A DNA stretch of 64,000 bases from contig CANIVT010000003.1 in assembly GCA_947471565.1 (NCBI GenBank), positions 1-64,000 of the forward strand, read 5' to 3'. A model generated the notes under the pieces. The model was not told where the DNA came from and did no database searches. It saw only the letters and a list, made by a program, of their open reading frames with translations. A program made the position numbers and the translations under genes. Source of the DNA: Spartobacteria bacterium. Lineage in GTDB: Bacteria; Verrucomicrobiota; Verrucomicrobiia; Chthoniobacterales; UBA6821. Of the stretch, positions 1 through 64,000 are shown piece by piece (position 1 is the first letter of the stretch; each line of letters opens with the position of its first letter).

Positions 1-1
1 G

Positions 2-2242
2 CCCCTCTCCGCGGAGAGCGTCCTGAAATCCATTCTACTACCATCCATCAACCCTGGCAATGTAACTGCCAAGCAGATGCTCTCTGATCTGGAACAACCG
101 GGGATTTATAACAAGACGATCACCCCGAAATTCGCAGCTCAGAGGGATGAGGTGACGCGCTTGCTGGGTGAGGCTTCTGGATTTGCCGAGAGTGGCCGTA
201 ACGATCTGGCCCTCCGCAGGTACGAATCGATCCTGACCATCGACCCATACAATACTGCAGCGCGCAAAGGCATGGAATCGATTCACAACTCGGGGATTAA
301 GTATGCCGACGAGGCCTACAATGAAACCCGCAGCCGCATGCTTTGGCAGGTGGAAAAGGCCTGGGAGCGCCCACCCCGCAAATCCAAGCAGGGACGCACG
401 ACTGAGTCCACGGGTCGCCAACAGGATGTGCGCGGAACAGACCAGATCATTGACAAACTCAATTCGATTGTGATCGACAAGATCGATCTCAGCGATTCTC
501 CGATCAGTGAGGCGGTAGAATACCTGAAACAGAAGAGCGTCTCGCTCGACCCCAATAAAAAAGGGGTGAATATCTTCCTCAAATTGGCTCAACCAGGTCT
601 CCAGCCATCGGTTGCCACGGCCTCTGCCACACCTGCCACTAGCGGCGTCACACCTTCTGTCCCCGCGCCGGTCGCCTCACCCCCTTCGGCGGAAGCACAT
701 CTCACTCTTTCCCTCAACCATGTGCCCTTATACGTGGCACTCGACTACATCGCAAAGCTCTCCAGCATGAAACTCAAGATCGATCCGTATGCGGTATCGA
801 TCGTTCCCCTCTCCGAACCTACGGATGTTTTAGTCACGAAGGAATATCAGGTGCCCCCGACTTTCATCCCGCCCAAATCCCTTGATTCCACAGGGGCACT
901 TCCTCAGCCCGGCTCAGCAGGAGTCCCTGACCCTAACAAGGCCCGCGTGGCACAGCGCATGGATGCCAAAGATTACTTGGTATCCCAAGGAGTCGAGTTC
1001 CCCCCTGGAGCCAGCGCAAACTATCTGGCTGCGGGTAGCAAACTAATTATCCGAAACACTCGGGACAACATAGACGTGATCGACTCTCTGGTTGATGCCG
1101 CCATGGGTGTGTCACCCTCCCAAGTGGATATCCAGACCAAGTTCCTTGAAATCAATCAAAACAACCTTCAGGAACTCGGCTTCGACTGGTTGCTCGGCCC
1201 TTTCAGTATAGGAGGAGGTATGTACGGAAACGGGGGGGGAAGTGGCACCAATGTTAACTCAGCCAACTACCCATTCGGAAACCCCATGGGGACAGGAGCT
1301 GTTATGAACCCGGTCGGAGGCGTCAGGTCGGGAGACCAGTCAATTTCTGGGAATTCCGTGGATGCATTGATAGCCGGTCAACTAGGAGTCTCCACGGCAC
1401 CTGCCCCTGGCATTTTCAGCATCGCGGGAGTTTTTTCTGAACCGCAGTTCCAACTAGTCATCCGTGCCCTCAACCAGAAAAAGGGTGTCGACCTTATGTC
1501 ATCTCCCAAAGTCACGACTAAAAGTGGCGTCAAGGCAACAGTTAGGGTTGTCAACGAGTTTATTTACCCGAGACAATATCAGCCCCCTCAAGTCCCCCAG
1601 AGCACGCAACGACTGATAGTTGGCAATGCAAATGGCACTATTCTTAACAACCAAACACCTCCCACAGTAACCCCGTCATTTCCAACTGATTTCACCAAAC
1701 AGGATTTGGGAGTCGTTCTCGAAGTAAAACCCACCATAGGTCCTGATGGCTACACCATCGATTTGGAACTGAATCCTAGGGTTACTGACTTTGATGGCTT
1801 TATCAACTATGGATCACCAATCAATACAGTCGGATATGAAAGATCTACTCTTAGCCCTTTATTGCTTGAACCATTTGTTCAGACCCTAACCACGAACACA
1901 ATTAACCAACCGGTATTCTCAGTTCGCGAAGTAAACACCTTTGTCACGGTTTGGGATGGTCAGACGATAGCACTTGGGGGATTGATTCGTGAAGATGTGC
2001 AGAAAATTCAGGATAAGGTTCCCTTCCTCGGGGATGTTCCTCTTGCAGGTCGACTCTTCCGCTCCGAAGCGGATCAAAAGCTCAAGAAGAACCTCGTGAT
2101 TTTCGTCACTCCAAGGATCTTGGATGCCGACGGTCAACCCCGGCGCGGCGATGTGGAGGAACCCGACATCGTGAGGCCTTTGGGATTGCCTGCCGATCTC
2201 CCGGGTCCAACCTACTCATCTCCTGTGACAGGTGGAAAATAG
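2..2242 (+). CDS. Secretin-family outer-membrane protein, Amuc_1098 type (5' end cut by window)
   Basis: The frame is open to the left edge, so the first ATG at 77 is probably internal and the N-terminus lies outside. A short TPR-like repeat (alternating Ala/Leu positions near 130-260 nt) precedes an N-domain region. The C-terminal half is a bacterial secretin: it ends with the typical VPFLGDVPLAGRLF and NLVIFVTPRIL segments. It should form the multimeric outer-membrane channel of a type IV pilus or type II secretion-like machine. A Pro/Ala/Ser-rich linker (about 600-700 nt) and a Gly/Asn-rich stretch (about 1200-1330 nt) interrupt the domains. Resemblance to verrucomicrobial Amuc_1098-like secretins is from memory. 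The gene stands 75 bp before coaE. Confidence 0.85.
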   Translation, partial: PLSAESVLKSILLPSINPGNVTAKQMLSDLEQPGIYNKTITPKFAAQRDEVTRLLGEASGFAESGRNDLALRRYESILTIDPYNTAARKGMESIHNSGIKYADEAYNETRSRMLWQVEKAWERPPRKSKQGRTTESTGRQQDVRGTDQIIDKLNSIVIDKIDLSDSPISEAVEYLKQKSVSLDPNKKGVNIFLKLAQPGLQPSVATASATPATSGVTPSVPAPVASPPSAEAHLTLSLNHVPLYVALDYIAKLSSMKLKIDPYAVSIVPLSEPTDVLVTKEYQVPPTFIPPKSLDSTGALPQPGSAGVPDPNKARVAQRMDAKDYLVSQGVEFPPGASANYLAAGSKLIIRNTRDNIDVIDSLVDAAMGVSPSQVDIQTKFLEINQNNLQELGFDWLLGPFSIGGGMYGNGGGSGTNVNSANYPFGNPMGTGAVMNPVGGVRSGDQSISGNSVDALIAGQLGVSTAPAPGIFSIAGVFSEPQFQLVIRALNQKKGVDLMSSPKVTTKSGVKATVRVVNEFIYPRQYQPPQVPQSTQRLIVGNANGTILNNQTPPTVTPSFPTDFTKQDLGVVLEVKPTIGPDGYTIDLELNPRVTDFDGFINYGSPINTVGYERSTLSPLLLEPFVQTLTTNTINQPVFSVREVNTFVTVWDGQTIALGGLIREDVQKIQDKVPFLGDVPLAGRLFRSEADQKLKKNLVIFVTPRILDADGQPRRGDVEEPDIVRPLGLPADLPGPTYSSPVTGGK

Positions 2243-2317
2243 GATCTCCGGGGCCCGCCCTGAGAGATGGTTGCCAATCCTGCAGGAGTGTTTTAATCGC
2301 TTTCGTCAGCACGCCTC

Positions 2318-2932
2318 ATGCCTTCCCTTGCCATCACAGGAACCCTAGGCAGTGGCAAGTCGGTGCTTCTCCACGCAGTGATCGAACAACTCACTCAGCA
2401 AGGGTTTCCTGTAACGTCCTATTCCGCCGATGAAGAAAACAGGCGACTCCTGCTGGAAGATAAGGAGGTTTGCACCGAAATAGCCTGCTCTCTGGGAAAG
2501 GAGTTTCTCGATCCTCAGGGTCTCCCCGATCGAGTGAAACTAGCGAACCTCATCAGTACGGATCTAGGAGCCCGAAAAATACTGGAAGGCATCATGCATC
2601 CGCGACTCGAATCAATTTGGCGTCCGTTGGCCGAGCTGCATCGTGGAGAAAAATCATCGTTCTTTATTGCGGAAATCCCCCTGCTTTACGAAAAAGGTCT
2701 CTCGGGTTATTTCGACAGGGTTCTCGTGACCGGATGTTCCGATAGTATCCGCAAATCACGGCTCAAAGATAACCGATCGATTTCAAACAGTCAGGCCGAG
2801 CAGTGGCTCTCCATCCAGCAATCCCAAGACCATAAAATACCCCTCGCGGATCATCTCTTTTGGAATGATGGTTCGCCGGAATCGATGAAACGTCAAGTTT
2901 CCCAACTCCTTCGATATCAGAGCACCCCATGA
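2318..2932 (+). CDS. coaE: Dephospho-CoA kinase
   Basis: This cytoplasmic kinase phosphorylates the 3'-OH of dephospho-CoA with ATP, the last step of coenzyme A synthesis. The 204-residue product has the family length. Residues 8-15 (GTLGSGKS) form the P-loop. The AEIPLLYEKG segment and the following VLVTGCSDSIRKSRL segment fit the CoaE CoA-binding and lid region, although this copy is fairly divergent (the usual RD of RDxxR is missing from the segment with KDNR). It overlaps rho by four bases (ATGA), so the two are translationally coupled. Confidence 0.9.
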   Translation: MPSLAITGTLGSGKSVLLHAVIEQLTQQGFPVTSYSADEENRRLLLEDKEVCTEIACSLGKEFLDPQGLPDRVKLANLISTDLGARKILEGIMHPRLESIWRPLAELHRGEKSSFFIAEIPLLYEKGLSGYFDRVLVTGCSDSIRKSRLKDNRSISNSQAEQWLSIQQSQDHKIPLADHLFWNDGSPESMKRQVSQLLRYQSTP

Positions 2933-4248
2933 AAGAATCGGAAGACATCCCGGAGGCGACCGAGGAACACCGCCAGGTCAACGAAGCGCCTCCTGCACCC
3001 ATTGATCTGAACGCGCTCCAAAAGCTCGGACAGGCTGAGCTCTTTGCCATGGCCGCGGAGAGGAGGCTGCATGCTTTCCATGACTCTTCCAAACATCATC
3101 TGGTCTTCGAGATCATCCGGGATCAGGTGAAGCGCGGAGGCATTGCCGCCGCCGAGGGCATCCTCGAATTCGCTCCTGATGCCCCGATGATCCGCTGGGC
3201 GATCGTGAATTTCCAACCAACCCCCTCGGACCTTACCCTTCCGGTCAGCCTGCTCCGTCAGTATGAGTTACGCCCCGGGCTCAAGCTCACCGGCACAATC
3301 GGCCTCCAGAGCGAACGACGCCTCTCCATGTCGACGATCACCTCCATCGAAGGGATCCCGGTCTCGGAATGGAAGCCCCCTGTGGAATTCGATAAGCTGA
3401 CCGCCATGTTCCCGAACCGTAGGATCTACCTGGAGCAACCGGGCAAGACAAATCCCACCGCACGAGCCGTGGATCTCATTGCTCCCCTCGGCATGGGACA
3501 GCGCGGGCTCATCGTGGCCCCTCCCCGGGTCGGGAAGACCATGATGCTCAAAAGTCTGGCGCTCGCCATCCGGGCAAATCATCCGGATGTTCACCTGATG
3601 CTACTCCTCGTGGACGAGCGTCCCGAGGAGGTGACCGACTTACGCCGATCGCTGGACTGCGATATCTTCAGCTCCACGTTCGATGAACCGACTTCCCGGC
3701 ACGTTCAGGTCTCCGAAATGGTCTCCGAGCGCTCCAAGCGCCTTGTGGAACTCGGAAAGGATGTCGTGATCCTGGTGGACAGTATCACCCGCCTTTCTCG
3801 CGGCTATAACAACAACATCAAGGGCAAGGGACGCACCATGAGCGGCGGCGTCGACTCCGGAGCCCTCGCCCGGCCCAAACGATTCTTTGGTTCCGCCCGC
3901 AATGTGGAGGAGGGTGGTAGCCTGACGATCCTTGCCACCGCGCTCGTGGAAACCCACAGCCGCATGGATGACCTGATCTTCGAGGAATACAAGGGAACGG
4001 GTAATATGGAGATCTATCTCGATCGCTCCATCATGGAGCAGCGTATCTTCCCGGCCATCCACATCACCAAGTCGGGAACACGCCGTGAAGAACTTCTCTA
4101 CCATCCCGACGAATACGACCGCATCCTCCAACTTCGCAGGCAACTCATGGAAATCCCGGCCGCTGAGGCGATGCAGATCCTCTCGCTCAATCTCGAGACA
4201 ACCAAGACCAACGCGGAACTTCTTCTGGCTGGTCTCAAAGGGCTCTAG
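2929..4248 (+). CDS. rho: Transcription termination factor Rho
   Basis: Rho is a hexameric RNA-dependent ATPase that ends transcription. The 439-residue protein has an acidic N-terminal extension (about 1-30), an RNA-binding OB-fold region (about 75-155) and a RecA-like motor. The P-loop APPRVGKT lies near residues 196-203, followed by [12 protein letters not shown], the Walker B segment [11 protein letters not shown], the loop SGGVDSGAL, and [15 protein letters not shown]. The RNP1 motif expected in the OB-fold (GFGFLR in E. coli) is replaced by a segment reading APMIRWA. The motor is highly conserved, so the identity is secure. The start overlaps the coaE stop. The 3' end runs into a 9-bp tandem repeat that contains the stop codon. 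Confidence 0.97.
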
Positions 4249-4266
4249 GGGCTCTAGGGGCTCTGG
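4240..4266. repeat. 9-bp tandem repeat, three copies, over the rho stop codon
   Basis: GGGCTCTAG occurs twice perfectly (4240-4248, 4249-4257), then once as GGGCTCTGG (4258-4266). The first copy supplies the rho stop TAG, so copy-number change would leave the stop in place. It sits in the 43-bp gap between the convergent rho and rhomboid genes. Confidence 0.9.
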
Positions 4267-4291
4267 GACATTCCTCCCTTTCAATCTTTCC

Positions 4292-4933
4292 TTATTTGTG
4301 AGGGATCGCGGGTGGCATCTCCGGCAACGCCCTGATCAGCCCCAGCTTCCTATAAATCAGGCAGACCACGAAACCGGCGATAGCGCCGCCCAGGTGCGCC
4401 AGATGACCAATTCCGGGTTCGATACGGAGGAACCAGCAAAGCAACGAGACGATCACCACCAACCATCCCAGCATGGCAGCTTTCATCCGCACGGGAATGA
4501 CGAAAAAGATCAAGGCCGTGATCTCAAGACGGGGCAGCAGGGTGGCGAATCCCGTCAGGAGCCCGCAAACCGCTCCCGAGGCCCCCACCAGATCGACACT
4601 CTGGGATGAGGAGTAAGTTTGGAGGATACCTCCTGCCAGGGCCGCGACGACGTAGAGCAGGAGATAGCGCCAGGCTCCGAGTAACTCTTCCAGGATCGGA
4701 CCAGTGAACCAGAGTGCCACCATGTTCACCATCAGGTGAAAGAGATTCCCCTGGAGGAAGGCGTGTGTCAGGAACTGCCACCACTCCCCATCCCCTATTC
4801 CCTCGAGGCTCAATGCCATGATCGGAAAAAGAGAACTATCGAAAAAAAGGCGGAAGATTTCCTCGGTCAGAAAAAGGGCTGCGTTGATCCCGATCAGGAT
4901 CAGGGTGACGGGAGATTCTCTCAGCCGCTCCAT
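4292..4933 (-). CDS. Rhomboid-family intramembrane serine protease
   Basis: This is a polytopic membrane protein of 213 residues with about six hydrophobic segments. The rhomboid hallmarks are visible: WxxxTHAF with HLMVN at residues 52-70, catalytic Ser119 in GASG (117-120), and catalytic His180 in AHLGG followed by a small-residue helix. It should cleave transmembrane helices of other proteins within the bilayer; the substrate cannot be predicted. It is convergent with rho and lies 26 bp downstream of the lipid kinase stop on the same strand. Confidence 0.92.
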   Translation of the reverse strand: MERLRESPVTLILIGINAALFLTEEIFRLFFDSSLFPIMALSLEGIGDGEWWQFLTHAFLQGNLFHLMVNMVALWFTGPILEELLGAWRYLLLYVVAALAGGILQTYSSSQSVDLVGASGAVCGLLTGFATLLPRLEITALIFFVIPVRMKAAMLGWLVVIVSLLCWFLRIEPGIGHLAHLGGAIAGFVVCLIYRKLGLIRALPEMPPAIPHK

Positions 4934-4959
4934 CGGAAATCCTTAAGGTCAGAGCACGA

Positions 4960-5859
4960 TCAGCGAACTGCCTCAGGCAAGGGTGCCAGGACCTTCAGCA
5001 CGTCACGCTCGAGCCCAAAGGTCAGCGGAATATACCCCGCCATCTCCCCATCGAGCTCAAAAGGAACGGGTTCCTCGGAACTCACACGGAGGGAGGTCGT
5101 CTGGAAATATTCCACATCTTCCAGACCGGCATGCTGTCCGATGAGGATCGCGTGCATATAGCGAAGAAGATCCCACGGGCTCTGGTTACGGAAGAGCAGG
5201 ACATCGATCAACCCGTCGCTGGGCGACCCCTGACGGAACATCTTGAAGGGGCCCCCGTAGTAGCGTCCGTTCCCGATGAGCAGGAAGGAAGCCACCCGTT
5301 CCCTACCCTCCGCATCCAGCAGATGCACCAACGGTGGTTTAGCCCCGGCAATCTGTGCCAGCGAGAGCAGGTAACTCAGTGGGCCGAGGGCTTTTTTGGA
5401 TTCCCTCGTCGTACGCCGCACCACCTCCGCGTCAAGGCCTACTCCCGCCAACTGGACAAATCGGCGCCGACCCCCAGGGGTATCGGCGTAGGGAAGATCG
5501 ATCTGGCGCGTCACCCCGGAGGAGATCACCTCCCAAGCCTTCTCCAGTGAATGAGTGGGAATCCCGAGTTCCATTGCGAAGACATTCATCGTGCCCACCG
5601 GAAGAATCCCGAGGGAGATCCCCTCGATTCCTGAGGCCATAAGTCCATTCACCACCTCATTGACGGTCCCATCCCCGCCGGCCGCGACAATGGTGGAAAA
5701 ACCTTGGGCAATACCTTCCCTCGCGATCTGCTCGGCATCACCGGGATGGGCGCTCTGACGGATCTCGGCATCACCGCTAAGAGCGTGCAACCGGTCGGAC
5801 AAACGGCCCGCCTTTTCACTTCGGGCGGCTGGATTAAGGATAATCAGGGGTTTGTTCAC
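4960..5859 (-). CDS. Diacylglycerol/lipid kinase family protein (YegS/BmrU-like)
   Basis: The product belongs to the DAGK catalytic-domain family. The N-terminus reads KPLIILNPAARS, followed by the nucleotide-binding AAGGDGTVNEVVNGL segment, LGILPVGTMNVFA, and FQLAGVGLDAEVV; the C-terminal beta-sandwich ends in FELDGE. It probably phosphorylates a membrane lipid such as diacylglycerol. The frame is open to 6018, but a start there would overlap divergent rsmD. I chose the GTG at 5859, giving 299 residues, the usual length, with four residues before the conserved beta strand. No strong Shine-Dalgarno sequence is visible, so TTG codons a little upstream remain possible. Confidence 0.87.
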   Translation of the reverse strand: MNKPLIILNPAARSEKAGRLSDRLHALSGDAEIRQSAHPGDAEQIAREGIAQGFSTIVAAGGDGTVNEVVNGLMASGIEGISLGILPVGTMNVFAMELGIPTHSLEKAWEVISSGVTRQIDLPYADTPGGRRRFVQLAGVGLDAEVVRRTTRESKKALGPLSYLLSLAQIAGAKPPLVHLLDAEGRERVASFLLIGNGRYYGGPFKMFRQGSPSDGLIDVLLFRNQSPWDLLRYMHAILIGQHAGLEDVEYFQTTSLRVSSEEPVPFELDGEMAGYIPLTFGLERDVLKVLAPLPEAVR

Positions 5860-5951
5860 ACTTTCAAAACTTGTTGGGAGACTTACCTTGTTCCGGTGCA
5901 AACGATTGCCAAGTTCTTTCTTTGTCCCAGGATTGTGCCATCTCTCGTCCC

Positions 5952-6554
5952 ATGCGCGTGATTTCCGGAACAGCGGGCGGACTCGCCTTGAAATCCCCCG
6001 GAAAAGGGACCCGGCCAACGATGGATCGCGTCAAGGCGGCCATTTTCTCTTCCCTCGGCGATCTGGTGCCAGGGGCGCGAGCGCTCGATCTTTTTGCTGG
6101 CAGCGGCTCTCTAGGCATCGAGGCCCTGAGTCGAGGGGCAGCCTCTGCCGTGTTCGTGGAGCATCATGGCCCGACCGCAGGAATCATCCGGAATAATCTC
6201 CGCACGACCCGTCTGGAAGGGAGTGTCCAGCAGATGGATGTCTCCCGATTTCTGGATCTCTATGCGGAGACAGGAATGCTCGATCTCGTCTTTGCCGATC
6301 CTCCTTACCTTAAGGAACACAGGGAACAGGGCGGATCCGGGGAAGATGCTCCGCCAAACCCCGCCGACCTCCTCCTCTCGCATCCCAAACTTCGCCTGAT
6401 CCTCAGTTCGCAGGGCCTGCTGATCTTGGAGTGCGAACGTCGCCAACCTCTCCCCTCGCTGGGAGCCTGGGAAATCCTCTCCGACCGATCCTATGGGGAA
6501 TCACGGATTCTGATCCTGCGCCCGTTGCCACTCTCGGCACTTCCGACCGCATGA
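5952..6554 (+). CDS. rsmD: 16S rRNA (guanine(966)-N(2))-methyltransferase
   Basis: RsmD methylates G966 of 16S rRNA using S-adenosylmethionine. The 201-residue protein starts MRVISGTAGG as the family does, followed by RPTMDRVKAAIFSSL. The SAM-binding motif is LDLFAGSGSLGIEAL and the catalytic motif is VFADPPY. The ATG at 5952 was preferred to upstream in-frame starts because it aligns with the conserved N-terminus. It is divergent from the lipid kinase and is followed after 13 bp by waaA, probably on the same transcript. Confidence 0.95.
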   Translation: MRVISGTAGGLALKSPGKGTRPTMDRVKAAIFSSLGDLVPGARALDLFAGSGSLGIEALSRGAASAVFVEHHGPTAGIIRNNLRTTRLEGSVQQMDVSRFLDLYAETGMLDLVFADPPYLKEHREQGGSGEDAPPNPADLLLSHPKLRLILSSQGLLILECERRQPLPSLGAWEILSDRSYGESRILILRPLPLSALPTA

Positions 6555-6567
6555 CCTCGAGCACGCC

Positions 6568-7827
6568 ATGAGCCGATTGATTCTCTTTCTCTACAATCTG
6601 CTGTTCCTGCCAACCCTCTTGATCCTTCTTCCGGGGTATCTCCTTCGGATCAAGAAACGCGGCGGCTACGGGCACAAGGCGGCCCAGCGTCTGGGGATAC
6701 TCGATTACGAAACATTGGAACGCATCGGCAGAGGCCGAATCTGGATTCATGCCGTCAGCGTCGGGGAAGCAGGTATCGCCCTGAAATTCATCAGGGAGTT
6801 TCACTCTCGCAATTCCGATGCACGATTTCTCGTCAGTTCCACAACCTCAACGGGATTGGCCATCTTGGAACGCTCTGCCTCTCCATGGCTGGAGCCGATC
6901 GCCAACCCGGTTGACTTTCCCTTCATCACGGGCCGACTCCTAAAGCAGCTACGCCCCTCCGCCCTTCTCTTTGTGGAAGCCGATCTCTGGCCAAACAGGG
7001 TCGCCGCTGCGAAAAAACTTGGTATTCCCGTCGTCCTGCTGAATGCGCGCCTGTCTTCCCGATCGGAACGGCGCTTCCGGATGCTGGGCCCGTTTGCCTC
7101 CGCTTGGTTCAACCAACTCGATCTCATCACGCTTTCCGAAGACGGAGATGGCGAGCGATTCCTCTCTCTGGGAGTCCGCCCCGATATTCTCCGCGTAACC
7201 GGGAACATCAAGTATGACTCTGCTCTTAGCCAATGCCCCCCTCTCGAACAAGTGCCCACCCTTCTTGCTGCAAGCACCCATGCCGGCGAGGAGGAGGAAA
7301 TCGCCAGGGCTTACCGTGTGCTTCATGATGAATATCCCGGGCTACGCCTTGTGATCGCGCCACGCCATGTCGAAAGAAGGCAGGAAATTCGTCAAGCCCT
7401 GATGGCCCTCGGTCTTCCGTGCCATCTCCGCTCGGAAGGCGGCAATCCATCGATTGAGGCGTTGATTCTGGACACCACGGGAGAGCTCGCTTCCTGGTAT
7501 CCGAGAGCCACCGTTGTCTTCGTCGGAAAAAGCCTATCCTGCTCGATCAATAAAGGGGGACAAAACATGATCGAGCCACTGCAGGCGGGCGTTCCCGTGC
7601 TGATCGGACCCCTCACTGGCAACTTTGAACCGCTTGCCACACAACTCTGCGATTCAGGGGCGGCACTCCGCGTGAATGATCATCGCGACATGATAGACGC
7701 CGTCCGCTCACTGCTCGGCAATCAGTCAAAACGCGTAGCCATGATCACAGCTGCTGCAGGTGTCCTCAAACCCCACCAAGGTGCGGCTCAGCGCAATTGC
7801 GAGCTTCTTGAAGGACTGATGGGTTGA
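6568..7827 (+). CDS. waaA: 3-deoxy-D-manno-octulosonic acid (Kdo) transferase
   Basis: WaaA (KdtA) adds Kdo from CMP-Kdo to lipid A precursors at the inner-membrane face, so the organism makes lipopolysaccharide. The 419-residue protein begins with a hydrophobic anchor (about 4-26). It then has the HAVSVGE motif and the C-terminal nucleotide-sugar site near residues 325-350, here VGKSL followed by GGQNMIEP and GVPVLIGP. Many proteobacterial enzymes have GGHN where this one has GGQN. It follows rsmD by 13 bp and converges with the PHP/glycosyltransferase gene. Confidence 0.93.
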   Translation: MSRLILFLYNLLFLPTLLILLPGYLLRIKKRGGYGHKAAQRLGILDYETLERIGRGRIWIHAVSVGEAGIALKFIREFHSRNSDARFLVSSTTSTGLAILERSASPWLEPIANPVDFPFITGRLLKQLRPSALLFVEADLWPNRVAAAKKLGIPVVLLNARLSSRSERRFRMLGPFASAWFNQLDLITLSEDGDGERFLSLGVRPDILRVTGNIKYDSALSQCPPLEQVPTLLAASTHAGEEEEIARAYRVLHDEYPGLRLVIAPRHVERRQEIRQALMALGLPCHLRSEGGNPSIEALILDTTGELASWYPRATVVFVGKSLSCSINKGGQNMIEPLQAGVPVLIGPLTGNFEPLATQLCDSGAALRVNDHRDMIDAVRSLLGNQSKRVAMITAAAGVLKPHQGAAQRNCELLEGLMG

Positions 7828-7834
7828 ACCCCTC

Positions 7835-7862
7835 TTCATCCTTCATCCTTCATCCTTCATCC
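7835..7862. repeat. 7-bp tandem repeat (TTCATCC) x4 between convergent genes
   Basis: Four perfect copies of TTCATCC run from 7835 to 7862 in the 42-bp gap between the stop codons of waaA and the leftward PHP/GT4 gene. No hairpin terminator is visible here. Confidence 0.95.
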
Positions 7863-7869
7863 TTTTCTT

Positions 7870-10266
7870 CTACTCCTCGCTTCCTTCCCAGAAGAGCCGC
7901 GCGGCCCGGCTCCAATCACGTTCGGCAACACGGGCCCTGCCAGCAATCCCCATTTGGGTCCGGAGTTCAGAATCGGAAGCTAACGTTCCGATCGCGGCGG
8001 TGAGGGCATCCAGATCCAGCCCCTTGGTAATGAAACCATCCACTCCCTCCTCGATCAAATCCTTGGGCCCCCCCACATCGGAGACGATCACTGGAAGGCC
8101 ACTGGCCTGGGCCTCAATGACCACATTCCCGAAGGTGTCGGTCGTGCTGGGGAAAACGAAGAAGTCCGCCGAGGCGTAGGCGGCAGCCAGTTCCTCGCGG
8201 TGGAGGCTACCAGTGTAGATCCCCTCGGGTAGGAGCTCCTTCATCATCGCGGCATAGGGGCCGTCACCGACCACGAGCGGACGGACCTTGATGCCAGAGG
8301 AGATCAGGCGGCGGAAGGCGGCGGCATAGAGATCGAGGTTCTTCTCGCGCGACACACGCCCCACGTAGAGAGCACCTACCTCACCGTCTCTTAACCCGCG
8401 CTTCTTCCAAAAATCCCCCTGCTTTTTGGCAGGATGGAAAAGACCCGTATCGAGACCGCGCGGCAGGATCTTGAGCTTCTCCACGGGAATACCACGATCA
8501 GCCCAGCACTGGCGGTAGTGGTCCGAATTCACATAGATCGTGTCGAGTTGAGCATAGAACCAGTGCATGTAGTTCCAGGTCAGGGATTCCATCAGACCAT
8601 CCTCCGTGAGAATGCGGACATATTCGGGAAAATCGGTGTGGTAGATGCCGGCCGTGGGCAGACCGAGCACCCGGGCGGCACAGAGCGCAGCGAGTCCGAC
8701 GGGGCCGGGCGTGCTGATGATGACCTCGCTGAAACCTCCCGTCTGCAGATGGTCGATGATCTGCAGCAACGGAGGGAAACTCAGTTTCTGCAATTCGTAT
8801 TCCGGCAGCTCAAACTCACCGATCGGCGGAAAATTCTTCAGCGGGATCCCTTCGACGGAGACCTCTTTTCTGGAAACCATCACCTCGACCTCCTTGCCGA
8901 TGGAGGTGAGAGCCGCACTCATCCGTTGGATCGTGGTCGAGACGCCGTTGACATCGTCGAGGGTGTCGGTGAACCACGCCCGGCGACGATTGTGCAGTTC
9001 CGCAGGAATGCTACCCCTCATCAAAAATGATGACTCTCGAAGTCGGGATCGGGCCGGAGACCGGAATGAATACAGGTAGGGACTGAGCAACGCCGCGAGC
9101 GGAACCACCGGACCGAGCATCTGGATGCTCTCAAGAAAACGTCCCTCCATGATCTGCTGGAGAAACTGCAGGGTCAGGCGATAGGCGAGACGGCTCGCCA
9201 TCATGTTAGCCATGAGGAAGGCACGGCGACTCGGCTCCTCCACGCCGTCAAGTTCCCGGTTCAGTTCGGCCCGCATCGAGGGCTCATTAAGCGCGCCGGA
9301 AAGCTCCTTCCAAAGGGAACGGGGACCGGGATTAGCCAGTTCGAAAATTTTCCCGCTGGCAATCCCCTGCGCCAGAAAAGCGAATTTCTCCCCGGCTGTG
9401 AAGACCGTCGGATCGCGCCCTTCCATGAAACGAGCAAAGGCCTTTTCCATAAGACGAAGCGTCGGCGAGGCCGCATGACCGGCAAGGCGCTCCTTGGCAT
9501 GGAAAAAGGCAATCTGGTAGGTGTCCAGCGCGGCCTGAAGGGGTGAACCCGCCGAGCCACGCGGCTCGCAGCGCCCGTCGTGCAGATGCTCTAGGAATGC
9601 ACTAATTCCGTCTGCAGCCGGAGTCTCTGTGTAGGCGGAGCCGGGTCTGGTCCCGCCATGGTCATCGGAACCGCCGAACCAGACCTTGCGCCATGGATCG
9701 GCATGAGAAGGCTCAAGTCCCGTGAGCGAGACAAAGCGTTCGATGTCGGCCGGCGTGAGTGAGAAAAGATACCTGTTCACTGCCGAGAGTACCCCGGAGG
9801 AGTATCCGTTGATGCCCTCGACATTCCGGAAGAGCAGGGCAAGTCGCATGAGGTGGGCAGGCCGCATCTTGTCGGCCAGCCCCTCCAATTGGACCGGAAC
9901 ACCGTGTGCAATCTCTTCCTTGGCGAGGTACTGCTGGAGTTCGTAGAGATTCGGGCGGAGTTGCTGGATTTCCCGATGCTGGACCTCGTTGATTCCCCAG
10001 ACCAACAGCGAGACCTTTACGCCGTCCTCAGGAAACACCGCGGTGACCGATTCACTCACGAAACTTCCAGGCAGATCGCCAATCTCAAGACATCCCTCGA
10101 TGGAGTCATCGTCCGTAAAGGTGACAAAATCCATCCCCGCCCGACGAAGTCGGCCATGCAACTCCCGTGGATCCGAGACGCTAGCCGGAACGCCAAGTCG
10201 CCTCAGTAGCCACTCAGGGGAGCGAAGGCTGTGTCGGGTGTGAAGGTGGAGATCGACGCGCGCCAT
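7870..10266 (-). CDS. PHP-domain/GT4 glycosyltransferase fusion protein
   Basis: This is a 798-residue two-domain protein. Residues 1 to about 290 form a PHP-type domain: VDLHLHTRHS at the start (HxH kept), FTDDDSIEG where most PHP proteins have TDHD, and GGSDDHGG near residue 205. A helical middle section (about 240-410) follows. From about 430 there is a GT4 glycosyltransferase: DVNGVSTTIQRM at its start, then GRVSREKNLDLY, PSTTDTFGNVVIEA and GLPVIVSDVGGPKDLI. It resembles transferases that build glycolipids (PimB/GT4 type). I chose the ATG at 10266; a TTG six bases upstream is also in frame. It begins two bases before the upstream deacetylase stop is cleared, so the two genes form an operon. 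Confidence 0.85.
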   Translation of the reverse strand: MARVDLHLHTRHSLRSPEWLLRRLGVPASVSDPRELHGRLRRAGMDFVTFTDDDSIEGCLEIGDLPGSFVSESVTAVFPEDGVKVSLLVWGINEVQHREIQQLRPNLYELQQYLAKEEIAHGVPVQLEGLADKMRPAHLMRLALLFRNVEGINGYSSGVLSAVNRYLFSLTPADIERFVSLTGLEPSHADPWRKVWFGGSDDHGGTRPGSAYTETPAADGISAFLEHLHDGRCEPRGSAGSPLQAALDTYQIAFFHAKERLAGHAASPTLRLMEKAFARFMEGRDPTVFTAGEKFAFLAQGIASGKIFELANPGPRSLWKELSGALNEPSMRAELNRELDGVEEPSRRAFLMANMMASRLAYRLTLQFLQQIMEGRFLESIQMLGPVVPLAALLSPYLYSFRSPARSRLRESSFLMRGSIPAELHNRRRAWFTDTLDDVNGVSTTIQRMSAALTSIGKEVEVMVSRKEVSVEGIPLKNFPPIGEFELPEYELQKLSFPPLLQIIDHLQTGGFSEVIISTPGPVGLAALCAARVLGLPTAGIYHTDFPEYVRILTEDGLMESLTWNYMHWFYAQLDTIYVNSDHYRQCWADRGIPVEKLKILPRGLDTGLFHPAKKQGDFWKKRGLRDGEVGALYVGRVSREKNLDLYAAAFRRLISSGIKVRPLVVGDGPYAAMMKELLPEGIYTGSLHREELAAAYASADFFVFPSTTDTFGNVVIEAQASGLPVIVSDVGGPKDLIEEGVDGFITKGLDLDALTAAIGTLASDSELRTQMGIAGRARVAERDWSRAARLFWEGSEE

Positions 10267-10268
10267 GA

Positions 10269-11084
10269 TCAAGTAGTTCCCCTTTCATGCCCGCTCCGAC
10301 GCCATTGGTCGAGCCAATCCCTGTAAGTGGTGACGCCCCGACTTGCTACGGCCAACCGCAGGCACCGCAGCACATGAGACCGAATGGGCGGATGATCCCA
10401 GTCAGGCGGATGGAGGCCGATGCGAAGCAGTGGGGCTTTTCTGAGAACCCAGAAAAGGGCCTCGTTCCAGAGCAGACTGACCCCGCGTCTCCAGGGCGCC
10501 CTGACGCTGTAGACCATGCTTCTTGAGGCAAAAGAGGATCCGTTTTCCAAATCGATCACCGAACCGATCCGGGTCGTGTAGGCGAAGCCTTCCTCCCGAA
10601 CGGCCCGTTCCGCCTCGGCTCCCAACAGCCATGCTGGGGCGATGAACCCAGTAAAGGGAACCCCGCAGCTGGAAAGCGCATCCTTGCCACGCCGCAGGAG
10701 TTCCGTGGCCTCGGCAAACGTAAGATCATGAAATTCCCCCTCGCCCGCCGTGTAATGGCGAGTGATCAGGCGTGTTGTCATCCCCTCACCCTTCTTTGTT
10801 ACCCTGAGATGGTCATAACCGTGGAGCACGGCTTCATGACCCTTGGAGACCTGTTCCCTGAGCCAGGTAGAGAACGCGGGATCCTGATCGATCCGACCCC
10901 GATGGTGATGATCCGGTATCACCAACAACGAGGTGAAAGACACCCCCACCCCGGCAAGATCATCCAGCATGGCGGAGACCTGTGACTGGGTCACCGTCGA
11001 GACATCATGGATCGAGACTACCAGCGCCCCGAGGCCGCCATGGAGAGCGGCGGAATCAGAGGAACATGGGGGTGCAGTTTGCAT
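10269..11084 (-). CDS. DUF2334-type polysaccharide deacetylase family protein
   Basis: The 271-residue protein resembles the DUF2334 branch of the NodB/polysaccharide deacetylase fold. LVVSIHDVS carries the catalytic-type Asp (motif 1). EAVLHGYDHL provides the metal-type HxxxH motif. FIAPAWLL corresponds to motif 3. IGLHPPDW supplies a late His. It probably removes acyl groups from a sugar or glycolipid, and the adjacent glycosyltransferase suggests a joint role in a cell-surface glycan. The frame is open to 11198, which would overlap ftsH, so the ATG at 11084 was preferred; no clear Shine-Dalgarno site decides it. Confidence 0.78.
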   Translation of the reverse strand: MQTAPPCSSDSAALHGGLGALVVSIHDVSTVTQSQVSAMLDDLAGVGVSFTSLLVIPDHHHRGRIDQDPAFSTWLREQVSKGHEAVLHGYDHLRVTKKGEGMTTRLITRHYTAGEGEFHDLTFAEATELLRRGKDALSSCGVPFTGFIAPAWLLGAEAERAVREEGFAYTTRIGSVIDLENGSSFASRSMVYSVRAPWRRGVSLLWNEALFWVLRKAPLLRIGLHPPDWDHPPIRSHVLRCLRLAVASRGVTTYRDWLDQWRRSGHERGTT

Positions 11085-11128
11085 TGGCCGCAGGGTGTGG
11101 TATCTGATGTAGTCTGGGAGACAGACCA

Positions 11129-13183
11129 ATGCCAGACGAGACACCCGATTCCAATAATCAATCACGCCCCCCGAAGCCGCCCGGCGGTCAGGAACCACAG
11201 TTCAACTGGCGTGGACTCCTACTCTTTGCCGTGGCTTTCGCCTTGATCGGTGGCGCCTTCCTTTTCCGGGGTAGTTCCATCGCCTCGACTGATGAAATTA
11301 CCCTGCCCAAATTCGAGTCTCTCCTCAAGGATGGCAAGATCGTCTCCACGGCGGAGAAGCCCTTGGAACTCATCATCGAGGAGGGCCGCAATACCCAGAC
11401 CCTCTCGGGCTATTATAGAAAGAAAACAGCCTCCTCCACCGAGGAAATCCCCACTCCTTTCAAGACCTCGGTCTACATGCCCTTCAACGGCACGACCTTG
11501 GAGAAGGAACTGGCCGCCGCAGGCATCACCCCCAATGTCCGTTCCGAATCGAACATGGTCGCCTCGACCATCCTGAACATCCTTCCGATCGCCCTCTTCC
11601 TGGTGGTCCTCTACTTCTTCTTCCGCTCCCAGATCAAGATGGCGGGCAAGGGAGCCATGAACTTCGGCAAGAGCAAGGCCAAGATGCTGGCCCGCGAAAA
11701 GAACAAGATCACCTTCAAGGACGTGGCTGGGGTCGAGGAAGCCAAAGAAGAAGTGCAGGAACTTGTCGACTTCCTCAAGGATCCCAAGAAATTCCAGAAA
11801 CTCGGCGGCCGCATTCCCAAGGGTGTTCTCATGGTCGGATCCCCCGGAACCGGCAAAACCCTGCTGGCCCGTGCCATCGCCGGGGAGGCCGACGTGCCGT
11901 TCTTTAACATCAGCGGCTCCGACTTCGTTGAGATGTTCGTGGGCGTGGGTGCCTCCCGTGTCCGCGATATGTTTGAACAGGGCCGCAAGAACGCCCCCTG
12001 CCTCATCTTCATTGATGAGATCGACGCCGTCGGACGTCATCGTGGCCACGGGGTTGGAGGCGGACATGACGAGCGAGAGCAGACGCTCAACCAACTTCTC
12101 GTCGAGATGGACGGCTTTGACGCCCAAGACGGGGTCATCATCATCGCCGCAACCAACCGGCCCGACGTCCTCGATCCCGCCCTCCTGCGTCCCGGACGCT
12201 TCGATCGCCAGGTGACGGTCGGCCTGCCTGACGTGAAGGGCCGCGAGGAGATCCTCCGGGTGCACTCCAAAAAGGTAAAACTCTCCGAATCGGTCGACCT
12301 CTCTCTGATCGCCCGCGGCACACCTGGCTACTCGGGAGCCGAATTGGCCAATGTCATCAACGAGGCGGCCCTCATGGCAGCTCGCAAGGGACAGAAGGCC
12401 ATCGAACACAACGACCTCGAGGAGGCCCGCGACAAGGTACGCTGGGGCAAGGAACGCCGCAGTCTCGCCATGAGTGAGAAGGAAAAAATCTCCACCGCTT
12501 GGCATGAGGCCGGCCACGCCCTGCTCACCGTCATCCTCGATCATGCCCACCCGCTCCACAAGGTGACCATCATTCCACGAGGCCAGGCCTTGGGATCCAC
12601 GATGTATCTGCCAGAGGGCGACAAATACTCGACCCAGCGCAAGGAAGCCCTTGCCATGCTCGTCATGACCATGGGTGGCCGAATTGCCGAGGAGATGTTC
12701 ACCGGCGACGTCTCCAACGGAGCCTCCGGCGATATCGCCCAGGCCACCAAACTTGCCCGCCGCATGGTCTGCGAATGGGGCATGAGCAGCCTTGGCATGA
12801 TCCGCTTCAGCGAGGAAAACGACTACGTTTTCCTCGGCCGTGATGTCTCCCGTGCCCGTGAATACAGCGAGGAGACTGCCAGACAGATCGACAGCGAGGT
12901 CAAAAGACTCATCGACGATGCCTATCGTCAGGCGACCGAAATGCTTGAGGAGCGCCGGGACAAGGTGAAACTCATCGCCGAGGCACTTTTGGAATTCGAG
13001 ACCCTTGAGGGATCCCAGATCAAGGACCTCATCGAGCTCGGGTACATGCGCAATCCTCCCGTGATCGCGCAGAAGCCACCGCCGCTCCCCCCTCCGCCAA
13101 CCGGAACGGCCACGACGGAGGCAATCAAGCCAAGCGAACCAGACTACCCTGCAGGCGGACTGGCAGCACCTGTCCCGGCCTGA
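11129..13183 (+). CDS. ftsH: ATP-dependent zinc metalloprotease FtsH
   Basis: FtsH is a membrane-anchored AAA+ protease that degrades misassembled membrane proteins and regulators such as LpxC. The 684-residue protein has a Pro-rich cytoplasmic start, a first membrane helix (about 30-50), a periplasmic domain, a second helix (about 150-170), and an AAA module with Walker A GSPGTGKT near residues 236-243, [10 protein letters not shown] and RPGRFDR. The zinc protease domain has HEAGH near residues 459-463. The C-terminus is a Pro-rich tail (about 645-684). It is divergent from the DUF2334 gene with 44 bp between starts. Confidence 0.97.
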
Positions 13184-13208
13184 AGCTGAAAATCAGGTCG
13201 GTGCAGCG

Positions 13209-14153
13209 TTAGAAAACCGCCGTTTCTCCTTCTTTCAGAATTCTGATCCGGTCATCGATCCCAAGGGATCGAGCATGGGCCAGAAGTCGATCGGGAGGCT
13301 CTTCCATCGGCTCGAATCCCAACCGGAAGGTCCCGTAATGCATCGGGATCATGGTGCCGGCGCGCAGGGCTTGAAAGGCTAACAGTGCCTCCTCGGGATT
13401 CATATGAACGTCACGGCCTGTAGGAGCGTCGTAAGCTCCGATCGGTAGGAGGGCGATGTCGATCGCTCCCTTTTCACCGATTTCCCGGAAACCCTCGAAC
13501 CAGGCACTGTCTCCGCAGTGGTAGATCGTCCTTCCGGCATATTCGATCAGGAACCCCCCGAATCCCCGGTGCCGGTCGTGCAACACTCTGGCTCCCCAAT
13601 GCTGGGCGGGCGTGAGCGTGATCCGGAGGGATCCGAGTTCCATGGAGTCCCAACGCTTTAGTTCGTGGACTCGGTTGAACCCGAGCCCATGAACAAGCCC
13701 CCCTACATGCTCGGGCACCACGATCGGCTGATCTGCGGCGACGGCACGAAGCGACTTTTTATCGAGATGATCGAAATGAGCGTGGCTGACCAGCACGAGA
13801 TCGATGGCGGGAAGCTCATGAATCTCAAGCCCCGGTTCCTTGAGACGCTTGATCACCTTGAGCCACTTGGCCCAGTTTGGGTCAATCAGTACGGCGTGCT
13901 CGGGAGTCTGGATCAGGAACGAGGCGTGTCCTATCCAAGTGATGCCAAGCTGTGCTCCGGAAAGTTCGGGTAGCTTTCCCTGAGGCCCTTTTCTCTCTCT
14001 GGGTGAAAACATCGAGGGGATGATCACCTCCGTCAGGAAATTCCTCCGATGCCACCCCTCCCCCAACTTCATGCAGACATGGTTGTCAGGACGCGGCTTG
14101 CTGGCCCTTTTTTTGAGCTCGTCCGCCCCCTTTTTGAGAAGTTTTTTGACCAT
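13209..14153 (-). CDS. MBL-fold metallo-hydrolase (UlaG/NAPE-PLD-like)
   Basis: This is a 314-residue metallo-beta-lactamase-fold hydrolase. The metal-binding motif SHAHFDHLD is clear, with a further His in TPAQHWGAR, Asp in YHCGDSAWF, and a late His in IPMHYGTF. TWIGHASFLI and VLIDPNW fit the branch related to N-acyl-phosphatidylethanolamine phospholipase D and bacterial RomA-like proteins. The natural substrate is unknown. The frame stays open to 14327, but that would overlap the divergent cyclo-ligase gene, so the ATG at 14153 was chosen. Confidence 0.88.
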   Translation of the reverse strand: MVKKLLKKGADELKKRASKPRPDNHVCMKLGEGWHRRNFLTEVIIPSMFSPRERKGPQGKLPELSGAQLGITWIGHASFLIQTPEHAVLIDPNWAKWLKVIKRLKEPGLEIHELPAIDLVLVSHAHFDHLDKKSLRAVAADQPIVVPEHVGGLVHGLGFNRVHELKRWDSMELGSLRITLTPAQHWGARVLHDRHRGFGGFLIEYAGRTIYHCGDSAWFEGFREIGEKGAIDIALLPIGAYDAPTGRDVHMNPEEALLAFQALRAGTMIPMHYGTFRLGFEPMEEPPDRLLAHARSLGIDDRIRILKEGETAVF

Positions 14154-14192
14154 GAGTGCCAAAAGTCTGGCATAGATCTGAAGGAGATGCAG

Positions 14193-14771
14193 ATGGAAAA
14201 AAAGACCCTGAGAGACGGAATCCGAAAGGAGCTCATCCCACCCCGACCGGAGGAAGCCTCGGCCATTCGCTCGAGATTGATGACTCTTGATTGCTGGAGG
14301 ACCGCCCGCACCATCTTTACCTATCATCCCTTACAGAACGAAGTGGACCTCCTTCCCTTGCTGGATGAGAAAGGTGCCAAGGAGTGGATCTTTCCCAGGG
14401 TCAATGGTGAGGCCCTTTCCCTCCATCGCTGGGCTCCCCATGCACCCTGGCTGAAGGGGGCCTTCGACATCCGAGAACCCGACCCGGAACACTGGGCAGA
14501 AGTTGGCATCGAAACAATCGACCTCGCTCTCATCCCCGGCCTGGCGTTTGACCGGACCGGCAGCCGCCTGGGCAGGGGCAAGGGATTCTACGATCGCCTC
14601 TTGGCATCAGAGGGATTCCGGGCACTCAAAATCGGTATCGTTACGGAGCGATTCCTGTTGGCAGAAATCCCCAGAGAGCCGCATGACATCGGGATGGATC
14701 TGGTGGTCACCGAATCGGCGCTCCATATCACGGAGGGGAGCGGGTTGGACAATGGAGCCGAAAGAGGATAA
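14193..14771 (+). CDS. 5-formyltetrahydrofolate cyclo-ligase family protein
   Basis: The enzyme converts 5-formyl-THF to 5,10-methenyl-THF with ATP, recycling folate. The 192-residue product has the N-terminal KKTLRDGIRKEL helix, TYHPLQNEVD, and the diagnostic GRGKGFYDRLL loop near residue 135. An AAGGAG Shine-Dalgarno site lies six bases before the ATG at 14193, which decides this start over another ATG at 14187 and over open frame further upstream. It is followed after 11 bp by the AI-2E transporter gene. Confidence 0.9.
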   Translation: MEKKTLRDGIRKELIPPRPEEASAIRSRLMTLDCWRTARTIFTYHPLQNEVDLLPLLDEKGAKEWIFPRVNGEALSLHRWAPHAPWLKGAFDIREPDPEHWAEVGIETIDLALIPGLAFDRTGSRLGRGKGFYDRLLASEGFRALKIGIVTERFLLAEIPREPHDIGMDLVVTESALHITEGSGLDNGAERG

Positions 14772-14782
14772 CTCCTGAGGGT

Positions 14783-16045
14783 ATGAGCCAGCCCGATTCC
14801 CCCACCCCGTTTCAAAAAAAGGTCTGCTGGGCGGGACTCACCTCCTTGGCAGGACTGACCGTGGTCTCCGTCATCATTCTAGCGGGTTGGTGCGTCGTCT
14901 CGGCATGCTCCTACCTGAAGCCGGTACTCACGCCCATCGCGATTGCGGCTGTTCTTGCGTATCTGCTGACACCCGTCGTGGGACTGCTCGGGCGTTACCG
15001 CATCCCGCGCACCTGGTCGGTGATCATTGTCTTCGTGGTGTTCTCCGGAATCATTGCCCTGATCGGGATCACCATCGCCCCGGCCCTCCAACACCAAGGC
15101 AGCGTCTTCGCCAGCCGTATCCCGGCCTACAGTCAGAAAATCAGCGCCTTGGCCAAGGAGTCGGCCCAGGAACTCCAAAAACTTGCCGCCATCAAGGCGA
15201 ATACAGCCCCGCATGCATCCCCTCTCGAGGAACTCACCCCGGAAAGCATCAAGCTCTACGGAATCGAGTTAGTGAATAAGGGCCTGGCGTGGTTTCAGGA
15301 GAAACTTCCCTCGATCGCCACAGGCACAGGAGTCTTCCTTCAAAAAAGCATCGGGGGGGTCTTTGGCGTCCTGGGGTTCCTACTCAGCCTCATCCTGGTG
15401 CCTGTCTTCCTCTTCTTCTTTTTGTTGGAGTCACCGGCGATTTCCGAAAATTGGAGCCGTTATCTTCCTCTCCGGGCCTCTCCGCTGAAGGAGGAGATTG
15501 TCTCCCTCTTCAATGAAATCAACGATTACCTCATTCATTTCTTCCGAGGACAACTGCTCGTGAGCCTGATAGACGGGGCTATCGTTGGACTCTCTTTGTT
15601 CGTATTCCTGCGATTGGACTTCTCGTTCCTGATCGGACTGCTGGTGGGTATTCTCTGCCTGATCCCATACTTTGGCTTCATCGTTTGCCTCATCCCGACG
15701 ATGCTCATTGCATTGGCTCAGTACGGCGACCTTGCCAGCCCCCTCTACGTTCTCCTGATCTTCACCGCAACGAACTGGATGGAAGGGATTTTTATTTCTC
15801 CGAAAATCGTCGGGAACTCGGTAGGCCTTCACCCCATGACGGTCATCCTCTCGGTGATGGCATGGACTATTGTGCTGGGGGGGCTTCTCGGAGCACTGCT
15901 CGCCGTACCACTTACCGCAACACTGAAGGTTTTGCTCCGCCGCTACTTCTGGGATCGTCCCGCAGGCCTCGCACCCATCAAACAGACGCTCAAGATTGAG
16001 GAAACGATCGAAAAGAAAACCGTGGCTGTGGAATTACCTCTCTAG
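14783..16045 (+). CDS. AI-2E family transporter
   Basis: This is a 420-residue inner-membrane protein with about eight hydrophobic segments and a soluble loop (about 105-160), the layout of the AI-2E/PerM family (PF01594). Typical features are an early helix ending in LAYLLTPVVG, the long segment FRGQLLVSLIDGAIVGLSLF, and NWMEGIFISPKIVG followed by the glycine-rich LGGLLGALLAVP. Members export autoinducer-2 or act as ion/proton antiporters; which applies here cannot be told. The stop codon is directly abutted by the left end of the MITE-like element. Confidence 0.9.
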   Translation: MSQPDSPTPFQKKVCWAGLTSLAGLTVVSVIILAGWCVVSACSYLKPVLTPIAIAAVLAYLLTPVVGLLGRYRIPRTWSVIIVFVVFSGIIALIGITIAPALQHQGSVFASRIPAYSQKISALAKESAQELQKLAAIKANTAPHASPLEELTPESIKLYGIELVNKGLAWFQEKLPSIATGTGVFLQKSIGGVFGVLGFLLSLILVPVFLFFFLLESPAISENWSRYLPLRASPLKEEIVSLFNEINDYLIHFFRGQLLVSLIDGAIVGLSLFVFLRLDFSFLIGLLVGILCLIPYFGFIVCLIPTMLIALAQYGDLASPLYVLLIFTATNWMEGIFISPKIVGNSVGLHPMTVILSVMAWTIVLGGLLGALLAVPLTATLKVLLRRYFWDRPAGLAPIKQTLKIEETIEKKTVAVELPL

Positions 16046-16319
16046 GGAAGCGCTGATTTAATCGCATAGAGGCCGTTGCGGGAAGAATGGGCCGCGGGCA
16101 AGGCGGCTTGGCACGAGCATCCCCGCAGCGGGCTGTAAGTGCCAAGCCAACACAGCCCCCGGCCTGTTATCTCCGCAACCCGTAGGGCTGAAGCCAGTTG
16201 TAGATTTTTGCGGCGTTGCTCGCTCGGGCGAGACCGCTGCGGGTATCGCCCAGCGCTCGCTCCTTCAAAAATCAGCAACTGTTCTTCAGCGGCCACCATG
16301 GGATTAAATCAGCGTTTCC
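16046..16319. mobile_element. MITE-like element with 22-bp terminal inverted repeats
   Basis: The 274-bp element lies between the convergent AI-2E and dnaJ-like genes. Its ends, 16046-16067 and 16298-16319, are inverted repeats matching at 20 of 22 positions (outer part GGAARCGCTGATTTAATC). Inside are a 10-bp inverted repeat (GGCTTGGCAC at 16105-16114 with its complement at 16139-16148) and an 8-bp one (GATTTTTG at 16203-16210 with its complement at 16266-16273) enclosing a GC-rich pair, so it can fold into several hairpins. No transposase frame is present. I could not identify a target-site duplication. The likely nature is a non-autonomous transposon mobilised in trans; family unknown. Confidence 0.72.
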
Positions 16320-16340
16320 CCAGCAAACGCCATCGAAGAC

Positions 16341-17285
16341 TCACCCAAGCAGTGACAGTTTTTCCCAGAGCTCTTTCTGCTCCGGTGTGATCGCTTCAGG
16401 AATGGAGATCTCAGCGACAGCGTAGAAGTCACCGCGAGTGCCGCCCTTTTCGGGAAGACCACGGCCGGGAATCCTGAACTTACGACCGTTTTGGGTGCCC
16501 GCGGGAATCTTGAGTTTGGCACGACCGTCGGGCGTGGGAATGGTCAACTCGCCGCCAAGAACAGCTCTCCAAGCAGGAATCTCGGCCTCATAGTGAATGT
16601 CTGCCCCCTCAAAGCGGTAATCGGGATGCTGCTGGAGCTTTACCCGGAGATAGAGATCTCCCGCCTCTCCGCGTGCCCCGCCCGATCCTCCCTGGCCGGC
16701 CAGACGGATCCTCTGCCCTTCGCGCACTCCCTTGGGGATCTTGACGGTGTAGGTCTGGACATCGGGGGAGTTTCCCTTGCGAAAGGAAATCTGCCGGGTG
16801 GCACCGTTTAGCACCTCGTCCAAGGTGACCAGAATATCAGCCTCGACGTCGCGCCCCCTTTGCGGAGTTTCCTCGAAATCTACCCCACCTCCGTAACCAC
16901 GTCCCCTGCGCGTCCCGAAAAACTGCTCGAAGAAATCGCTGTAGCCCGTTCCTCCGAAATGAAAGTCTCCGCCGCCGCCACCTCCAAACGGGGAACCTCC
17001 GGCGCCGAATCCACCAGCCTGGGCGGATGCTCCACCCCCAAAGCCGTTTCCGGCATGCTGCCAGTTGGCACCATACTCGTCGTATTTCCGGCGCTTCTCC
17101 GGGTCACTCAGAACCTCATAGGCCTCGTTGATCTCCTTGAACTTCTCCTCGGCAGCCTTCTTGTCCTTGGCCAGGTCGGGGTGATGCTTGCGGGCAAGTT
17201 TCCTGAAAGAGCTTTTAATGTCATCCGCCGAGGCGGATTTGGGCACCCCAAGAGTCTCGTAGTAATCGCGGAACTGTGCGGCCAT
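16341..17285 (-). CDS. DnaJ C-terminal-domain co-chaperone, CbpA-like (no zinc finger)
   Basis: This 314-residue type II Hsp40 has an N-terminal J domain (YYETLGV to DEYGANW, about residues 8-75) with HPD at 35-37, which stimulates DnaK ATPase. A Gly/Phe-rich linker (about 78-130) follows, then the substrate-binding C-terminal domain including [11 protein letters not shown] and [11 protein letters not shown]. The four CxxCxGxG zinc repeats of true DnaJ are absent, so CbpA/DjlA-type is the better name. Its C-terminus faces the MITE-like element. Confidence 0.92.
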
Positions 17286-17377
17286 GGGACGTTATGGAAT
17301 GTTAACCGCCGGCAGATCGGTATGACAATCCCCGCGACAAGATGATGGTCGCGGGGAGCAGACTGTCTCGTAAAGGA

Positions 17378-18745
17378 TCAATACGGCTTGCCGATCGCGA
17401 AGAGACGGAAGCCGATCTCTCTCAACTTGGCGTGCGGCAGGATATTGCGTCCGTCAAAAAGGAACGCTGGCTTGAGCATCCCTTCGTAGATCTTCTGGAA
17501 GTCGAGCTCCTTAAACTCATCCCACTCGGTGAGCACGGCCACGGCGTGGGCGCCGTGGCATGCTTCGCCGACGTTCTTGACCACAATCAGATTGGGATTG
17601 CTTCCCGTGCCAAGGACATCGGCTCGGATCTGCTCCTCATCTACCTGGGGATCATAGACATACACCTTAGCCCCCTCGGCCAGGAGATCACGGCAGACCG
17701 AGATAGCAGCCGTCTCTCGCGTGTCATTGGTATCCTTCTTGAAGGCGAAGCCGAGGATACCGATGTGCTTTCCGTTCACCGTGTTGAAAAGATCCTTCAC
17801 AATACGGGTGCTGAAGCGCGACTTCTGCCAGTCGTTGATCTTCACGACGCTCTCCCAATAGGCAGCGACCTCAGGGAGTCCGAAGTGCTGACAGAGGTAG
17901 GTGAGATTGAGGATATCCTTCTGGAAGCAGGATCCCCCATAACCGACGGAGGCCTTCAAGAACTTGGGACCGATGCGTGAATCCTTACCAATCGCACGAG
18001 CCACCTCGTCCACATCAGCGCCGGTCGCCTCGCAGAGGGCGGAGATCGAGTTGATCGAGGAGATACGCTGGGCGAGGAAGGCATTGGCGACAAGCTTGGA
18101 AAGCTCGGAGGACCAGAGATTGGTGGTCAGGATCTTCTCACGGGGGATCCAGCGGGCATAGATCGAGACGACCTTCTCGATGGCGGCGAGGCCCTCGGGA
18201 GTCTGCTCTCCGCCGATGAGCACGCGGTCGGGGTTATTCAGATCCTCAACGGCGGTTCCCTCGGCAAGGAACTCAGGATTGGAGAGTACTTGGAAGGTTC
18301 CGTTCTTCGAGTTTGAGCGAAGGATGGTCATCATCGCCTCGGCCGTCTTCACCGGGATCGTGCTCTTCTCGACGATGATCTTCGGACCCTGGGCCTCCTC
18401 GGCAATCATGCGTGCTGCCGACTCGATGTACTTGAGGTCGGCTGCGCGTCCCGCACCGATGCCGTAGGTCTTGGTCGGAGTGCCGACACTCACAAAGATG
18501 ATATCCGACTCGCGGATCGCCTTGCGGACATCCGTGGAGAAGAAAAGATTCCTGCCGCGTGCCGATTCCACGACTTCCTGAAGCCCCGGCTCGTAGACCG
18601 GTAGCGTGTCGGAATTCCAAGCGGCGATGCGCTTTTCATTTGGGTCACAGACGGTGACGCGGATATCGGGGCACTTGGCCGCGATCATCGCCATGGTGGG
18701 GCCGCCGACATAACCGGCGCCGAGGCAGCAGATGGTAGTGCTCAT
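17378..18745 (-). CDS. ugd: UDP-glucose 6-dehydrogenase
   Basis: The enzyme oxidises UDP-glucose to UDP-glucuronate with two NAD+. The 455-residue protein starts with the Rossmann motif CLGAGYVGG (about residues 6-14). It has the VGTPT motif, [17 protein letters not shown], and the catalytic cysteine in [10 protein letters not shown] near residue 270. The C-terminal UDP-binding domain contains FDGRN. Its product is the substrate of the decarboxylase encoded 64 bp upstream, and both lie at the end of the leftward exopolysaccharide block. Confidence 0.96.
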
Positions 18746-18759
18746 GAGATGGAAAAAAA

Positions 18760-18785
18760 GTTAGAAGGTTAAAACGTAAAGGGCG
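18760..18785. repeat. Degenerate heptad (GTTAAAA-type) intergenic repeat, short copy
   Basis: The gap between uxs and ugd holds a run built from GTTAGAA/GGTTAAAA/CGTAAAG-like words ending in GGGCG. Similar but longer runs occur at 48768-48864 and 52995-53095. The copy here has no opposing arm. Confidence 0.55.
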
Positions 18786-18809
18786 AAAGAGTGATCGGAA
18801 GAGGGTTTC

Positions 18810-19742
18810 TCACTTTGCGAGGGCTTCGCGGAAGTAGGAGATGGTCTTCTCGAGACCCGCCTCGAGCGGGATCTGCGGCTCCCAGCCAAGTGTTTCCTTG
18901 GCCAGTGTGATGTCGGGACGACGCTGCTTGGGGTCATCCGAGGGAAGCGGCTTGTGAGTGATTTTGGACTTTCCTCCGACCTTCTTGAGCACGAGCTCAG
19001 CCAGTTGCAGCATGGTGAACTCACCGGGGTTACCGAGATTCATTGGACCGATGCACTTTTCCTGCTCCATGAAACGGAGGAATCCCTCGACGAGGTCATC
19101 CACAAAACAGAAGGAACGTGTCTGCGATCCATCGCCATAAACGGTCAGATCGTTCCCTTGGAGGGCCTGCACGATGAAGTTGGAGACGACGCGTCCATCG
19201 TCCGCCAGCATGCGCGGGCCATAGGTGTTGAAAATGCGGATCACGCGGATATCAACGCCGTGTTCCCGGTGATAGTCGAAGAAGAGCGTCTCCGCACAAC
19301 GCTTCCCCTCGTCATAGCAGGAGCGTAGGCCGATCGGATTGACATTGCCCCAGTAGGATTCCTGCTGGGGGTGCACAGCGGGATCGCCGTAAACCTCCGA
19401 GGTGGAGGCCTGGAAGACACGTGCCTTGACCCTCTTGGCGAGCCCGAGGCAGTTGATCGATCCCGTGACCGAGGTCTTCATCGTCTTGATCGGATTGTAC
19501 TGGTAATGGGGCGGAGAGGCCGGGCAGGCAAGGTTATAGATCCGATCCACCTCGAACTTGAAGGGGTCGATGATGTCATGCCTCACCAACTCGAAGCGGG
19601 GATTGCCGACGAGATGCTGGATGTTGGCCTTCCGCCCGGTGAAGAAGTTATCAAGGCAAATGACGTCGTGACCTTGCCCGATGAGGCGATCGCAAAGGTG
19701 GGAGCCGAGAAATCCGGCACCGCCGGTGACGAGGATACGCAT
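18810..19742 (-). CDS. UDP-glucuronate decarboxylase (UDP-xylose synthase), SDR family
   Basis: The 310-residue extended short-chain dehydrogenase converts UDP-glucuronate to UDP-xylose (or the 4-keto pentose). It has [10 protein letters not shown] (about residues 7-16), [18 protein letters not shown], which is diagnostic of the UXS branch, and the catalytic STSEVYGDP and CYDEGKR segments (Tyr-xxx-Lys). It lies between wzc and ugd, so the pair most likely supplies UDP-GlcA and UDP-xylose for the exopolysaccharide. Confidence 0.93.
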
Positions 19743-19836
19743 AGTGGTTTCTGTTGGGTGGTTGCTGTTAAAAAAAGGAGGTTGCCTAGTTTGGCATCAG
19801 GTTTGGAGAAATAAGAAGGATCCCGAGCTTTCTTTT

Positions 19837-22170
19837 TTAGCTGCCGTAGACACCCTTGGTTCCGTAGCTCCCGTAATATTTTCCAGAATAGTAGTAGGAG
19901 TAGGAACTCGCCTCGGTCGGCAGGCAATTGAAGACGATACCCGCGGGACGGACCTTGATGTCGGAGAGCGATTTGATGGCCCGCACGACGATCTTTGCCG
20001 GAGTCATGAAAGAACGGGCCACCAACAGCACCACGTCCACCCCCGGTGCAATCAGAAAGGTATCGCTCACAGCTAGAACCGGAGCGGAATCAACAACCAC
20101 ACGATCGTAGCTTTTAAGCGCGGATGCGAGGAGATCGCGGAAGGGTTGGCCGGCCAGCAGCTCGGAAGGATTACTGGAGCGCCCTCCCGAGGTGAGAACA
20201 CTCAATCCCTCCACTCCAGAGGCGATCGCGGCGGTTTCAAGGGAAGCGGATCCCAGCAGGACTTCGGAGAGGCCCGGCTTTCGGTTCATCCCGAAGAAAA
20301 TTTTGGAAACCGTGGGCTTGCGCAGATCGGCATCGATCAGGAGTGTCCGGAGGCCCTGCTGGGCCAGAGTGGCCGAGAAGTTGCAACTGGAGAATGATTT
20401 ACCCTCCGAGGGAAGAGCACTTGTGAACAGGAACGTGCGCTGGTTTTCGACACGTGCATTCATGGCCACGGTCGCCCGCAGGGACCGGAAAGCCTCGGCA
20501 ACAATTCCGCTGCGGTCGTTTTTCACCACGATTTCGCTCCCTGCGGGAAGAGCGGAGGCCATGTGCGGGTGGCCGAGCATGGCCAGAACCGGCCTCAATT
20601 CGTCGTGAACATCGTTGAGCCGGTGGGAAAGGCTTCGGGAATGATCCCGCAGAATGGCAACGGAATCCCTCCAGGCGGAACTCATCTCAGCAAACTGTTC
20701 CTTGGAGAACAGGCCGAACTTTGTTGCCGAGGCACCGCCGATCTGGGGAATGGCGGCGACGACATCCAATCCCGTCAAATGCTCCGCCTGATCGACGGTC
20801 TTCATGCTCGTGTCGAGTTTATGCAGGCCGATGATGATACCGATGCCCAAGGCAATTCCCGTCAGCAAAGCTTGCAACAGAACTTTCAACGGAGGCTTCG
20901 TGACCGGGGAGGCACCCGTTGCCGCTTCCTGCAACTGCACCGGCGAGTCGGCCAACTCCTTGGTCACATCGACCTCCTTGATCCGGGCAAGAACCGCCTC
21001 GTAGAGGGCCCTGTCGCTCTCAAGTTCTCGCTTCAGATCGTTGTACTCAATCGATTTTCCCGTCACTTCCAGAAGCCTCTTCTCCGCGGTCTCACGCTCT
21101 AGCTTGGTTGCGGCCTCCTGAGCCAGCAGGCTAGTGCGGATTGACTCGAGCAGGCTCACCACGTCTGCGAGCACCTTGTCCAATTCCTGCGAGGAAAGAT
21201 CCAGCTGCGTTTTGATGGAAATGTAGACGGGGTGCTTTGGGCGGTAACGCTGCTTCACCAGAACAAATTCCTTTTCGAGCGAAGACTGTTGGGTGAGCAG
21301 TGCGGCCACTTTGGGTTCACCCGCCACGCTGGGCAACCTCAAGAGCTCCTTGGAATTGCCGGCATTCGCTCGAGCGATCGAGAGATCGCTGTTGATCTGG
21401 GTGAGCTTCGACTGGATCAGATTCTGGCGGGTCGAGAGTTCCGTGATCTGGGCCTGTGTCTCCTGGAGCATGGACTCCATGGAGGCGGCTCGCTCACGCT
21501 CACGGAAGTTCTGCATGCCTTCCTCGGATGCCCTCATCCTCTTGCGCAGGCGGTCCGACTCTTCCATCAGGAAAGAACTTGCCGAACGGGTGGCCTCGGC
21601 TCTCTGGTCGTGGACATACCTGAGATATTCCTCCGCATAAGCATTCGCCAGCTTGACGGACAACCCTGGATTACGCGTGGTAATGAAGATGTCGATCAGG
21701 CGTGTGTTGAGGCGATAGGAAGCGTTGGCCATTCCCATGAGCTTGCCGGCCGCCTGCTCCGGAGAGGGATCACCCCAGAGGCCTGTGGCGGAAACAAATT
21801 CCCGGTCCTGGGCAAGCTTGAGGTGGTTCACCACCCTCAAGGCAAAAGGATAGCTCCTAATGAGGTCGACCAGGGTGTTGATCATGTCGATCGACTTGAT
21901 CTGATCGTCGCGCACCTCCTCCATCTTGAGACTCAGCACCTTGCTCTTGACCTGCTCAATGAAGAGAACCGAACGCGCCCGATAGAGATTCTGCTGGGTG
22001 ACAGCCGAGAGAATGCCCCACACAAGCGAAAGTCCTAAACAAAGAACCAGGATCCAGGAACGGGACCTGATGGCATAATAGTATTCGCGCCAGTCAAAGC
22101 CGCCGTTCTTGTGGGAATGAGGGTTCCCTTCCGAATGGTGAGAGACCGAGTGATGCTGGCTGTTAGGCAT
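19837..22170 (-). CDS. wzc: Polysaccharide biosynthesis tyrosine autokinase, Wzc-like
   Basis: This 777-residue inner-membrane protein is a chain-length regulator fused to a BY-kinase. The N-terminal Wzz region has two membrane helices (about 38-58 and 425-445) flanking a coiled-coil periplasmic segment. The kinase domain has Walker A SALPSEGKS near residues 583-592, Walker A' LLIDADLRKP and VVDSAPVL. The extreme C-terminus is a tyrosine cluster with eight Tyr in the last 20 residues, the usual autophosphorylation tail. A TTG at 22194 is also in frame; the ATG at 22170 clears the wza stop by 14 bp. No phosphatase gene is adjacent. Confidence 0.93.
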   Translation of the reverse strand: MPNSQHHSVSHHSEGNPHSHKNGGFDWREYYYAIRSRSWILVLCLGLSLVWGILSAVTQQNLYRARSVLFIEQVKSKVLSLKMEEVRDDQIKSIDMINTLVDLIRSYPFALRVVNHLKLAQDREFVSATGLWGDPSPEQAAGKLMGMANASYRLNTRLIDIFITTRNPGLSVKLANAYAEEYLRYVHDQRAEATRSASSFLMEESDRLRKRMRASEEGMQNFRERERAASMESMLQETQAQITELSTRQNLIQSKLTQINSDLSIARANAGNSKELLRLPSVAGEPKVAALLTQQSSLEKEFVLVKQRYRPKHPVYISIKTQLDLSSQELDKVLADVVSLLESIRTSLLAQEAATKLERETAEKRLLEVTGKSIEYNDLKRELESDRALYEAVLARIKEVDVTKELADSPVQLQEAATGASPVTKPPLKVLLQALLTGIALGIGIIIGLHKLDTSMKTVDQAEHLTGLDVVAAIPQIGGASATKFGLFSKEQFAEMSSAWRDSVAILRDHSRSLSHRLNDVHDELRPVLAMLGHPHMASALPAGSEIVVKNDRSGIVAEAFRSLRATVAMNARVENQRTFLFTSALPSEGKSFSSCNFSATLAQQGLRTLLIDADLRKPTVSKIFFGMNRKPGLSEVLLGSASLETAAIASGVEGLSVLTSGGRSSNPSELLAGQPFRDLLASALKSYDRVVVDSAPVLAVSDTFLIAPGVDVVLLVARSFMTPAKIVVRAIKSLSDIKVRPAGIVFNCLPTEASSYSYYYSGKYYGSYGTKGVYGS

Positions 22171-22184
22171 AGGAGGGGAAGTTT

Positions 22185-22913
22185 TCAGTACCAACTCTCT
22201 CCAACATTGATCACGTCGCCATTCTCAATCTGGAACTTGTCCACTCCGGAATCGGAGAGCTTCTTCGCGTTGACCTTAAACGTGCGAACCACATCCCCCT
22301 CACGGCGCTTCACCACCACGTGACCGCGGTCGGCGATCCGAGTGAATCCACCAGCCATCCCGATGGCCTCCAGAAGTCCGATCTCCTCGCCCCCGCCGAA
22401 CTCATAGGCCCCCGGCTTTCCCACCTGTCCGATGATGGTGAACTTCCGTGAATTATAAGCAGCGATGTTCAGGTAGATCTGCGGCTCGACCAGATAATCG
22501 GCGTTGTATTTCTGGCGGATGAGCGTGGTCGCAGACCGCACGGTAAGCCCCCCGATCTTGATTTCACCCAGAAGCGGCAACTGCACCATGCCATCCTTAC
22601 CTATTTTGGAACGGAGACTCAGATCCTGCTCCCGGTAGACAATCATCTCGATGGTGTCACCGGGCCTGAGGACATAATCCCCGTTGGCGGCACCGAAGTT
22701 CGCCTGCGAAGCAATGCCAGAAGAGCCCGCTGGCATTGGCGGTGGCGTCAGCACGGCGTCTCTCGCCGGCTTGGACACCGTAACCGCAGGCTGCGCCGGG
22801 GGATTATCCACGGCTGCGGCCGGATCGTTTTGGGCCATTGCCAGCGCGCCACCCCAAAAAAACGCAATCCCCACCCCAATTGCGAGGCGTGTCTGTCGGT
22901 TGAGGAAAACCAT
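22185..22913 (-). CDS. Polysaccharide export protein, Wza-like
   Basis: This 242-residue secreted protein has an N-terminal signal (about 1-28, ending ALAMAQN) and a Pro/Ala-rich linker. The polysaccharide export domain follows (YVLRPGDTIEMIVYREQDLS, about 80-160) with a SLBB-type repeat (FTIIGQVGKPGAYEF). It should form the periplasmic part of the export channel with Wzc. It lacks an obvious lipobox and is shorter than E. coli Wza, so the outer-membrane portion may be supplied by the beta-barrel protein encoded just upstream. Confidence 0.9.
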   Translation of the reverse strand: MVFLNRQTRLAIGVGIAFFWGGALAMAQNDPAAAVDNPPAQPAVTVSKPARDAVLTPPPMPAGSSGIASQANFGAANGDYVLRPGDTIEMIVYREQDLSLRSKIGKDGMVQLPLLGEIKIGGLTVRSATTLIRQKYNADYLVEPQIYLNIAAYNSRKFTIIGQVGKPGAYEFGGGEEIGLLEAIGMAGGFTRIADRGHVVVKRREGDVVRTFKVNAKKLSDSGVDKFQIENGDVINVGESWY

Positions 22914-22941
22914 ACCGTAACGTAACTCCTTTGCGGTAAAA

Positions 22942-24564
22942 CTACAGCGAGAAATTCAGACTGACAGCATACCAAGCCTGAGAGAGGGCGGAATTATTGC
23001 CCCCCGACTGAATGGTCTGACCGCTGTTATAGTAGACGCTGTTGTTGAGATTCACCCAATCGCGGATCTTCCAAACCACCGAGGCTGTCGCCAGATAATA
23101 GCTCCCCGGAATCTGAGCCGCTGCACCCGTCGTCGGCGTCTGCCCTCCGTTGATATTCTGGTAGAACTGCTTGGTATAACCGCCGGAAAGAACCACGCTG
23201 ATGTTGGAAAAGAGTTGTTGATTCACCGAGCCGACGATTCCTCGAGTGATCAGGTATTGGCTCGCGGCGATGTTGGAATAGCTCTCCGCCTGCGAGACCC
23301 CGACGCTGACCGTTGTCTTCTCACGAGGACTCCAACTCAGCAGGAAATTCAATTCAGGAACAATGTCCGAACCCTGTTCCCCTGTGGAGAAGGCCACGGA
23401 GGTCTTGGCTGTCGGGGTATAGTTAAAGCCAGCCGTCCACGCGGGCTTGAAGCCGAGGTTCTGATTGCGATTCGCCGAAGCAGAGGTTCCGTTGTAGGAG
23501 ATGTTCGTCGAGTTATTGAGCCACAGTTGGCGTCCGCCGAAGCTCCCCTCCACGGCAAGCTTTCCCGTGACGTCATACTTCACCTTCCCCATCGCCTGCA
23601 CATACTGGATCGTGGATTTCGTGGTGCTGTTGACGACTCCGCCTTGGGCGGTCGACGACTGTCCGAGGGACTGGTAAGTCGACCCCACGGCGAGAATAGT
23701 GCTCAAGTGGGTCTTGGTGCTCACCTCATAGATCGGCGTGATTTGAGCGTAATAGCTGGAGACATTGTTGTTGGGGGTGTTGGTGGCCCCCGATGTGTTC
23801 TGGATCGAGTACCCCCCCTTGGCAGCCACGGCCGCCTGATCCGAAAGGAGGTATTTGAACTCCGTGTTGGCGTTGCCATTGAACTGCTGGTTGTTGGACC
23901 CCGTGCTTAGGTCAAAGCCGTTGCCCTGCGACGCGGTGATGAGAGTGCTCCAGATATAGCGGCTCATCTCGAGGATGGTCTTGAACAGCGCCGTCTGGGA
24001 GAAGGGATTGCGTTGGGCTCCGGTTCCGTTGGCCACGAAATTCTTGTTCGAGTAATACTTGTAGCCGACGGAATAGCCTGCGGAGATCGCCCATGGTCCG
24101 TGCAACCGGTCATAAAGAAAGGCTCCCGAGGGGGCGATGAAGGGGCTACTTCCGGTGCGGTAGCGGTTGGCGTTGTTGCCGGCAGTGGAAGCATTCGTCA
24201 GACCTTGATTGGAAATCTGCCATCCCACTCCGAGGGAGGGCTTGAAGACAAACGGGGACTTCTGCTCCACACCCGCCATGGAGGCCTCGACCTCGCGCTG
24301 CACCTCGTCAGGGGTCTGGAGCGCTCCCACGACGGCCCCGAGGCTGTTGAGGGGCGTGATGGTGCCTCCCAGCGGGATCTGGTCCACCTGCTCCCCGACC
24401 CACTGCGACCGGAACTGGCTTTGCTGGATCGTCGGAACTCCCTGCGCCGCAAGGCTCGCAACCGTCAGGAGAAGGACGAGCACAGCAGTCCAAAGACCGC
24501 TTCCAAAACGAAGCAGCCCACTGACTACATGAAGAATGCTCGGTTTCCTGGAACAGGCGGACAT
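22942..24564 (-). CDS. Predicted outer-membrane beta-barrel protein of the exopolysaccharide locus
   Basis: This is a 540-residue protein. A signal sequence at about residues 20-41 ends ASLAAQG, after a basic start. The rest is rich in Asn, Thr, Ser, Gly and aromatic residues in alternating patterns, ending with an aromatic residue pair and SLNFSL, as in porin-like barrels. Many verrucomicrobial and proteobacterial exopolysaccharide loci carry such a putative beta-barrel. It may provide or assist the outer-membrane exit. The frame extends to a TTG at 24648, with an ATG at 24633; the ATG at 24564 gives the best signal peptide. It is the first gene of the leftward block with wza and wzc. Confidence 0.75.
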   Translation of the reverse strand: MSACSRKPSILHVVSGLLRFGSGLWTAVLVLLLTVASLAAQGVPTIQQSQFRSQWVGEQVDQIPLGGTITPLNSLGAVVGALQTPDEVQREVEASMAGVEQKSPFVFKPSLGVGWQISNQGLTNASTAGNNANRYRTGSSPFIAPSGAFLYDRLHGPWAISAGYSVGYKYYSNKNFVANGTGAQRNPFSQTALFKTILEMSRYIWSTLITASQGNGFDLSTGSNNQQFNGNANTEFKYLLSDQAAVAAKGGYSIQNTSGATNTPNNNVSSYYAQITPIYEVSTKTHLSTILAVGSTYQSLGQSSTAQGGVVNSTTKSTIQYVQAMGKVKYDVTGKLAVEGSFGGRQLWLNNSTNISYNGTSASANRNQNLGFKPAWTAGFNYTPTAKTSVAFSTGEQGSDIVPELNFLLSWSPREKTTVSVGVSQAESYSNIAASQYLITRGIVGSVNQQLFSNISVVLSGGYTKQFYQNINGGQTPTTGAAAQIPGSYYLATASVVWKIRDWVNLNNSVYYNSGQTIQSGGNNSALSQAWYAVSLNFSL

Positions 24565-24917
24565 GGGAGGGGGAAAGGCGGAAAATAGTCGGGGGTTGAT
24601 TGCGGAAAGTCGAGAGATTGCCTTACCCGGCATCGAAGCATGGCGCAAAGATCATCGTTTTACGACTATGCAAGGCATCGCATCCCGATGAAATTGTCGA
24701 CATCCATGCCCCTGCCAGCCTTGATCAGGATCATCAAAAAGCCTGCACAAGCGCCGTTTCGGCGAAAAAAGACACAACATACTCCATCACAATTGGATAC
24801 ACATCTTTTAAGAACAAAGCGACCCTGTTAAAAAAAAGAGAGATCAAGCCCCACGCTAGAGAGAAGCACCTTCCTCAAAGCACATCCATCACAACCCGCC
24901 CAATAAGTGGGACTTAT
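24565..24917. other. Gene-free stretch upstream of the exopolysaccharide block
   Basis: About 350 bp separate the leftward beta-barrel gene from the rightward peptide gene. The rightward frame is open from about 24600, but this part has no start signal or family likeness and reads like non-coding DNA. The promoter of the exopolysaccharide operon should be here on the minus strand; I could not find a convincing sigma-70 or sigma-54 site. Confidence 0.5.
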
Positions 24918-24940
24918 GGGAATATTTTTTCAAAATTCCC
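24918..24940. promoter_or_regulatory. Palindrome abutting a promoter (possible operator)
   Basis: GGGAAT and its complement ATTCCC frame an A/T-rich centre, giving an almost symmetric 23-bp site. It ends one base before the -35-like TTGACG at 24942. The position is typical for a regulator or UP-like element, but no regulator is identified. Confidence 0.4.
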
Positions 24941-24941
24941 G

Positions 24942-24970
24942 TTGACGAGTTGGGAATGCTGCACGAGAAT
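24942..24970 (+). promoter_or_regulatory. Putative sigma-70-type promoter for the proline-rich peptide
   Basis: TTGACG (24942-24947, five of six consensus) and GAGAAT (24965-24970, four of six) are separated by 17 bp. The expected start of transcription, about 24976-24978, coincides with the ATG of the peptide gene, so its mRNA may be leaderless unless the in-frame ATG at 25011 is used. Confidence 0.4.
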
Positions 24971-24977
24971 ACGGGAA

Positions 24978-25160
24978 ATGAAGAAGCTCCTCCCCAAGCC
25001 TCTCCGCCGCATGAAAGCCCTGCTGATCATGGCCGGACTAGCCACAGCGCTTGTTTCCGAGACGTTTGCTGCGCCGACGCCGACTCCCAGTCCGACGCCT
25101 CAGCAGCGCGGAAGAAAACTGCTTCCGCCACCTCCGAACAGGACACCCTACAGCGGTTAA
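24978..25160 (+). CDS. Small secreted proline-rich peptide
   Basis: This is a 60-residue product of unknown function. A basic start (KKLLPKPLRRMK) precedes a hydrophobic stretch (about 13-30) with a signal-peptidase-like end at ETFAA. The mature part is about 28 residues of Pro/Thr/Ser repeats followed by Arg/Lys and four prolines. An internal ATG at 25011 would give 49 residues with a more classical signal peptide. The gene stands between the exopolysaccharide block and a PEP-CTERM gene, so an extracellular role is likely. I recognise no family. Confidence 0.5.
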   Translation: MKKLLPKPLRRMKALLIMAGLATALVSETFAAPTPTPSPTPQQRGRKLLPPPPNRTPYSG

Positions 25161-25209
25161 ACATTTTTTGAACAAATCCCTCCAACCCTGCATCTAAAGC
25201 ATTAGAAAT

Positions 25210-26316
25210 ATGAAAATCCGATTCCCCTCCTCAACTCTTGCGCTATCGCTTTGCAGCCTCCTCGGGGTGCCCTTTTCAGTCCAAGCTCAAACGGTAGCAA
25301 CAAACAGCCCTTCAATCGCCAATCTGACTCAGACAGTGCTGTACGCTACTGATTTCAAAAACAGTACCAATAATAGTTTTTGGGGTGGCCCTGGTGGATC
25401 CTACACCTACACATCCAATGCGAATGGTGGCACCGTGGTTTCCGGAACGGGTTATTGGGCAACCCTTACTTCAGGCCAGGACGGTTGGCAGACCTTAGGT
25501 ATTAACCAACAAGGATATGGACCAGGTGTGATTCTGCAGAGTACCCAAATTTCCTACAGAAACAATCCTTATTTAAACATTTTGGGTGGAGATACATTGT
25601 TCTCCACGGATATTGGCAATAGCGGAACTTATCCACAGAGTCAGACGACTTACGTGGCTCAGTCCCACGCTGACACTCCATACAACCAGATACATTTTGA
25701 CTCCACCTTCTGGATCAATGCCACGACGCCGAATTCCAATGGTGATTGGGACACACTGGGATGGTCTTTGCTGAACAGCGCCAATCAGAACTTGATGAGC
25801 ATTAATTTTAATACACTTGATAACGGTGCAAGCTGGCAATTGTCTGCCACTCCTTTTGGAAGCACCAACAAGCAAGTTCTTCAAAAGTTTAATGGAACTG
25901 CCCTTGATTCCATATCCGAGGGGCAGATTGTTCACCTTGGATTCAACATTTACAATCTTGGAACAGCTCAGTCGACCATTGAAGTTCTCAATTACGCCAG
26001 TATCACTGGCACCAATGTGCCAACCCCTGTTTCTGGAACCCTTCTGGGACGTAATGTAATAGCGGGCGGTGAGAATTCGGCCGACATCCTTGGAGGTAAT
26101 CAGATATCATCGCTGTCAGCGACTTGGACTCTTGCTAGCTCAGATAACCAAGTTTACACGGATGAAAATGGTAATTTCACAGGATTTAACAATTACGCTG
26201 ACCAATCTCTTGTCATGTCCACCCTCCTCATCACTGTTCCGGAGCCTAAGACCTGGGCTCTGGTGGGTATTTCCGGGCTAATCATGGTGGTGGCCCTCCG
26301 CCGCAAGAAAGCCTGA
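25210..26316 (+). CDS. PEP-CTERM sorting domain-containing protein
   Basis: This 368-residue protein has an N-terminal signal peptide (about 1-27, ending VQAQT) and a long Asn/Thr/Ser/Gly-rich beta-type domain. Its C-terminal sorting signal (about 343-368) is Val-Pro-Glu-Pro, a hydrophobic helix, then RRKK. In known systems an exosortase (EpsH/XrtA type) cleaves at PEP and the protein goes to the surface or into the exopolysaccharide. The central region may be a concanavalin-like fold, but I cannot name a family. It is more A/T-rich than the neighbouring genes. A strong terminator follows. Confidence 0.88.
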   Translation: MKIRFPSSTLALSLCSLLGVPFSVQAQTVATNSPSIANLTQTVLYATDFKNSTNNSFWGGPGGSYTYTSNANGGTVVSGTGYWATLTSGQDGWQTLGINQQGYGPGVILQSTQISYRNNPYLNILGGDTLFSTDIGNSGTYPQSQTTYVAQSHADTPYNQIHFDSTFWINATTPNSNGDWDTLGWSLLNSANQNLMSINFNTLDNGASWQLSATPFGSTNKQVLQKFNGTALDSISEGQIVHLGFNIYNLGTAQSTIEVLNYASITGTNVPTPVSGTLLGRNVIAGGENSADILGGNQISSLSATWTLASSDNQVYTDENGNFTGFNNYADQSLVMSTLLITVPEPKTWALVGISGLIMVVALRRKKA

Positions 26317-26334
26317 TTCATAGTACCTCTTTAA

Positions 26335-26372
26335 CAAAAAGGGCCGCACCCGAAAGGATGCGGCCTTTTTGT
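26335..26372 (+). terminator. Rho-independent terminator after the PEP-CTERM gene
   Basis: A GGCCGCA/TGCGGCC stem with a CCCGAAAGGA-type loop is flanked by an A-run on the left and a T-run on the right. It starts 18 bp after the stop codon. The flanking A and T runs would let it work on both strands. Confidence 0.9.
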
Positions 26373-26571
26373 TTATCATGATGCTTCAATGAAGTAGCCT
26401 AGCAGATCAACACCATAGATCTAGGAGTAACACATCCCGATTCCTCAACTAACGGGTCAATCACGAAGCCAAGCATCCCATTGATTCCCTTCATCACTGT
26501 GAAAGTTCTTCATCCTTCCCCACGGGCAAGACCTTTGCACTCGTTATAATTCCCAACCAAAGAAATATACG

Positions 26572-26656
26572 TACCGGCGGTCGGGTTCGAACCGACACAT
26601 CTTTAGAGGATACCGGATTTTGAGTCCGGCGCGTCTGCCAATTCCGCCACGCCGGC
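26572..26656 (-). tRNA. tRNA-Leu (anticodon CAA)
   Basis: The minus strand folds into an 85-nt class II tRNA. The acceptor GCCGGCG pairs with CGCCGGU and A is the discriminator base, as expected for leucine. The D-arm is GGCGGAAUUGGCAGACGC-like. The anticodon stem CCGGA/UCCGG holds the loop CUCAAAA with anticodon CAA. A long variable arm and the T-arm GUCGG-UUCGAAC-CCGAC follow. CCA is not encoded. It decodes UUG. Confidence 0.95.
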
Positions 26657-26672
26657 GTACGCTTGGATCATG

Positions 26673-26701
26673 AATATGCCTTGATCAAGACATCCTGCCA
26701 A
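26673..26701 (-). promoter_or_regulatory. Promoter of tRNA-Leu
   Basis: On the minus strand TTGGCA (26701-26696, five of six consensus) and CATATT (26678-26673, four of six) are separated by 17 bp. The expected transcript start lies about 10 nt upstream of the mature tRNA 5' end at 26656. Confidence 0.65.
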
Positions 26702-26773
26702 GGCGTTCTTGAGCGCCCGAAAAACTTTTACTGACAGTGGCGTATCGGCCCATTGTGCGCTATGTTGCCAATC

Positions 26774-27154
26774 ATGAAGAAGTTCCTCCCCCTCCTGATC
26801 CTTCCATTCCTGGCTATTGGTGCCTTTGCCGGCTCCTTCCCCGACATCGCTCTCCCCGACCTAAAAGCCGCCATCGCCGCAAAGAAGGTCACCCTGCTGG
26901 ATGTCAACGGCCCCGTTTCCTACGCGAACGGCCATATTCCCGGCGCCATTGATTACACGGCTCACACGGCAGATCTCGGGAAGGTTCTGCCAGCGGACAA
27001 ATCCTCCCTCATCGTGGCCTACTGCGGTAATGAGCACTGCGGGGCCTATGCGCGTGCCGCGGAAGCTGCTTCCAAACTAGGCTATACGAATGTTCAGCAT
27101 TTCAAGCCGGGTATTGCCGGATGGAAGGCCTCCGGAGAACCGACGGAAAAGTAG
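26774..27154 (+). CDS. Secreted rhodanese-like domain protein
   Basis: This 126-residue product has a signal peptide (about 1-20, ending AFAGS) and a single rhodanese domain. It starts at PDIALPDLKAAI and has LLDVNG, NGHIPGAIDY and the active-site loop AYCGNEHCGAYA, in which the first Cys is the expected catalytic residue. It ends with GIAGWKASGEP. It could transfer sulfur or act as a periplasmic sulfurtransferase/redox protein. In-frame starts at 26753 and 26762 exist; the ATG at 26774 gives the cleanest signal peptide. Confidence 0.85.
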   Translation: MKKFLPLLILPFLAIGAFAGSFPDIALPDLKAAIAAKKVTLLDVNGPVSYANGHIPGAIDYTAHTADLGKVLPADKSSLIVAYCGNEHCGAYARAAEAASKLGYTNVQHFKPGIAGWKASGEPTEK

Positions 27155-27162
27155 ATTCCAAA

Positions 27163-28038
27163 TCAGAGCGAGGCAAGTGCCTCAACCACTGCGGGCTTGT
27201 CCTCGGGATAGGTGAGGCCATACCAGGCATCAGGTGTGCCGAGCAAAGTCACGATCGCCTCCCCGGCGACGATCAGCGAACTGACTGCTGCAGGGAGATA
27301 GAACTCAGCTTTCGGGTTATCACCCTTCTCCTCCAGGAATTCCTCGAAGAGGCGCTCCAACCTCGCAAAGAGATCTGGAGTGAAGCCCCAGAAATTCATC
27401 GAGACGGGTTCCTCTCCCGTCAACGCGAGAGGAGGATTTCCCTCGGCCATAATCACTCCATCTGCGCCCCTTGTAATCGAGGTTCGCTCCGTGATCTGAA
27501 GGAGCATCCCCTCCCCATCAACGGAGCAGATTCCTCGGGAGACCGAGCCGTTTTCCGACAGCGTGCGATCAAGTCGGTACCCAACCATGGCATAGTGCCC
27601 CTCCCTTTTGCCGGAAAGGAAACCTGAAAGTGCCTGGAAGCCGGATGGACCGTAGTAATCGTCGGCATTAATTACGGCAAAGGGCTCCCTCACCGCGGAG
27701 GCGGCGGATAAAACAGCCTGCCCAGTGCCCCAAGGCTTCGTGCGACCAGGCGGGGAAACTCGCCCACCCGGCAACGGTTCCAGTTCCTGAAAGGCATAGG
27801 CTACCTCCACGGTTCCCTCATAGCGGGCACCCACCGTCTCCCGAAACAGCTCCGCCATCTCGCGACGGATGACAAACACCACCTTGCCGAATCCAGCGGC
27901 AAGGGCGTCACGCACGCTATAATCGAGAATAATTTCGCCCCGGGGACCGACAGGATCGAGTTGCTTGAGCCCGCCGTAGCGGCTTCCCATCCCAGCGGCA
28001 AGGACGACGAGTGTCGGTGCCTTGGGCTCAGGGCTCAT
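27163..28038 (-). CDS. Sugar-phosphate nucleotidyltransferase family protein
   Basis: The 291-residue protein carries the nucleotidyltransferase signature LAAGMGSRYGGLKQLDPVGP near the N-terminus, and INADDYYG for the metal-binding Asp pair. It probably activates a hexose-1-phosphate with NTP; related proteins of this length often neighbour N-acetylhexosamine kinases, but none is here. Its ATG overlaps the mlaD stop by four bases, so it is the last gene of the ftsK-to-mla transcript. Confidence 0.82.
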   Translation of the reverse strand: MSPEPKAPTLVVLAAGMGSRYGGLKQLDPVGPRGEIILDYSVRDALAAGFGKVVFVIRREMAELFRETVGARYEGTVEVAYAFQELEPLPGGRVSPPGRTKPWGTGQAVLSAASAVREPFAVINADDYYGPSGFQALSGFLSGKREGHYAMVGYRLDRTLSENGSVSRGICSVDGEGMLLQITERTSITRGADGVIMAEGNPPLALTGEEPVSMNFWGFTPDLFARLERLFEEFLEEKGDNPKAEFYLPAAVSSLIVAGEAIVTLLGTPDAWYGLTYPEDKPAVVEALASL

Positions 28039-28796
28039 GGCTTTTTCGGCGATGCGGGTGGAGCCGAGTCCCGGTAGAACAGGATGCCATGCTGGCGGAG
28101 GTTCGCGATGAAGGCCTTGAGGTCACCCGCAGCCCCCTTCACCGATCCCATGGCATCGTTACCGTTCTTAAGGAACTGATCGGCCTGAGTAGCCACGCCC
28201 TTGAAGTCGGCAGAAGCGGTGGCAAAGTTGGAGAGCGTCATCTGGAGGTTACGGATTCCCTGCTCGTTAAAGACCCCATTACGGAGAGATACCGTCACGG
28301 AGTCGATGTTACCCAGGGCTGAATCAAGCTTTGGAAGGATCTCGTCATGGATTTGGCGCTGAAGCTCCGCGATGCTCGACTCGCTCTGCCCGTTGGTGAT
28401 GACCGATCCGGGTGCGATCGGTACGGGGTGCTCATTATTGTCCTTCATGGTCACGGTGACGAAGCGATCACCGAGCAATCCCGAGCTGCCGATAGAGAAG
28501 ACGCTTCCCTCGGGGATCTGGACATTCTCGTTGATTTTCAGGAGGACAGAGACACCGCGCATGTTGGGAAGAACCTTCGGCGGCTCGGCCACCTCACCGA
28601 TTCTGGCCCCAGAGAGTGTGACATCCCCCCCCTTAAGGAGGCCGCTGGCATTCCGGTATTCGACGGTCAGGGTGTAGAATTTCTTCATGCTCTCCCCGAA
28701 TCGACCGAAGTAGATGACAAGAGATCCGATGCAAAGGAGGCCTAGGATCACAAAGAATCCGGCGCGGAATTGGGTGGATGTGTTGGTGGTGTCCAT
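28035..28796 (-). CDS. mlaD: MCE-domain lipid-transport protein, MlaD-like
   Basis: This 253-residue protein has one membrane anchor (about 12-31) and a single MCE domain (about 38-118: LTVEYRNASGLLKGGDVTLSGARIG region). A helical/coiled C-terminal region and a Pro-rich end follow. MlaD hexamers form the periplasmic pore of the MlaFEDB ABC transporter, which moves phospholipids between the membranes. It directly follows mlaF and mlaE. MlaB and MlaC homologues are not in the window. Confidence 0.92.
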   Translation of the reverse strand: MDTTNTSTQFRAGFFVILGLLCIGSLVIYFGRFGESMKKFYTLTVEYRNASGLLKGGDVTLSGARIGEVAEPPKVLPNMRGVSVLLKINENVQIPEGSVFSIGSSGLLGDRFVTVTMKDNNEHPVPIAPGSVITNGQSESSIAELQRQIHDEILPKLDSALGNIDSVTVSLRNGVFNEQGIRNLQMTLSNFATASADFKGVATQADQFLKNGNDAMGSVKGAAGDLKAFIANLRQHGILFYRDSAPPASPKKP

Positions 28797-28805
28797 GATG
28801 GTGGC

Positions 28806-29564
28806 TCAGTCGATTTCGTGGGAGCGGCCGTCGATGAAGTCCCTGATAACAGGATCCGGCGATCCGTGCAGTTCCCCAAGGGTACCCTCGAAGTGGATTC
28901 TTCCGGAGCGGAGCAGGGCGACGCGATCGGCGATGTGGTTGGTGCTGATCATGTCGTGGGTGACAACGATCGAAGTGACGTGAAGGTGTGATTGCAAGCG
29001 CCGAATCAGGCGGTTGATCGTGTCGGAGACAATGGGATCAAGCCCAGCGGTCGGCTCGTCGTAGAGGATACAGGAGGGTTCGGAAATGATGACCCGGGCC
29101 AGCGCGGCTCTCTTGCGCATTCCCCCGCTGAGGTTTGCCGGCATCTTGGATTCCTGTCCCGAAAGAGCGACCAGTTCCAGCGCTTCCCGGACCTTACGAC
29201 GGATCTCCGTCTCATCCCGTAGCCCCCGCTCACGGAGGGGAAAAGAAATATTCTCAAAGACAGTCATGGAATCAAAGAGCGCTCCATCCTGGAAAAGCAT
29301 CCCGATTTTCCGTCGGACCGGCTCGAGTTCCCTCTCGTCGAGGCCCGCGATCTCTTCCCCCTCCACTCGGATGGAGCCAGCGATGGGCTTGAGTAGGCCA
29401 ATCAGGTGTCTCAAAAAGACGCTCTTTCCCCCGCCACTCTGTCCCAAAAGGACCAAGGTCTTTCCCCGCGGGATATCCAGGTCGACGCCACGCAGGATTT
29501 CCTGACCGCCGAATGTCTGGCGGAGCCCCCGAACCTCGATCAGGTTGCCTTCGGTCGGGTTCAT
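28806..29564 (-). CDS. mlaF: Phospholipid ABC transporter ATP-binding protein MlaF
   Basis: This 252-residue ABC ATPase has Walker A GQSGGGKS at 41-48, the LIGLLKP loop, signature LSGGMRKRAALAR, Walker B CILYDEPTAGLDP, and the His loop TSIVVTHD. It powers MlaE/MlaD lipid transport. The frame is open well upstream, but that part overlaps mlaE. The ATG at 29564 overlaps the mlaE stop by one base (TGATG), which fixes the start and shows translational coupling. Confidence 0.95.
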   Translation of the reverse strand: MNPTEGNLIEVRGLRQTFGGQEILRGVDLDIPRGKTLVLLGQSGGGKSVFLRHLIGLLKPIAGSIRVEGEEIAGLDERELEPVRRKIGMLFQDGALFDSMTVFENISFPLRERGLRDETEIRRKVREALELVALSGQESKMPANLSGGMRKRAALARVIISEPSCILYDEPTAGLDPIVSDTINRLIRRLQSHLHVTSIVVTHDMISTNHIADRVALLRSGRIHFEGTLGELHGSPDPVIRDFIDGRSHEID

Positions 29565-30358
29565 CAGTAGCGGGCCTGTCCGGCGGGGAAGACGATGTTC
29601 AGGGCCATCGTAAGGAAGAAATTGACCATCAGGATCGTGAGGGAGCTGATCACCACGGCGTCGGTGGTGGAGCGCCCCACGCCTACCGCCCCGTTGCGGG
29701 TGGAGAGCCCCTGTTGGCATCCCACGATTGCTACAATGACCGCGAAGACGAATCCCTTGGTCAGCGCCATGACCATATCCTTGCCGTGCGTGTAGCTCTC
29801 CATGTGATGAAGAAAGAAGACGCTGTTCACGTTCAGGATCCGGGTGGCCACAAAGTAGCTGGCGGAGAGGGCGAAAAAAATGCACTCCCCCACGAGCAAA
29901 GGCATCGAGATCATCATCGCGACGGCCCTCGGAACAACGAGGTAATCGATGGGATTCACCGCGAGTGCACGGAGGGCGTCGATCTGTTCCGTCACTTTCA
30001 TGGTGCCGATTTCCGCACTCATGGCGGCACCCACCCGACCGGCGACCATGAGACCCGTCAGAACAGGCCCGAGCTCACGGAAGAGCGCGACGGAAACAAC
30101 AGGGCCGACGGCAGTGCTCATGTTCAGCGCGTTAAACTGGAAGAAAATCTGCGCGGTGAAGACCGCTCCCGTGAAGATTCCAGTGACGATGACGACGGCC
30201 TGCGATCCAAACCCGATCTCGACGATCTGCCTCAGGACCAGCCTCCATCGGATACGGCCTGCAAGGATCGAGGTAAATGCCTCCCATGCCAACAGCGACG
30301 CCTGCCCCATGTAGAGACTAAAGGCGCGGGTCAGCGGGAAGGAATAGGGGAATTTCAT
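29564..30358 (-). CDS. mlaE: Phospholipid ABC transporter permease MlaE
   Basis: This 264-residue permease of the MlaE/YrbE family has five to six hydrophobic segments. The characteristic LFRELGPVLTGLMVAGRVGAAMSAEIGTM segment (about 95-120) and the MKVTEQIDALRALAVNPIDYLVVPR segment after it are diagnostic. It forms the membrane channel of the Mla system. It begins 5 bp after rimO ends. Confidence 0.95.
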   Translation of the reverse strand: MKFPYSFPLTRAFSLYMGQASLLAWEAFTSILAGRIRWRLVLRQIVEIGFGSQAVVIVTGIFTGAVFTAQIFFQFNALNMSTAVGPVVSVALFRELGPVLTGLMVAGRVGAAMSAEIGTMKVTEQIDALRALAVNPIDYLVVPRAVAMMISMPLLVGECIFFALSASYFVATRILNVNSVFFLHHMESYTHGKDMVMALTKGFVFAVIVAIVGCQQGLSTRNGAVGVGRSTTDAVVISSLTILMVNFFLTMALNIVFPAGQARY

Positions 30359-30363
30359 GCAGG

Positions 30364-31740
30364 CTAGAGGGGATCGGCCTCCAGATCGTACCCGCGCGTG
30401 CCGGTAATCCTCACCCGGTGGAATTCCCCAGCCTTCACAGGCGTGGTGAAATGCACACGGCAGTCGACATCGGGGGCATCACCCTGGGTACGGCCCAGTG
30501 AGACGGTATCGGCCAGCACGGTGAGTTCGCTCCCGACCTGAGATTCAGCATGCTCCGCAGCTATGACCTGCTGAGCCAACATTGCTTCTCGCTGGCGTCG
30601 CTTCTTGGTACCGCCATGGATCTGTCCCGGCAGCTTTGCTGCGCGGGATTCCTCTTCGCGGGAATAGGCAAAGACACCGAGGCGCTCGAACCGTGTCCGG
30701 GTGATGAAATCCAGAAGCGTCGAGAAGTGTTCCTCTGTTTCGCCGGGAAAGCCGACGATGAACGTGGTCCGAATGGTCAACCCGGGGATTCCAGCACGCA
30801 TACGGCCAATAAGACGCTCGATGTGACCGCTGTCAGTCTCACGCCTCATTGAGTCGAGCATCGTGTCATGAATGTGCTGGAGCGGCATATCCACGTAGCG
30901 GACCACCTTCGGATTTCGTGCAATGGCTGCGATCATGTCGTCGCTCCAATGAGCGGGATGGGTGTAGAGCAGGCGGATCCAGAACTCCCCGGGAATCGTA
31001 GAGAGGGCATCGAGCAGGGCGGGAAGCCCCGGTCCCCTCGCCGCATCCACAGGCTGGCGCGGCCCTGCTTTCTCCTCCCAGAGATCCATCCCGTAGTAGG
31101 TGGTGTCCTGACTGATGAGGTTGATCTCTTTCACGCCGGAGGCGACGAGCCCCTCGACCTCCTTCAGCACCGACTCGATTGTGCGGCTCCGGTGACGCCC
31201 CCTCATCCTCGGAATGACGCAGAAGGAACAGGGGTGATTGCACCCCTCGGCGATCTTTACATAGGCCGTATGGGAGGCCGTGAGACGCACCCGCGGCGTA
31301 TCATAATCCGGGATGTAGGCGGCGCGGCGCGAAACCTCGACAAGGGGTTCCTCCCGCGAATCATCGAGCAGGCGGTCAAAAAAAGCTCCCGCCCCCTTGA
31401 TCTCGTCGAGACCCATGAAGGCATCGACCTCGGGAAGTTGGACGGCGAGATCGGCGGCATACCGCTGGGAAAGACACCCCCCGACGACGAGTTTTTGTCC
31501 GGCCTTGGCACCGTGAAGGCGGCGACGATGTGCTTCGAGGATCGCCCCGATGCTCTCCTCCTTGGCCGGATCGATGAATCCGCAGGTGTTGACAAGTACC
31601 ACGTCTGCTTCATCGGTCTCCGTGGTGAGTTCGTAGCCGTGGAGTTTTGCATCGCCGAGAACAATCTCGGCGTCGACGAGGTTCTTGGCGCAACCGAGGC
31701 TGATCAGTCCGATTTTGCGTTGGGTGTTTTCTGTTGTCAT
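30364..31740 (-). CDS. rimO: Ribosomal protein S12 methylthiotransferase RimO
   Basis: This radical-SAM enzyme adds a methylthio group to an Asp of ribosomal protein S12. The 458-residue protein has the N-terminal MTTase domain with the cysteines in LGCAKNLVDAE, NTCGFI and VGGCLSQRY. The radical-SAM motif CNHPCSFC lies near residues 164-171, and a TRAM domain ends the protein. The SLGCAKNLVD start favours RimO over MiaB. Its ATG overlaps the upstream HTH gene by four bases. Confidence 0.95.
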   Translation of the reverse strand: MTTENTQRKIGLISLGCAKNLVDAEIVLGDAKLHGYELTTETDEADVVLVNTCGFIDPAKEESIGAILEAHRRRLHGAKAGQKLVVGGCLSQRYAADLAVQLPEVDAFMGLDEIKGAGAFFDRLLDDSREEPLVEVSRRAAYIPDYDTPRVRLTASHTAYVKIAEGCNHPCSFCVIPRMRGRHRSRTIESVLKEVEGLVASGVKEINLISQDTTYYGMDLWEEKAGPRQPVDAARGPGLPALLDALSTIPGEFWIRLLYTHPAHWSDDMIAAIARNPKVVRYVDMPLQHIHDTMLDSMRRETDSGHIERLIGRMRAGIPGLTIRTTFIVGFPGETEEHFSTLLDFITRTRFERLGVFAYSREEESRAAKLPGQIHGGTKKRRQREAMLAQQVIAAEHAESQVGSELTVLADTVSLGRTQGDAPDVDCRVHFTTPVKAGEFHRVRITGTRGYDLEADPL

Positions 31741-32222
31741 CGGTCACCGAAAGAGATGGGGCGGGTGCTGGATGTGATCCAAGGGATGGAGCGGACCCTG
31801 GAGAGCTGGCGCATCATTCCCCAAGTGGTGAAAAAAGTCGCCAGTAAAAGCAGGATCACCACAGCCTTGCCCAGCGGAGCGAGGATCCTGCCTATTAGGG
31901 CTAGATCGAATGTGGCCTTGGTCTGACCTGCGTTGGCAAGATTGGAGAGATAACCCGACTTTTTGCGTATCAAATCGGGGTGAGGCGGAAGGGAGTCGCG
32001 GATTTCCTCGGGTTCAATCCCAAGTGATCGGGCGTAGGAAAGTGCGTGAATGCGGGCCATTCCTGGGTCATGGATGCGATCCTCCTCCAGAGCAAGGGCC
32101 TCGTCCTCGGAAATCCCGGTACATCGAGCCGCTTGCCCCAGCGAGAGTCGCCGTGATTTTCTAGCCCGAGCCAGGATCAGCCCGAGCGGATCGGGAAGGA
32201 GTGTCTGTTGGAAAAACCTCAT
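31737..32222 (-). CDS. Helix-turn-helix, single-pass membrane protein (RodZ N-terminal-like)
   Basis: This is a 161-residue protein. An HTH_25-type region (about 15-75: LGLILARARKSRRLSLGQAARCTGISEDEALALEE) resembles RodZ. A linker and one membrane helix (about 115-135) follow, then only about 25 residues, so the periplasmic RodZ C-terminal domain is missing. It may help position the cell-shape machinery, fitting its place between ftsK and rimO, but that is inference. The ATG at 32222 was chosen because the open frame further upstream overlaps ftsK. Confidence 0.7.
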   Translation of the reverse strand: MRFFQQTLLPDPLGLILARARKSRRLSLGQAARCTGISEDEALALEEDRIHDPGMARIHALSYARSLGIEPEEIRDSLPPHPDLIRKKSGYLSNLANAGQTKATFDLALIGRILAPLGKAVVILLLLATFFTTWGMMRQLSRVRSIPWITSSTRPISFGDR

Positions 32223-32241
32223 GCGGAAGCCTCGTGCGTTT

Positions 32242-34692
32242 TCAGTCTTCCAGACCGTCGAGATCAACCAGAATCTCTCGGTCCTTGGCCCCGTCTTTGG
32301 GCCCCAGGATCCCGCGCTGCTCCAGGATATCGACGACGCGGGCGGCGCGCGTGTAGCCCAACCGCAGACGGCGCTGGAGCATGGACGTGGAAGCCTTTTT
32401 CTCCTGGCGGATGATCTCTAGGCACTTGTCGACCAGATCCTCCTCCTCGTCGGTCACCTCATCCTCGGGCATGATGTTTCCGGAAAGCTTCGCTGAGATG
32501 CTCGGCTCGAAGACAGGCTTGCCCTGTGCCGCAAGGGCCTCCACGACACGGTGGATCTCCTCATCGGTGACAAGCACGCCCTGTGCGCGCGTGAGCTTGG
32601 CGCTACCCGGGGGCAGATACAGCATGTCGCCCTTACCAATGAGCCTCTCGGCACCGTTTGCGTCGAGGATGACGCGGCTATCTAGTCCCGAGGCCACCTG
32701 AAAGGCGATGCGCGAGGGGATGTTCGCCTTGATGACCCCCGTGACCACGCTAGAACGCGGCGTCTGGGTGGCCACGATCATGTGGATGCCAGCCGCGCGG
32801 GCCTTCTGGGTGATCCGGGCAATGGCCCCCTCGACATCGGCGGGGGCTGTCTGCATGAGATCGGCCAATTCATCCACGATCACGACAATGAAGGGCATCC
32901 GATCAGGAATGATCATGTCATCGGAGGGAGGCTGAGGCAGTTCAGGCTGCGGCGACTCCTCAGCGGCGTCTTCGAGCGGCTCCGCTTCTGGGGATTCCTC
33001 CGGAGTCACTTCGTTAATCGGATCTTCCTCACCAGAATTTTCCGGGGTTGAACAGGATGGTTTCTCCGCTTTTGGCCGTGCATTGAAGCCGGAGATGTTC
33101 TTCACCCCGACCTTGGCAAAAATCGCGTAGCGCTTCTCCATCTCGTCCACCACCCAACGCAGGGCGAGCAGGACCTTCTTGGAATCGGTGACGACTGGGG
33201 TGACGAGGTGCGGCAGATCGTTGTAGACTTGCATCTCGACGACCTTCGGGTCGATCATGATGAAGCGGAGCGTCTCAGGCGTGTGCTTGAAGAGCAGGCT
33301 CGTGATGATCGAGTTGATGCAGACACTCTTCCCACTACCGGTGGCACCGGCCACAAGCAGGTGGGGCATCGCGGCCAGATCGGCAATGATTGCGTGACCG
33401 TAGACATCCTTGCCGAGGGCAAGTGGCAGGGAAGCCTTGGAAGATTCCCAGGTCTCGCTCTGGAAGAGCTCCCGGATACTGACCTTCACCTTACTGGAGT
33501 TGGCGATCTCGATACCGACGGTGTCCTTACCGGGAATCGGCGCTAGGATATTAATGCGTTCGGCACGAGTGGCACGGGCGAGGTTTTTTTCCAGAGCGGA
33601 GATGCGCTCCACCCGGACTCCGATGGCAGGATACACCTCGTAACGCGTGATGGTCGGCCCCTTGGTGATGTCGCCGGGTGATGCCTCGATATCAAATTGG
33701 GCCAGCGTATCGAGGATGATTTTCTGGACCGCCTGGAGCGCCGCCGGATCGGCCGGTTGATGGGACTCGTCGTCATAACTCTCGAGAAGATCGAGCGAAG
33801 GCAGGGAATATTCCCCTTCCACATCCGCCAGCGTGGGGACCGCACCGCCAGAAGCAGCTTTCTGCTTGGACTTCATTACTTCGGCAAGGGTCGGCTTGCG
33901 GGCCGGAGTCGGAACACTGGCATCGATGATCTTGGGTGCGGGAAGATCGGCGGCGGGAACTGGGGAATCCCCGATTTCCTCAGCGGGCGGTTCATCACGC
34001 TGGGGACGGCGGCGGTTGCGGTTACGGCTTGAAGGCTCAATCCTGCCCGCCCCGTTATCGCTCTCTTCCCCACTCTCAGGCGTTACTCCGCCAAGACGCT
34101 TGCCAATCAGCCCCAACAAACCGGCGAACAGCACCCAGAAGGCAACCGCAAGACGCTTGATGGCAGAAATCGGGTGGAATCCGGTGGCCAGAATCAGACT
34201 AACCAGCATGAGGGCGGAAAAGATGAGGAGCGATCCGAGGCCGCCGAGGACGTTCCTGCCAAGTACGATATTCAGATGATGGCCGCACCATCCGCCGGGA
34301 CCCTCAATACCGAATTTCTGCTTCCAGTCGGTCAGAAGCAGATGCTGCAGATCCAGAAGGGTGGACCAACTCAGCACGAAGACAAAGGCCCACCCGGATC
34401 GGATCCCCAGATTCGGCTGATGGAGAAACTGGGAAATCCCGAGACCGACCAAGGCCACGGCTCCAAAATAGGAAGCGGCACCGAAGAGAAAGTAGGAGAC
34501 GTTCGCGATCACCGCCCCCACACGCCCCACAAAATTCAAAGGAGGGTTGTTGATGGGAAAATGGGTGCCGAAAGCCCAGGAGGGTACGTCTCTTGGATCA
34601 AACGAACCGAGCGCCAGTAACAGCAGGACTCCCCCGAAAAAAAGGAGAACCCCGGTCACCTCGTCCATGGCGCGTCGTCTGGATGGAAGCAT
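32242..34692 (-). CDS. ftsK: DNA translocase FtsK/SpoIIIE
   Basis: FtsK pumps DNA at the division septum and resolves chromosome dimers. The 816-residue protein has four N-terminal membrane segments (about 10-200), a Pro/Arg linker, and a RecA-type motor with PAIGVRVERIS, Walker A AGATGSGKSVCINS and Walker B IVVIVDELADLM. The C-terminal gamma winged helix contains RRLRLGYTRAARVVDILE. A stretch of about 55 residues rich in Glu/Pro (about 32895-33075 nt) is inserted in the motor before the Walker B strand. The ATG at 34692 gives a normal N-terminus; an ATG at 34668 is possible. Confidence 0.94.
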   Translation of the reverse strand: MLPSRRRAMDEVTGVLLFFGGVLLLLALGSFDPRDVPSWAFGTHFPINNPPLNFVGRVGAVIANVSYFLFGAASYFGAVALVGLGISQFLHQPNLGIRSGWAFVFVLSWSTLLDLQHLLLTDWKQKFGIEGPGGWCGHHLNIVLGRNVLGGLGSLLIFSALMLVSLILATGFHPISAIKRLAVAFWVLFAGLLGLIGKRLGGVTPESGEESDNGAGRIEPSSRNRNRRRPQRDEPPAEEIGDSPVPAADLPAPKIIDASVPTPARKPTLAEVMKSKQKAASGGAVPTLADVEGEYSLPSLDLLESYDDESHQPADPAALQAVQKIILDTLAQFDIEASPGDITKGPTITRYEVYPAIGVRVERISALEKNLARATRAERINILAPIPGKDTVGIEIANSSKVKVSIRELFQSETWESSKASLPLALGKDVYGHAIIADLAAMPHLLVAGATGSGKSVCINSIITSLLFKHTPETLRFIMIDPKVVEMQVYNDLPHLVTPVVTDSKKVLLALRWVVDEMEKRYAIFAKVGVKNISGFNARPKAEKPSCSTPENSGEEDPINEVTPEESPEAEPLEDAAEESPQPELPQPPSDDMIIPDRMPFIVVIVDELADLMQTAPADVEGAIARITQKARAAGIHMIVATQTPRSSVVTGVIKANIPSRIAFQVASGLDSRVILDANGAERLIGKGDMLYLPPGSAKLTRAQGVLVTDEEIHRVVEALAAQGKPVFEPSISAKLSGNIMPEDEVTDEEEDLVDKCLEIIRQEKKASTSMLQRRLRLGYTRAARVVDILEQRGILGPKDGAKDREILVDLDGLED

Positions 34693-34758
34693 CGGTGTAT
34701 CTTGCAGGAACCGCACGGCTCTTGGCAACCGTGGGCGCTTTTTGGATAATCCCGCCCT

Positions 34759-35730
34759 ATGTCCTCCAACCTACCTTTTTCGGCCCCGATCCGCTTCACC
34801 CCCCTCTCGATGGAACGAGTCTGGGGCGGACGGCACTTTGAGACTCTGCTTGGCAAGGATCTCCCCAAGGATGCCGTGATCGGGGAACTCTGGGAAATCG
34901 TCGACCGCCCGGAGGCCCAGAGCGTCGTGTCCGGCGGGACTCTGCAGGGCAAAACCCTGCATGACCTTTGGACGGAATCGCGTGAATCGGTCTTCGGTTC
35001 CCTGCACGTGGCCAATCCGTCGCCACGTTTTCCTCTTCTGGTGAAGTTGCTTGATGCACGCGACAGGCTCTCGGTTCAGGTGCATCCACCCGCTCACCGG
35101 GCCGAGGAATTGCAGGGCGAACCCAAGACGGAATGCTGGTACTTCCTCGATGCCGATCCGGATGCCTCGATCTACGCCGGTCTCAAGAAAGGGGTCACCC
35201 GGGCTGATTTTGAAAAGTCCCTCTCCGAGTGCACCGTGGAGGAGAACCTCCATTGCACACCGGTTTCCGCCGGCGAGAGCATCTTTATTCCTAGCGGCCG
35301 GTTGCACGCCATCGGTGCCGGTTTGGTGATCGTGGAGATCCAGCAGAACAGCGATACCACCTATCGTGTCTTTGATTGGAATCGCACCGGCTTGGACGGG
35401 AAACCGCGTGATCTGCATATCCCAGAGTCCATGGATTCGATTGATTTCAAGGATTTCGAGCCTGCAGTAACGCCCTCCTCCAATCCCGTCGTGGCGGACT
35501 GCCCCCTGTTTCATGTGGAGAAGAAATCGATCTCGGCACCCCTCGACCTGACCTCTCCCGGCGACTTCTGCATCGTTACCAGCCTCACTGGCGAGGCACA
35601 GTGCGCAGGAGCCCGCCTTCTGCCCGGGGAATTCCTTCTCCTTCCTGCCTGCATGGAAAGTGCCATCCTGAACCCTGTCCGGGAAAACACCTCGATCTTG
35701 GTGACAAGATTACCAGTCTCCGCCCGGTAA
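34759..35730 (+). CDS. manA: Class I mannose-6-phosphate isomerase
   Basis: The zinc enzyme interconverts mannose-6-P and fructose-6-P, linking mannose use to glycolysis and GDP-mannose supply. The 323-residue protein is short (Firmicutes-like type I). It shows ERVWGG, LDARDRLSVQVHP (metal-binding His), KTECWYFLD (Glu) and PSGRLHAIGAG (second His). It is divergent from ftsK with 66 bp between starts. Confidence 0.92.
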   Translation: MSSNLPFSAPIRFTPLSMERVWGGRHFETLLGKDLPKDAVIGELWEIVDRPEAQSVVSGGTLQGKTLHDLWTESRESVFGSLHVANPSPRFPLLVKLLDARDRLSVQVHPPAHRAEELQGEPKTECWYFLDADPDASIYAGLKKGVTRADFEKSLSECTVEENLHCTPVSAGESIFIPSGRLHAIGAGLVIVEIQQNSDTTYRVFDWNRTGLDGKPRDLHIPESMDSIDFKDFEPAVTPSSNPVVADCPLFHVEKKSISAPLDLTSPGDFCIVTSLTGEAQCAGARLLPGEFLLLPACMESAILNPVRENTSILVTRLPVSAR

Positions 35731-35745
35731 GTCTAAGAGGGAACC

Positions 35746-35767
35746 CCATGAGGAATAATCCTCATGG
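35746..35767 (+). terminator. Hairpin downstream of manA (likely terminator)
   Basis: CCATGAGG and CCTCATGG form a perfect 8-bp stem around AATAAT, 15 bp after the manA stop. It is followed by pyrimidine-rich TCTTTCCATTTTC rather than a clean T-run, so termination efficiency is uncertain. Confidence 0.5.
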
Positions 35768-35797
35768 TCTTTCCATTTTCAGGTCTTTCCATTTTCA
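35766..35797. repeat. Perfect 16-bp tandem duplication
   Basis: GGTCTTTCCATTTTCA occurs twice head to tail (35766-35781, 35782-35797) in the gap between manA and pqiB, starting in the right arm of the hairpin. Confidence 0.95.
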
Positions 35798-35834
35798 CCG
35801 GGGAAAAGAATCGATTGATACCCAGGCTGCTCCC

Positions 35835-37418
35835 CTACTTAAAAGGAGGGATTGCCCATTGGAGCCATTCCTTCCTGGGTGAGTCATACAAATCGTAAAC
35901 ATGCCCTTCCTTGACCTGGGCACCTGCGGCATCACCCGCCGGGGTTGAGAATTCCACGCCGCCTAGCCCCTTGGACTCGAGCACCGAGGACTGGACATTC
36001 AGGGAGATGAGACCTCCCGAAATCTTAACCCCTCCGGCATTCCAGAAGTGACTGTTTTCACGCAGAAGCGAAGCATGGCGGTGCTTGACCGAGGCGGTCA
36101 GACGGACTCCGGAACCTCCGGGAGCAAGATCCTTTCGGGTGATCTTGCCAATGGGTACACCGCGGTAGATCACCGGGGTACCCACTCCGATCTTTGAGGA
36201 GGACGCCGTCAGGATGACATCGAATCCATCGTCCTGATAGTCGATCAATGCGGCTTCTTCCTGACTGATCCCGTTAAAGCGCGAGGTCATCGATCCCTTT
36301 TCCCCGGGGATGCAATCGATATAGATACCGCTGACAAGTGTCTCCAGACCGCTGACTTTCTGGAATTCAAGAATGGGACGCATGATCGAGAAGACCGATC
36401 CCTTCCTGCGCAGCATCTCATAGCCCGGAAGCAGGCGGGCCGTGACAATGACCTTTCCCTCGGAGGGATCGACTTTTTCCACGATGCCGACGGGAAGCCC
36501 GAGATAGCGCATCTGGGTCAAGCCCGCCACAAGCCCCTGGCCGTTCCTGAACTCGAGCGTGATCGGATCGGAACTGCAGCGGGCCATGATCTCATCGGTA
36601 TACAGCGGGATCCTATCATGACTCACGGCCTCGATTCCGATGTCACCGAAGTTATCGAACGCAATCCCTCCAAGAAGGAGTGACTTCAAAGAGGAGATAT
36701 CGAGTTGGAGGATACCAGCACCCAATTTTGCGGAGAGCGGTGGCACAACCCAGAAACGGGAGGTGTTTTTGACAAGGTTTGCGTACCGGCTGTTGAAACC
36801 GATCTCAAGGTAGGGCATGCCGTTATCATCGAGACCCTTTTTGCGAACCAATCCCACAGGTAGACCCCGGTAGGTGACTTCGGCACCGGTCTCTACAGCA
36901 GGAATCACGGGTGCCGTGAGCTTGATCAGAAGGGGATCCGCCTCAAGCGGGGCCAGAGGCACCTCATCGCTGCCGACAAAGAAATAGGCGGGGGGGCCCG
37001 ATCCCTTGCGTGCCTGGATGGAATTTCCCTCGATCAGGGATTCGATCCCGGAGGGTTTGGCAAGATTGAAGACCGGCTGATCGATCCAGAAGAGCGTCCC
37101 CTCCCGGGCCAATTCCTCTGCATGTCTGAGCAGGCGTACCTTCACCAGCACCGTGTCGAGATTCTTGCCAAGCTGGATCCCTGTGACGGTTCCAGCCTCG
37201 ACCCCGCGGTAATAGAGCTGCGTCTTCTCGGGCTTGATGCCGGGCGCGGAGGCAAATTGCACGTAGATCATGGGCCCCTCCTTGACCCAGTTCCGGTAGA
37301 ACATGGTGCCGGCCGCAATCGCGGCCAAGACAGGAAAGAGCCAGACCCAGGAAATCCGGAACCGCTTCCTGGGGACGACCATGCCATGGTCGTGGTGATC
37401 GGGATTTGTAGTGTTCAT
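35835..37418 (-). CDS. pqiB: Intermembrane transport protein PqiB-like (three MCE domains)
   Basis: This 527-residue protein has one N-terminal membrane anchor (about 22-42) followed by three MCE repeats, each with a YRGV-type motif: YYRGVEAGTVTGI, TYRGLPVGLVRKK and, later, VIYRGVPIGKI. PqiB forms a needle-like tunnel across the periplasm for lipids. It overlaps the upstream pqiA-type gene by four bases. Confidence 0.92.
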   Translation of the reverse strand: MNTTNPDHHDHGMVVPRKRFRISWVWLFPVLAAIAAGTMFYRNWVKEGPMIYVQFASAPGIKPEKTQLYYRGVEAGTVTGIQLGKNLDTVLVKVRLLRHAEELAREGTLFWIDQPVFNLAKPSGIESLIEGNSIQARKGSGPPAYFFVGSDEVPLAPLEADPLLIKLTAPVIPAVETGAEVTYRGLPVGLVRKKGLDDNGMPYLEIGFNSRYANLVKNTSRFWVVPPLSAKLGAGILQLDISSLKSLLLGGIAFDNFGDIGIEAVSHDRIPLYTDEIMARCSSDPITLEFRNGQGLVAGLTQMRYLGLPVGIVEKVDPSEGKVIVTARLLPGYEMLRRKGSVFSIMRPILEFQKVSGLETLVSGIYIDCIPGEKGSMTSRFNGISQEEAALIDYQDDGFDVILTASSSKIGVGTPVIYRGVPIGKITRKDLAPGGSGVRLTASVKHRHASLLRENSHFWNAGGVKISGGLISLNVQSSVLESKGLGGVEFSTPAGDAAGAQVKEGHVYDLYDSPRKEWLQWAIPPFK

Positions 37419-37918
37419 GGCGCAGTTCCTTTTTGACTCTCCCAGATCAGGCGGGGTTTGTAAATTTCCGCGGCAAGCAGACAGCTGATCATGACGGAGC
37501 AGAAATAAACGGCCCCCGGTTCCGCCGTGACGCTCCCCAGGGCACCGAGTTGTCCAACCGCTGCCAACACCGAGAGAAGGAAGATGTCGATCATCGACCA
37601 GCTTCCGATCCGGTGAACGATCCGGTGAATTGTATTACGGGCTCCCTGATGACGATCGGTCCCGTGAAGCCGGAGGATCCAGCCGAGAGCGGCAACCTTC
37701 AGGAACGGAACCACGAAACTTGCCAGAAAGACAACCCCCGCGATGGCGGGAAGGTTGGAGTCCCAGAGTTCCTTGGCTCCACCAAGCACAGTGAGCGGCT
37801 CGGTCTTGCCCGCCACGGTCATGGTCATGACAGGGAGGACGTTGGAAGGGATGTACAGCAGGGCGGCGGTGGTCACCAGAGCCTTGGCAGCCGAGACACG
37901 GAATGCATCGGTCATCAT
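37415..37918 (-). CDS. pqiA: Paraquat-inducible protein A, single-domain (C-terminal half)
   Basis: This 167-residue membrane protein equals one PqiA domain with four hydrophobic segments. It has LYIPSNVLPVMTM near the start and WSMIDIFLLSVLAAVGQLG later, both typical. The start ATG at 37918 overlaps the preceding gene's stop (TGATG); a second ATG follows at 37915. E. coli PqiA carries two such domains in one chain; here they are two genes. It should be the membrane partner of PqiB. Confidence 0.88.
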   Translation of the reverse strand: MMTDAFRVSAAKALVTTAALLYIPSNVLPVMTMTVAGKTEPLTVLGGAKELWDSNLPAIAGVVFLASFVVPFLKVAALGWILRLHGTDRHQGARNTIHRIVHRIGSWSMIDIFLLSVLAAVGQLGALGSVTAEPGAVYFCSVMISCLLAAEIYKPRLIWESQKGTAP

Positions 37919-38574
37919 CAGGCGTCCTCCGGTTGGGACAGCAGTCCCAAGGCCTCCAGACGATGTTCCACCAAACGACGCTCGAAAACCTGCTGGGCAA
38001 AAAGGGTCAGCAGAGCCACAGCCAGCACCCATCGTGCCCCATCATTCCAGCTCACAGCGCCGATCATGCGCAGCTTCACGACGGAAACGACCGTGGCAAT
38101 CGAGTAAACCGGGATCAGATTCCACGGCTCGGTCCACTCCGAGAGACACATGGCCTGGCGGATGCGGGGAAGACTGAGCTTCATGGAACAGGCCGCCGAG
38201 ACATAGGCCACCGAAGAGAGGTAGAGCGCGGGAGCCAGCATCGAGGCGACGCAGACCAGCACCGCGATGGGCCAGTATCCCTGACGGAAGAGTTCCACGA
38301 TTCCAGTGACAATATATCCGTGCTGCACCCTGCCTGCCACGTCGAAGGTCAGCACAGGGCTTGTGTTGGCCAGCAGCAGAGCGAAGAGTCCCGCCACCGA
38401 GAGCGCAAGCGCAGGCTGGAATGTCTTCTTGCCGATCGGGGACATGACTGTCGCACCACAGCGGGCGCAGTGAAGTTCCGTATCCGCGGAAAGGCGTTGC
38501 CTCCGGCAGGCCGCCTCGCATCGGGGGCATTCGATCCAATCGGGACCAAACGCGGATCGAAAGCGAGGCTTCAC
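37918..38574 (-). CDS. pqiA: Paraquat-inducible protein A, zinc-ribbon half
   Basis: This 218-residue protein begins with two CxxC pairs (CPRCEAAC about residue 16, and CARCG about 36), the rubredoxin-like ribbon of PqiA. A PqiA membrane domain follows with four helices, including LLANTSPVLTFDVAG and WTEPWNLIPVYSIA. It stands first of the two PqiA halves and overlaps the ion-channel-like gene upstream by four bases. Confidence 0.88.
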   Translation of the reverse strand: MKPRFRSAFGPDWIECPRCEAACRRQRLSADTELHCARCGATVMSPIGKKTFQPALALSVAGLFALLLANTSPVLTFDVAGRVQHGYIVTGIVELFRQGYWPIAVLVCVASMLAPALYLSSVAYVSAACSMKLSLPRIRQAMCLSEWTEPWNLIPVYSIATVVSVVKLRMIGAVSWNDGARWVLAVALLTLFAQQVFERRLVEHRLEALGLLSQPEDA

Positions 38575-39089
38575 GGCGCGGATGCCTTGGCTCGCGCGAT
38601 CCTGCGGCTCTCATGATAACGCGAGAACTGGGACATCAGGATCGAAGTGGTGACCGCGATGGTCAGCATCCCCGAGAGCGCGATGACGACGGTGATGGCA
38701 TTGCGTCCGTTGGCCATTGGGTCGGTTCCATAACCCAGAGTGGTGTAGGTGCTGCCGCAGTAGTAAAGGGCCGTATTCATGGAAGGGATCAGACCGGTTG
38801 CGACCAACGAGGTGGCCCAGATGACAATCTCGGTCAGATGACCAACCACCATGATCAGGATGCAGGCGTATCCGACCAAGCGCGCATGCAAGGGGCTTCC
38901 ACGCTCCAAAAACGGATCCATAAAACGTCCATGAATCCACAGGACCAACTCCGCAAAGAGAGCGTGGTTGATAACAACCAGAAAAAGAATCGTGGCGGCA
39001 AACCACAGCGGGGAAAAAAACCCGGCGATCAGTTCCGAATCATGAACCATGGGGGAACTTGTCAACGACTGCACCAGGGAATCGTTCAT
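38571..39089 (-). CDS. Two-pore-domain-type potassium-channel-like protein
   Basis: This 172-residue membrane protein has about four hydrophobic segments. A re-entrant pore-like segment reads YYCGSTYTTLGYG, close to the potassium-channel filter T-V/L-G-Y-G, and sits between two helices as in Ion_trans_2 proteins. No cytoplasmic RCK domain is present. It overlaps the pqiA gene by four bases and so belongs to the pqi operon; a role in osmotic or voltage balance during envelope stress is inference. Confidence 0.72.
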   Translation of the reverse strand: MNDSLVQSLTSSPMVHDSELIAGFFSPLWFAATILFLVVINHALFAELVLWIHGRFMDPFLERGSPLHARLVGYACILIMVVGHLTEIVIWATSLVATGLIPSMNTALYYCGSTYTTLGYGTDPMANGRNAITVVIALSGMLTIAVTTSILMSQFSRYHESRRIARAKASAP

Positions 39090-39110
39090 GGCCCCAGGGT
39101 ATGAAAGGGA

Positions 39111-39572
39111 TCAGGACACCCGCGCCTCGCGCGCGTCCAAGAGGGCCACCTTGCCGAGGCGACGAAGATGACGGGCTTCCTGGCTGTACCGGGCATTGAG
39201 ATAGGTCTCCACGAGATCCCAGGCGACGCACGCACCGACGGTGCGGCCACCCATGCAGAGGATGTTCATGTGGTCATCCTCTACACCCTGCTTTGCCGAG
39301 AAATGGTCATGGATGAGGCAGGCGCGGACACCCTCGGTCTTGTTGGCACAGACCGAGGCACCGACTCCACTTCCGCAGATCGCAATCCCTCGCTCGACCT
39401 CCCCGGACACCACGGCACGGGCAAGCGGCGTGACATAATCGGGATAATCGTCGTCGGGCGTGAGTTGGTGTGCCCCGAAATCGACGACTTCGTGCCCGGC
39501 AGCCTTGAGCTTGGCAACCAGTTCCTCCTTGAGTTCAAAACCGCCGTGATCGGTCGCAAGTCCTACGCGCAT
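39111..39572 (-). CDS. rpiB: Ribose-5-phosphate isomerase B
   Basis: The enzyme interconverts ribose-5-P and ribulose-5-P. The 153-residue product starts with MRVGLATDHGGFELK, and has PDYVTPLA and the catalytic Cys in AICGSGVGASVCANK. GGRTVGACVAWDLV follows. This is the RpiB/LacAB fold. It lies 21 bp upstream of the ion-channel gene on the same strand. Confidence 0.93.
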   Translation of the reverse strand: MRVGLATDHGGFELKEELVAKLKAAGHEVVDFGAHQLTPDDDYPDYVTPLARAVVSGEVERGIAICGSGVGASVCANKTEGVRACLIHDHFSAKQGVEDDHMNILCMGGRTVGACVAWDLVETYLNARYSQEARHLRRLGKVALLDAREARVS

Positions 39573-39623
39573 GGAATCACTCTAGGATTTCCACGCAGCG
39601 CTAACAAGGGGGAAGCATGGAAC

Positions 39624-41234
39624 TCAGATCGGGCTGAGTCGCGGGGCGGAGACGTGGTCCATACCCCGGATGTATTTTGGCGTCCACCAGATGAAGGCGT
39701 AGCGCATGGCAAAAAGGCCCACCAGGATCCCGACAAGACGATCCCGGATCACGGTGAACTCGGTGGTGGCATGCGGGTCCTGGGCGATGAGCATCACCAC
39801 GGCAACACCCATCTGCACGCCGATGTAGGAATATTTCACCCGCCCCATGCAGACCCAGGCGCTGATCCCGGTTCCGAGAGCCATGATGAGCAGGACTCCC
39901 ATGAGATTGTCCATGTGGGGGATCAGGAACATGGCAAGGAATCCCATCAGCCCTCCGATCGAGGCGCCGATGATGCGAAGCCGCTGCTTGAAGACCTGCG
40001 AATCGACATTGTTCATGGCAGAGACGGCGCAGGTGATCATGCAGGTATGGATGCCGCTCCAGTCGGTCATGCTGGCAAACATGTAGCAGGCCATGGTCGC
40101 AATAGTCGCCCTGGTGGCGAATTCCGCGTCGGTGAAATCTTTCCTTTCAGCCGGGGCGGGCGCCTCAGGCATTTTTTTTGACGGAACTCCGCGCCCCTCC
40201 CCCTTGGAATCGAGGCATGCCTCGGCATCCATCAACTCCTTCATGGCTTCGGCCAGTCGTGCATTACCGAAGGAATGGGCGTTGGGAATTTCACCATCCG
40301 CATTTTGCGCGCGATGCCACTCCTCCCCTTGCAATAGACGCTTCCTGAGCCGATCCAGGTGCTTGGCGACGTGATGCCAATCAGCCCGGTCGGAGGCACT
40401 GGGTGGAATGGAGAGATCCCCCTCGAAAGCAACCCGGTCGATCTCACCGAGTGCCGCGACGATGCGGGTGCAATTTTCCCTCTGTAGAGGGGTCAGGCCT
40501 CCGAACTTCTGGATCATTTTGGCCTGATCCAAAGCAACACCCGTGTTCACCCCGAGCTCGAGCGGGGAGAGTTGTCCCACGGCTCTTTTCAGGCAATGGA
40601 TCTCGATGCGGTCCAGGCCCCTCCGTACTTCTGACCTGAGCAGATCCAGAGCGCTGGGTGCCCCGAAAAAATACTCGACCAGGAACGATCCCATGATGGC
40701 TAGTCCTATGGCACACCAGAGCCATCCCAGCTGGCTGATCAGGTAATTGGGATTGGGATCCTGATCGAAGCTGAAGCAGAAGACCGCCGCGAAGATGATC
40801 GGTAGCATGAAGATGAGGTTCACCTTCGGGAGCCTGCTCATGAAATAAAAGTTGATCCAGAACATGCCCCCCCAGAGGAGAACCCTGAGCCAGTTGATAT
40901 TCCACGAGAGGTAGGCGATCCCGAAAATCCAGAGGGAAGAAAAGATCAGGGAAGCAATCGCAAGGACGGCAACATAACGGGTCATCATTTTGTTCCTCTG
41001 GAGAAAGACGAAGACCATGAGGACGCCCAGATCCGCCATGGGATTCCGGAATGTCAGGACAACGATCCAAATGAGAAGGCAGGCGCTGACCATTCTCATC
41101 GTCCCGCCTAACCGATCAGGCATCGGCCTCAGCTCCTCCAGGAGCTGGCGGAGGAATTTCAAGACATCCACGCCCCCTATTCCCACCATGCCCCCCACAC
41201 TCTTGAGGGGCACACTTCCGGAGGATGATCCCAT
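39624..41234 (-). CDS. FUSC-family inner-membrane transporter (aromatic-acid exporter-like)
   Basis: This 536-residue membrane protein has two clusters of hydrophobic helices (about 45-190 and 375-520) separated by a cytoplasmic helical region, the FUSC/AaeB layout. WSGIHTCMITCAVSAM and the C-terminal DRLVGILVGLFAMRYAF match the family. With the HlyD-type adaptor and YtcA-like lipoprotein upstream and tolC divergent, it likely exports small aromatic or lipophilic acids. A TTG nine bases upstream of the ATG is also in frame. Confidence 0.85.
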   Translation of the reverse strand: MGSSSGSVPLKSVGGMVGIGGVDVLKFLRQLLEELRPMPDRLGGTMRMVSACLLIWIVVLTFRNPMADLGVLMVFVFLQRNKMMTRYVAVLAIASLIFSSLWIFGIAYLSWNINWLRVLLWGGMFWINFYFMSRLPKVNLIFMLPIIFAAVFCFSFDQDPNPNYLISQLGWLWCAIGLAIMGSFLVEYFFGAPSALDLLRSEVRRGLDRIEIHCLKRAVGQLSPLELGVNTGVALDQAKMIQKFGGLTPLQRENCTRIVAALGEIDRVAFEGDLSIPPSASDRADWHHVAKHLDRLRKRLLQGEEWHRAQNADGEIPNAHSFGNARLAEAMKELMDAEACLDSKGEGRGVPSKKMPEAPAPAERKDFTDAEFATRATIATMACYMFASMTDWSGIHTCMITCAVSAMNNVDSQVFKQRLRIIGASIGGLMGFLAMFLIPHMDNLMGVLLIMALGTGISAWVCMGRVKYSYIGVQMGVAVVMLIAQDPHATTEFTVIRDRLVGILVGLFAMRYAFIWWTPKYIRGMDHVSAPRLSPI

Positions 41235-41239
41235 GGGAC

Positions 41240-42319
41240 TCAACGACCCGTGTGGACAGTCGCGGCGGCCGTGGTTCCGACGCGAAGGATTTCCGGCGGG
41301 ACGTCATCGGCAAGTTTGATCCTGACCGGGAAGCGCTGCTCCAGTTGCACCCAATCCAGCGCCTGGGGGATGACCGGAAGGATGCTCTTCTGCAGGGCCT
41401 GGGGGGTCGCCCCCCATCCGATGCTCTCCACCGTTCCCTTGAAGAATTTCCCCGCGGCGGTTTTTAACTCTACGGTCGCGGGATCGCCCACCTTCATCTT
41501 CTGGATCTGGCCCTCCCGGTACGGCTCGCAGACCCACCAGGAATGGATGTCGATCAGGGTAAAGACCTGCTGCCCCTCGGAGGCAAACGCTCCCCGGGAG
41601 ATCGACATCTGCGAGATCAGGGCATCGAAGGGGGCCTTCACGGTGCAGTACTTCAGGTTCAGCTCCGCCTGGGCGAGATTCGCGGCGGCGGCGTCACGCT
41701 TGGCCTGCGCCTCGGCGATGCTGAGCACGGAGGATTGGGCCGAGAGCAACTGCGCCTGGGAGGCGGCGACCCCCGCTTGGGCGGACTGCATTGCGTTCTT
41801 GGCATCGGTCACGTCCTGAGCGCTGGCATAATGCTTTGCCAAGAGAGGTGCGATGCGGTCGTAATTATCCTTGGCCGTGGCCAGCTTGGCCTGCGCCTGA
41901 TCGAGCGAGGCCTGCGCCGCCTTCGCCTGATCCTCCTGCGCGGCGATCTGCAATCCGGCGTTCTTCAGAGCGCCCTCGGCCATGGCCAGGTTGGCTTTTG
42001 CCGACTGCACGGCGATCTCGTAGGGAGCCGGATCGATCTCGAAAAGCAGGTCCCCCCTTTGGACGAGTTGGTTGTCCTTGATGGGGAGTTCCCTGATCGG
42101 CCCCGACACCCGCGGGGCGATCCCGATCATGTCGGCCACAAGCACGCCGTTGTTACAGCGGGGATTGCGGGAGTTCCATGCGTAGGTGATGACCGAGGCG
42201 ACGATCGCCAGGATCACGAATCCCCACCCGATCACGGCACCCAGCAGCGCCTTCTGGGGATGCTGCGCCGCGGGATCCTCGGCCAGTCCGGTGGGGTTGG
42301 ATTGTTCTTGGGTGGTCAT
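41240..42319 (-). CDS. HlyD-family efflux adaptor (membrane fusion protein)
   Basis: This 359-residue adaptor has an N-terminal membrane anchor (about 28-48), then the lipoyl half-motif APRVSGPIRELPIKDNQ. A long Ala/Gln-rich coiled-coil hairpin (about 105-215) follows, then KAPFDALISQMSISRGAF, a beta-barrel and a short tail. It links the FUSC transporter to TolC. The ATG at 42319 was chosen because the in-frame region upstream reaches into the YtcA-like gene. Confidence 0.92.
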   Translation of the reverse strand: MTTQEQSNPTGLAEDPAAQHPQKALLGAVIGWGFVILAIVASVITYAWNSRNPRCNNGVLVADMIGIAPRVSGPIRELPIKDNQLVQRGDLLFEIDPAPYEIAVQSAKANLAMAEGALKNAGLQIAAQEDQAKAAQASLDQAQAKLATAKDNYDRIAPLLAKHYASAQDVTDAKNAMQSAQAGVAASQAQLLSAQSSVLSIAEAQAKRDAAAANLAQAELNLKYCTVKAPFDALISQMSISRGAFASEGQQVFTLIDIHSWWVCEPYREGQIQKMKVGDPATVELKTAAGKFFKGTVESIGWGATPQALQKSILPVIPQALDWVQLEQRFPVRIKLADDVPPEILRVGTTAAATVHTGR

Positions 42320-42324
42320 GGCGT

Positions 42325-42585
42325 TCAATGGGTGAAAAAGATCAGGTAGATCAGAAGGGTGAAGAAGACCAACAGCGCGGGATAACCGATCGAACGGGGA
42401 CGGATCCATCCGTCAATGCCGACCCTGATGAGGATGAGGCGAACGATCGCGGCGAGAAACCATCCGATCAGAATGGCGAGCAACCACGCGGGGAAATAAG
42501 CCCCCCCGATTTCCTGGATACAGGAGCAGCCCGGCAACGCAAGGAGAGATCCCACGGGCAGTAAAAGATGAGGGCTCCTTTTCAT
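42325..42585 (-). CDS. YtcA-family small lipoprotein/membrane protein
   Basis: This 86-residue protein has a signal ending in the lipobox LPGC (about residue 20). It then has GGAYFPAW, followed by a helix, and a second helix near the C-terminus, the same order as E. coli YtcA (GAYYPSWF). YtcA-like proteins accompany HlyD/FUSC efflux operons. The start ATG at 42585 precedes a typical basic signal start (MKRSP). It is the first gene of the leftward efflux operon. Confidence 0.78.
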   Translation of the reverse strand: MKRSPHLLLPVGSLLALPGCSCIQEIGGAYFPAWLLAILIGWFLAAIVRLILIRVGIDGWIRPRSIGYPALLVFFTLLIYLIFFTH

Positions 42586-42674
42586 GGAGCCAAAACGTAA
42601 GGAGATAGAGGAATGACCAGCAAGGGTAATCGGATCTCGACAGCACAAACGGATCTTATTTAGCTCATTTTTTG

Positions 42675-44165
42675 ATGAAAAATCCGCGGCTCTTCCTGAC
42701 TGCATGCATGGTCTGCCTCCCCGTCCTTGCGGCATCGGAAGCCCGCGCCAAGGATCCGGCGAATTCCGTTTCGGTTCCGGCCTCCAAGGACACCCAGACA
42801 AAGATTCCCTCCTCCGCGGAGATGAGCAGCCAGATGGAGCAGTTTGCGAAACTCCATGACAGGAACTTCGTCGATCCCAACAAAGCCTACACTCTTCCCG
42901 AGCTCGTCGATCTGGCCCAGCGACACAATCCCTCCACCCGGATTTCATGGGAGAACGCCGTCCAGGCCGCCGCCTCGACCGGAATGACCGAGGCCCAGTT
43001 CTATCCGATGCTGACCGTGCAGAGCAGCTACGGCGGAGGCTTCTGGACCCAGGATCTCACCGGCGCCAGAAGCCAGTCCGGCATCGCCGTTCCGGTCAAT
43101 TTCAATGACCAGGCCAGTGGCAACTACAGCAACCTGAGCGCGGGGGTCAACCTGCGCTACACACTTTTTGACTTCGGCCAGCGCATCGCCAACACGAAGG
43201 CGGCCAAGCGCACCCAGACAGCCTCCAACCTCTCCTTCAACGCCACCCACCAGCAGGTCACCTTCCAGGTGACCAAGGCCTACTACAGCCTGGAGACCGA
43301 CCGGAGGCTCATCGAATCGGCTGAGATCTCCGCGAAATCGGCCGATCAGGTGCTGGAGGCGACTCAGGGCAAATACGACCAGGGATTGATCACCGAGCCA
43401 GTTCTCCTCCAGGCAAAACAGTCCAAGGCCCAGGCCGATTTCGACCTGATCAACGCCCGCTCCAACTGGGAGGTGGACCGCCTCAATCTCATCGAGGTGA
43501 TCGGGGCCCGGCCCGAATGCGGCCTCAGGGTGGCACCCTATGATTTCTCCAAAATGGGGAGACGCCTCCAGGAACCGCTCGATCACTTCGTGCAGTCGGC
43601 GCTTACCAAAAAACCGGACCTGTTGGCCAAGGTTGCCCAGGCCCAGGCGGCGGAACAGAACCTCCGCTCCGCCAAGGCCAATCCCCTCCCCAAGTTTTCA
43701 CTCAAGGGCACCCAGAGCTTCCAGCAATTCAACACAACCCTCTCCGGTGCCGAGATCCGGGATGTCGGCCTCCAGTTCCAGAACTACGGCGGATCCGTGA
43801 ACGTGGAATGGCCGGCCTTTGACGGCGGCATCGACAGGAACAAGATCAAGCAGGCCGAATCCTCCTGGCGTGCCGCCAACGAGGCGATCATCCAGGCCCG
43901 AGATCACGCGATCGCCGAGGTGTGGCGCTCCTACACCAACGCCAAGACGGCGATCGCCCGCAGGGAATCGGCCGAGCAGTTGGTGGCGGCCAGCAAGGCC
44001 TCTTACGATGCGCTCTTCGAGAGCTTCAACCTCGGGCGCACCTCGATCCAGGACGTCCTGACGGCCCGGAGTTCGCTGGCTCAGGCGATGGCGCTCCATG
44101 CCAAATCCGACGAGGCGATCGCGGCAAGCCTGGCGACCCTCACCTACTCGAGCGGACAACTCTGA
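42675..44165 (+). CDS. TolC-family outer-membrane efflux protein
   Basis: This 496-residue protein has a signal peptide (about 1-26, ending ARAK), then two repeated OEP halves of coiled-coil helices. Typical motifs are LRYTLFDFGQR, VNVEWPAFDGG, and Ala/Gln-rich helices with RTSIQDVLTARSSLAQ near the end. It forms the outer-membrane duct. It is divergent from the YtcA/HlyD/FUSC operon by 89 bp, which implies a common function. A TTG three bases before the ATG is also in frame. Confidence 0.94.
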   Translation: MKNPRLFLTACMVCLPVLAASEARAKDPANSVSVPASKDTQTKIPSSAEMSSQMEQFAKLHDRNFVDPNKAYTLPELVDLAQRHNPSTRISWENAVQAAASTGMTEAQFYPMLTVQSSYGGGFWTQDLTGARSQSGIAVPVNFNDQASGNYSNLSAGVNLRYTLFDFGQRIANTKAAKRTQTASNLSFNATHQQVTFQVTKAYYSLETDRRLIESAEISAKSADQVLEATQGKYDQGLITEPVLLQAKQSKAQADFDLINARSNWEVDRLNLIEVIGARPECGLRVAPYDFSKMGRRLQEPLDHFVQSALTKKPDLLAKVAQAQAAEQNLRSAKANPLPKFSLKGTQSFQQFNTTLSGAEIRDVGLQFQNYGGSVNVEWPAFDGGIDRNKIKQAESSWRAANEAIIQARDHAIAEVWRSYTNAKTAIARRESAEQLVAASKASYDALFESFNLGRTSIQDVLTARSSLAQAMALHAKSDEAIAASLATLTYSSGQL

Positions 44166-44199
44166 CCGAGCATTTAAAACCCGGAAACCTGCCCACAAG

Positions 44200-44976
44200 A
44201 TGAACTCCCAGCAAATCGCGCTGCTCACCTTCGCCCTGATCTTCGGGGCTGCATTGACCGGGTTTGTGATCCAAAGACTTCTCCCCCCGCAACATCTCTC
44301 CGATCAATCCAAGGGGGCCGTCCATCTGGGTGCCGCTCTCATAGGCACCCTCGCGGCGCTCATCCTGGGCCTCCTGGTCTCCTCCAGCAAGGGAACCTAT
44401 GACCAGGCAGGGGGCCTCCTCAAACAAATGTGCGCGACTTACGAACACGCGGATCGCTTGCTGGCCAACTACGGGGTGGAGGCCGCGCCGATCAGGGAGC
44501 AGCTGCGGCACTCGGCTGAAAAAATGATCTGGATCATCTGGCCCGAAGAGACAGTGCAGGGCGAGGTAGCCGGGCTTCCCGATAGGGTCGCCACCAAGAT
44601 GGACCTTGAGGGCGTTTACAACCGGACCTCCCTCCTCAAGCCCGGCAATACGAACCAAGCGCATCTTCAGAACGATGCCATTCGCCTGATGGACGACATC
44701 ATCCAAAAACGCTGGATGCTCGAGGAAGTCGTGCTCGGGGGCGGAATCTCATTCATCCTACTGGTGATCCCTGTTCTCTTCATCGCTTTCATCATGCTCA
44801 CCTACGCGGTGTACGCGCCGAGGAATACCACCGTCACCTTCGTGCTCTTCTGCTACGCCGCCTGCATCGCCATCGCCGTTTTCCTGATCAGTGAGCTGTC
44901 CTCTCCCCTGCAGGGCGTTCTCAAGATTTCCAGCAAGCCCGTCCATGTGGCCCTCGATCAGATGGGTGCCAAGTGA
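44200..44976 (+). CDS. DUF4239-type membrane protein (bestrophin-like)
   Basis: This 258-residue integral membrane protein has two helices near the N-terminus (about 5-25 and 43-65), a hydrophilic central part (70-185), and two helices near the C-terminus (about 190-245). The helix LGAALIGTLAALILGLLVSSSKGTYD fits the DUF4239 family, which is distantly bestrophin-like. No function is established. It follows tolC by 34 bp. The ATG at 44200 was chosen over open frame that overlaps tolC. Confidence 0.7.
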   Translation: MNSQQIALLTFALIFGAALTGFVIQRLLPPQHLSDQSKGAVHLGAALIGTLAALILGLLVSSSKGTYDQAGGLLKQMCATYEHADRLLANYGVEAAPIREQLRHSAEKMIWIIWPEETVQGEVAGLPDRVATKMDLEGVYNRTSLLKPGNTNQAHLQNDAIRLMDDIIQKRWMLEEVVLGGGISFILLVIPVLFIAFIMLTYAVYAPRNTTVTFVLFCYAACIAIAVFLISELSSPLQGVLKISSKPVHVALDQMGAK

Positions 44977-45091
44977 TCATTCGCTCAAAGACGATGCCAT
45001 CGCGCTTCCGTGAACCGCTGGATTCAATGATCCTCGCAATCCACAGATTTTGATCTCGTCCGTGAACTCCAGAGGCTGTTAAACAAACCCC

Positions 45092-45679
45092 ATGAAACGC
45101 CACCTCCCCCTTCTCGTTCTCCTTGGGTCATCTCTCCCAGTCATGGCTCATCCGGCGGCCTACCATGCCCTGAATGCTGCTGAAGCCGCCAGCGCCGGTT
45201 TTCTTCATCCCCTTACGGGACTTGATCACTTGCTGGTCATGGTCGCGGTGGGTCTCTGGGCCGTCCGTCTTGGCGGCCGCGCCCTCTGGATGCTGCCCGG
45301 CGCCTTCGTCCTCCCAATGATTCTCGGGGGAGTGATCGGCACGGGAACCGCCCCCCAGCCCATGATCGAGCACGGGATCACCGCCTCGTTATTGATTCTA
45401 GGAGCAGCCCTAGGCATGGCCTGGAAGCCTTCCCTCCCTCTTGCCCTCGGCATGGTGGGACTCTGCGGAGCCTGCCACGGATTCGCCCACGGTTCCGAAA
45501 TGCCCAATGGCTCCATGCCCCTTGTCTTCTTGGCCGGCATGGCCGTTGCCACATCACTTTTGCACGCAGGCGGTGTCGCGGCGGGACTTTCCTGCGAAGG
45601 AAAGCGTCTGGAACCCGCCTTCCGCATGGCCGGGTTGGTCTTGATCATCTTCTCGGTGATCACGATCGTGGCGGGTTGA
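45092..45679 (+). CDS. HupE/UreJ-family metal transporter-like protein
   Basis: This 195-residue protein has a signal sequence (about 1-20), then the family motif HPLTGLDHLLVMVAVGLWA, and several more helices with a His-rich segment (CHGFAHGSEMP). HupE and UreJ proteins import nickel or cobalt. No hydrogenase or urease gene is visible, so the metal and enzyme served are unknown. It precedes a metal-type ABC transporter. Confidence 0.88.
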   Translation: MKRHLPLLVLLGSSLPVMAHPAAYHALNAAEAASAGFLHPLTGLDHLLVMVAVGLWAVRLGGRALWMLPGAFVLPMILGGVIGTGTAPQPMIEHGITASLLILGAALGMAWKPSLPLALGMVGLCGACHGFAHGSEMPNGSMPLVFLAGMAVATSLLHAGGVAAGLSCEGKRLEPAFRMAGLVLIIFSVITIVAG

Positions 45680-45745
45680 AGGTTCCGGTTGCTCTTCAGA
45701 ACTCCTCTTTCCCTCTATCCCGAGGGGAAGTAACCTTGTCACCTC

Positions 45746-46177
45746 ATGAAGGGAAATCCCGCCCTGCGAACCGTCTTGGTGCTGCTACTGCTCGCTGCGG
45801 TTGCTTACCCCGTCTCGCGGGTGATCTCACGCAGCGACCATCCCATACCCCACTCCCCCTCCACCCCGCCCTCCCCGGCTAATCATCCCGAGTCCCTAAC
45901 GGGAATGCTCCGGATCAAATCAGCCCCTGCCCCGCTCCACCTAGAGGTGAGCTCCGGAGGAAAGGTCGTCCTGGAAGCTACGGATTCCAACCGACGTGGT
46001 GAGTTCACCAGTCAACTTTCCCTTCCTCCGGGCAGTGATCTCATCGTGAGGGCAGAGTGGTCGGATGAGCTGCCGCATGCACTCCATGCGGAATTCATCC
46101 CCTCGGGAACCAACGCCACGGTCTCCCGCGACTACTGGTCCGGGCGCACACTGGAGGATGTCCTGAGCCTGCCATGA
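45746..46177 (+). CDS. Hypothetical protein with N-terminal membrane anchor
   Basis: This 143-residue protein has one hydrophobic segment (about 9-27) and a Ser/Pro/His-rich spacer (30-50). A small, beta-rich domain (about 52-143) with LHLEVSSGGKVV and DLIVRAEW follows. I recognise no family. It overlaps the metal ABC ATPase gene by four bases, so it is probably translated with it and may be a periplasmic accessory of that transporter. Confidence 0.7.
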   Translation: MKGNPALRTVLVLLLLAAVAYPVSRVISRSDHPIPHSPSTPPSPANHPESLTGMLRIKSAPAPLHLEVSSGGKVVLEATDSNRRGEFTSQLSLPPGSDLIVRAEWSDELPHALHAEFIPSGTNATVSRDYWSGRTLEDVLSLP

Positions 46178-46935
46178 GAGCGGAAGCACACCCCGATCCC
46201 CTGCTTATCGTGGAGGACCTGACGGTGAGCTACCACCGTGTTCCGGCGATTCATCATCTTTCCTTCTCGCTCGGCCGGGGACATTGCACCGGGATCTTCG
46301 GACCCAACGGAGCTGGAAAATCAACTCTACTCAAGAGCATCGCAGGGCTCTTAAGACCCGAGACGGGACGCATCCTGATTGGGCGCCGGGAACTTAGTAA
46401 AGCGGCCCCGCTCATCGCCTATCTCCCCCAGCGCGAATCGGTCGACTGGGATTTCCCTGTGACTGTGAGGGGACTTGTTGAAATGGGCCGCTACCACCAG
46501 GTGGGACTCCTGCACCCCTTCTCAAAAAAAGATGACGAGGCAGTCGACGGAGCCCTCTCACTGTTCGGACTCTCGGAGTTGGCGTGCCGACAGATCAAGG
46601 AACTCTCCGGAGGCCAACAACAGCGAGCCTTCCTAGCCCGGTCCTGGGCCCAGGAAGCCGACCTCTACCTGCTTGATGAACCCTTTGCCGGACTCGATCG
46701 GGGTAGCTCCGCCAACCTTGCGGGCGCGCTCCGGACGCTGGCCTCAAGGGGCAAACTCCTACTCGTCTCGCATCACGCGCTCTCGGAGGCGATCGACCTT
46801 TTCGACACGGCGATCCTGCTCAACGGCGAGATGGTCGCCTGCGGACCGACGGCGGAAACCCTTTCCCCGCGCAACCTCGAATGCGCCTACGGCACGGCGG
46901 TCTATTCAGGCCACCATCACCACGAGCACCGATGA
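46174..46935 (+). CDS. Metal ABC transporter ATP-binding protein (ZnuC/MntB-like)
   Basis: This 253-residue ABC ATPase has Walker A GPNGAGKS at 43-50, a Q-loop YLPQRESVDWDFPVTV that is characteristic of manganese/zinc/iron importers, signature LSGGQQQRAFLAR, Walker B LYLLDEPFAGLDR, and a His-rich tail (SGHHHHEHR). It overlaps the upstream small gene and the downstream permease by four bases each. Metal specificity (Zn, Mn or Fe) cannot be decided. Confidence 0.93.
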   Translation: MRAEAHPDPLLIVEDLTVSYHRVPAIHHLSFSLGRGHCTGIFGPNGAGKSTLLKSIAGLLRPETGRILIGRRELSKAAPLIAYLPQRESVDWDFPVTVRGLVEMGRYHQVGLLHPFSKKDDEAVDGALSLFGLSELACRQIKELSGGQQQRAFLARSWAQEADLYLLDEPFAGLDRGSSANLAGALRTLASRGKLLLVSHHALSEAIDLFDTAILLNGEMVACGPTAETLSPRNLECAYGTAVYSGHHHHEHR

Positions 46936-47870
46936 GCACGGACGGAATCCTGCATATCCTCACCGAGCCGTTCTCCTACGGTTTCATGCAGAGGGCGCTT
47001 CTCTCCTGCGCCCTGATCGGCTTTACCAACGGATTCCTCGGTACCTTTGTCATCCTGCGCCGCCAGGCCCTGCTTACTGACGCCCTCTCCCACTCGCTGC
47101 TTCCCGGACTCGCTGTTGCAGCGATCTTCGTGGGACTCTCCCCCGGGGGACTCTTGCTTGGGGGACTGATCGCAGCCCTGCTTGTGGCGTTGGGAGGCCA
47201 GCTCATCGCCCGCAATTCCCGACTCAAGGATGATACTGCCGTCGCGGCGCTCTACATCATCGCCTTCGCTCTGGGCATCCTGCTTCTGCGCTACGCCCGG
47301 GTGAAGGTGGACCTCATCCACTTCCTCTTCGGAAATATCCTCGGCGTGGGGAACGGCGACCTGTTGATCTCCTATGCTGCGGCAGGACTGACACTCGGAA
47401 TCCTCATCCCCTTCCAGCGTCCCGTTCTCCTGACACTCTTTGACGCCTCGGTCGCCCGCGCGACGGGCATTCGTACCGGATGGGTCGAGGCGGGCCTGCT
47501 CACCCTGATCGTGATGGCCCTTGTCGCCTCCCTTCAGGCAGTAGGCGTCCTGCTCTCGCTGGGACTGCTCATCCTGCCTGCCGCGACCGCCTATCTCATG
47601 ACCGATTCCTTCAGCCGGATGCTCTGGGGAAGCGCTGTTCTTGGACTGGCTGGGGCAATTGCGGGACTTCTTCTCTCCTTTCTCGCGAACATCCCCTCAG
47701 GTCCCTGCATTGTGCTCGTGCTCGCCGTGTTTCTGGGGATTGCTTACATCTTCTCACCGAGACACGGAGTCCTCAGCCGCTTTTTCAAGGGAAGGCATCT
47801 CCATGAGGAATCATTACGCCGTTGGAGTGGCCACGAAGGACACGATCATGATCTCCCCGGCGGCAACTGA
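46932..47870 (+). CDS. Metal ABC transporter permease (ABC-3 family)
   Basis: This 312-residue permease has about eight to nine hydrophobic segments. It shows the ABC-3 family motifs LGTFVILRRQALLTDALSHSLLPG, DTAVAALYIIAFALG and, later, LLSLGLLILPAATAYL. The C-terminus ends in a His/Asp-rich tail (GHEGHDHDL) like those of metal carriers. No substrate-binding protein gene is nearby. The ATG at 46932 overlaps the ATPase stop. Confidence 0.93.
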   Translation: MSTDGILHILTEPFSYGFMQRALLSCALIGFTNGFLGTFVILRRQALLTDALSHSLLPGLAVAAIFVGLSPGGLLLGGLIAALLVALGGQLIARNSRLKDDTAVAALYIIAFALGILLLRYARVKVDLIHFLFGNILGVGNGDLLISYAAAGLTLGILIPFQRPVLLTLFDASVARATGIRTGWVEAGLLTLIVMALVASLQAVGVLLSLGLLILPAATAYLMTDSFSRMLWGSAVLGLAGAIAGLLLSFLANIPSGPCIVLVLAVFLGIAYIFSPRHGVLSRFFKGRHLHEESLRRWSGHEGHDHDLPGGN

Positions 47871-47878
47871 GCGTCCCT

Positions 47879-47893
47879 AGCCCGAAGGGCTTT
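47879..47893 (+). terminator. Short hairpin after the metal permease (weak)
   Basis: AGCCC and GGGCT form a 5-bp stem around GAA, followed by TTTCC, 9 bp after the permease stop. The stem is short, so this is only a tentative terminator before murI. Confidence 0.3.
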
Positions 47894-47947
47894 CCGCCGG
47901 AGCATTGCTTGCATATCCTCCAATCCCTTTCCCAATCACTAATTTCC

Positions 47948-48757
47948 ATGGCATCTGCAAGGAACAGCAACTCCCCGATCGGAGTCTTCGACTCCGGCAT
48001 TGGTGGCCTCACCGTGGTCGCTGCCCTTCGCAAGGCACTACCCGGGGAACGGATTCTCTATGTGGGAGACACGGCACGCGTCCCCTACGGTGGGAAGAGC
48101 TCCGAAACGGTGACCCGCTATGCACGGGAGATTTCGGACCTTCTTCTGGGTGAGGGTGCCTCGATGATCGTGGTAGCCTGCAACACCGCGTCGGCATTGG
48201 CCGTACCGGAACTGGCTCAGTCATGCCCGGTACCGATGGTCGGTGTCCTGGAGCCCGGTGCAGCCGCGGCGGTCAAGGCAACGCGTTCCGGAAAGATCGG
48301 CGTTATCGGAACTCGTGCAACCATCGGCAGCGACGCCTACGGAAAGGCGATCCGCAGACTGTCGCCCGACCTGCAGCTCATCGCCGAATCGTGTCCCTTG
48401 CTCGTCCCCCTGATTGAGGAGGGATTACTGGAGGATGCCGTAACCGACATGGTTCTCCACCGCTATCTCGACCCGATGCTCCGCGAGGGGATCGACACCT
48501 TGGTCTTGGGATGCACGCACTACCCGCTACTCAAACCGGCAATCCAACGAATCTGTGGAGAGGGCGTGACACTGGTCGATTCAGCCGAGAACTGTGCCCT
48601 CACCGTCGCCGCGATGAGAACTAAAACAGAATCATCCGTTCCCTCCCAAGGGCCCGACATCATGCTGACAGATCCCTCCGAGGGATTCCTGCGCGAGGCG
48701 GCACGACAACTCGGCCTTCCGATCGGATCGGTGACGCTGAGAAGGATCGGGAGCTAA
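47948..48757 (+). CDS. murI: Glutamate racemase
   Basis: MurI makes D-glutamate for peptidoglycan. The 269-residue protein has the N-terminal GVFDSGIGGLTVV, the first catalytic Cys in VACNTASA, and the second in VLGCTHYPLL. The in-frame region upstream (TTG at 47909) does not look conserved, so the ATG at 47948 was chosen. It ends before a long AT-rich imperfect inverted repeat shared with the convergent binding-protein gene. Confidence 0.95.
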   Translation: MASARNSNSPIGVFDSGIGGLTVVAALRKALPGERILYVGDTARVPYGGKSSETVTRYAREISDLLLGEGASMIVVACNTASALAVPELAQSCPVPMVGVLEPGAAAAVKATRSGKIGVIGTRATIGSDAYGKAIRRLSPDLQLIAESCPLLVPLIEEGLLEDAVTDMVLHRYLDPMLREGIDTLVLGCTHYPLLKPAIQRICGEGVTLVDSAENCALTVAAMRTKTESSVPSQGPDIMLTDPSEGFLREAARQLGLPIGSVTLRRIGS

Positions 48758-48767
48758 GAGGGAGAGA

Positions 48768-48864
48768 GTTAAAACGTTGAAATGTGAAAGGTTAAAAAGG
48801 CGAGATAACCGCCGGCAGTTCATCGCCTGCCCTTTTTTAACTTTTTAACTTTTTTAACGTTTTT
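48768..48864. repeat. Heptad AT-rich inverted repeat between convergent genes (probable bidirectional terminator)
   Basis: The left part (48768-48802) is built of GTTAAAA/CGTTGAA/GTGAAAG/GTTAAAA-like words ending in AGGCG. The right part (about 48823-48864) is an imperfect complement (CGCC, then CTTTTTTAAC-like words). GGCGA/TCGCC with the flanking A and T runs makes a hairpin that can stop transcription both from murI and from the convergent binding-protein gene. Related runs occur at 18760 and 52995. Confidence 0.65.
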
Positions 48865-48873
48865 CTCCCCACA

Positions 48874-49995
48874 TCACGGTGCGATCGTCTCCACATAGGA
48901 GAACTTGCCATCCTTCACTTGAAGGATAACAGCCGGTTTGTTGGGATTGCGGTGGGCGTCGAGAGTGATTTTACCAGTCACCCCGACAAAGTCCTTGGTG
49001 GCCGCGAGCGCTGCGGTGACTTTTGCGGGATTGGTCGTGCCGGCGCGCTTCATGGCATCGGCAAGGAGCTTGAGCGAATCGTAACCGAGGGCGACCATGG
49101 CATCGGGATCGGTGTTGTATTTGGCGCGGTAGGCCTTCACGAACTCAACCACCTTCGGGTCGGTGCTCTGGTTGGAGAAGTGATTGGAGAAATAGCATCC
49201 CTCCACGGCTGGGCCACCCACGGCGACCAGCTCCGGAGAATCCCATCCGTCACCACCGATGAAGGGAACCGTAATGCCGAGCTGACGGGCCTGACGGATG
49301 ATGAGCGGAGCCTCGGTGTAGTAGGCGGGCAAAAAGATGACATCAGGATTGTCGGCCTTCACGGCGGTGAGTTGGGCGCTGAAGTCCTTGTCGCCACCAC
49401 TATAGCTTTGCTGACCGGTGATCATTCCACCCTCCTTGACAAACTCTTCCTTGAAGCTCTTGGCGAGACCGAGGCTGTAGTCCTTGGAAACGTCGGTGAG
49501 GACGGCTGCCTTCTTTGCGCCAAGCTTGCGTGCAAACTTTGCGCAAACCGTTCCCTGAAAGGGATCGATAAAGCAGACACGAAAGATGTGGTCGCCCACC
49601 TCGGTGACCTTCTCGTTGGTGGAGGCCGGGGTGATCATCGGAATCCCGCTTCGCTGGGCAATCGGGGCGGCCTCGAGCGACCTGCCCGAGGCAACCTCGC
49701 CGATCAGGGCGACAACTTTACTGCGGGTGATGAGTTCCCGGACCGCCGTCGAGGTCTCGCCGGGCTTGGACTGGTTGTCCTTGGTAATGAGTCGGAGCGG
49801 TTGCCCGAGTACTCCTCCGCTGGCATTGACCTCATCGAGTGCAAGACGGACCCCGTTGTCGGTGCTCTGGCCGAAGGTGGCCTGGGCGCCGGTCAACGAG
49901 GCGAACTGGCCGACAGGAATGCCGACTTCCTGCTTCTTCGAGCAGGAGGCGAGGGAGAACAAAATTGGAAGGAGGAGGACAATGCGACGGATCAT
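48874..49995 (-). CDS. ABC transporter substrate-binding protein (branched-chain amino acid type)
   Basis: This 373-residue lipoprotein has a signal with lipobox SLASC (about residue 18). A type I periplasmic binding fold of the LivJ/Peripla_BP_6 family follows: FASLTGAQATFGQST, GVRLALDEVNASGGVLGQPL, and GIPMITPASTNEKVTE in order. It should bind amino acids, amides or urea-like solutes. No permease or ATPase gene accompanies it, so it is an orphan here. Confidence 0.92.
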   Translation of the reverse strand: MIRRIVLLLPILFSLASCSKKQEVGIPVGQFASLTGAQATFGQSTDNGVRLALDEVNASGGVLGQPLRLITKDNQSKPGETSTAVRELITRSKVVALIGEVASGRSLEAAPIAQRSGIPMITPASTNEKVTEVGDHIFRVCFIDPFQGTVCAKFARKLGAKKAAVLTDVSKDYSLGLAKSFKEEFVKEGGMITGQQSYSGGDKDFSAQLTAVKADNPDVIFLPAYYTEAPLIIRQARQLGITVPFIGGDGWDSPELVAVGGPAVEGCYFSNHFSNQSTDPKVVEFVKAYRAKYNTDPDAMVALGYDSLKLLADAMKRAGTTNPAKVTAALAATKDFVGVTGKITLDAHRNPNKPAVILQVKDGKFSYVETIAP

Positions 49996-50054
49996 GTCGC
50001 GAGTATTCCCGCACTCAACAGGCTCTGCAAGCCCACCCTAGCCCACGACAGTCT

Positions 50055-50438
50055 TTACTTGGACCAATCAAGGGCGCCCTTCCTGATCGCGTAAAGATAG
50101 CCCGCAAAGAGGATGGCCGTGAAAGTCGCCAGCACGCCAAGGATTTCGACCCCGTATTGCTGTAGATACTCGCGGTAAACGACGGACCACGGGTAGAGGA
50201 AGACGATTTCGATATCGAACAGGATGAAGAGCATCGCCACCAAGTAGAACTTCACGCTGAAGCGCGGCTGGGGGCCTGGTTCCGGCAGCATACCGCACTC
50301 GTAGGGAACGTTCTTCACGCCCGTGGCACGACCGACCCGGCCCAGAAGAAGACTTCCCACCCAAGTGGTCAGAGCAAATCCGACTCCTGAAACGATATGA
50401 ATCAGAAGCGAGGCGTAAGGGTCAAGGGAGTGTTCCAT
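50055..50438 (-). CDS. nuoA: NADH-quinone oxidoreductase subunit A
   Basis: NuoA is a small three-helix membrane subunit of respiratory complex I. The 127-residue protein has three hydrophobic segments and the conserved KNVPYECGMLP, RFSVKFYLVAMLFILFDIE and FLYPW motifs. In most genomes nuoA is followed by nuoB; here the next gene on the strand is the unrelated binding protein, so the rest of the operon lies elsewhere. Confidence 0.95.
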   Translation of the reverse strand: MEHSLDPYASLLIHIVSGVGFALTTWVGSLLLGRVGRATGVKNVPYECGMLPEPGPQPRFSVKFYLVAMLFILFDIEIVFLYPWSVVYREYLQQYGVEILGVLATFTAILFAGYLYAIRKGALDWSK

Positions 50439-50544
50439 GAATAAATTCGAAACAGTTGAAAACGAAAGATGCGAGATCCTCGCCGAAAAACCCGCAGGAT
50501 GGAAAGCCGATTATCGCAAAGGCAGCAGACTGCCTCTCCTCAAC

Positions 50545-51051
50545 CTACTTCTTCTTGGCAACTTTGGCGGCAGGCTTCTTCGTCGGAGCCTTTATGGCCA
50601 CGACCTTGGCAACCTTCTTTACTGGTGCCTTCTTGGCAGGTGCGGCTTTCGTAGCTTTTGGGGCTTTGGCCACAGGTGCCTTAGCTGTGGGCTTACTAAC
50701 CGCAGGCTTATTGGCTGGGGCGGCTTTCTTTTCAGCAGGAGCCGAAACGGGCGTCGGGGGAACGAAAGGTTCCTCGGGAGCGATCGCATTGGCGAGGGAA
50801 GCGAGGCCCTTGTACTTCTTGCCGTTCTTCTTGACCATGTTGCGAGAAACAAGATGTTGCAGCTTCTCGTAAGCTCGGAGGCGGAGCATCTCCTCACCAC
50901 CGCTGGCGGCATTCCTCTTCTTAAGTCGGTCGTAGACGACGTCGAAGAGCTGCTTGAACTCGAAAGAAGCCCCCTTTTTCATCAGTACGGAAACAAGTTC
51001 CTCGGTGACCAGATCGGGGAGTCTGCGGGAGAAGGCGCTTTTACGTTGCAT
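50545..51051 (-). CDS. Histone H1-like protein with Lys/Ala/Pro-rich tail
   Basis: This is a 168-residue basic protein. Residues 1-95 look folded and helical (VTEELVSVLMKKG, YDRLKKRN, KLQHLVSRNMVKKNGKKYKGL), ending like a winged-helix wing. Residues about 105-168 are a low-complexity tail of KKAAPAxK and KAPVAKAPK-like repeats, as in eukaryotic H1 and bacterial H1-like nucleoid proteins. DNA binding is inferred. Transcription from a good sigma-70-type site at 51068-51096 is likely. Confidence 0.65.
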   Translation of the reverse strand: MQRKSAFSRRLPDLVTEELVSVLMKKGASFEFKQLFDVVYDRLKKRNAASGGEEMLRLRAYEKLQHLVSRNMVKKNGKKYKGLASLANAIAPEEPFVPPTPVSAPAEKKAAPANKPAVSKPTAKAPVAKAPKATKAAPAKKAPVKKVAKVVAIKAPTKKPAAKVAKKK

Positions 51052-51067
51052 GGCAATTCAGTCGTTC

Positions 51068-51096
51068 TTTGTAGCAATTGGCTGAACTTTTGTCAC
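51068..51096 (-). promoter_or_regulatory. Putative promoter of the histone H1-like gene
   Basis: On the minus strand GTGACA (51096-51091, five of six) and TACAAA (51073-51068, four of six) are separated by 17 bp, and the ATG follows about 16 nt after the -10 element. Confidence 0.5.
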
Positions 51097-51254
51097 ATAA
51101 AAAATATCACCCCCCTGATAATGAGTCACTTATGGAATGATTCATGAGGATGTTACAAAACTCGTGCAGGGATTCTCTACCCATGGATTGACTTCAGAAA
51201 ATCGGACACCCATTCTGTTTCCATCGCTCCCATCCCCCGGGGATCGTCCTGACG

Positions 51255-52985
51255 ATGAAAACCATCCTTTTTGTCTGTACCGGGAATGTCTGCCGTAGCC
51301 CCATGGCGGAGGGACTCTTGCGCCATGCCCTCGAGGAGCGTGATGAGCTTGGAAAGCGACACGAGAAGATCACCATCCTCTCTGCCGGAGTCAGTGCCAC
51401 CAAGGGGGCCAAGGCAAGCCAACCAGCCTTGGAAGCCTTGTCGGAACTCGGGATCCAGTTCGGATCCTTTCGTAGCCAACCAGTCACCGAGGAACTTCTG
51501 GATCGCTGCACCCATGTCTTCACCATGACCCGGGACCATTACCGGATCCTCGATCTCCTCTATCCCGAGCATTCTGCAAAGATCCGTCTCCTGGGAGAGT
51601 TCACCGCAAGGGGCGGCGATATTCCCGATCCCATCGGCCAGGGACTGCCGGTTTACCGGAAATGCCGCGATGTCATCAAAAGCGCGCTGGATCATCTGCT
51701 CGATTTCGTGAATCAATCTACCTCTTCACTTTCCGCCATGGCCTACGACAACAACCCCGCCCTCACCTCCACTGATCCCGAAATTGCTTCCGCCATCGCC
51801 GGCGAAGCCCACCGCCAACTCGAGCACATCGAGTTGATCGCCTCGGAAAATTACGCCAGCCGCGCGGTGATGGAGGCCCAGGGATCGTGCCTCACCAACA
51901 AATACGCCGAGGGCTATCCGGGACGCCGCTGGTACGGCGGCTGCGAGCATGCCGACGTGGTCGAGGTCCTCGCCATCGAGCGCGCGAAGAAGCTCTTTGG
52001 CGCCGAACACGCCAACGTTCAGCCCCACAGCGGCAGCCAGGCCAACATGGCCGTCTACTTCAGCGTGCTCCAGCCCGGCGACGCGATCCTTACCATGGAC
52101 CTCGCCCACGGAGGCCACCTGACCCACGGGCACAAGGCCAACTTCTCCGGCAAGCTCTATCAGGTCACCCACTATGGCGTGACCCAGGCCGACGGCCGCA
52201 TCGACTACGATGCCCTGGCCAAGCAAGCCCTTGAGGTGAAGCCCCGCATGATCACCGCAGGCGCCTCCGCCTACCCTCGCGAGATCGATTTCAAGAGGCT
52301 GCGCGAGATCGCCGACTCCGTCGGTGCCTACCTCTTCGTGGACATGGCCCATATCGCGGGCCTCGTGGCCGGAGGCGCGCATCCCAGCCCCGTCCCGTAC
52401 GCCGACTTCGTCACCACCACCACGCATAAGAGCCTCCGCGGCCCCCGCTCGGGCCTCATCCTCTGCCGCGAGCAATATGCCAAGAAAATCGACGGGCAGG
52501 TTTTCCCGGGCGTCCAGGGCGGCCCGCTCATGCACGTGATCGCCGCGAAGGCGGTCTGTTTCCACGAGGCGCTGCAGCCTGAATTCAAGGACTACGCCAA
52601 ACAGATCGTGCTCAACGCAAAGGCCCTCGCGGCCCGGTTGTCTATGCTCGGCTACACGATCAGCTCCGGCGGAACCGACAACCATGTCCTGCTCGTCGAC
52701 CTGCGCTCGCGCGGCATCAACGGCTTGGAGGCTCAGGAGGCACTCGACAAGGCAGCCATCACAGTCAACAAGAACGCCATCCCCTTCGACACCGAACCGA
52801 TTTCCAAGACAGGCGGCATCCGCCTCGGCACTCCCGCCATGACCACGCGAGGCCTGAAGGAAGAGGAGATGATGCAGGTCGCAGACTTCATCCACGCGGG
52901 CCTCGAGGCCCGCAACAACGAGGCGGCGCTGGCAAAACTCCGCAACGAGGTAACGAAGTTCACGGCCCGTTTTCCCCTGCCCTGA
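51255..52985 (+). CDS. glyA: Fusion of low-molecular-weight protein-tyrosine-phosphatase and serine hydroxymethyltransferase
   Basis: The single 576-residue frame carries two complete enzymes. Residues 1-153 are an [15 protein letters not shown] with catalytic Cys8 and Arg14, and DPIG for the acid loop. A short Ser/Thr linker (STSSLSA) leads to Met162, the usual GlyA start. From there the protein is serine hydroxymethyltransferase (about 415 residues), with [11 protein letters not shown], the PLP Lys392 in TTHKSLRGP, and the [10 protein letters not shown] end. GlyA converts Ser and THF to Gly and methylene-THF. I checked codons across the junction (51660-51740) and found no stop. A weak TTGACT at 51188 may be the -35 site. 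GlyA could also be made from an internal start at 51738, though no Shine-Dalgarno sequence is visible there. Confidence 0.9.
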
Positions 52986-52994
52986 AGCAGGAGC

Positions 52995-53095
52995 GTTACA
53001 ACGTTAAAAAGTGAAACGTTGCAAAGGGCGTGGCGGAACATTCGCCTGCGGCTTTCAGGTTTCACACTTTTTAACATTCTAACCTTTTAACCTTT
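52995..53095. repeat. Heptad AT-rich inverted repeat between glyA and zwf
   Basis: The left part (52995-53030) strongly resembles the run at 48768 (GTTACAACGTTAAAAAGTGAAAC-like words ending in GGGCG). The right part (53058-53095) is a complementary set, with GTTTCACACTTTTTAAC opposite GTTAAAAAGTGAAAC. It can fold into a long imperfect hairpin. Confidence 0.65.
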
Positions 53096-53116
53096 CCCAC
53101 GTTCACTCCTCGTCCC

Positions 53117-54646
53117 ATGTCCTCTCCGTCCGTCAACCCCCTCCGCGAGGGCATCGCCAACCGCCTAGCCCCCGAGCCATGCACGCTCGTCATCTTTGGG
53201 GCGACCGGGGACCTGACGCACCGCAAGCTCATCCCCGCGCTCTACAACCTGGCTGCCGAGGGGGCTCTTCCCCCTTCCGTCTCGATCATCGGCTTCGCAC
53301 GCCGGGAAAAAACCTCCGAGCAGTTCCGCACAGAACTTGAGGAGGCCGCGCGGAAATTCTCGCGCACGCCGCTCGACGAGGAACTCTGGAAGAGCTTCGC
53401 CTCCTCGGTCCACTACCATCGAAGCCCCTTTGATGATGCGGAAGGCTACCGGACCCTTGCGGCCGAGATGGACCGCCTCGACAAGGAACGGGGCACCGCG
53501 GGAAACCGCCTTTACTACCTCGCCGTCGCCCCCGACCAATTCCCCGTGATCCTTGACCACCTTAAGGCAAGCGGACTCAATCGGGCCGCCGAGGGAAGCT
53601 GGGCCCGTGTCATTGTGGAGAAACCCTTTGGCAAGGATCTCAAGACCGCCCGCGCGCTCAACGGCCTGGTCAACGAGGTCTTTGAGGAGCGCGATACCTA
53701 CCGCATCGACCATTATCTGGGCAAGGAGACCGCCCAGAACATCATGGTGATGCGTTTTGCCAATTCGATCTTCGAGTCGCTTTGGGATTCAGGCCATGTG
53801 TCCCACGTCCAGATTACCGCCGCCGAGCCGCTCGGCGTCGAGGGGCGAGCCGGTTACTACGACACCTCGGGTGCCATGCGCGACATGGTCCAGAATCACC
53901 TTCTCCAGCTCCTCACCCTCACGGCCATGGAGCCCCCCACGAGCCTCGGTGCCGACGCCGTGCGCGACGAAAAGGTCAAAGTGCTTCGCTCCCTGCGTCC
54001 CCTGCGCGGTGACGATGTCTTCCGTCATGTGGTGCGTGCCCAGTATGCACCCGGACTTATCAACGGCCAGCCCGTGCCGGGCTACCGTGAGGCCGACGGC
54101 GTCCCCAAGGATTCCGTCACCGAGACCTACGTCGCCCTCCAGGTGAACATCGACAACTGGCGCTGGGCCGGCGTTCCCTTCTTCATCCGCACCGCCAAGC
54201 GCATGCCCAAGGGTGGTACCGAAATCGCCGTCACGTTCAAGAGCGTCCCGCGAGTTCTCTTCAACAGCACCGGCGAGGGCCTCGATGAGAATGTGCTCGT
54301 CATCCGCATCCAGCCCGACGAGGGAGTCTCCCTGCGCATGAGCGCGAAGCTCCCGGGCTCCAGCCTCCGGATCGAACCGGTCAAGATGGACTTCCATTAC
54401 GGCACCTCCTTCGGGAAGGCGACCCCGGAGGCCTACGAGCGCCTTCTGCTCGACGCCATGGCGGGTGACGCGACGCTCTTTGCCCGTCGCGACGAGGTTG
54501 AGGAGGCATGGACCTTCGTTGACGGGATCGAGGAGGAATGGAAGACACGCAAGGACGACCTTGCCTTCTACGAGGCGGGATCCTGGGGACCGGCCGAGGC
54601 GGCTGAACTGGCCGCACGCCACGGCGTCACCTGGAGGCGCCTGTGA
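53117..54646 (+). CDS. zwf: Glucose-6-phosphate 1-dehydrogenase
   Basis: Zwf oxidises glucose-6-P with NADP+ at the start of the oxidative pentose phosphate pathway. The 509-residue protein has the Rossmann start VIFGATGDLTHRKL (about 25-38), the active-site signature RIDHYLGKE (about 195-203), and EKPFGKDL. It overlaps the opcA-type gene at its end (GTGA), so the two are coupled. Confidence 0.96.
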   Translation: MSSPSVNPLREGIANRLAPEPCTLVIFGATGDLTHRKLIPALYNLAAEGALPPSVSIIGFARREKTSEQFRTELEEAARKFSRTPLDEELWKSFASSVHYHRSPFDDAEGYRTLAAEMDRLDKERGTAGNRLYYLAVAPDQFPVILDHLKASGLNRAAEGSWARVIVEKPFGKDLKTARALNGLVNEVFEERDTYRIDHYLGKETAQNIMVMRFANSIFESLWDSGHVSHVQITAAEPLGVEGRAGYYDTSGAMRDMVQNHLLQLLTLTAMEPPTSLGADAVRDEKVKVLRSLRPLRGDDVFRHVVRAQYAPGLINGQPVPGYREADGVPKDSVTETYVALQVNIDNWRWAGVPFFIRTAKRMPKGGTEIAVTFKSVPRVLFNSTGEGLDENVLVIRIQPDEGVSLRMSAKLPGSSLRIEPVKMDFHYGTSFGKATPEAYERLLLDAMAGDATLFARRDEVEEAWTFVDGIEEEWKTRKDDLAFYEAGSWGPAEAAELAARHGVTWRRL

Positions 54647-55674
54647 GCTTCGTTCCCGGCATTGCGGTGCCGATCGGCGGCATCGAGAAGGAACTCGGCA
54701 GACTCTGGGAGGAGAGCGGCGACGACAAGACCCGCGCCTCGCTTATCAACCTTGCCGTCTACAACGAGAAGGAGGGATCCCTCCAAACTAACTCCGCCAT
54801 CGTGCAGGGAATCGCCGGAGAGCACGCCATGCGCGCGATCCTGATCGAGGCGGATCCCGAAGCCGAAGGAAGCTCAGCTGACTCGTGGATCAACATGCAC
54901 TGCTACCCGCGAGGTTCCAAGGGAGGAGCGGTCTGCAGCGAACAGATTTCCTTCCGCCTCGGTGGCTTAGCAGCCCGCTCCCTGCAGAGCGTGGTGTTTT
55001 CACATCTGGATTCCGATCTTCCTCTCGCACTTTGGTGGCAGGCCGACTTCCGCACCCCGGTCGACGGAAAACTCTGGCGCTGGGTCGACCGCCTCCTCTT
55101 TGACAGCAGGCACTGGAAGGATCCCGCCGCACAGTTCGCCATTGTCTCGGAGATCGCCGCCCTGCCGGAGGCACGCACCGTTCTCTGCGACCTGAACTGG
55201 GCCCGCGGCCTCCCCGTCAGGCAGGCGCTTGCGGGACTCTTCGACTCCCCCTCGGCCCTGCCCGAAATCCGTCGCATCAGATCCTTGGAGATCACCCATG
55301 CCCCGGGCTTCCGCACCACGGCTCTCCTGCTTGCGGGATGGCTGGCCGACCGACTCGGCTGGAAACTGGAAAAGTCAGGAAACTCCTTTCTGGATCCCTC
55401 GGGAGCCCCGGTGGCACTGGTACTCCGCGAATCCCCAGGGGCCAGCATTGCCCGCCTCCACGTCGTCTCGGAAGGGGCTTCCTTCGAGGTGCGCCGTGAC
55501 CCTGATTCCGAGCAATACGTCACCTCGGCCTCGGGTAAGGCGATTCCCAGTTCGGGACGCATGGTCCGTGCTCCTCGCGAGGAAACACGCGAAATCCTCC
55601 TGGCCGAACTTGCCCGGGGTGGACGCCATCCGCTCTACGCCAAGGCGATCATTTCTCTCCGGGATCTCTGGTAA
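54643..55674 (+). CDS. opcA: Glucose-6-phosphate dehydrogenase assembly protein OpcA-like
   Basis: This 343-residue protein resembles OpcA (PF10128), which promotes assembly or redox control of Zwf in cyanobacteria and actinomycetes. It has LPLALWWQADF and, further on, a W/L-rich region. GTG at 54643 lies inside the zwf stop (GTGA), which fixes the start. The family name rests on context and overall resemblance. Confidence 0.85.
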   Translation: MSFVPGIAVPIGGIEKELGRLWEESGDDKTRASLINLAVYNEKEGSLQTNSAIVQGIAGEHAMRAILIEADPEAEGSSADSWINMHCYPRGSKGGAVCSEQISFRLGGLAARSLQSVVFSHLDSDLPLALWWQADFRTPVDGKLWRWVDRLLFDSRHWKDPAAQFAIVSEIAALPEARTVLCDLNWARGLPVRQALAGLFDSPSALPEIRRIRSLEITHAPGFRTTALLLAGWLADRLGWKLEKSGNSFLDPSGAPVALVLRESPGASIARLHVVSEGASFEVRRDPDSEQYVTSASGKAIPSSGRMVRAPREETREILLAELARGGRHPLYAKAIISLRDLW

Positions 55675-55704
55675 TCAGGGGACCGGATAATCCCCTCATC
55701 TTGC

Positions 55705-55726
55705 GAAAACCCGCATCGGGATTTTC
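55705..55726. terminator. Bidirectional terminator between opcA and the SGNH hydrolase gene
   Basis: GAAAACCCG, a CAT loop and CGGG-A-TTTTC form a stem with a single bulge, A-rich on the left and T-rich on the right. It lies between the two convergent genes and would serve both strands. A weaker AGGGGA/TCCCCT stem lies just before it. Confidence 0.6.
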
Positions 55727-55738
55727 TCAGAATCTGAC

Positions 55739-56461
55739 CTACTTCGCCATCAACTTCTCGATTTCCGAGGAAACCTGCTGTCCCTGGGACTCCATTCCCT
55801 GAACATTGAAGTGGACGTTGTCGCTGTGAAGTTCAGGGTGACCCTTCATCGGGGTGAAGAGATCATCCACGACGATCCCCTGCGTTTTTACGATTTCCAG
55901 GGCAATGGCATTGCGAACTGCGATGCGCTCGTCGGAGGAACGGGGTTCTCCGGGCTTGACCGGAATGCTTTCTTTCAAGGGAGTAGTTGCAGCCCATATC
56001 AGCTTGGCCGACGTGGCATGCCTGCGGATGGTCTCCACAAGCACTGGAAAGCCGGCCCGATACTCCTCCTCGGTGTGCTGCCAGCCATGCATACCGTTGT
56101 TGAAATGGATTATATCATAATGGGAGTTATCCAGCACCATCGCGATCTGGGCAGCCAGCGTCGGATCCGATACGAAGGCCGAGGTGGCGAGACGATCCAC
56201 AAAAGCCTTCCCCTGAAGCTTCTTGCTCACGACGGGATAATACCCCCTGGTGATGGAGTCACCGATCAGCAGGACACGAGGAAGGCCTGACTTGGTCTGA
56301 TTCGGTTGCCAGATATCGCACCATTCAATAGCCTCCAGGCGCTGCTTGGAGCTGCCGTCAGGCTGGAGCTCGTCCGCAAAAACCCGCGAGGGAGTGACCG
56401 TTGCAAGAAGGATCATCGGCAACAGGAAACGAAGGATGGAATACATAGTGTAAATGTTCAT
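55739..56461 (-). CDS. Secreted SGNH/GDSL-family hydrolase
   Basis: This 240-residue protein has a signal sequence (about 6-28, ending RVFADE). The SGNH hydrolase fold follows: block I VLLIGDSITRG (about residue 66), FNNGMHGW for block III, and SDNVHFNVQG for block V, so the catalytic Ser and Asp/His are all present. Such enzymes deacetylate sugars or hydrolyse esters. It lies downstream of the alpha-L-fucosidase gene, which suggests removal of acetyl groups from fucose-containing polysaccharides. An ATG at 56446 is also possible. Confidence 0.82.
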   Translation of the reverse strand: MNIYTMYSILRFLLPMILLATVTPSRVFADELQPDGSSKQRLEAIEWCDIWQPNQTKSGLPRVLLIGDSITRGYYPVVSKKLQGKAFVDRLATSAFVSDPTLAAQIAMVLDNSHYDIIHFNNGMHGWQHTEEEYRAGFPVLVETIRRHATSAKLIWAATTPLKESIPVKPGEPRSSDERIAVRNAIALEIVKTQGIVVDDLFTPMKGHPELHSDNVHFNVQGMESQGQQVSSEIEKLMAK

Positions 56462-56489
56462 AGGGAAGGCTTTGAGATGTCGTGGAGAT

Positions 56490-57911
56490 TCAAGGCGTTG
56501 CCATGTCATGTGATGAAGCGGGGCCGGGGCTGAGTTCCAGGTTCACTATCGTATCGACCTCCTGCCGTTTGGAGGGATCAAGTTTCAAGGTGATGCCCTT
56601 TTCGTTCCGTTCGAAGACGACGGCGGCGCCGCTCAGGGTTTTTGCCGAGGCAACGGTCTTCCCGGGGATCGCCGGCAAGGAGAGAGTGTCCCCCTTGGGC
56701 CACTTCAGGATGTGGACATACAAATTGTTACCCTTTGCAGTAGTCACCCCGTAGTCGCCAGGTCGGATAGGTCCGGCCGTGGTGCCGTAGATGCTCACCC
56801 CGTTGATTTTGAGCCAATCGCCTGTTTTCTCAAGCCTATCGACCTCACGGGGATCGATTTGTCCCGTCGGCATGGGGTCGATGTTGAAGAGAAGGTTTCC
56901 CCCACCCCCGGCGCAGGAGACAAGCATCCTGATGCAATCGGCAAAGGGAACGACCTTGGTCTGGAATCCGTGCCAGGACCAGAATCCGGTGAAGGTCATG
57001 CAGGATTCCCAGTCCGTGTCGGCTTCATAAGCCCCAATTTTTTGCTCCACGGTCCTAAAATCTCCCGGAATGCCGCATCGGTCGTTGATGATGACATCTG
57101 GACGCAGGGAGCGGATCATCTTGAAGAGTTTCTTGCCTTCCCAGAGCTCGAAGGGATAACCGGGCCGGCTATCAAACCAGACGATGCGGATGTTCGGATG
57201 CTTCTCCATCAACTCACGGATCTGGTTGCGCATATACTCGTTGTATTTGCCGATCCTTTCTAGCGTGTAATCCGGGTGGTGCCAGTCGCGTTGCGAATAG
57301 TAGATTCCGAAGGGCATTCCGGCACGAGCGCTCGCCTCGGCCATCTCGCCGACGATATCTCGATGGAAGGGGGTGTTCATGACGTTGTGGTCAGTGAACT
57401 TCGTGTCCCACATACAGAATCCGTTATGGTGCTTGGTGACCATCACGATGTATTGCATGCCCGCTTTTTTGGCGGTCGCGACAATTTTGTCGGCATCGAA
57501 CATCCCGGGATAGAAGGACTTCGGCAGGTTATCGTAGACCTCCCTGGGAACGGCGGGACGGAACCATGCAAGCCACTCGTGGTGTTCCGGGATCCTGCCC
57601 ATGGCCGGACGGGGATTCTTCAGCTCGTGTTCCCCGTCGTCGTCGTAGAACTGCTTGCTCCAGCTGATCTCGCCGCACACCACGCTCGAGGGATCCCAAT
57701 GAATGAACATGCCGAACCTGGCATCCCTCCACCAATCCATCCGATTTCGACCCTCGGGTGATTTCTCAGCCCGCTTCACCTTGGTGGCATCAGCCAAGAA
57801 CCGCTCATCCTCAGCGGAGTCGTTCGTTCCTGCGCCCTGGGCGCGTAGCGCGGGATGAAGGAGGAGGGCCAAAATCAAAGCGGCGGTACGGAGGATTGGG
57901 GGGGTGTTCAT
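56490..57911 (-). CDS. Secreted alpha-L-fucosidase (GH29)
   Basis: This 473-residue glycoside hydrolase family 29 enzyme has a signal peptide (about 1-27, ending LRAQG). It then has WWRDARFGMFIHWDPSSV, DADKIVATAKKAGMQYIVMVTKHHNGF, and FGIYYSQRDWHHP. The expected nucleophile is the Asp in IVWFDSRPG (about residue 243). The C-terminal beta domain is short. It releases terminal L-fucose outside the cytoplasm. A 29-bp gap separates it from the SGNH gene. Confidence 0.9.
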   Translation of the reverse strand: MNTPPILRTAALILALLLHPALRAQGAGTNDSAEDERFLADATKVKRAEKSPEGRNRMDWWRDARFGMFIHWDPSSVVCGEISWSKQFYDDDGEHELKNPRPAMGRIPEHHEWLAWFRPAVPREVYDNLPKSFYPGMFDADKIVATAKKAGMQYIVMVTKHHNGFCMWDTKFTDHNVMNTPFHRDIVGEMAEASARAGMPFGIYYSQRDWHHPDYTLERIGKYNEYMRNQIRELMEKHPNIRIVWFDSRPGYPFELWEGKKLFKMIRSLRPDVIINDRCGIPGDFRTVEQKIGAYEADTDWESCMTFTGFWSWHGFQTKVVPFADCIRMLVSCAGGGGNLLFNIDPMPTGQIDPREVDRLEKTGDWLKINGVSIYGTTAGPIRPGDYGVTTAKGNNLYVHILKWPKGDTLSLPAIPGKTVASAKTLSGAAVVFERNEKGITLKLDPSKRQEVDTIVNLELSPGPASSHDMATP

Positions 57912-57973
57912 GAGCGGTAGGTTAAGACGGAAAGCTGCAGGCGGATCTTAAAAAAACACCCGCTTTCCTTGTT

Positions 57974-60553
57974 CTAAAATTGGGCCGGCATAGGCGCAGG
58001 GATGTTCAGCACCGGGGGGGCGGTCGGAAGATCCATCGGTCCGACCGGTTCGGCACGTCGCACCTCTTTTTCCCCGTCGGCAGGAGTGGCCGGCAGCGCG
58101 GTCGCGACCGGAACATTGGTGCCCCCCGCAGCCAGAGGATCCTTCCCGTCCGGAGTCGTTGCCCGCGCCACCTTCATGGAGGAATCGTCTGATGCGGCGT
58201 TTCGCATCGCGGGATTGACGGATCGGTAGAGGTCGTTCTGGGCCAACAGAGTCGGGGCGCTCACCGGTACCGGACGGACACGGGAGAGATCGACGGCGGC
58301 AGCCGCGCGCGGCCATTCGGCCTGATCGATCGACTTGTCATAACTACGTACCCCGTTGCCGTGAACGTCGCACTCCTGCGAAGGCATCTCTTCTTTGGTG
58401 GCGTATATCGTGGCGAGCAGCCCCTTCTCCTTGGCACAACCCTCGGCCGGAAGGAGTCCCGAAGCACGGCAAACATCGACTTTTTCCAGCCCCGAAGGCA
58501 TCGGGAGCGGAGCCGGAGGGAAGGAACCGAGCGAGGCGTTCATGACGTCCGCCCAGATCGGCAGGGCCAGATCCTTGCCGAAAGCCCCGCGATAGATTTT
58601 CGTCGGCTTGTCAAAGCCGACCCAGACCCCGCAGGTGACGGCCGTGTCGTATCCGACAAACCACGAGTCGGTGAAGTCGTAGGCCGTCCCCGGCTTGCCA
58701 GCCAGCGGGGCATTGGCGGGAATCCCGGCGCCCGCAGCGGCCTGCGCACAGGTCTTGAAGAGGGCATCCTGCAGGATCGCATGCACCTGCCAGGCCGGTT
58801 TAGGATCCATGACCAGCACGCGGGAGGGGGTGTTCTCGTAAAGGACACCACCCTCGGGATCAGTGATGCTGGAGATGGTGAAGAGTTTGGTCGGCCGGGT
58901 TCCCTTGCCCGGGAACGACATGTAGGCAAGCGTGAGTTCATCAAGACTCATCTCGCTTGAACCAAGGTAGGCATTGGCCACGTCGCGGAGCGGGGAGCGG
59001 ATGCCGGTCGCAGCGCAGAGCTTTCCCAGATCCTCAAGTCCAGTGCGGAAGCCAAGACGCACGACGGCGGCGTTCTTGCCTTGCGAGACCGCCTCGGACG
59101 AGGGCATCGGCCCCTCGTATTCGTTGTCGGCACGCTCCACGCCCCATTCCCCGAGAATTCCATTGTCCCCGCCGATCATGACGAAATGATTATCCAAACA
59201 GGCGTCGTCCACGGGCTCCCCTGGGAATATCCCCTTGGCATAGGCGGCGGCGGCAACAAAGGGCGTGAAAAGCGTCCCGGGGGGACGACGCCCCTGGACC
59301 GCCCGGTTGTATTCGCTGTGGAGAAAGTCCCGACCCCCGGCCAAGGCCAGGATTCCGCCGGTGGCATTGTCGACAGCCAGAACCGCTCCCTGAAGATAAG
59401 GGGGCGCAGGCATTATCACCGACTCGCCGCGCTGGGCAGCCTCCTCGGCTTTCCGGTTGATCTCGCGATACCTGGCGTAGGTGAGATGCGCGTAGCCCGG
59501 TTGCTTCTCCACCGCCTCCAGGCGGGTGCGCAGGGAACGTTCCGCCGCCTGAAGCAGGCGGGCATCGTAAGTGGTGCGGATCCGGACCCCCTCGTTCATG
59601 GCCTGATCGAATCCGAGCGCGGCAATCGCCTGCTGACGCACCAGGTCGATCGCATAGGAGACGCGGTTGGGATTGGTGCGCTTACGGACCGAGAGATTGA
59701 GTTCCACGGCACCCTCGTACTCCTCGCGGCTGATAAGGCGCATCTCGCGCATCCGGGTCAGGACGAAATCACGCACTTTTCGCGCACCCTTGGGATTGTT
59801 CCAGGGCGAGAGTGCGTTGGGACTCTTGAGCAGACCGGCAAGCATGGCACATTCACCGACCGTGAGATCCTTTGCGGGTTTGCCGAAATACCCTCGGGCC
59901 GCCGCCTCGATCCCGTACAGACCGCTTCCGAAATAGACTCTGTTGAGGTAGAGCTCCATGATCTTCTCCTTGGAGAGGTGATCCTCGATCCGCTGGGCAA
60001 GGAACATTTCCAGAAGCTTCCGCTTGTAGCTGCGCTCATGGAGGTCGAAGGAATTGCGGGCTAGTTGCTGGGTCACGGTGCTGGCCCCCTGCTTGACCCG
60101 CCCCTGATGCCAGTTGCTGATCGCCGCGCGGAGCACGCCGAAATAATCGACCCCATGGTGATCGAAAAAGCGGTTGTCCTCCTCGGCCACGACCGCATTC
60201 ACCATCTCCTTCGGGATCTGGTCAAAGGGGATTGGAAGCCGGTTCTGGATGAAAATCTTGCCGATCTGCACCCCGTTGCGGTCGAGGATCACGCTCGCCG
60301 ACTCCATCTTCTGGATCTTGTTGAGATCGAAGGCATCGGCCTTGGCGGAGTATTCCGAAACAAGCCACCCGTAACCCGCCAGGGCAACCGCCGCCGCAAA
60401 AAGGACCAGAAGCAACGGCGCAAGGAACCAAAACCGCAGGTACCAAGGTTTCCTGCGGCGGGGCTCCTCCTGCTCCCAACTGTATCGGTGGCGTGCGATC
60501 AGAGATCTTTCCCAAGAAAGGGGGCAAAGTGAAAGTGAAAGTGAAGGAAACAA
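57974..60553 (-). CDS. Class A penicillin-binding protein with altered transpeptidase motifs
   Basis: This is an 859-residue PBP1A-like protein: one membrane helix (about 41-62), GT51 glycosyltransferase and a transpeptidase-fold domain. GT51 motifs are intact: EDNRFFDHHG (about 125-134), QGASTVTQQLARN (about 155-167) and LYLNRVYFG. The transpeptidase motifs are not: SxxK is TLFT (427-430), SxN is GKN (492-494) and KTG is KPG (620-622). The enzyme should polymerise glycan strands but probably cannot cross-link. The C-terminus is a Pro/Ala-rich tail of about 130 residues. The start is uncertain: no in-frame ATG precedes the helix, so I gave the TTG at 60553. Confidence 0.85.
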   Translation of the reverse strand: MFPSLSLSLCPLSWERSLIARHRYSWEQEEPRRRKPWYLRFWFLAPLLLVLFAAAVALAGYGWLVSEYSAKADAFDLNKIQKMESASVILDRNGVQIGKIFIQNRLPIPFDQIPKEMVNAVVAEEDNRFFDHHGVDYFGVLRAAISNWHQGRVKQGASTVTQQLARNSFDLHERSYKRKLLEMFLAQRIEDHLSKEKIMELYLNRVYFGSGLYGIEAAARGYFGKPAKDLTVGECAMLAGLLKSPNALSPWNNPKGARKVRDFVLTRMREMRLISREEYEGAVELNLSVRKRTNPNRVSYAIDLVRQQAIAALGFDQAMNEGVRIRTTYDARLLQAAERSLRTRLEAVEKQPGYAHLTYARYREINRKAEEAAQRGESVIMPAPPYLQGAVLAVDNATGGILALAGGRDFLHSEYNRAVQGRRPPGTLFTPFVAAAAYAKGIFPGEPVDDACLDNHFVMIGGDNGILGEWGVERADNEYEGPMPSSEAVSQGKNAAVVRLGFRTGLEDLGKLCAATGIRSPLRDVANAYLGSSEMSLDELTLAYMSFPGKGTRPTKLFTISSITDPEGGVLYENTPSRVLVMDPKPAWQVHAILQDALFKTCAQAAAGAGIPANAPLAGKPGTAYDFTDSWFVGYDTAVTCGVWVGFDKPTKIYRGAFGKDLALPIWADVMNASLGSFPPAPLPMPSGLEKVDVCRASGLLPAEGCAKEKGLLATIYATKEEMPSQECDVHGNGVRSYDKSIDQAEWPRAAAAVDLSRVRPVPVSAPTLLAQNDLYRSVNPAMRNAASDDSSMKVARATTPDGKDPLAAGGTNVPVATALPATPADGEKEVRRAEPVGPMDLPTAPPVLNIPAPMPAQF
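60526..60543. repeat. Hexanucleotide microsatellite (AAAGTG) x3 in the PBP N-terminal region
   Basis: Three perfect AAAGTG units read as alternating Ser-Leu codons in the minus-strand frame of the PBP gene, just after its predicted TTG start. An ATG at 60557 is one frame off. Six-base changes would keep the frame. Confidence 0.85.
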
Positions 60554-60575
60554 TCATCCCATTCCCTATTCCCCA

Positions 60576-61760
60576 TCACCCATAACCGATTCCCTCCACC
60601 CCTTCTCCGCCGATCCAGACACCCTTGATTTCCCAGTTCGGCGAGAACCGGATCAGATCGGCCTCCTTGCCGATTTTCAAGGAACCCACCTTTTGCTCCA
60701 TCCCGAGAGATCGGGCAGGGACAAGAGAGGCCATCGCCACGGCTTCGGAGATGGTGGCGCCGGCCTGCTCCACCATGGTGCGGATTCCCGCAAAGAGAGG
60801 AGCGGTGCTTCCTGCCAGACAGCGGCCTGTCCCCTCCCCCGTCCAGGCAGCTTTTCCCCGCACGACACAATCAAGATCGCCAAGCCGGAATCCGCTCCCC
60901 TCCGGCAATCCACACCCTGCCGTGGCATCGGAAACCAAGGCGAGATGTTTCCATCCCCTCGCCTTCAGGGTCTCACGAAGCAAATCAGGCGAGACATGCA
61001 CACCGTCTGCGATGAGTTCACAGAGCATGCCCTGATTCTCGAGCGCTGCCTCGGCGAGTCCCCTGCGCGGGGGATCCGTTTTCCTGAGCGACGACATCGC
61101 GTTGTGAAGATGCGTCACCTGCGTGATTCCCGCCCCAAATCCGGCGAAAGCCTCCTTTTCCGTGGCATCGGAGTGACCTGCGCTGACAGCAATCCCGGCG
61201 CCTATCAGGAATCTAATCGTTTCCAATGCCCCGGGCAGTTCTGGGGCAAGTGTCACGCGGCGGATGACCCGGGCATACTCCAAGAGGGCGGAGGTTTCAG
61301 ATTCGCGGGGATCACGCAACTGCTTCGGATCATGGGCACCGCGCCGCTTCCGGGAAAACCAAGGTCCCTCAAGATGAATTCCGGCCAGACGGGCCATTCC
61401 CCAACCGTCTCGCCATGATTCGGTCATCCGGAGTACGGCAAGCATTTCAGGGAGAGGCGCGGCGACGGTCGTGAGCACAGCGGTGGTTGTGCCGCATCGC
61501 GCATGCGCGCCGAGTATCGTGCCGAAAGCCTCCTCCGAGGCCTCCGTAGCATCTCGGCCAACGGCCCCGTGGCAATGAATGTCAACCAGACCGGGAGCAA
61601 TAAAATCCCCACCGCAATCGATCACAGTCACTTCTGCTGCGGGTTCGTCACCCAAAGCACCGAGATCCTTGATCATCCCGTCCCGGAGCGCCAGCCATCC
61701 CGGGACGACTCCACGAGAAGGATCAAGGATCAGCTGTGCGTTACTCAGCAGAAGGGACAT
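60576..61760 (-). CDS. nagA: N-acetylglucosamine-6-phosphate deacetylase
   Basis: NagA hydrolyses GlcNAc-6-P to glucosamine-6-P and acetate, feeding recycled peptidoglycan or chitin sugar into metabolism. The 394-residue amidohydrolase has GLVDIHCHGAVGRD near the N-terminus, GIHLEGPWFS, AGHSDAT, and VSDAT, carrying the expected metal ligands and the catalytic Asp. Its stop is 22 bp before the PBP start. Confidence 0.94.
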   Translation of the reverse strand: MSLLLSNAQLILDPSRGVVPGWLALRDGMIKDLGALGDEPAAEVTVIDCGGDFIAPGLVDIHCHGAVGRDATEASEEAFGTILGAHARCGTTTAVLTTVAAPLPEMLAVLRMTESWRDGWGMARLAGIHLEGPWFSRKRRGAHDPKQLRDPRESETSALLEYARVIRRVTLAPELPGALETIRFLIGAGIAVSAGHSDATEKEAFAGFGAGITQVTHLHNAMSSLRKTDPPRRGLAEAALENQGMLCELIADGVHVSPDLLRETLKARGWKHLALVSDATAGCGLPEGSGFRLGDLDCVVRGKAAWTGEGTGRCLAGSTAPLFAGIRTMVEQAGATISEAVAMASLVPARSLGMEQKVGSLKIGKEADLIRFSPNWEIKGVWIGGEGVEGIGYG

Positions 61761-61774
61761 CCGCTGGGAGTGTC

Positions 61775-62809
61775 TCAGGGGGCGTAGCGGGTTTCGGGCA
61801 GCGATCTCAGCCGTTCGGCGGCCTGCTCAGCCGTCAGGTCGCGTTGTCCTTCGCCGAGCATCTCGTAGCCGACTAGGAACTTTTTCACCGATGCCGAGCG
61901 CAGAAGGGGTGGGTAGAAATGGGCATGAAGCTGCCAATAGGCCCCGGGATTCTCTCCCTGCTCCGGGAGAAAAGGTGCGCCATGCCACCCCATCGAATAT
62001 GGGAAGGAACACTCAAAAAGATTGTCGTAACGAATCAGAAGACGACGCATGGTCTCAGCAAGATCCGCGACATGGCTTTCCGGCAGCGATGTGAGACGGG
62101 CGACATGCTTTGTCTTCGGGAGAAGGAGGGTTTCGTAAGGCCAGAGCGCCCAATAGGGAACGACGGCAAACCAATGCTCACCCTCCACCACGATACGTGA
62201 ACGGTCACGTAGTTCCTCTGTGGCGTAATCGAGCAGAAGGGGCCTGCCATGGGCGGTCAGGTACTCTCGCTGGGAAAGATCCTCCTTGGATGGTTCTTCT
62301 GGCAGGAAGTCCCCCGCCCAGATCTGCCCGTGGGGGTGTGGATTGGAACATCCCATGACGGCACCCTTGTTCTCAAAGATTTGAACCCAACGGTTACGCG
62401 ATCCGAGGTCATTGCTTTGATCCTGCCATGTGCGAATAACCCGTACTATCTCCCCCGAACTCATCTGCGCGAGCGAGAGGTCGTGGTGGGGTGAAAAACA
62501 GATCACGCGGCACTCTCCGGAAACCTCTCGGGAGCGAAACAGGGGACTTTCTATATCCCCAACCTCCTTCTCACAAGGAGTCAGGAGCGAAGGAAAATCA
62601 TTGTCGAACACATAGGTGTCCGCGTAGGGAGGGTTTGGCTCTCCGCTGACGCGCTTGTTCCCCGGGCAAAGCGTGCAGGCGGGGTCATAAGCGGGCCGAT
62701 CCTCGGTGACTGTTTCCATCTGGCCGAGCCAAGGGCGCTGCGCACGGTGGGGTGATACAAGAATCCATTCACGCGTGAGCGGATTCCATCGGCGGTGGGG
62801 TCGGAGCAT
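61775..62809 (-). CDS. galT: Galactose-1-phosphate uridylyltransferase
   Basis: GalT exchanges UDP-glucose and galactose-1-P in the Leloir pathway. The 344-residue HIT-superfamily enzyme has [16 protein letters not shown] at the start, CTLCPGN for the first zinc/iron region, and the catalytic [11 protein letters not shown] (HPH) near residue 165. [11 protein letters not shown] follows. It lies 14 bp before nagA and 52 bp after galK. Confidence 0.95.
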
Positions 62810-62861
62810 GGCTCATCCAAGCGGATTGAGGTCCCCTGTTGAAGGCGAAAGAAGCCCGGGT

Positions 62862-64000
62862 TTAATCCCGACCGGGAAGCACTGTGATGCCATCCACCAT
62901 TCTGCAGGAATGGACTGCAAAGCTGTCGCTATAGGCTGGATGGCTGCGGGGATATGCGGTGGCCACGGCCTCGCGCAGTGCCTGTTCGCTTTCTGGAAGC
63001 ACAAGGGCTCCACTGGCACCCTTGTCCCCACCTCCTAGCATCCGTTCGCCCAGAACACCCGGCACCGTGCGTGCGATATCGCACATCGTTTCCAATTCCC
63101 GACCCGATATTTCATATTCGTCCCGGAGGCCCAAACCATCCTCACGGAAAATTTTCCCCACTCTGGATATGTCGCCCTGCTGCCATGCTCCGAGCATCTC
63201 TACGAATCGTTTCTGGGCGCCGAAAAGATACTGCAATCTTTTGCAAAGATGAGGATGACTGGTGCCGAACTTTGAGAGGATTTTTGAATACAAGTCCGCG
63301 TCTTGAACCTCTGCAAGTGCACTGATTCCAAATTCTTTGCAAAGACCTACCAACTCTCGGCATTCAGCGACACGAATGCTGAATGTGGACTTTTCCAACC
63401 CGGGCCTCATCGTGCCGGTATCAAGACTCATGATCCTGAAGTCGGGAGCCTCCGAACCGAGCGGGACATGCCTGATGGATCGTGTCGATGGAATGTAATG
63501 CGTTCCCATTCCTGCCTGCGCAAAGAGAATCATGATCTGGTCAAGATTGCCGCATGGGGAGCCGATGTAGTCATTCTCCACGGCTTGAGCAAGATCGACG
63601 GTTCTCATGTCACGGCCAAGGGGGATGCCGTTGATTTCCGCCAACGAGAGCATGAGGTTGAGTGTGAGCGAAGCCGAGCGGGACATGCCGCCGCCGGGTA
63701 TGTTTCCATGAATCACGGCGTCCATGCCGCGTGTCAGGTTATACCCCTCCCTCTTGAGGACCCAGGCAACGCCAAGCGGAAATCTGGCCCAGGAATCCCC
63801 GTCCATACCGGGTTCGGGAATGGCATCTAGGGGAAAATCAATAAGGCCGTCCGCAGCGAAATTTCCGCTGAAGAGGCGCAGTCGGCCAGTGTCATTGGCC
63901 TTGTAGGCCATCCAGATAAAGCGATCGGTTCCGACGCCGAAGAGTTCGGTGCCGTTGTAGTCTCCGTGCTCGACCCCCAGGCAGAAACGGGATGAGGATC
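62862..64000 (-). CDS. galK: Galactokinase (5' end beyond the window)
   Basis: The frame stays open to the right edge, so the N-terminus is cut off. At the edge the protein reads LGVEHGDYNG, the galactokinase signature. GHMP motif 2 follows as IPGGGMSRSASL, then DLAQAVENDYIGSPCGNLDQ, and GGGDKGASGALVL is motif 3. It phosphorylates galactose with ATP. With galT it forms a Leloir pair. Confidence 0.93.
   Translation of the reverse strand, partial: SSSRFCLGVEHGDYNGTELFGVGTDRFIWMAYKANDTGRLRLFSGNFAADGLIDFPLDAIPEPGMDGDSWARFPLGVAWVLKREGYNLTRGMDAVIHGNIPGGGMSRSASLTLNLMLSLAEINGIPLGRDMRTVDLAQAVENDYIGSPCGNLDQIMILFAQAGMGTHYIPSTRSIRHVPLGSEAPDFRIMSLDTGTMRPGLEKSTFSIRVAECRELVGLCKEFGISALAEVQDADLYSKILSKFGTSHPHLCKRLQYLFGAQKRFVEMLGAWQQGDISRVGKIFREDGLGLRDEYEISGRELETMCDIARTVPGVLGERMLGGGDKGASGALVLPESEQALREAVATAYPRSHPAYSDSFAVHSCRMVDGITVLPGRD

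Follow-up and report, generated by a model that had tools for sequence, protein, structure and literature searches.

Class A penicillin-binding proteins (PBPs) are treated as bifunctional enzymes and are tallied in genome surveys according to the domains they contain. A survey of class A PBPs lists Akkermansia as positive, and the parts of its text open to searching do not mention the terms “catalytic”, “inactive” or “transpeptidase domain” (PMC8406291). The PBP1a proteins of Acinetobacter baumannii and Pseudomonas aeruginosa share with the protein described here the domain order, the membrane anchor, the catalytic residues of the GT51 domain and the transpeptidase fold (Z up to 47.8); in the latter, however, the SxxK serine and lysine and the SxN serine are replaced, and an extra conserved block (residues 455–473) is present. 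Monofunctional GT51 enzymes of the MtgA/SgtB type (e.g., the solved 3VMQ) resemble it in predicted net chemistry, that is, glycan polymerisation only, but unlike them it keeps a constrained transpeptidase-like domain of ~290 residues and a C-terminal part. In Escherichia coli, the L,D-transpeptidase YcbB can still rely for its glycan on the polymerase of PBP1b S510A, a variant dead as a transpeptidase (PMC5089857); there, as is predicted here, the glycosyltransferase is active, the transpeptidase is catalytically blocked and a partner enzyme cross-links. While PBP1b S510A is engineered, the state of the protein presented here appears natural, ancient and selected, and more residues are changed. 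No description of the clade to which it belongs was found in the literature outside subscription journals, either on inactive or degenerate class A PBPs or on the PBPs of Akkermansia and Verrucomicrobia.

The gene lies in a stretch of 64,000 nt (the window) of a 2.28-Mb assembly, 97% complete and related to freshwater Spartobacteria/Chthoniobacterales (G000). Its features are collected in Table 1, with residues numbered from the TTG at which an uninterrupted reading frame of 859 codons (57974–60553, reverse strand) was counted. The initial annotation had called the GT51 motifs intact, and the catalytic Glu125 and Glu182 are indeed present and invariant across the clade. A full PF00905 domain follows, which sets the protein apart from the monofunctional glycosyltransferases, where GT51 stands without a transpeptidase domain; its score is 51–54 bits, as against 221–269 bits for the three class B PBPs of the same genome.

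Table 1. Features of the altered class A PBP gene and its product in the window
Feature	Position	Strand	Basis
Class A PBP with altered transpeptidase motifs	57974..60499	(-)	Probable CDS, ATC start to stop
Probable start codon ATC	60497..60499	(-)	ATH at the same place in ~32 relatives
N-terminal membrane helix, residues 38–73 of the TTG frame	60335..60442	(-)	Predicted, AlphaFold2 model
GT51 transglycosylase domain (Transgly), residues 97–268	59750..60265	(-)	Pfam PF00912, 1.4e-65, 216 bits
Transpeptidase-like domain, residues 389–640	58628..59389	(-)	Pfam PF00905, 51–54 bits
SxxK place = TLFT (T427-L-F-T430)	59264..59275	(-)	Alignment and clade columns
Clade-specific conserved block, residues 455–473, NHFVMIGGDNGILGEWGVE	59135..59191	(-)	Between the SxxK and SxN places
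SxN place = GKN (G492-K-N494)	59072..59080	(-)	Alignment and clade columns
KTG place = KPG (K620-P-G622)	58688..58696	(-)	Alignment and clade columns

When the protein was aligned to solved class A PBPs by phmmer, GTLFTPF fell on GSSFKPF of P. aeruginosa PBP1a (4OON) and on GSTIKPF of A. baumannii PBP1a (3UDF); against the solved PBP1a structures, GKN aligned with SRN and GKPGT with GKTGT. The original reading of the three places as TLFT, GKN and KPG is borne out by the codons and by this alignment, and a search of the structure alignments for an intact set of SxxK, SxN and KTG elsewhere in the domain returned none. That all three motifs are altered is correct for SxxK and SxN and seems overstated for the third, where KPG keeps the functional lysine and glycine. 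Residues were counted in 102 non-redundant members of the altered clade and, for comparison, in 28 intact paralogues, which without exception carry S, K, S, N, K, T and G at the corresponding places. The nucleophile place (427) is threonine in all 102 members; the place of the general base (430) is variable (T 50, L 28, V 9, K 9, others 6), and that of the SxN serine (492) is G in 54, S in 47 and A in one. Lysine follows at 493 (101 of 102) and asparagine at 494 (90 of 102). Lys620 and Gly622 are each found in every member and the place between them is loose (T 64, S 31, P 4, A 2, N 1), so that KPG is probably a minor change; the commonest form at this place in the family of the window organism is KSG. 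Parsimony on a tree of 51 members, the odd paralogue L195 included, required no change at 427 or 622, one at 620, four at 492, nine at 621 and 14 at 430.

By descent and fold the protein is a class A PBP, yet neither the SxxK (TLFT, with threonine first in the whole clade and the lysine in nine of its 102 members) nor the SxN (GKN) of a bifunctional one is found in it. The acylation machinery, i.e., serine, lysine and the SxN serine, is judged from these columns to be lost, with part of the substrate-binding wall remaining. Of the 23 sites that never vary in the transpeptidase-like domain, ten lie in the block 455–473, which may cover or reshape the cleft. Sequencing error does not account for the altered motifs because they recur in relatives.

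The altered clade is monophyletic, spans Chthoniobacterales and Verrucomicrobiales and is fully separated from the SxxK clade with a support of 100; with members of other orders added the support is 99, in a tree that stems from a quick search, contains several long branches and places L195, L187, L191, L196 and L202 unsurely. Genus-mates of the window organism mostly have two class A PBPs, an orthologue of 840–870 residues with TxxT, GKN and K(S or P)G, and a protein of 645 residues with SSAK, SRN and KTG. Within the altered clade, strain LR76 (L106) has TAFV/GKN/KTG, and genomes of the genus g27 have TAIL, TALL or TSIL together with SKI and KTG or KSG; g27 is identified as Akkermansia because a protein of one of its genomes (G077) matches the solved Amuc_1100 over nearly the whole length (E 1e-148). 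Nine members retain TxxK, mostly together with SKN and KTG, among them the cultured Chthoniobacter flavus Ellin428 (L125; TAFK/SKN/KTG); judged by these residues, the nine could be active. Of 387 genomes sampled across the phylum, 43 contain the signature ILGEWGxE, the core of the block 455–473; all 43 belong to the same class, and the reversed control of the signature had no match among the matches listed. The altered motif state is, as far as these sequences tell, ancestral and class-wide.

In other Verrucomicrobiae, the transpeptidase motifs of further class A PBPs are degenerate as well, namely AAFE, ELFT, RVAA, TAFL and YLLS, at the loci L191 (G230:C12:137542), L196 (G077:C1:648084), L202 (G062:C27:15485), L195 (G120:C1:363675) and L187 (G371:C113); L191 lies ~2 kb from the intact L198 of the same genome. 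The GT51 domain is absent from 15 of 24 sampled Verrucomicrobiota genomes, and in two 0.9-Mb members of the order (G028 and G038) both GT51 genes have been lost, as have nearly all genes of the YkuD type. The window genome also encodes a distant representative of the pilus-like Amuc_1100 family (L209, G000:C21:16420–17322), which at 119 bits scores below the curated cut-off.

Purifying selection on the altered domain is strong, with a dN/dS of ~0.06 and a constraint like that of the intact paralogue: dN/dS of the transpeptidase-like domain in close pairs is 0.04–0.13 (below 0.06 in six of seven pairs), that of the intact paralogue 0.03–0.06. When changes per site in the transpeptidase domain are divided by those in the glycosyltransferase domain, the altered clade has a ratio of 1.13 and the intact clade one of 1.23. 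The constraint being full, the domain has not been discarded; to call it dead, as had been done at first, is appropriate for its acylation chemistry and not for the domain as such, which is as constrained as its intact counterpart. An AlphaFold2 model (mean pLDDT 79) is mostly above 90 in the transpeptidase-like domain, 54–72 at residues ~451–480 and of low confidence in the last 120 residues. It superimposes on 4OON with a Z of 45.7 (2.0 Å over 380 residues) and on 3UE1 with a Z of 47.8 (503 residues, rmsd 6.5), and the domain is accordingly modelled as an ordinary penicillin-binding fold.

The gene probably starts with ATC (AUC in the mRNA) at 60499 and not with the TTG at 60553 chosen by the ORF tool, which would add 18 non-conserved residues. 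ATC, ATA or ATT stands six codons ahead of a conserved SWE in ~32 relatives, and in 17 of these there is no ATG, GTG or TTG between the ATH and the preceding in-frame stop; such putative near-cognate starts are found at L008, L010, L011, L013, L021, L023, L025, L026, L033, L061, L095, L096, L104, L108 and L110, and ATG occupies the equivalent place in five relatives (L017, L032, L111, L113 and L119). The codons after the ATH are probably translated, since third-position changes there are synonymous, and an AUH start of this gene is likely conserved over several families. AUA (infC) and AUU starts, with a lower protein yield, have been reported for Staphylococcus aureus (PMC13009471).

Across families no conserved neighbour or dedicated partner gene was found beside the PBP gene, and a transpeptidase acting as operon partner was rejected because no neighbour is kept. 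The adjacency of nagA/galT/galK and of OpcA/G6PD is conserved in the genus only. Between the PBP gene and the OpcA/G6PD pair the window contains genes for a GH29 alpha-L-fucosidase and a GDSL-type esterase (55739–57911); they look inserted, as OpcA directly follows the PBP gene in genus-mates.

A search for GT51 had one match in the genome, which would make the altered protein its sole class A PBP; this was rejected. A second, intact class A PBP, for which the initial annotation had proposed to look, is present at C1:127068 (L004), with SSAK, SRN and KTG in a readable transpeptidase half; its glycosyltransferase half is masked as N, and the masking creates a false open frame of 24349 aa. This paralogue (L004, L036–L046) is homologous to the window protein in both domains (36–38% identical) but differs from it in retaining all catalytic residues, in its length of ~645 aa and in forming a separate clade. 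In addition, the genome encodes the three class B PBPs, whose SxxK and KTG motifs are intact, two SEDS proteins and, distributed over C1, C2, C5 and C17 (L213–L216), eight L,D-transpeptidases of the YkuD type.

The reading that a glycan polymerase lacking SxxK-type acylation is encoded here was the original one and remains the best for the sequence, with serine replaced by threonine, lysine by threonine and the SxN serine by glycine while the GT51 glutamates are invariant. From sequence and model it is considered likely that the protein is a glycan polymerase with a retained, non-acylatable transpeptidase-like module, cross-linking being left to other enzymes. The analysis itself shows the sequence with its conservation and the selection on it, the predicted fold and the inventory of genes; from these we infer glycosyltransferase activity, the loss of acylation and penicillin binding, the binding of peptides or partners, and cross-linking in trans. 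Accordingly worded, the membrane-anchored paralogue would polymerise glycan strands through its intact GT51 domain; neither SxxK cross-linking nor acylation by beta-lactams is expected, because the nucleophilic serine is missing, as is the lysine that serves as general base. The transpeptidase-like domain would retain the penicillin-binding fold, the KTG lysine and glycine and the SxN asparagine, the latter residues as part of the substrate-binding wall, and would be a non-catalytic part kept by selection, most likely binding stem peptide or partner proteins and thereby positioning or gating the polymerase. Its glycan would be cross-linked by other enzymes, for which the intact class A paralogue, the three class B PBPs and the eight L,D-transpeptidases are candidates. 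That polymerisation and cross-linking can be shared out in this way is chemically possible, as the glycan made by PBP1b S510A is cross-linked by YcbB (PMC5089857).

More tentatively, the protein may be the dedicated polymerase of a 3-3 cross-linked wall, making glycan for L,D-transpeptidases, a route which most beta-lactams miss; this is compatible with the preferred explanation, as its downstream step, and we hold it possible rather than probable. The eight YkuD genes in a genome of 2.28 Mb are consistent with it, as is the service of a transpeptidase-dead PBP1b to YcbB (PMC5089857). Genomes of families with the clade contain 4–18 YkuD genes, while most families of the same class without it have 1–3; however, the association exists at the level of lineages and does not amount to proof, being drawn from few lineages and confounded by the possession of any GT51 gene. 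Exceptions are the family f16, which has 6–8 YkuD genes and lacks the signature, and f105 (3–12), which lies outside the signature comparison; further, YkuD enzymes may also anchor lipoproteins.

The strongest rival differing in kind is a threonine-based enzyme, since Thr427 stays even where the lysine is replaced. Thr427 would act as the nucleophile, activated by another residue, e.g., Lys493 or Lys620, and the resulting transpeptidase or carboxypeptidase would be slow or insensitive to beta-lactams. Thr427 did not change on the tree, as against 14 changes at the lysine place, and Lys493, Asn494, Lys620 and Gly622 are nearly as constant or fully so (101, 90, 102 and 102 of 102); conservation of these five residues seems to go far beyond the need of a pure scaffold and leaves room for chemistry, and some members retain TxxK, SKN and KTG. 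On the other hand, the SxxK lysine and, in the lineage of the window organism, the SxN serine are absent together, and serine or threonine is a common helix N-cap, which could by itself fix Thr427. We know of no PBP with a threonine nucleophile and without the SxxK lysine. Such an enzyme is considered unlikely, and equally so the wider proposal that the domain is not dead at all, the invariant threonine and its conserved lysine, asparagine and lysine-glycine partners sensing a ligand or transferring acyl groups with no need of the SxxK lysine. If true, it would mean that the penicillin-binding fold has a new, beta-lactam-insensitive active site, distributed over the Verrucomicrobiae with Akkermansia among them.

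A recent loss of function in the window organism only, by decay of the gene or an assembly error, is very improbable: KPG does occur in just four of the 102 non-redundant members, but TxxT and GKN occur throughout the genus and in a large part of the order and dN/dS is well below 1, and on this shared state and low dN/dS a pseudogene or assembly error was rejected.

Judged by its sequence, the altered PBP gene does not look broken; its product seems to be a variant that serves a purpose and is blind to penicillin. If the reading as a polymerase with a non-acylatable transpeptidase module is true, a class A PBP selected in this form throughout a lineage would be a natural case of separation of function. 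It would open the question of which roles the transpeptidase fold has besides catalysis, and of how the glycan of a penicillin-blind polymerase becomes cross-linked, in a group that includes the much-studied gut bacterium Akkermansia.
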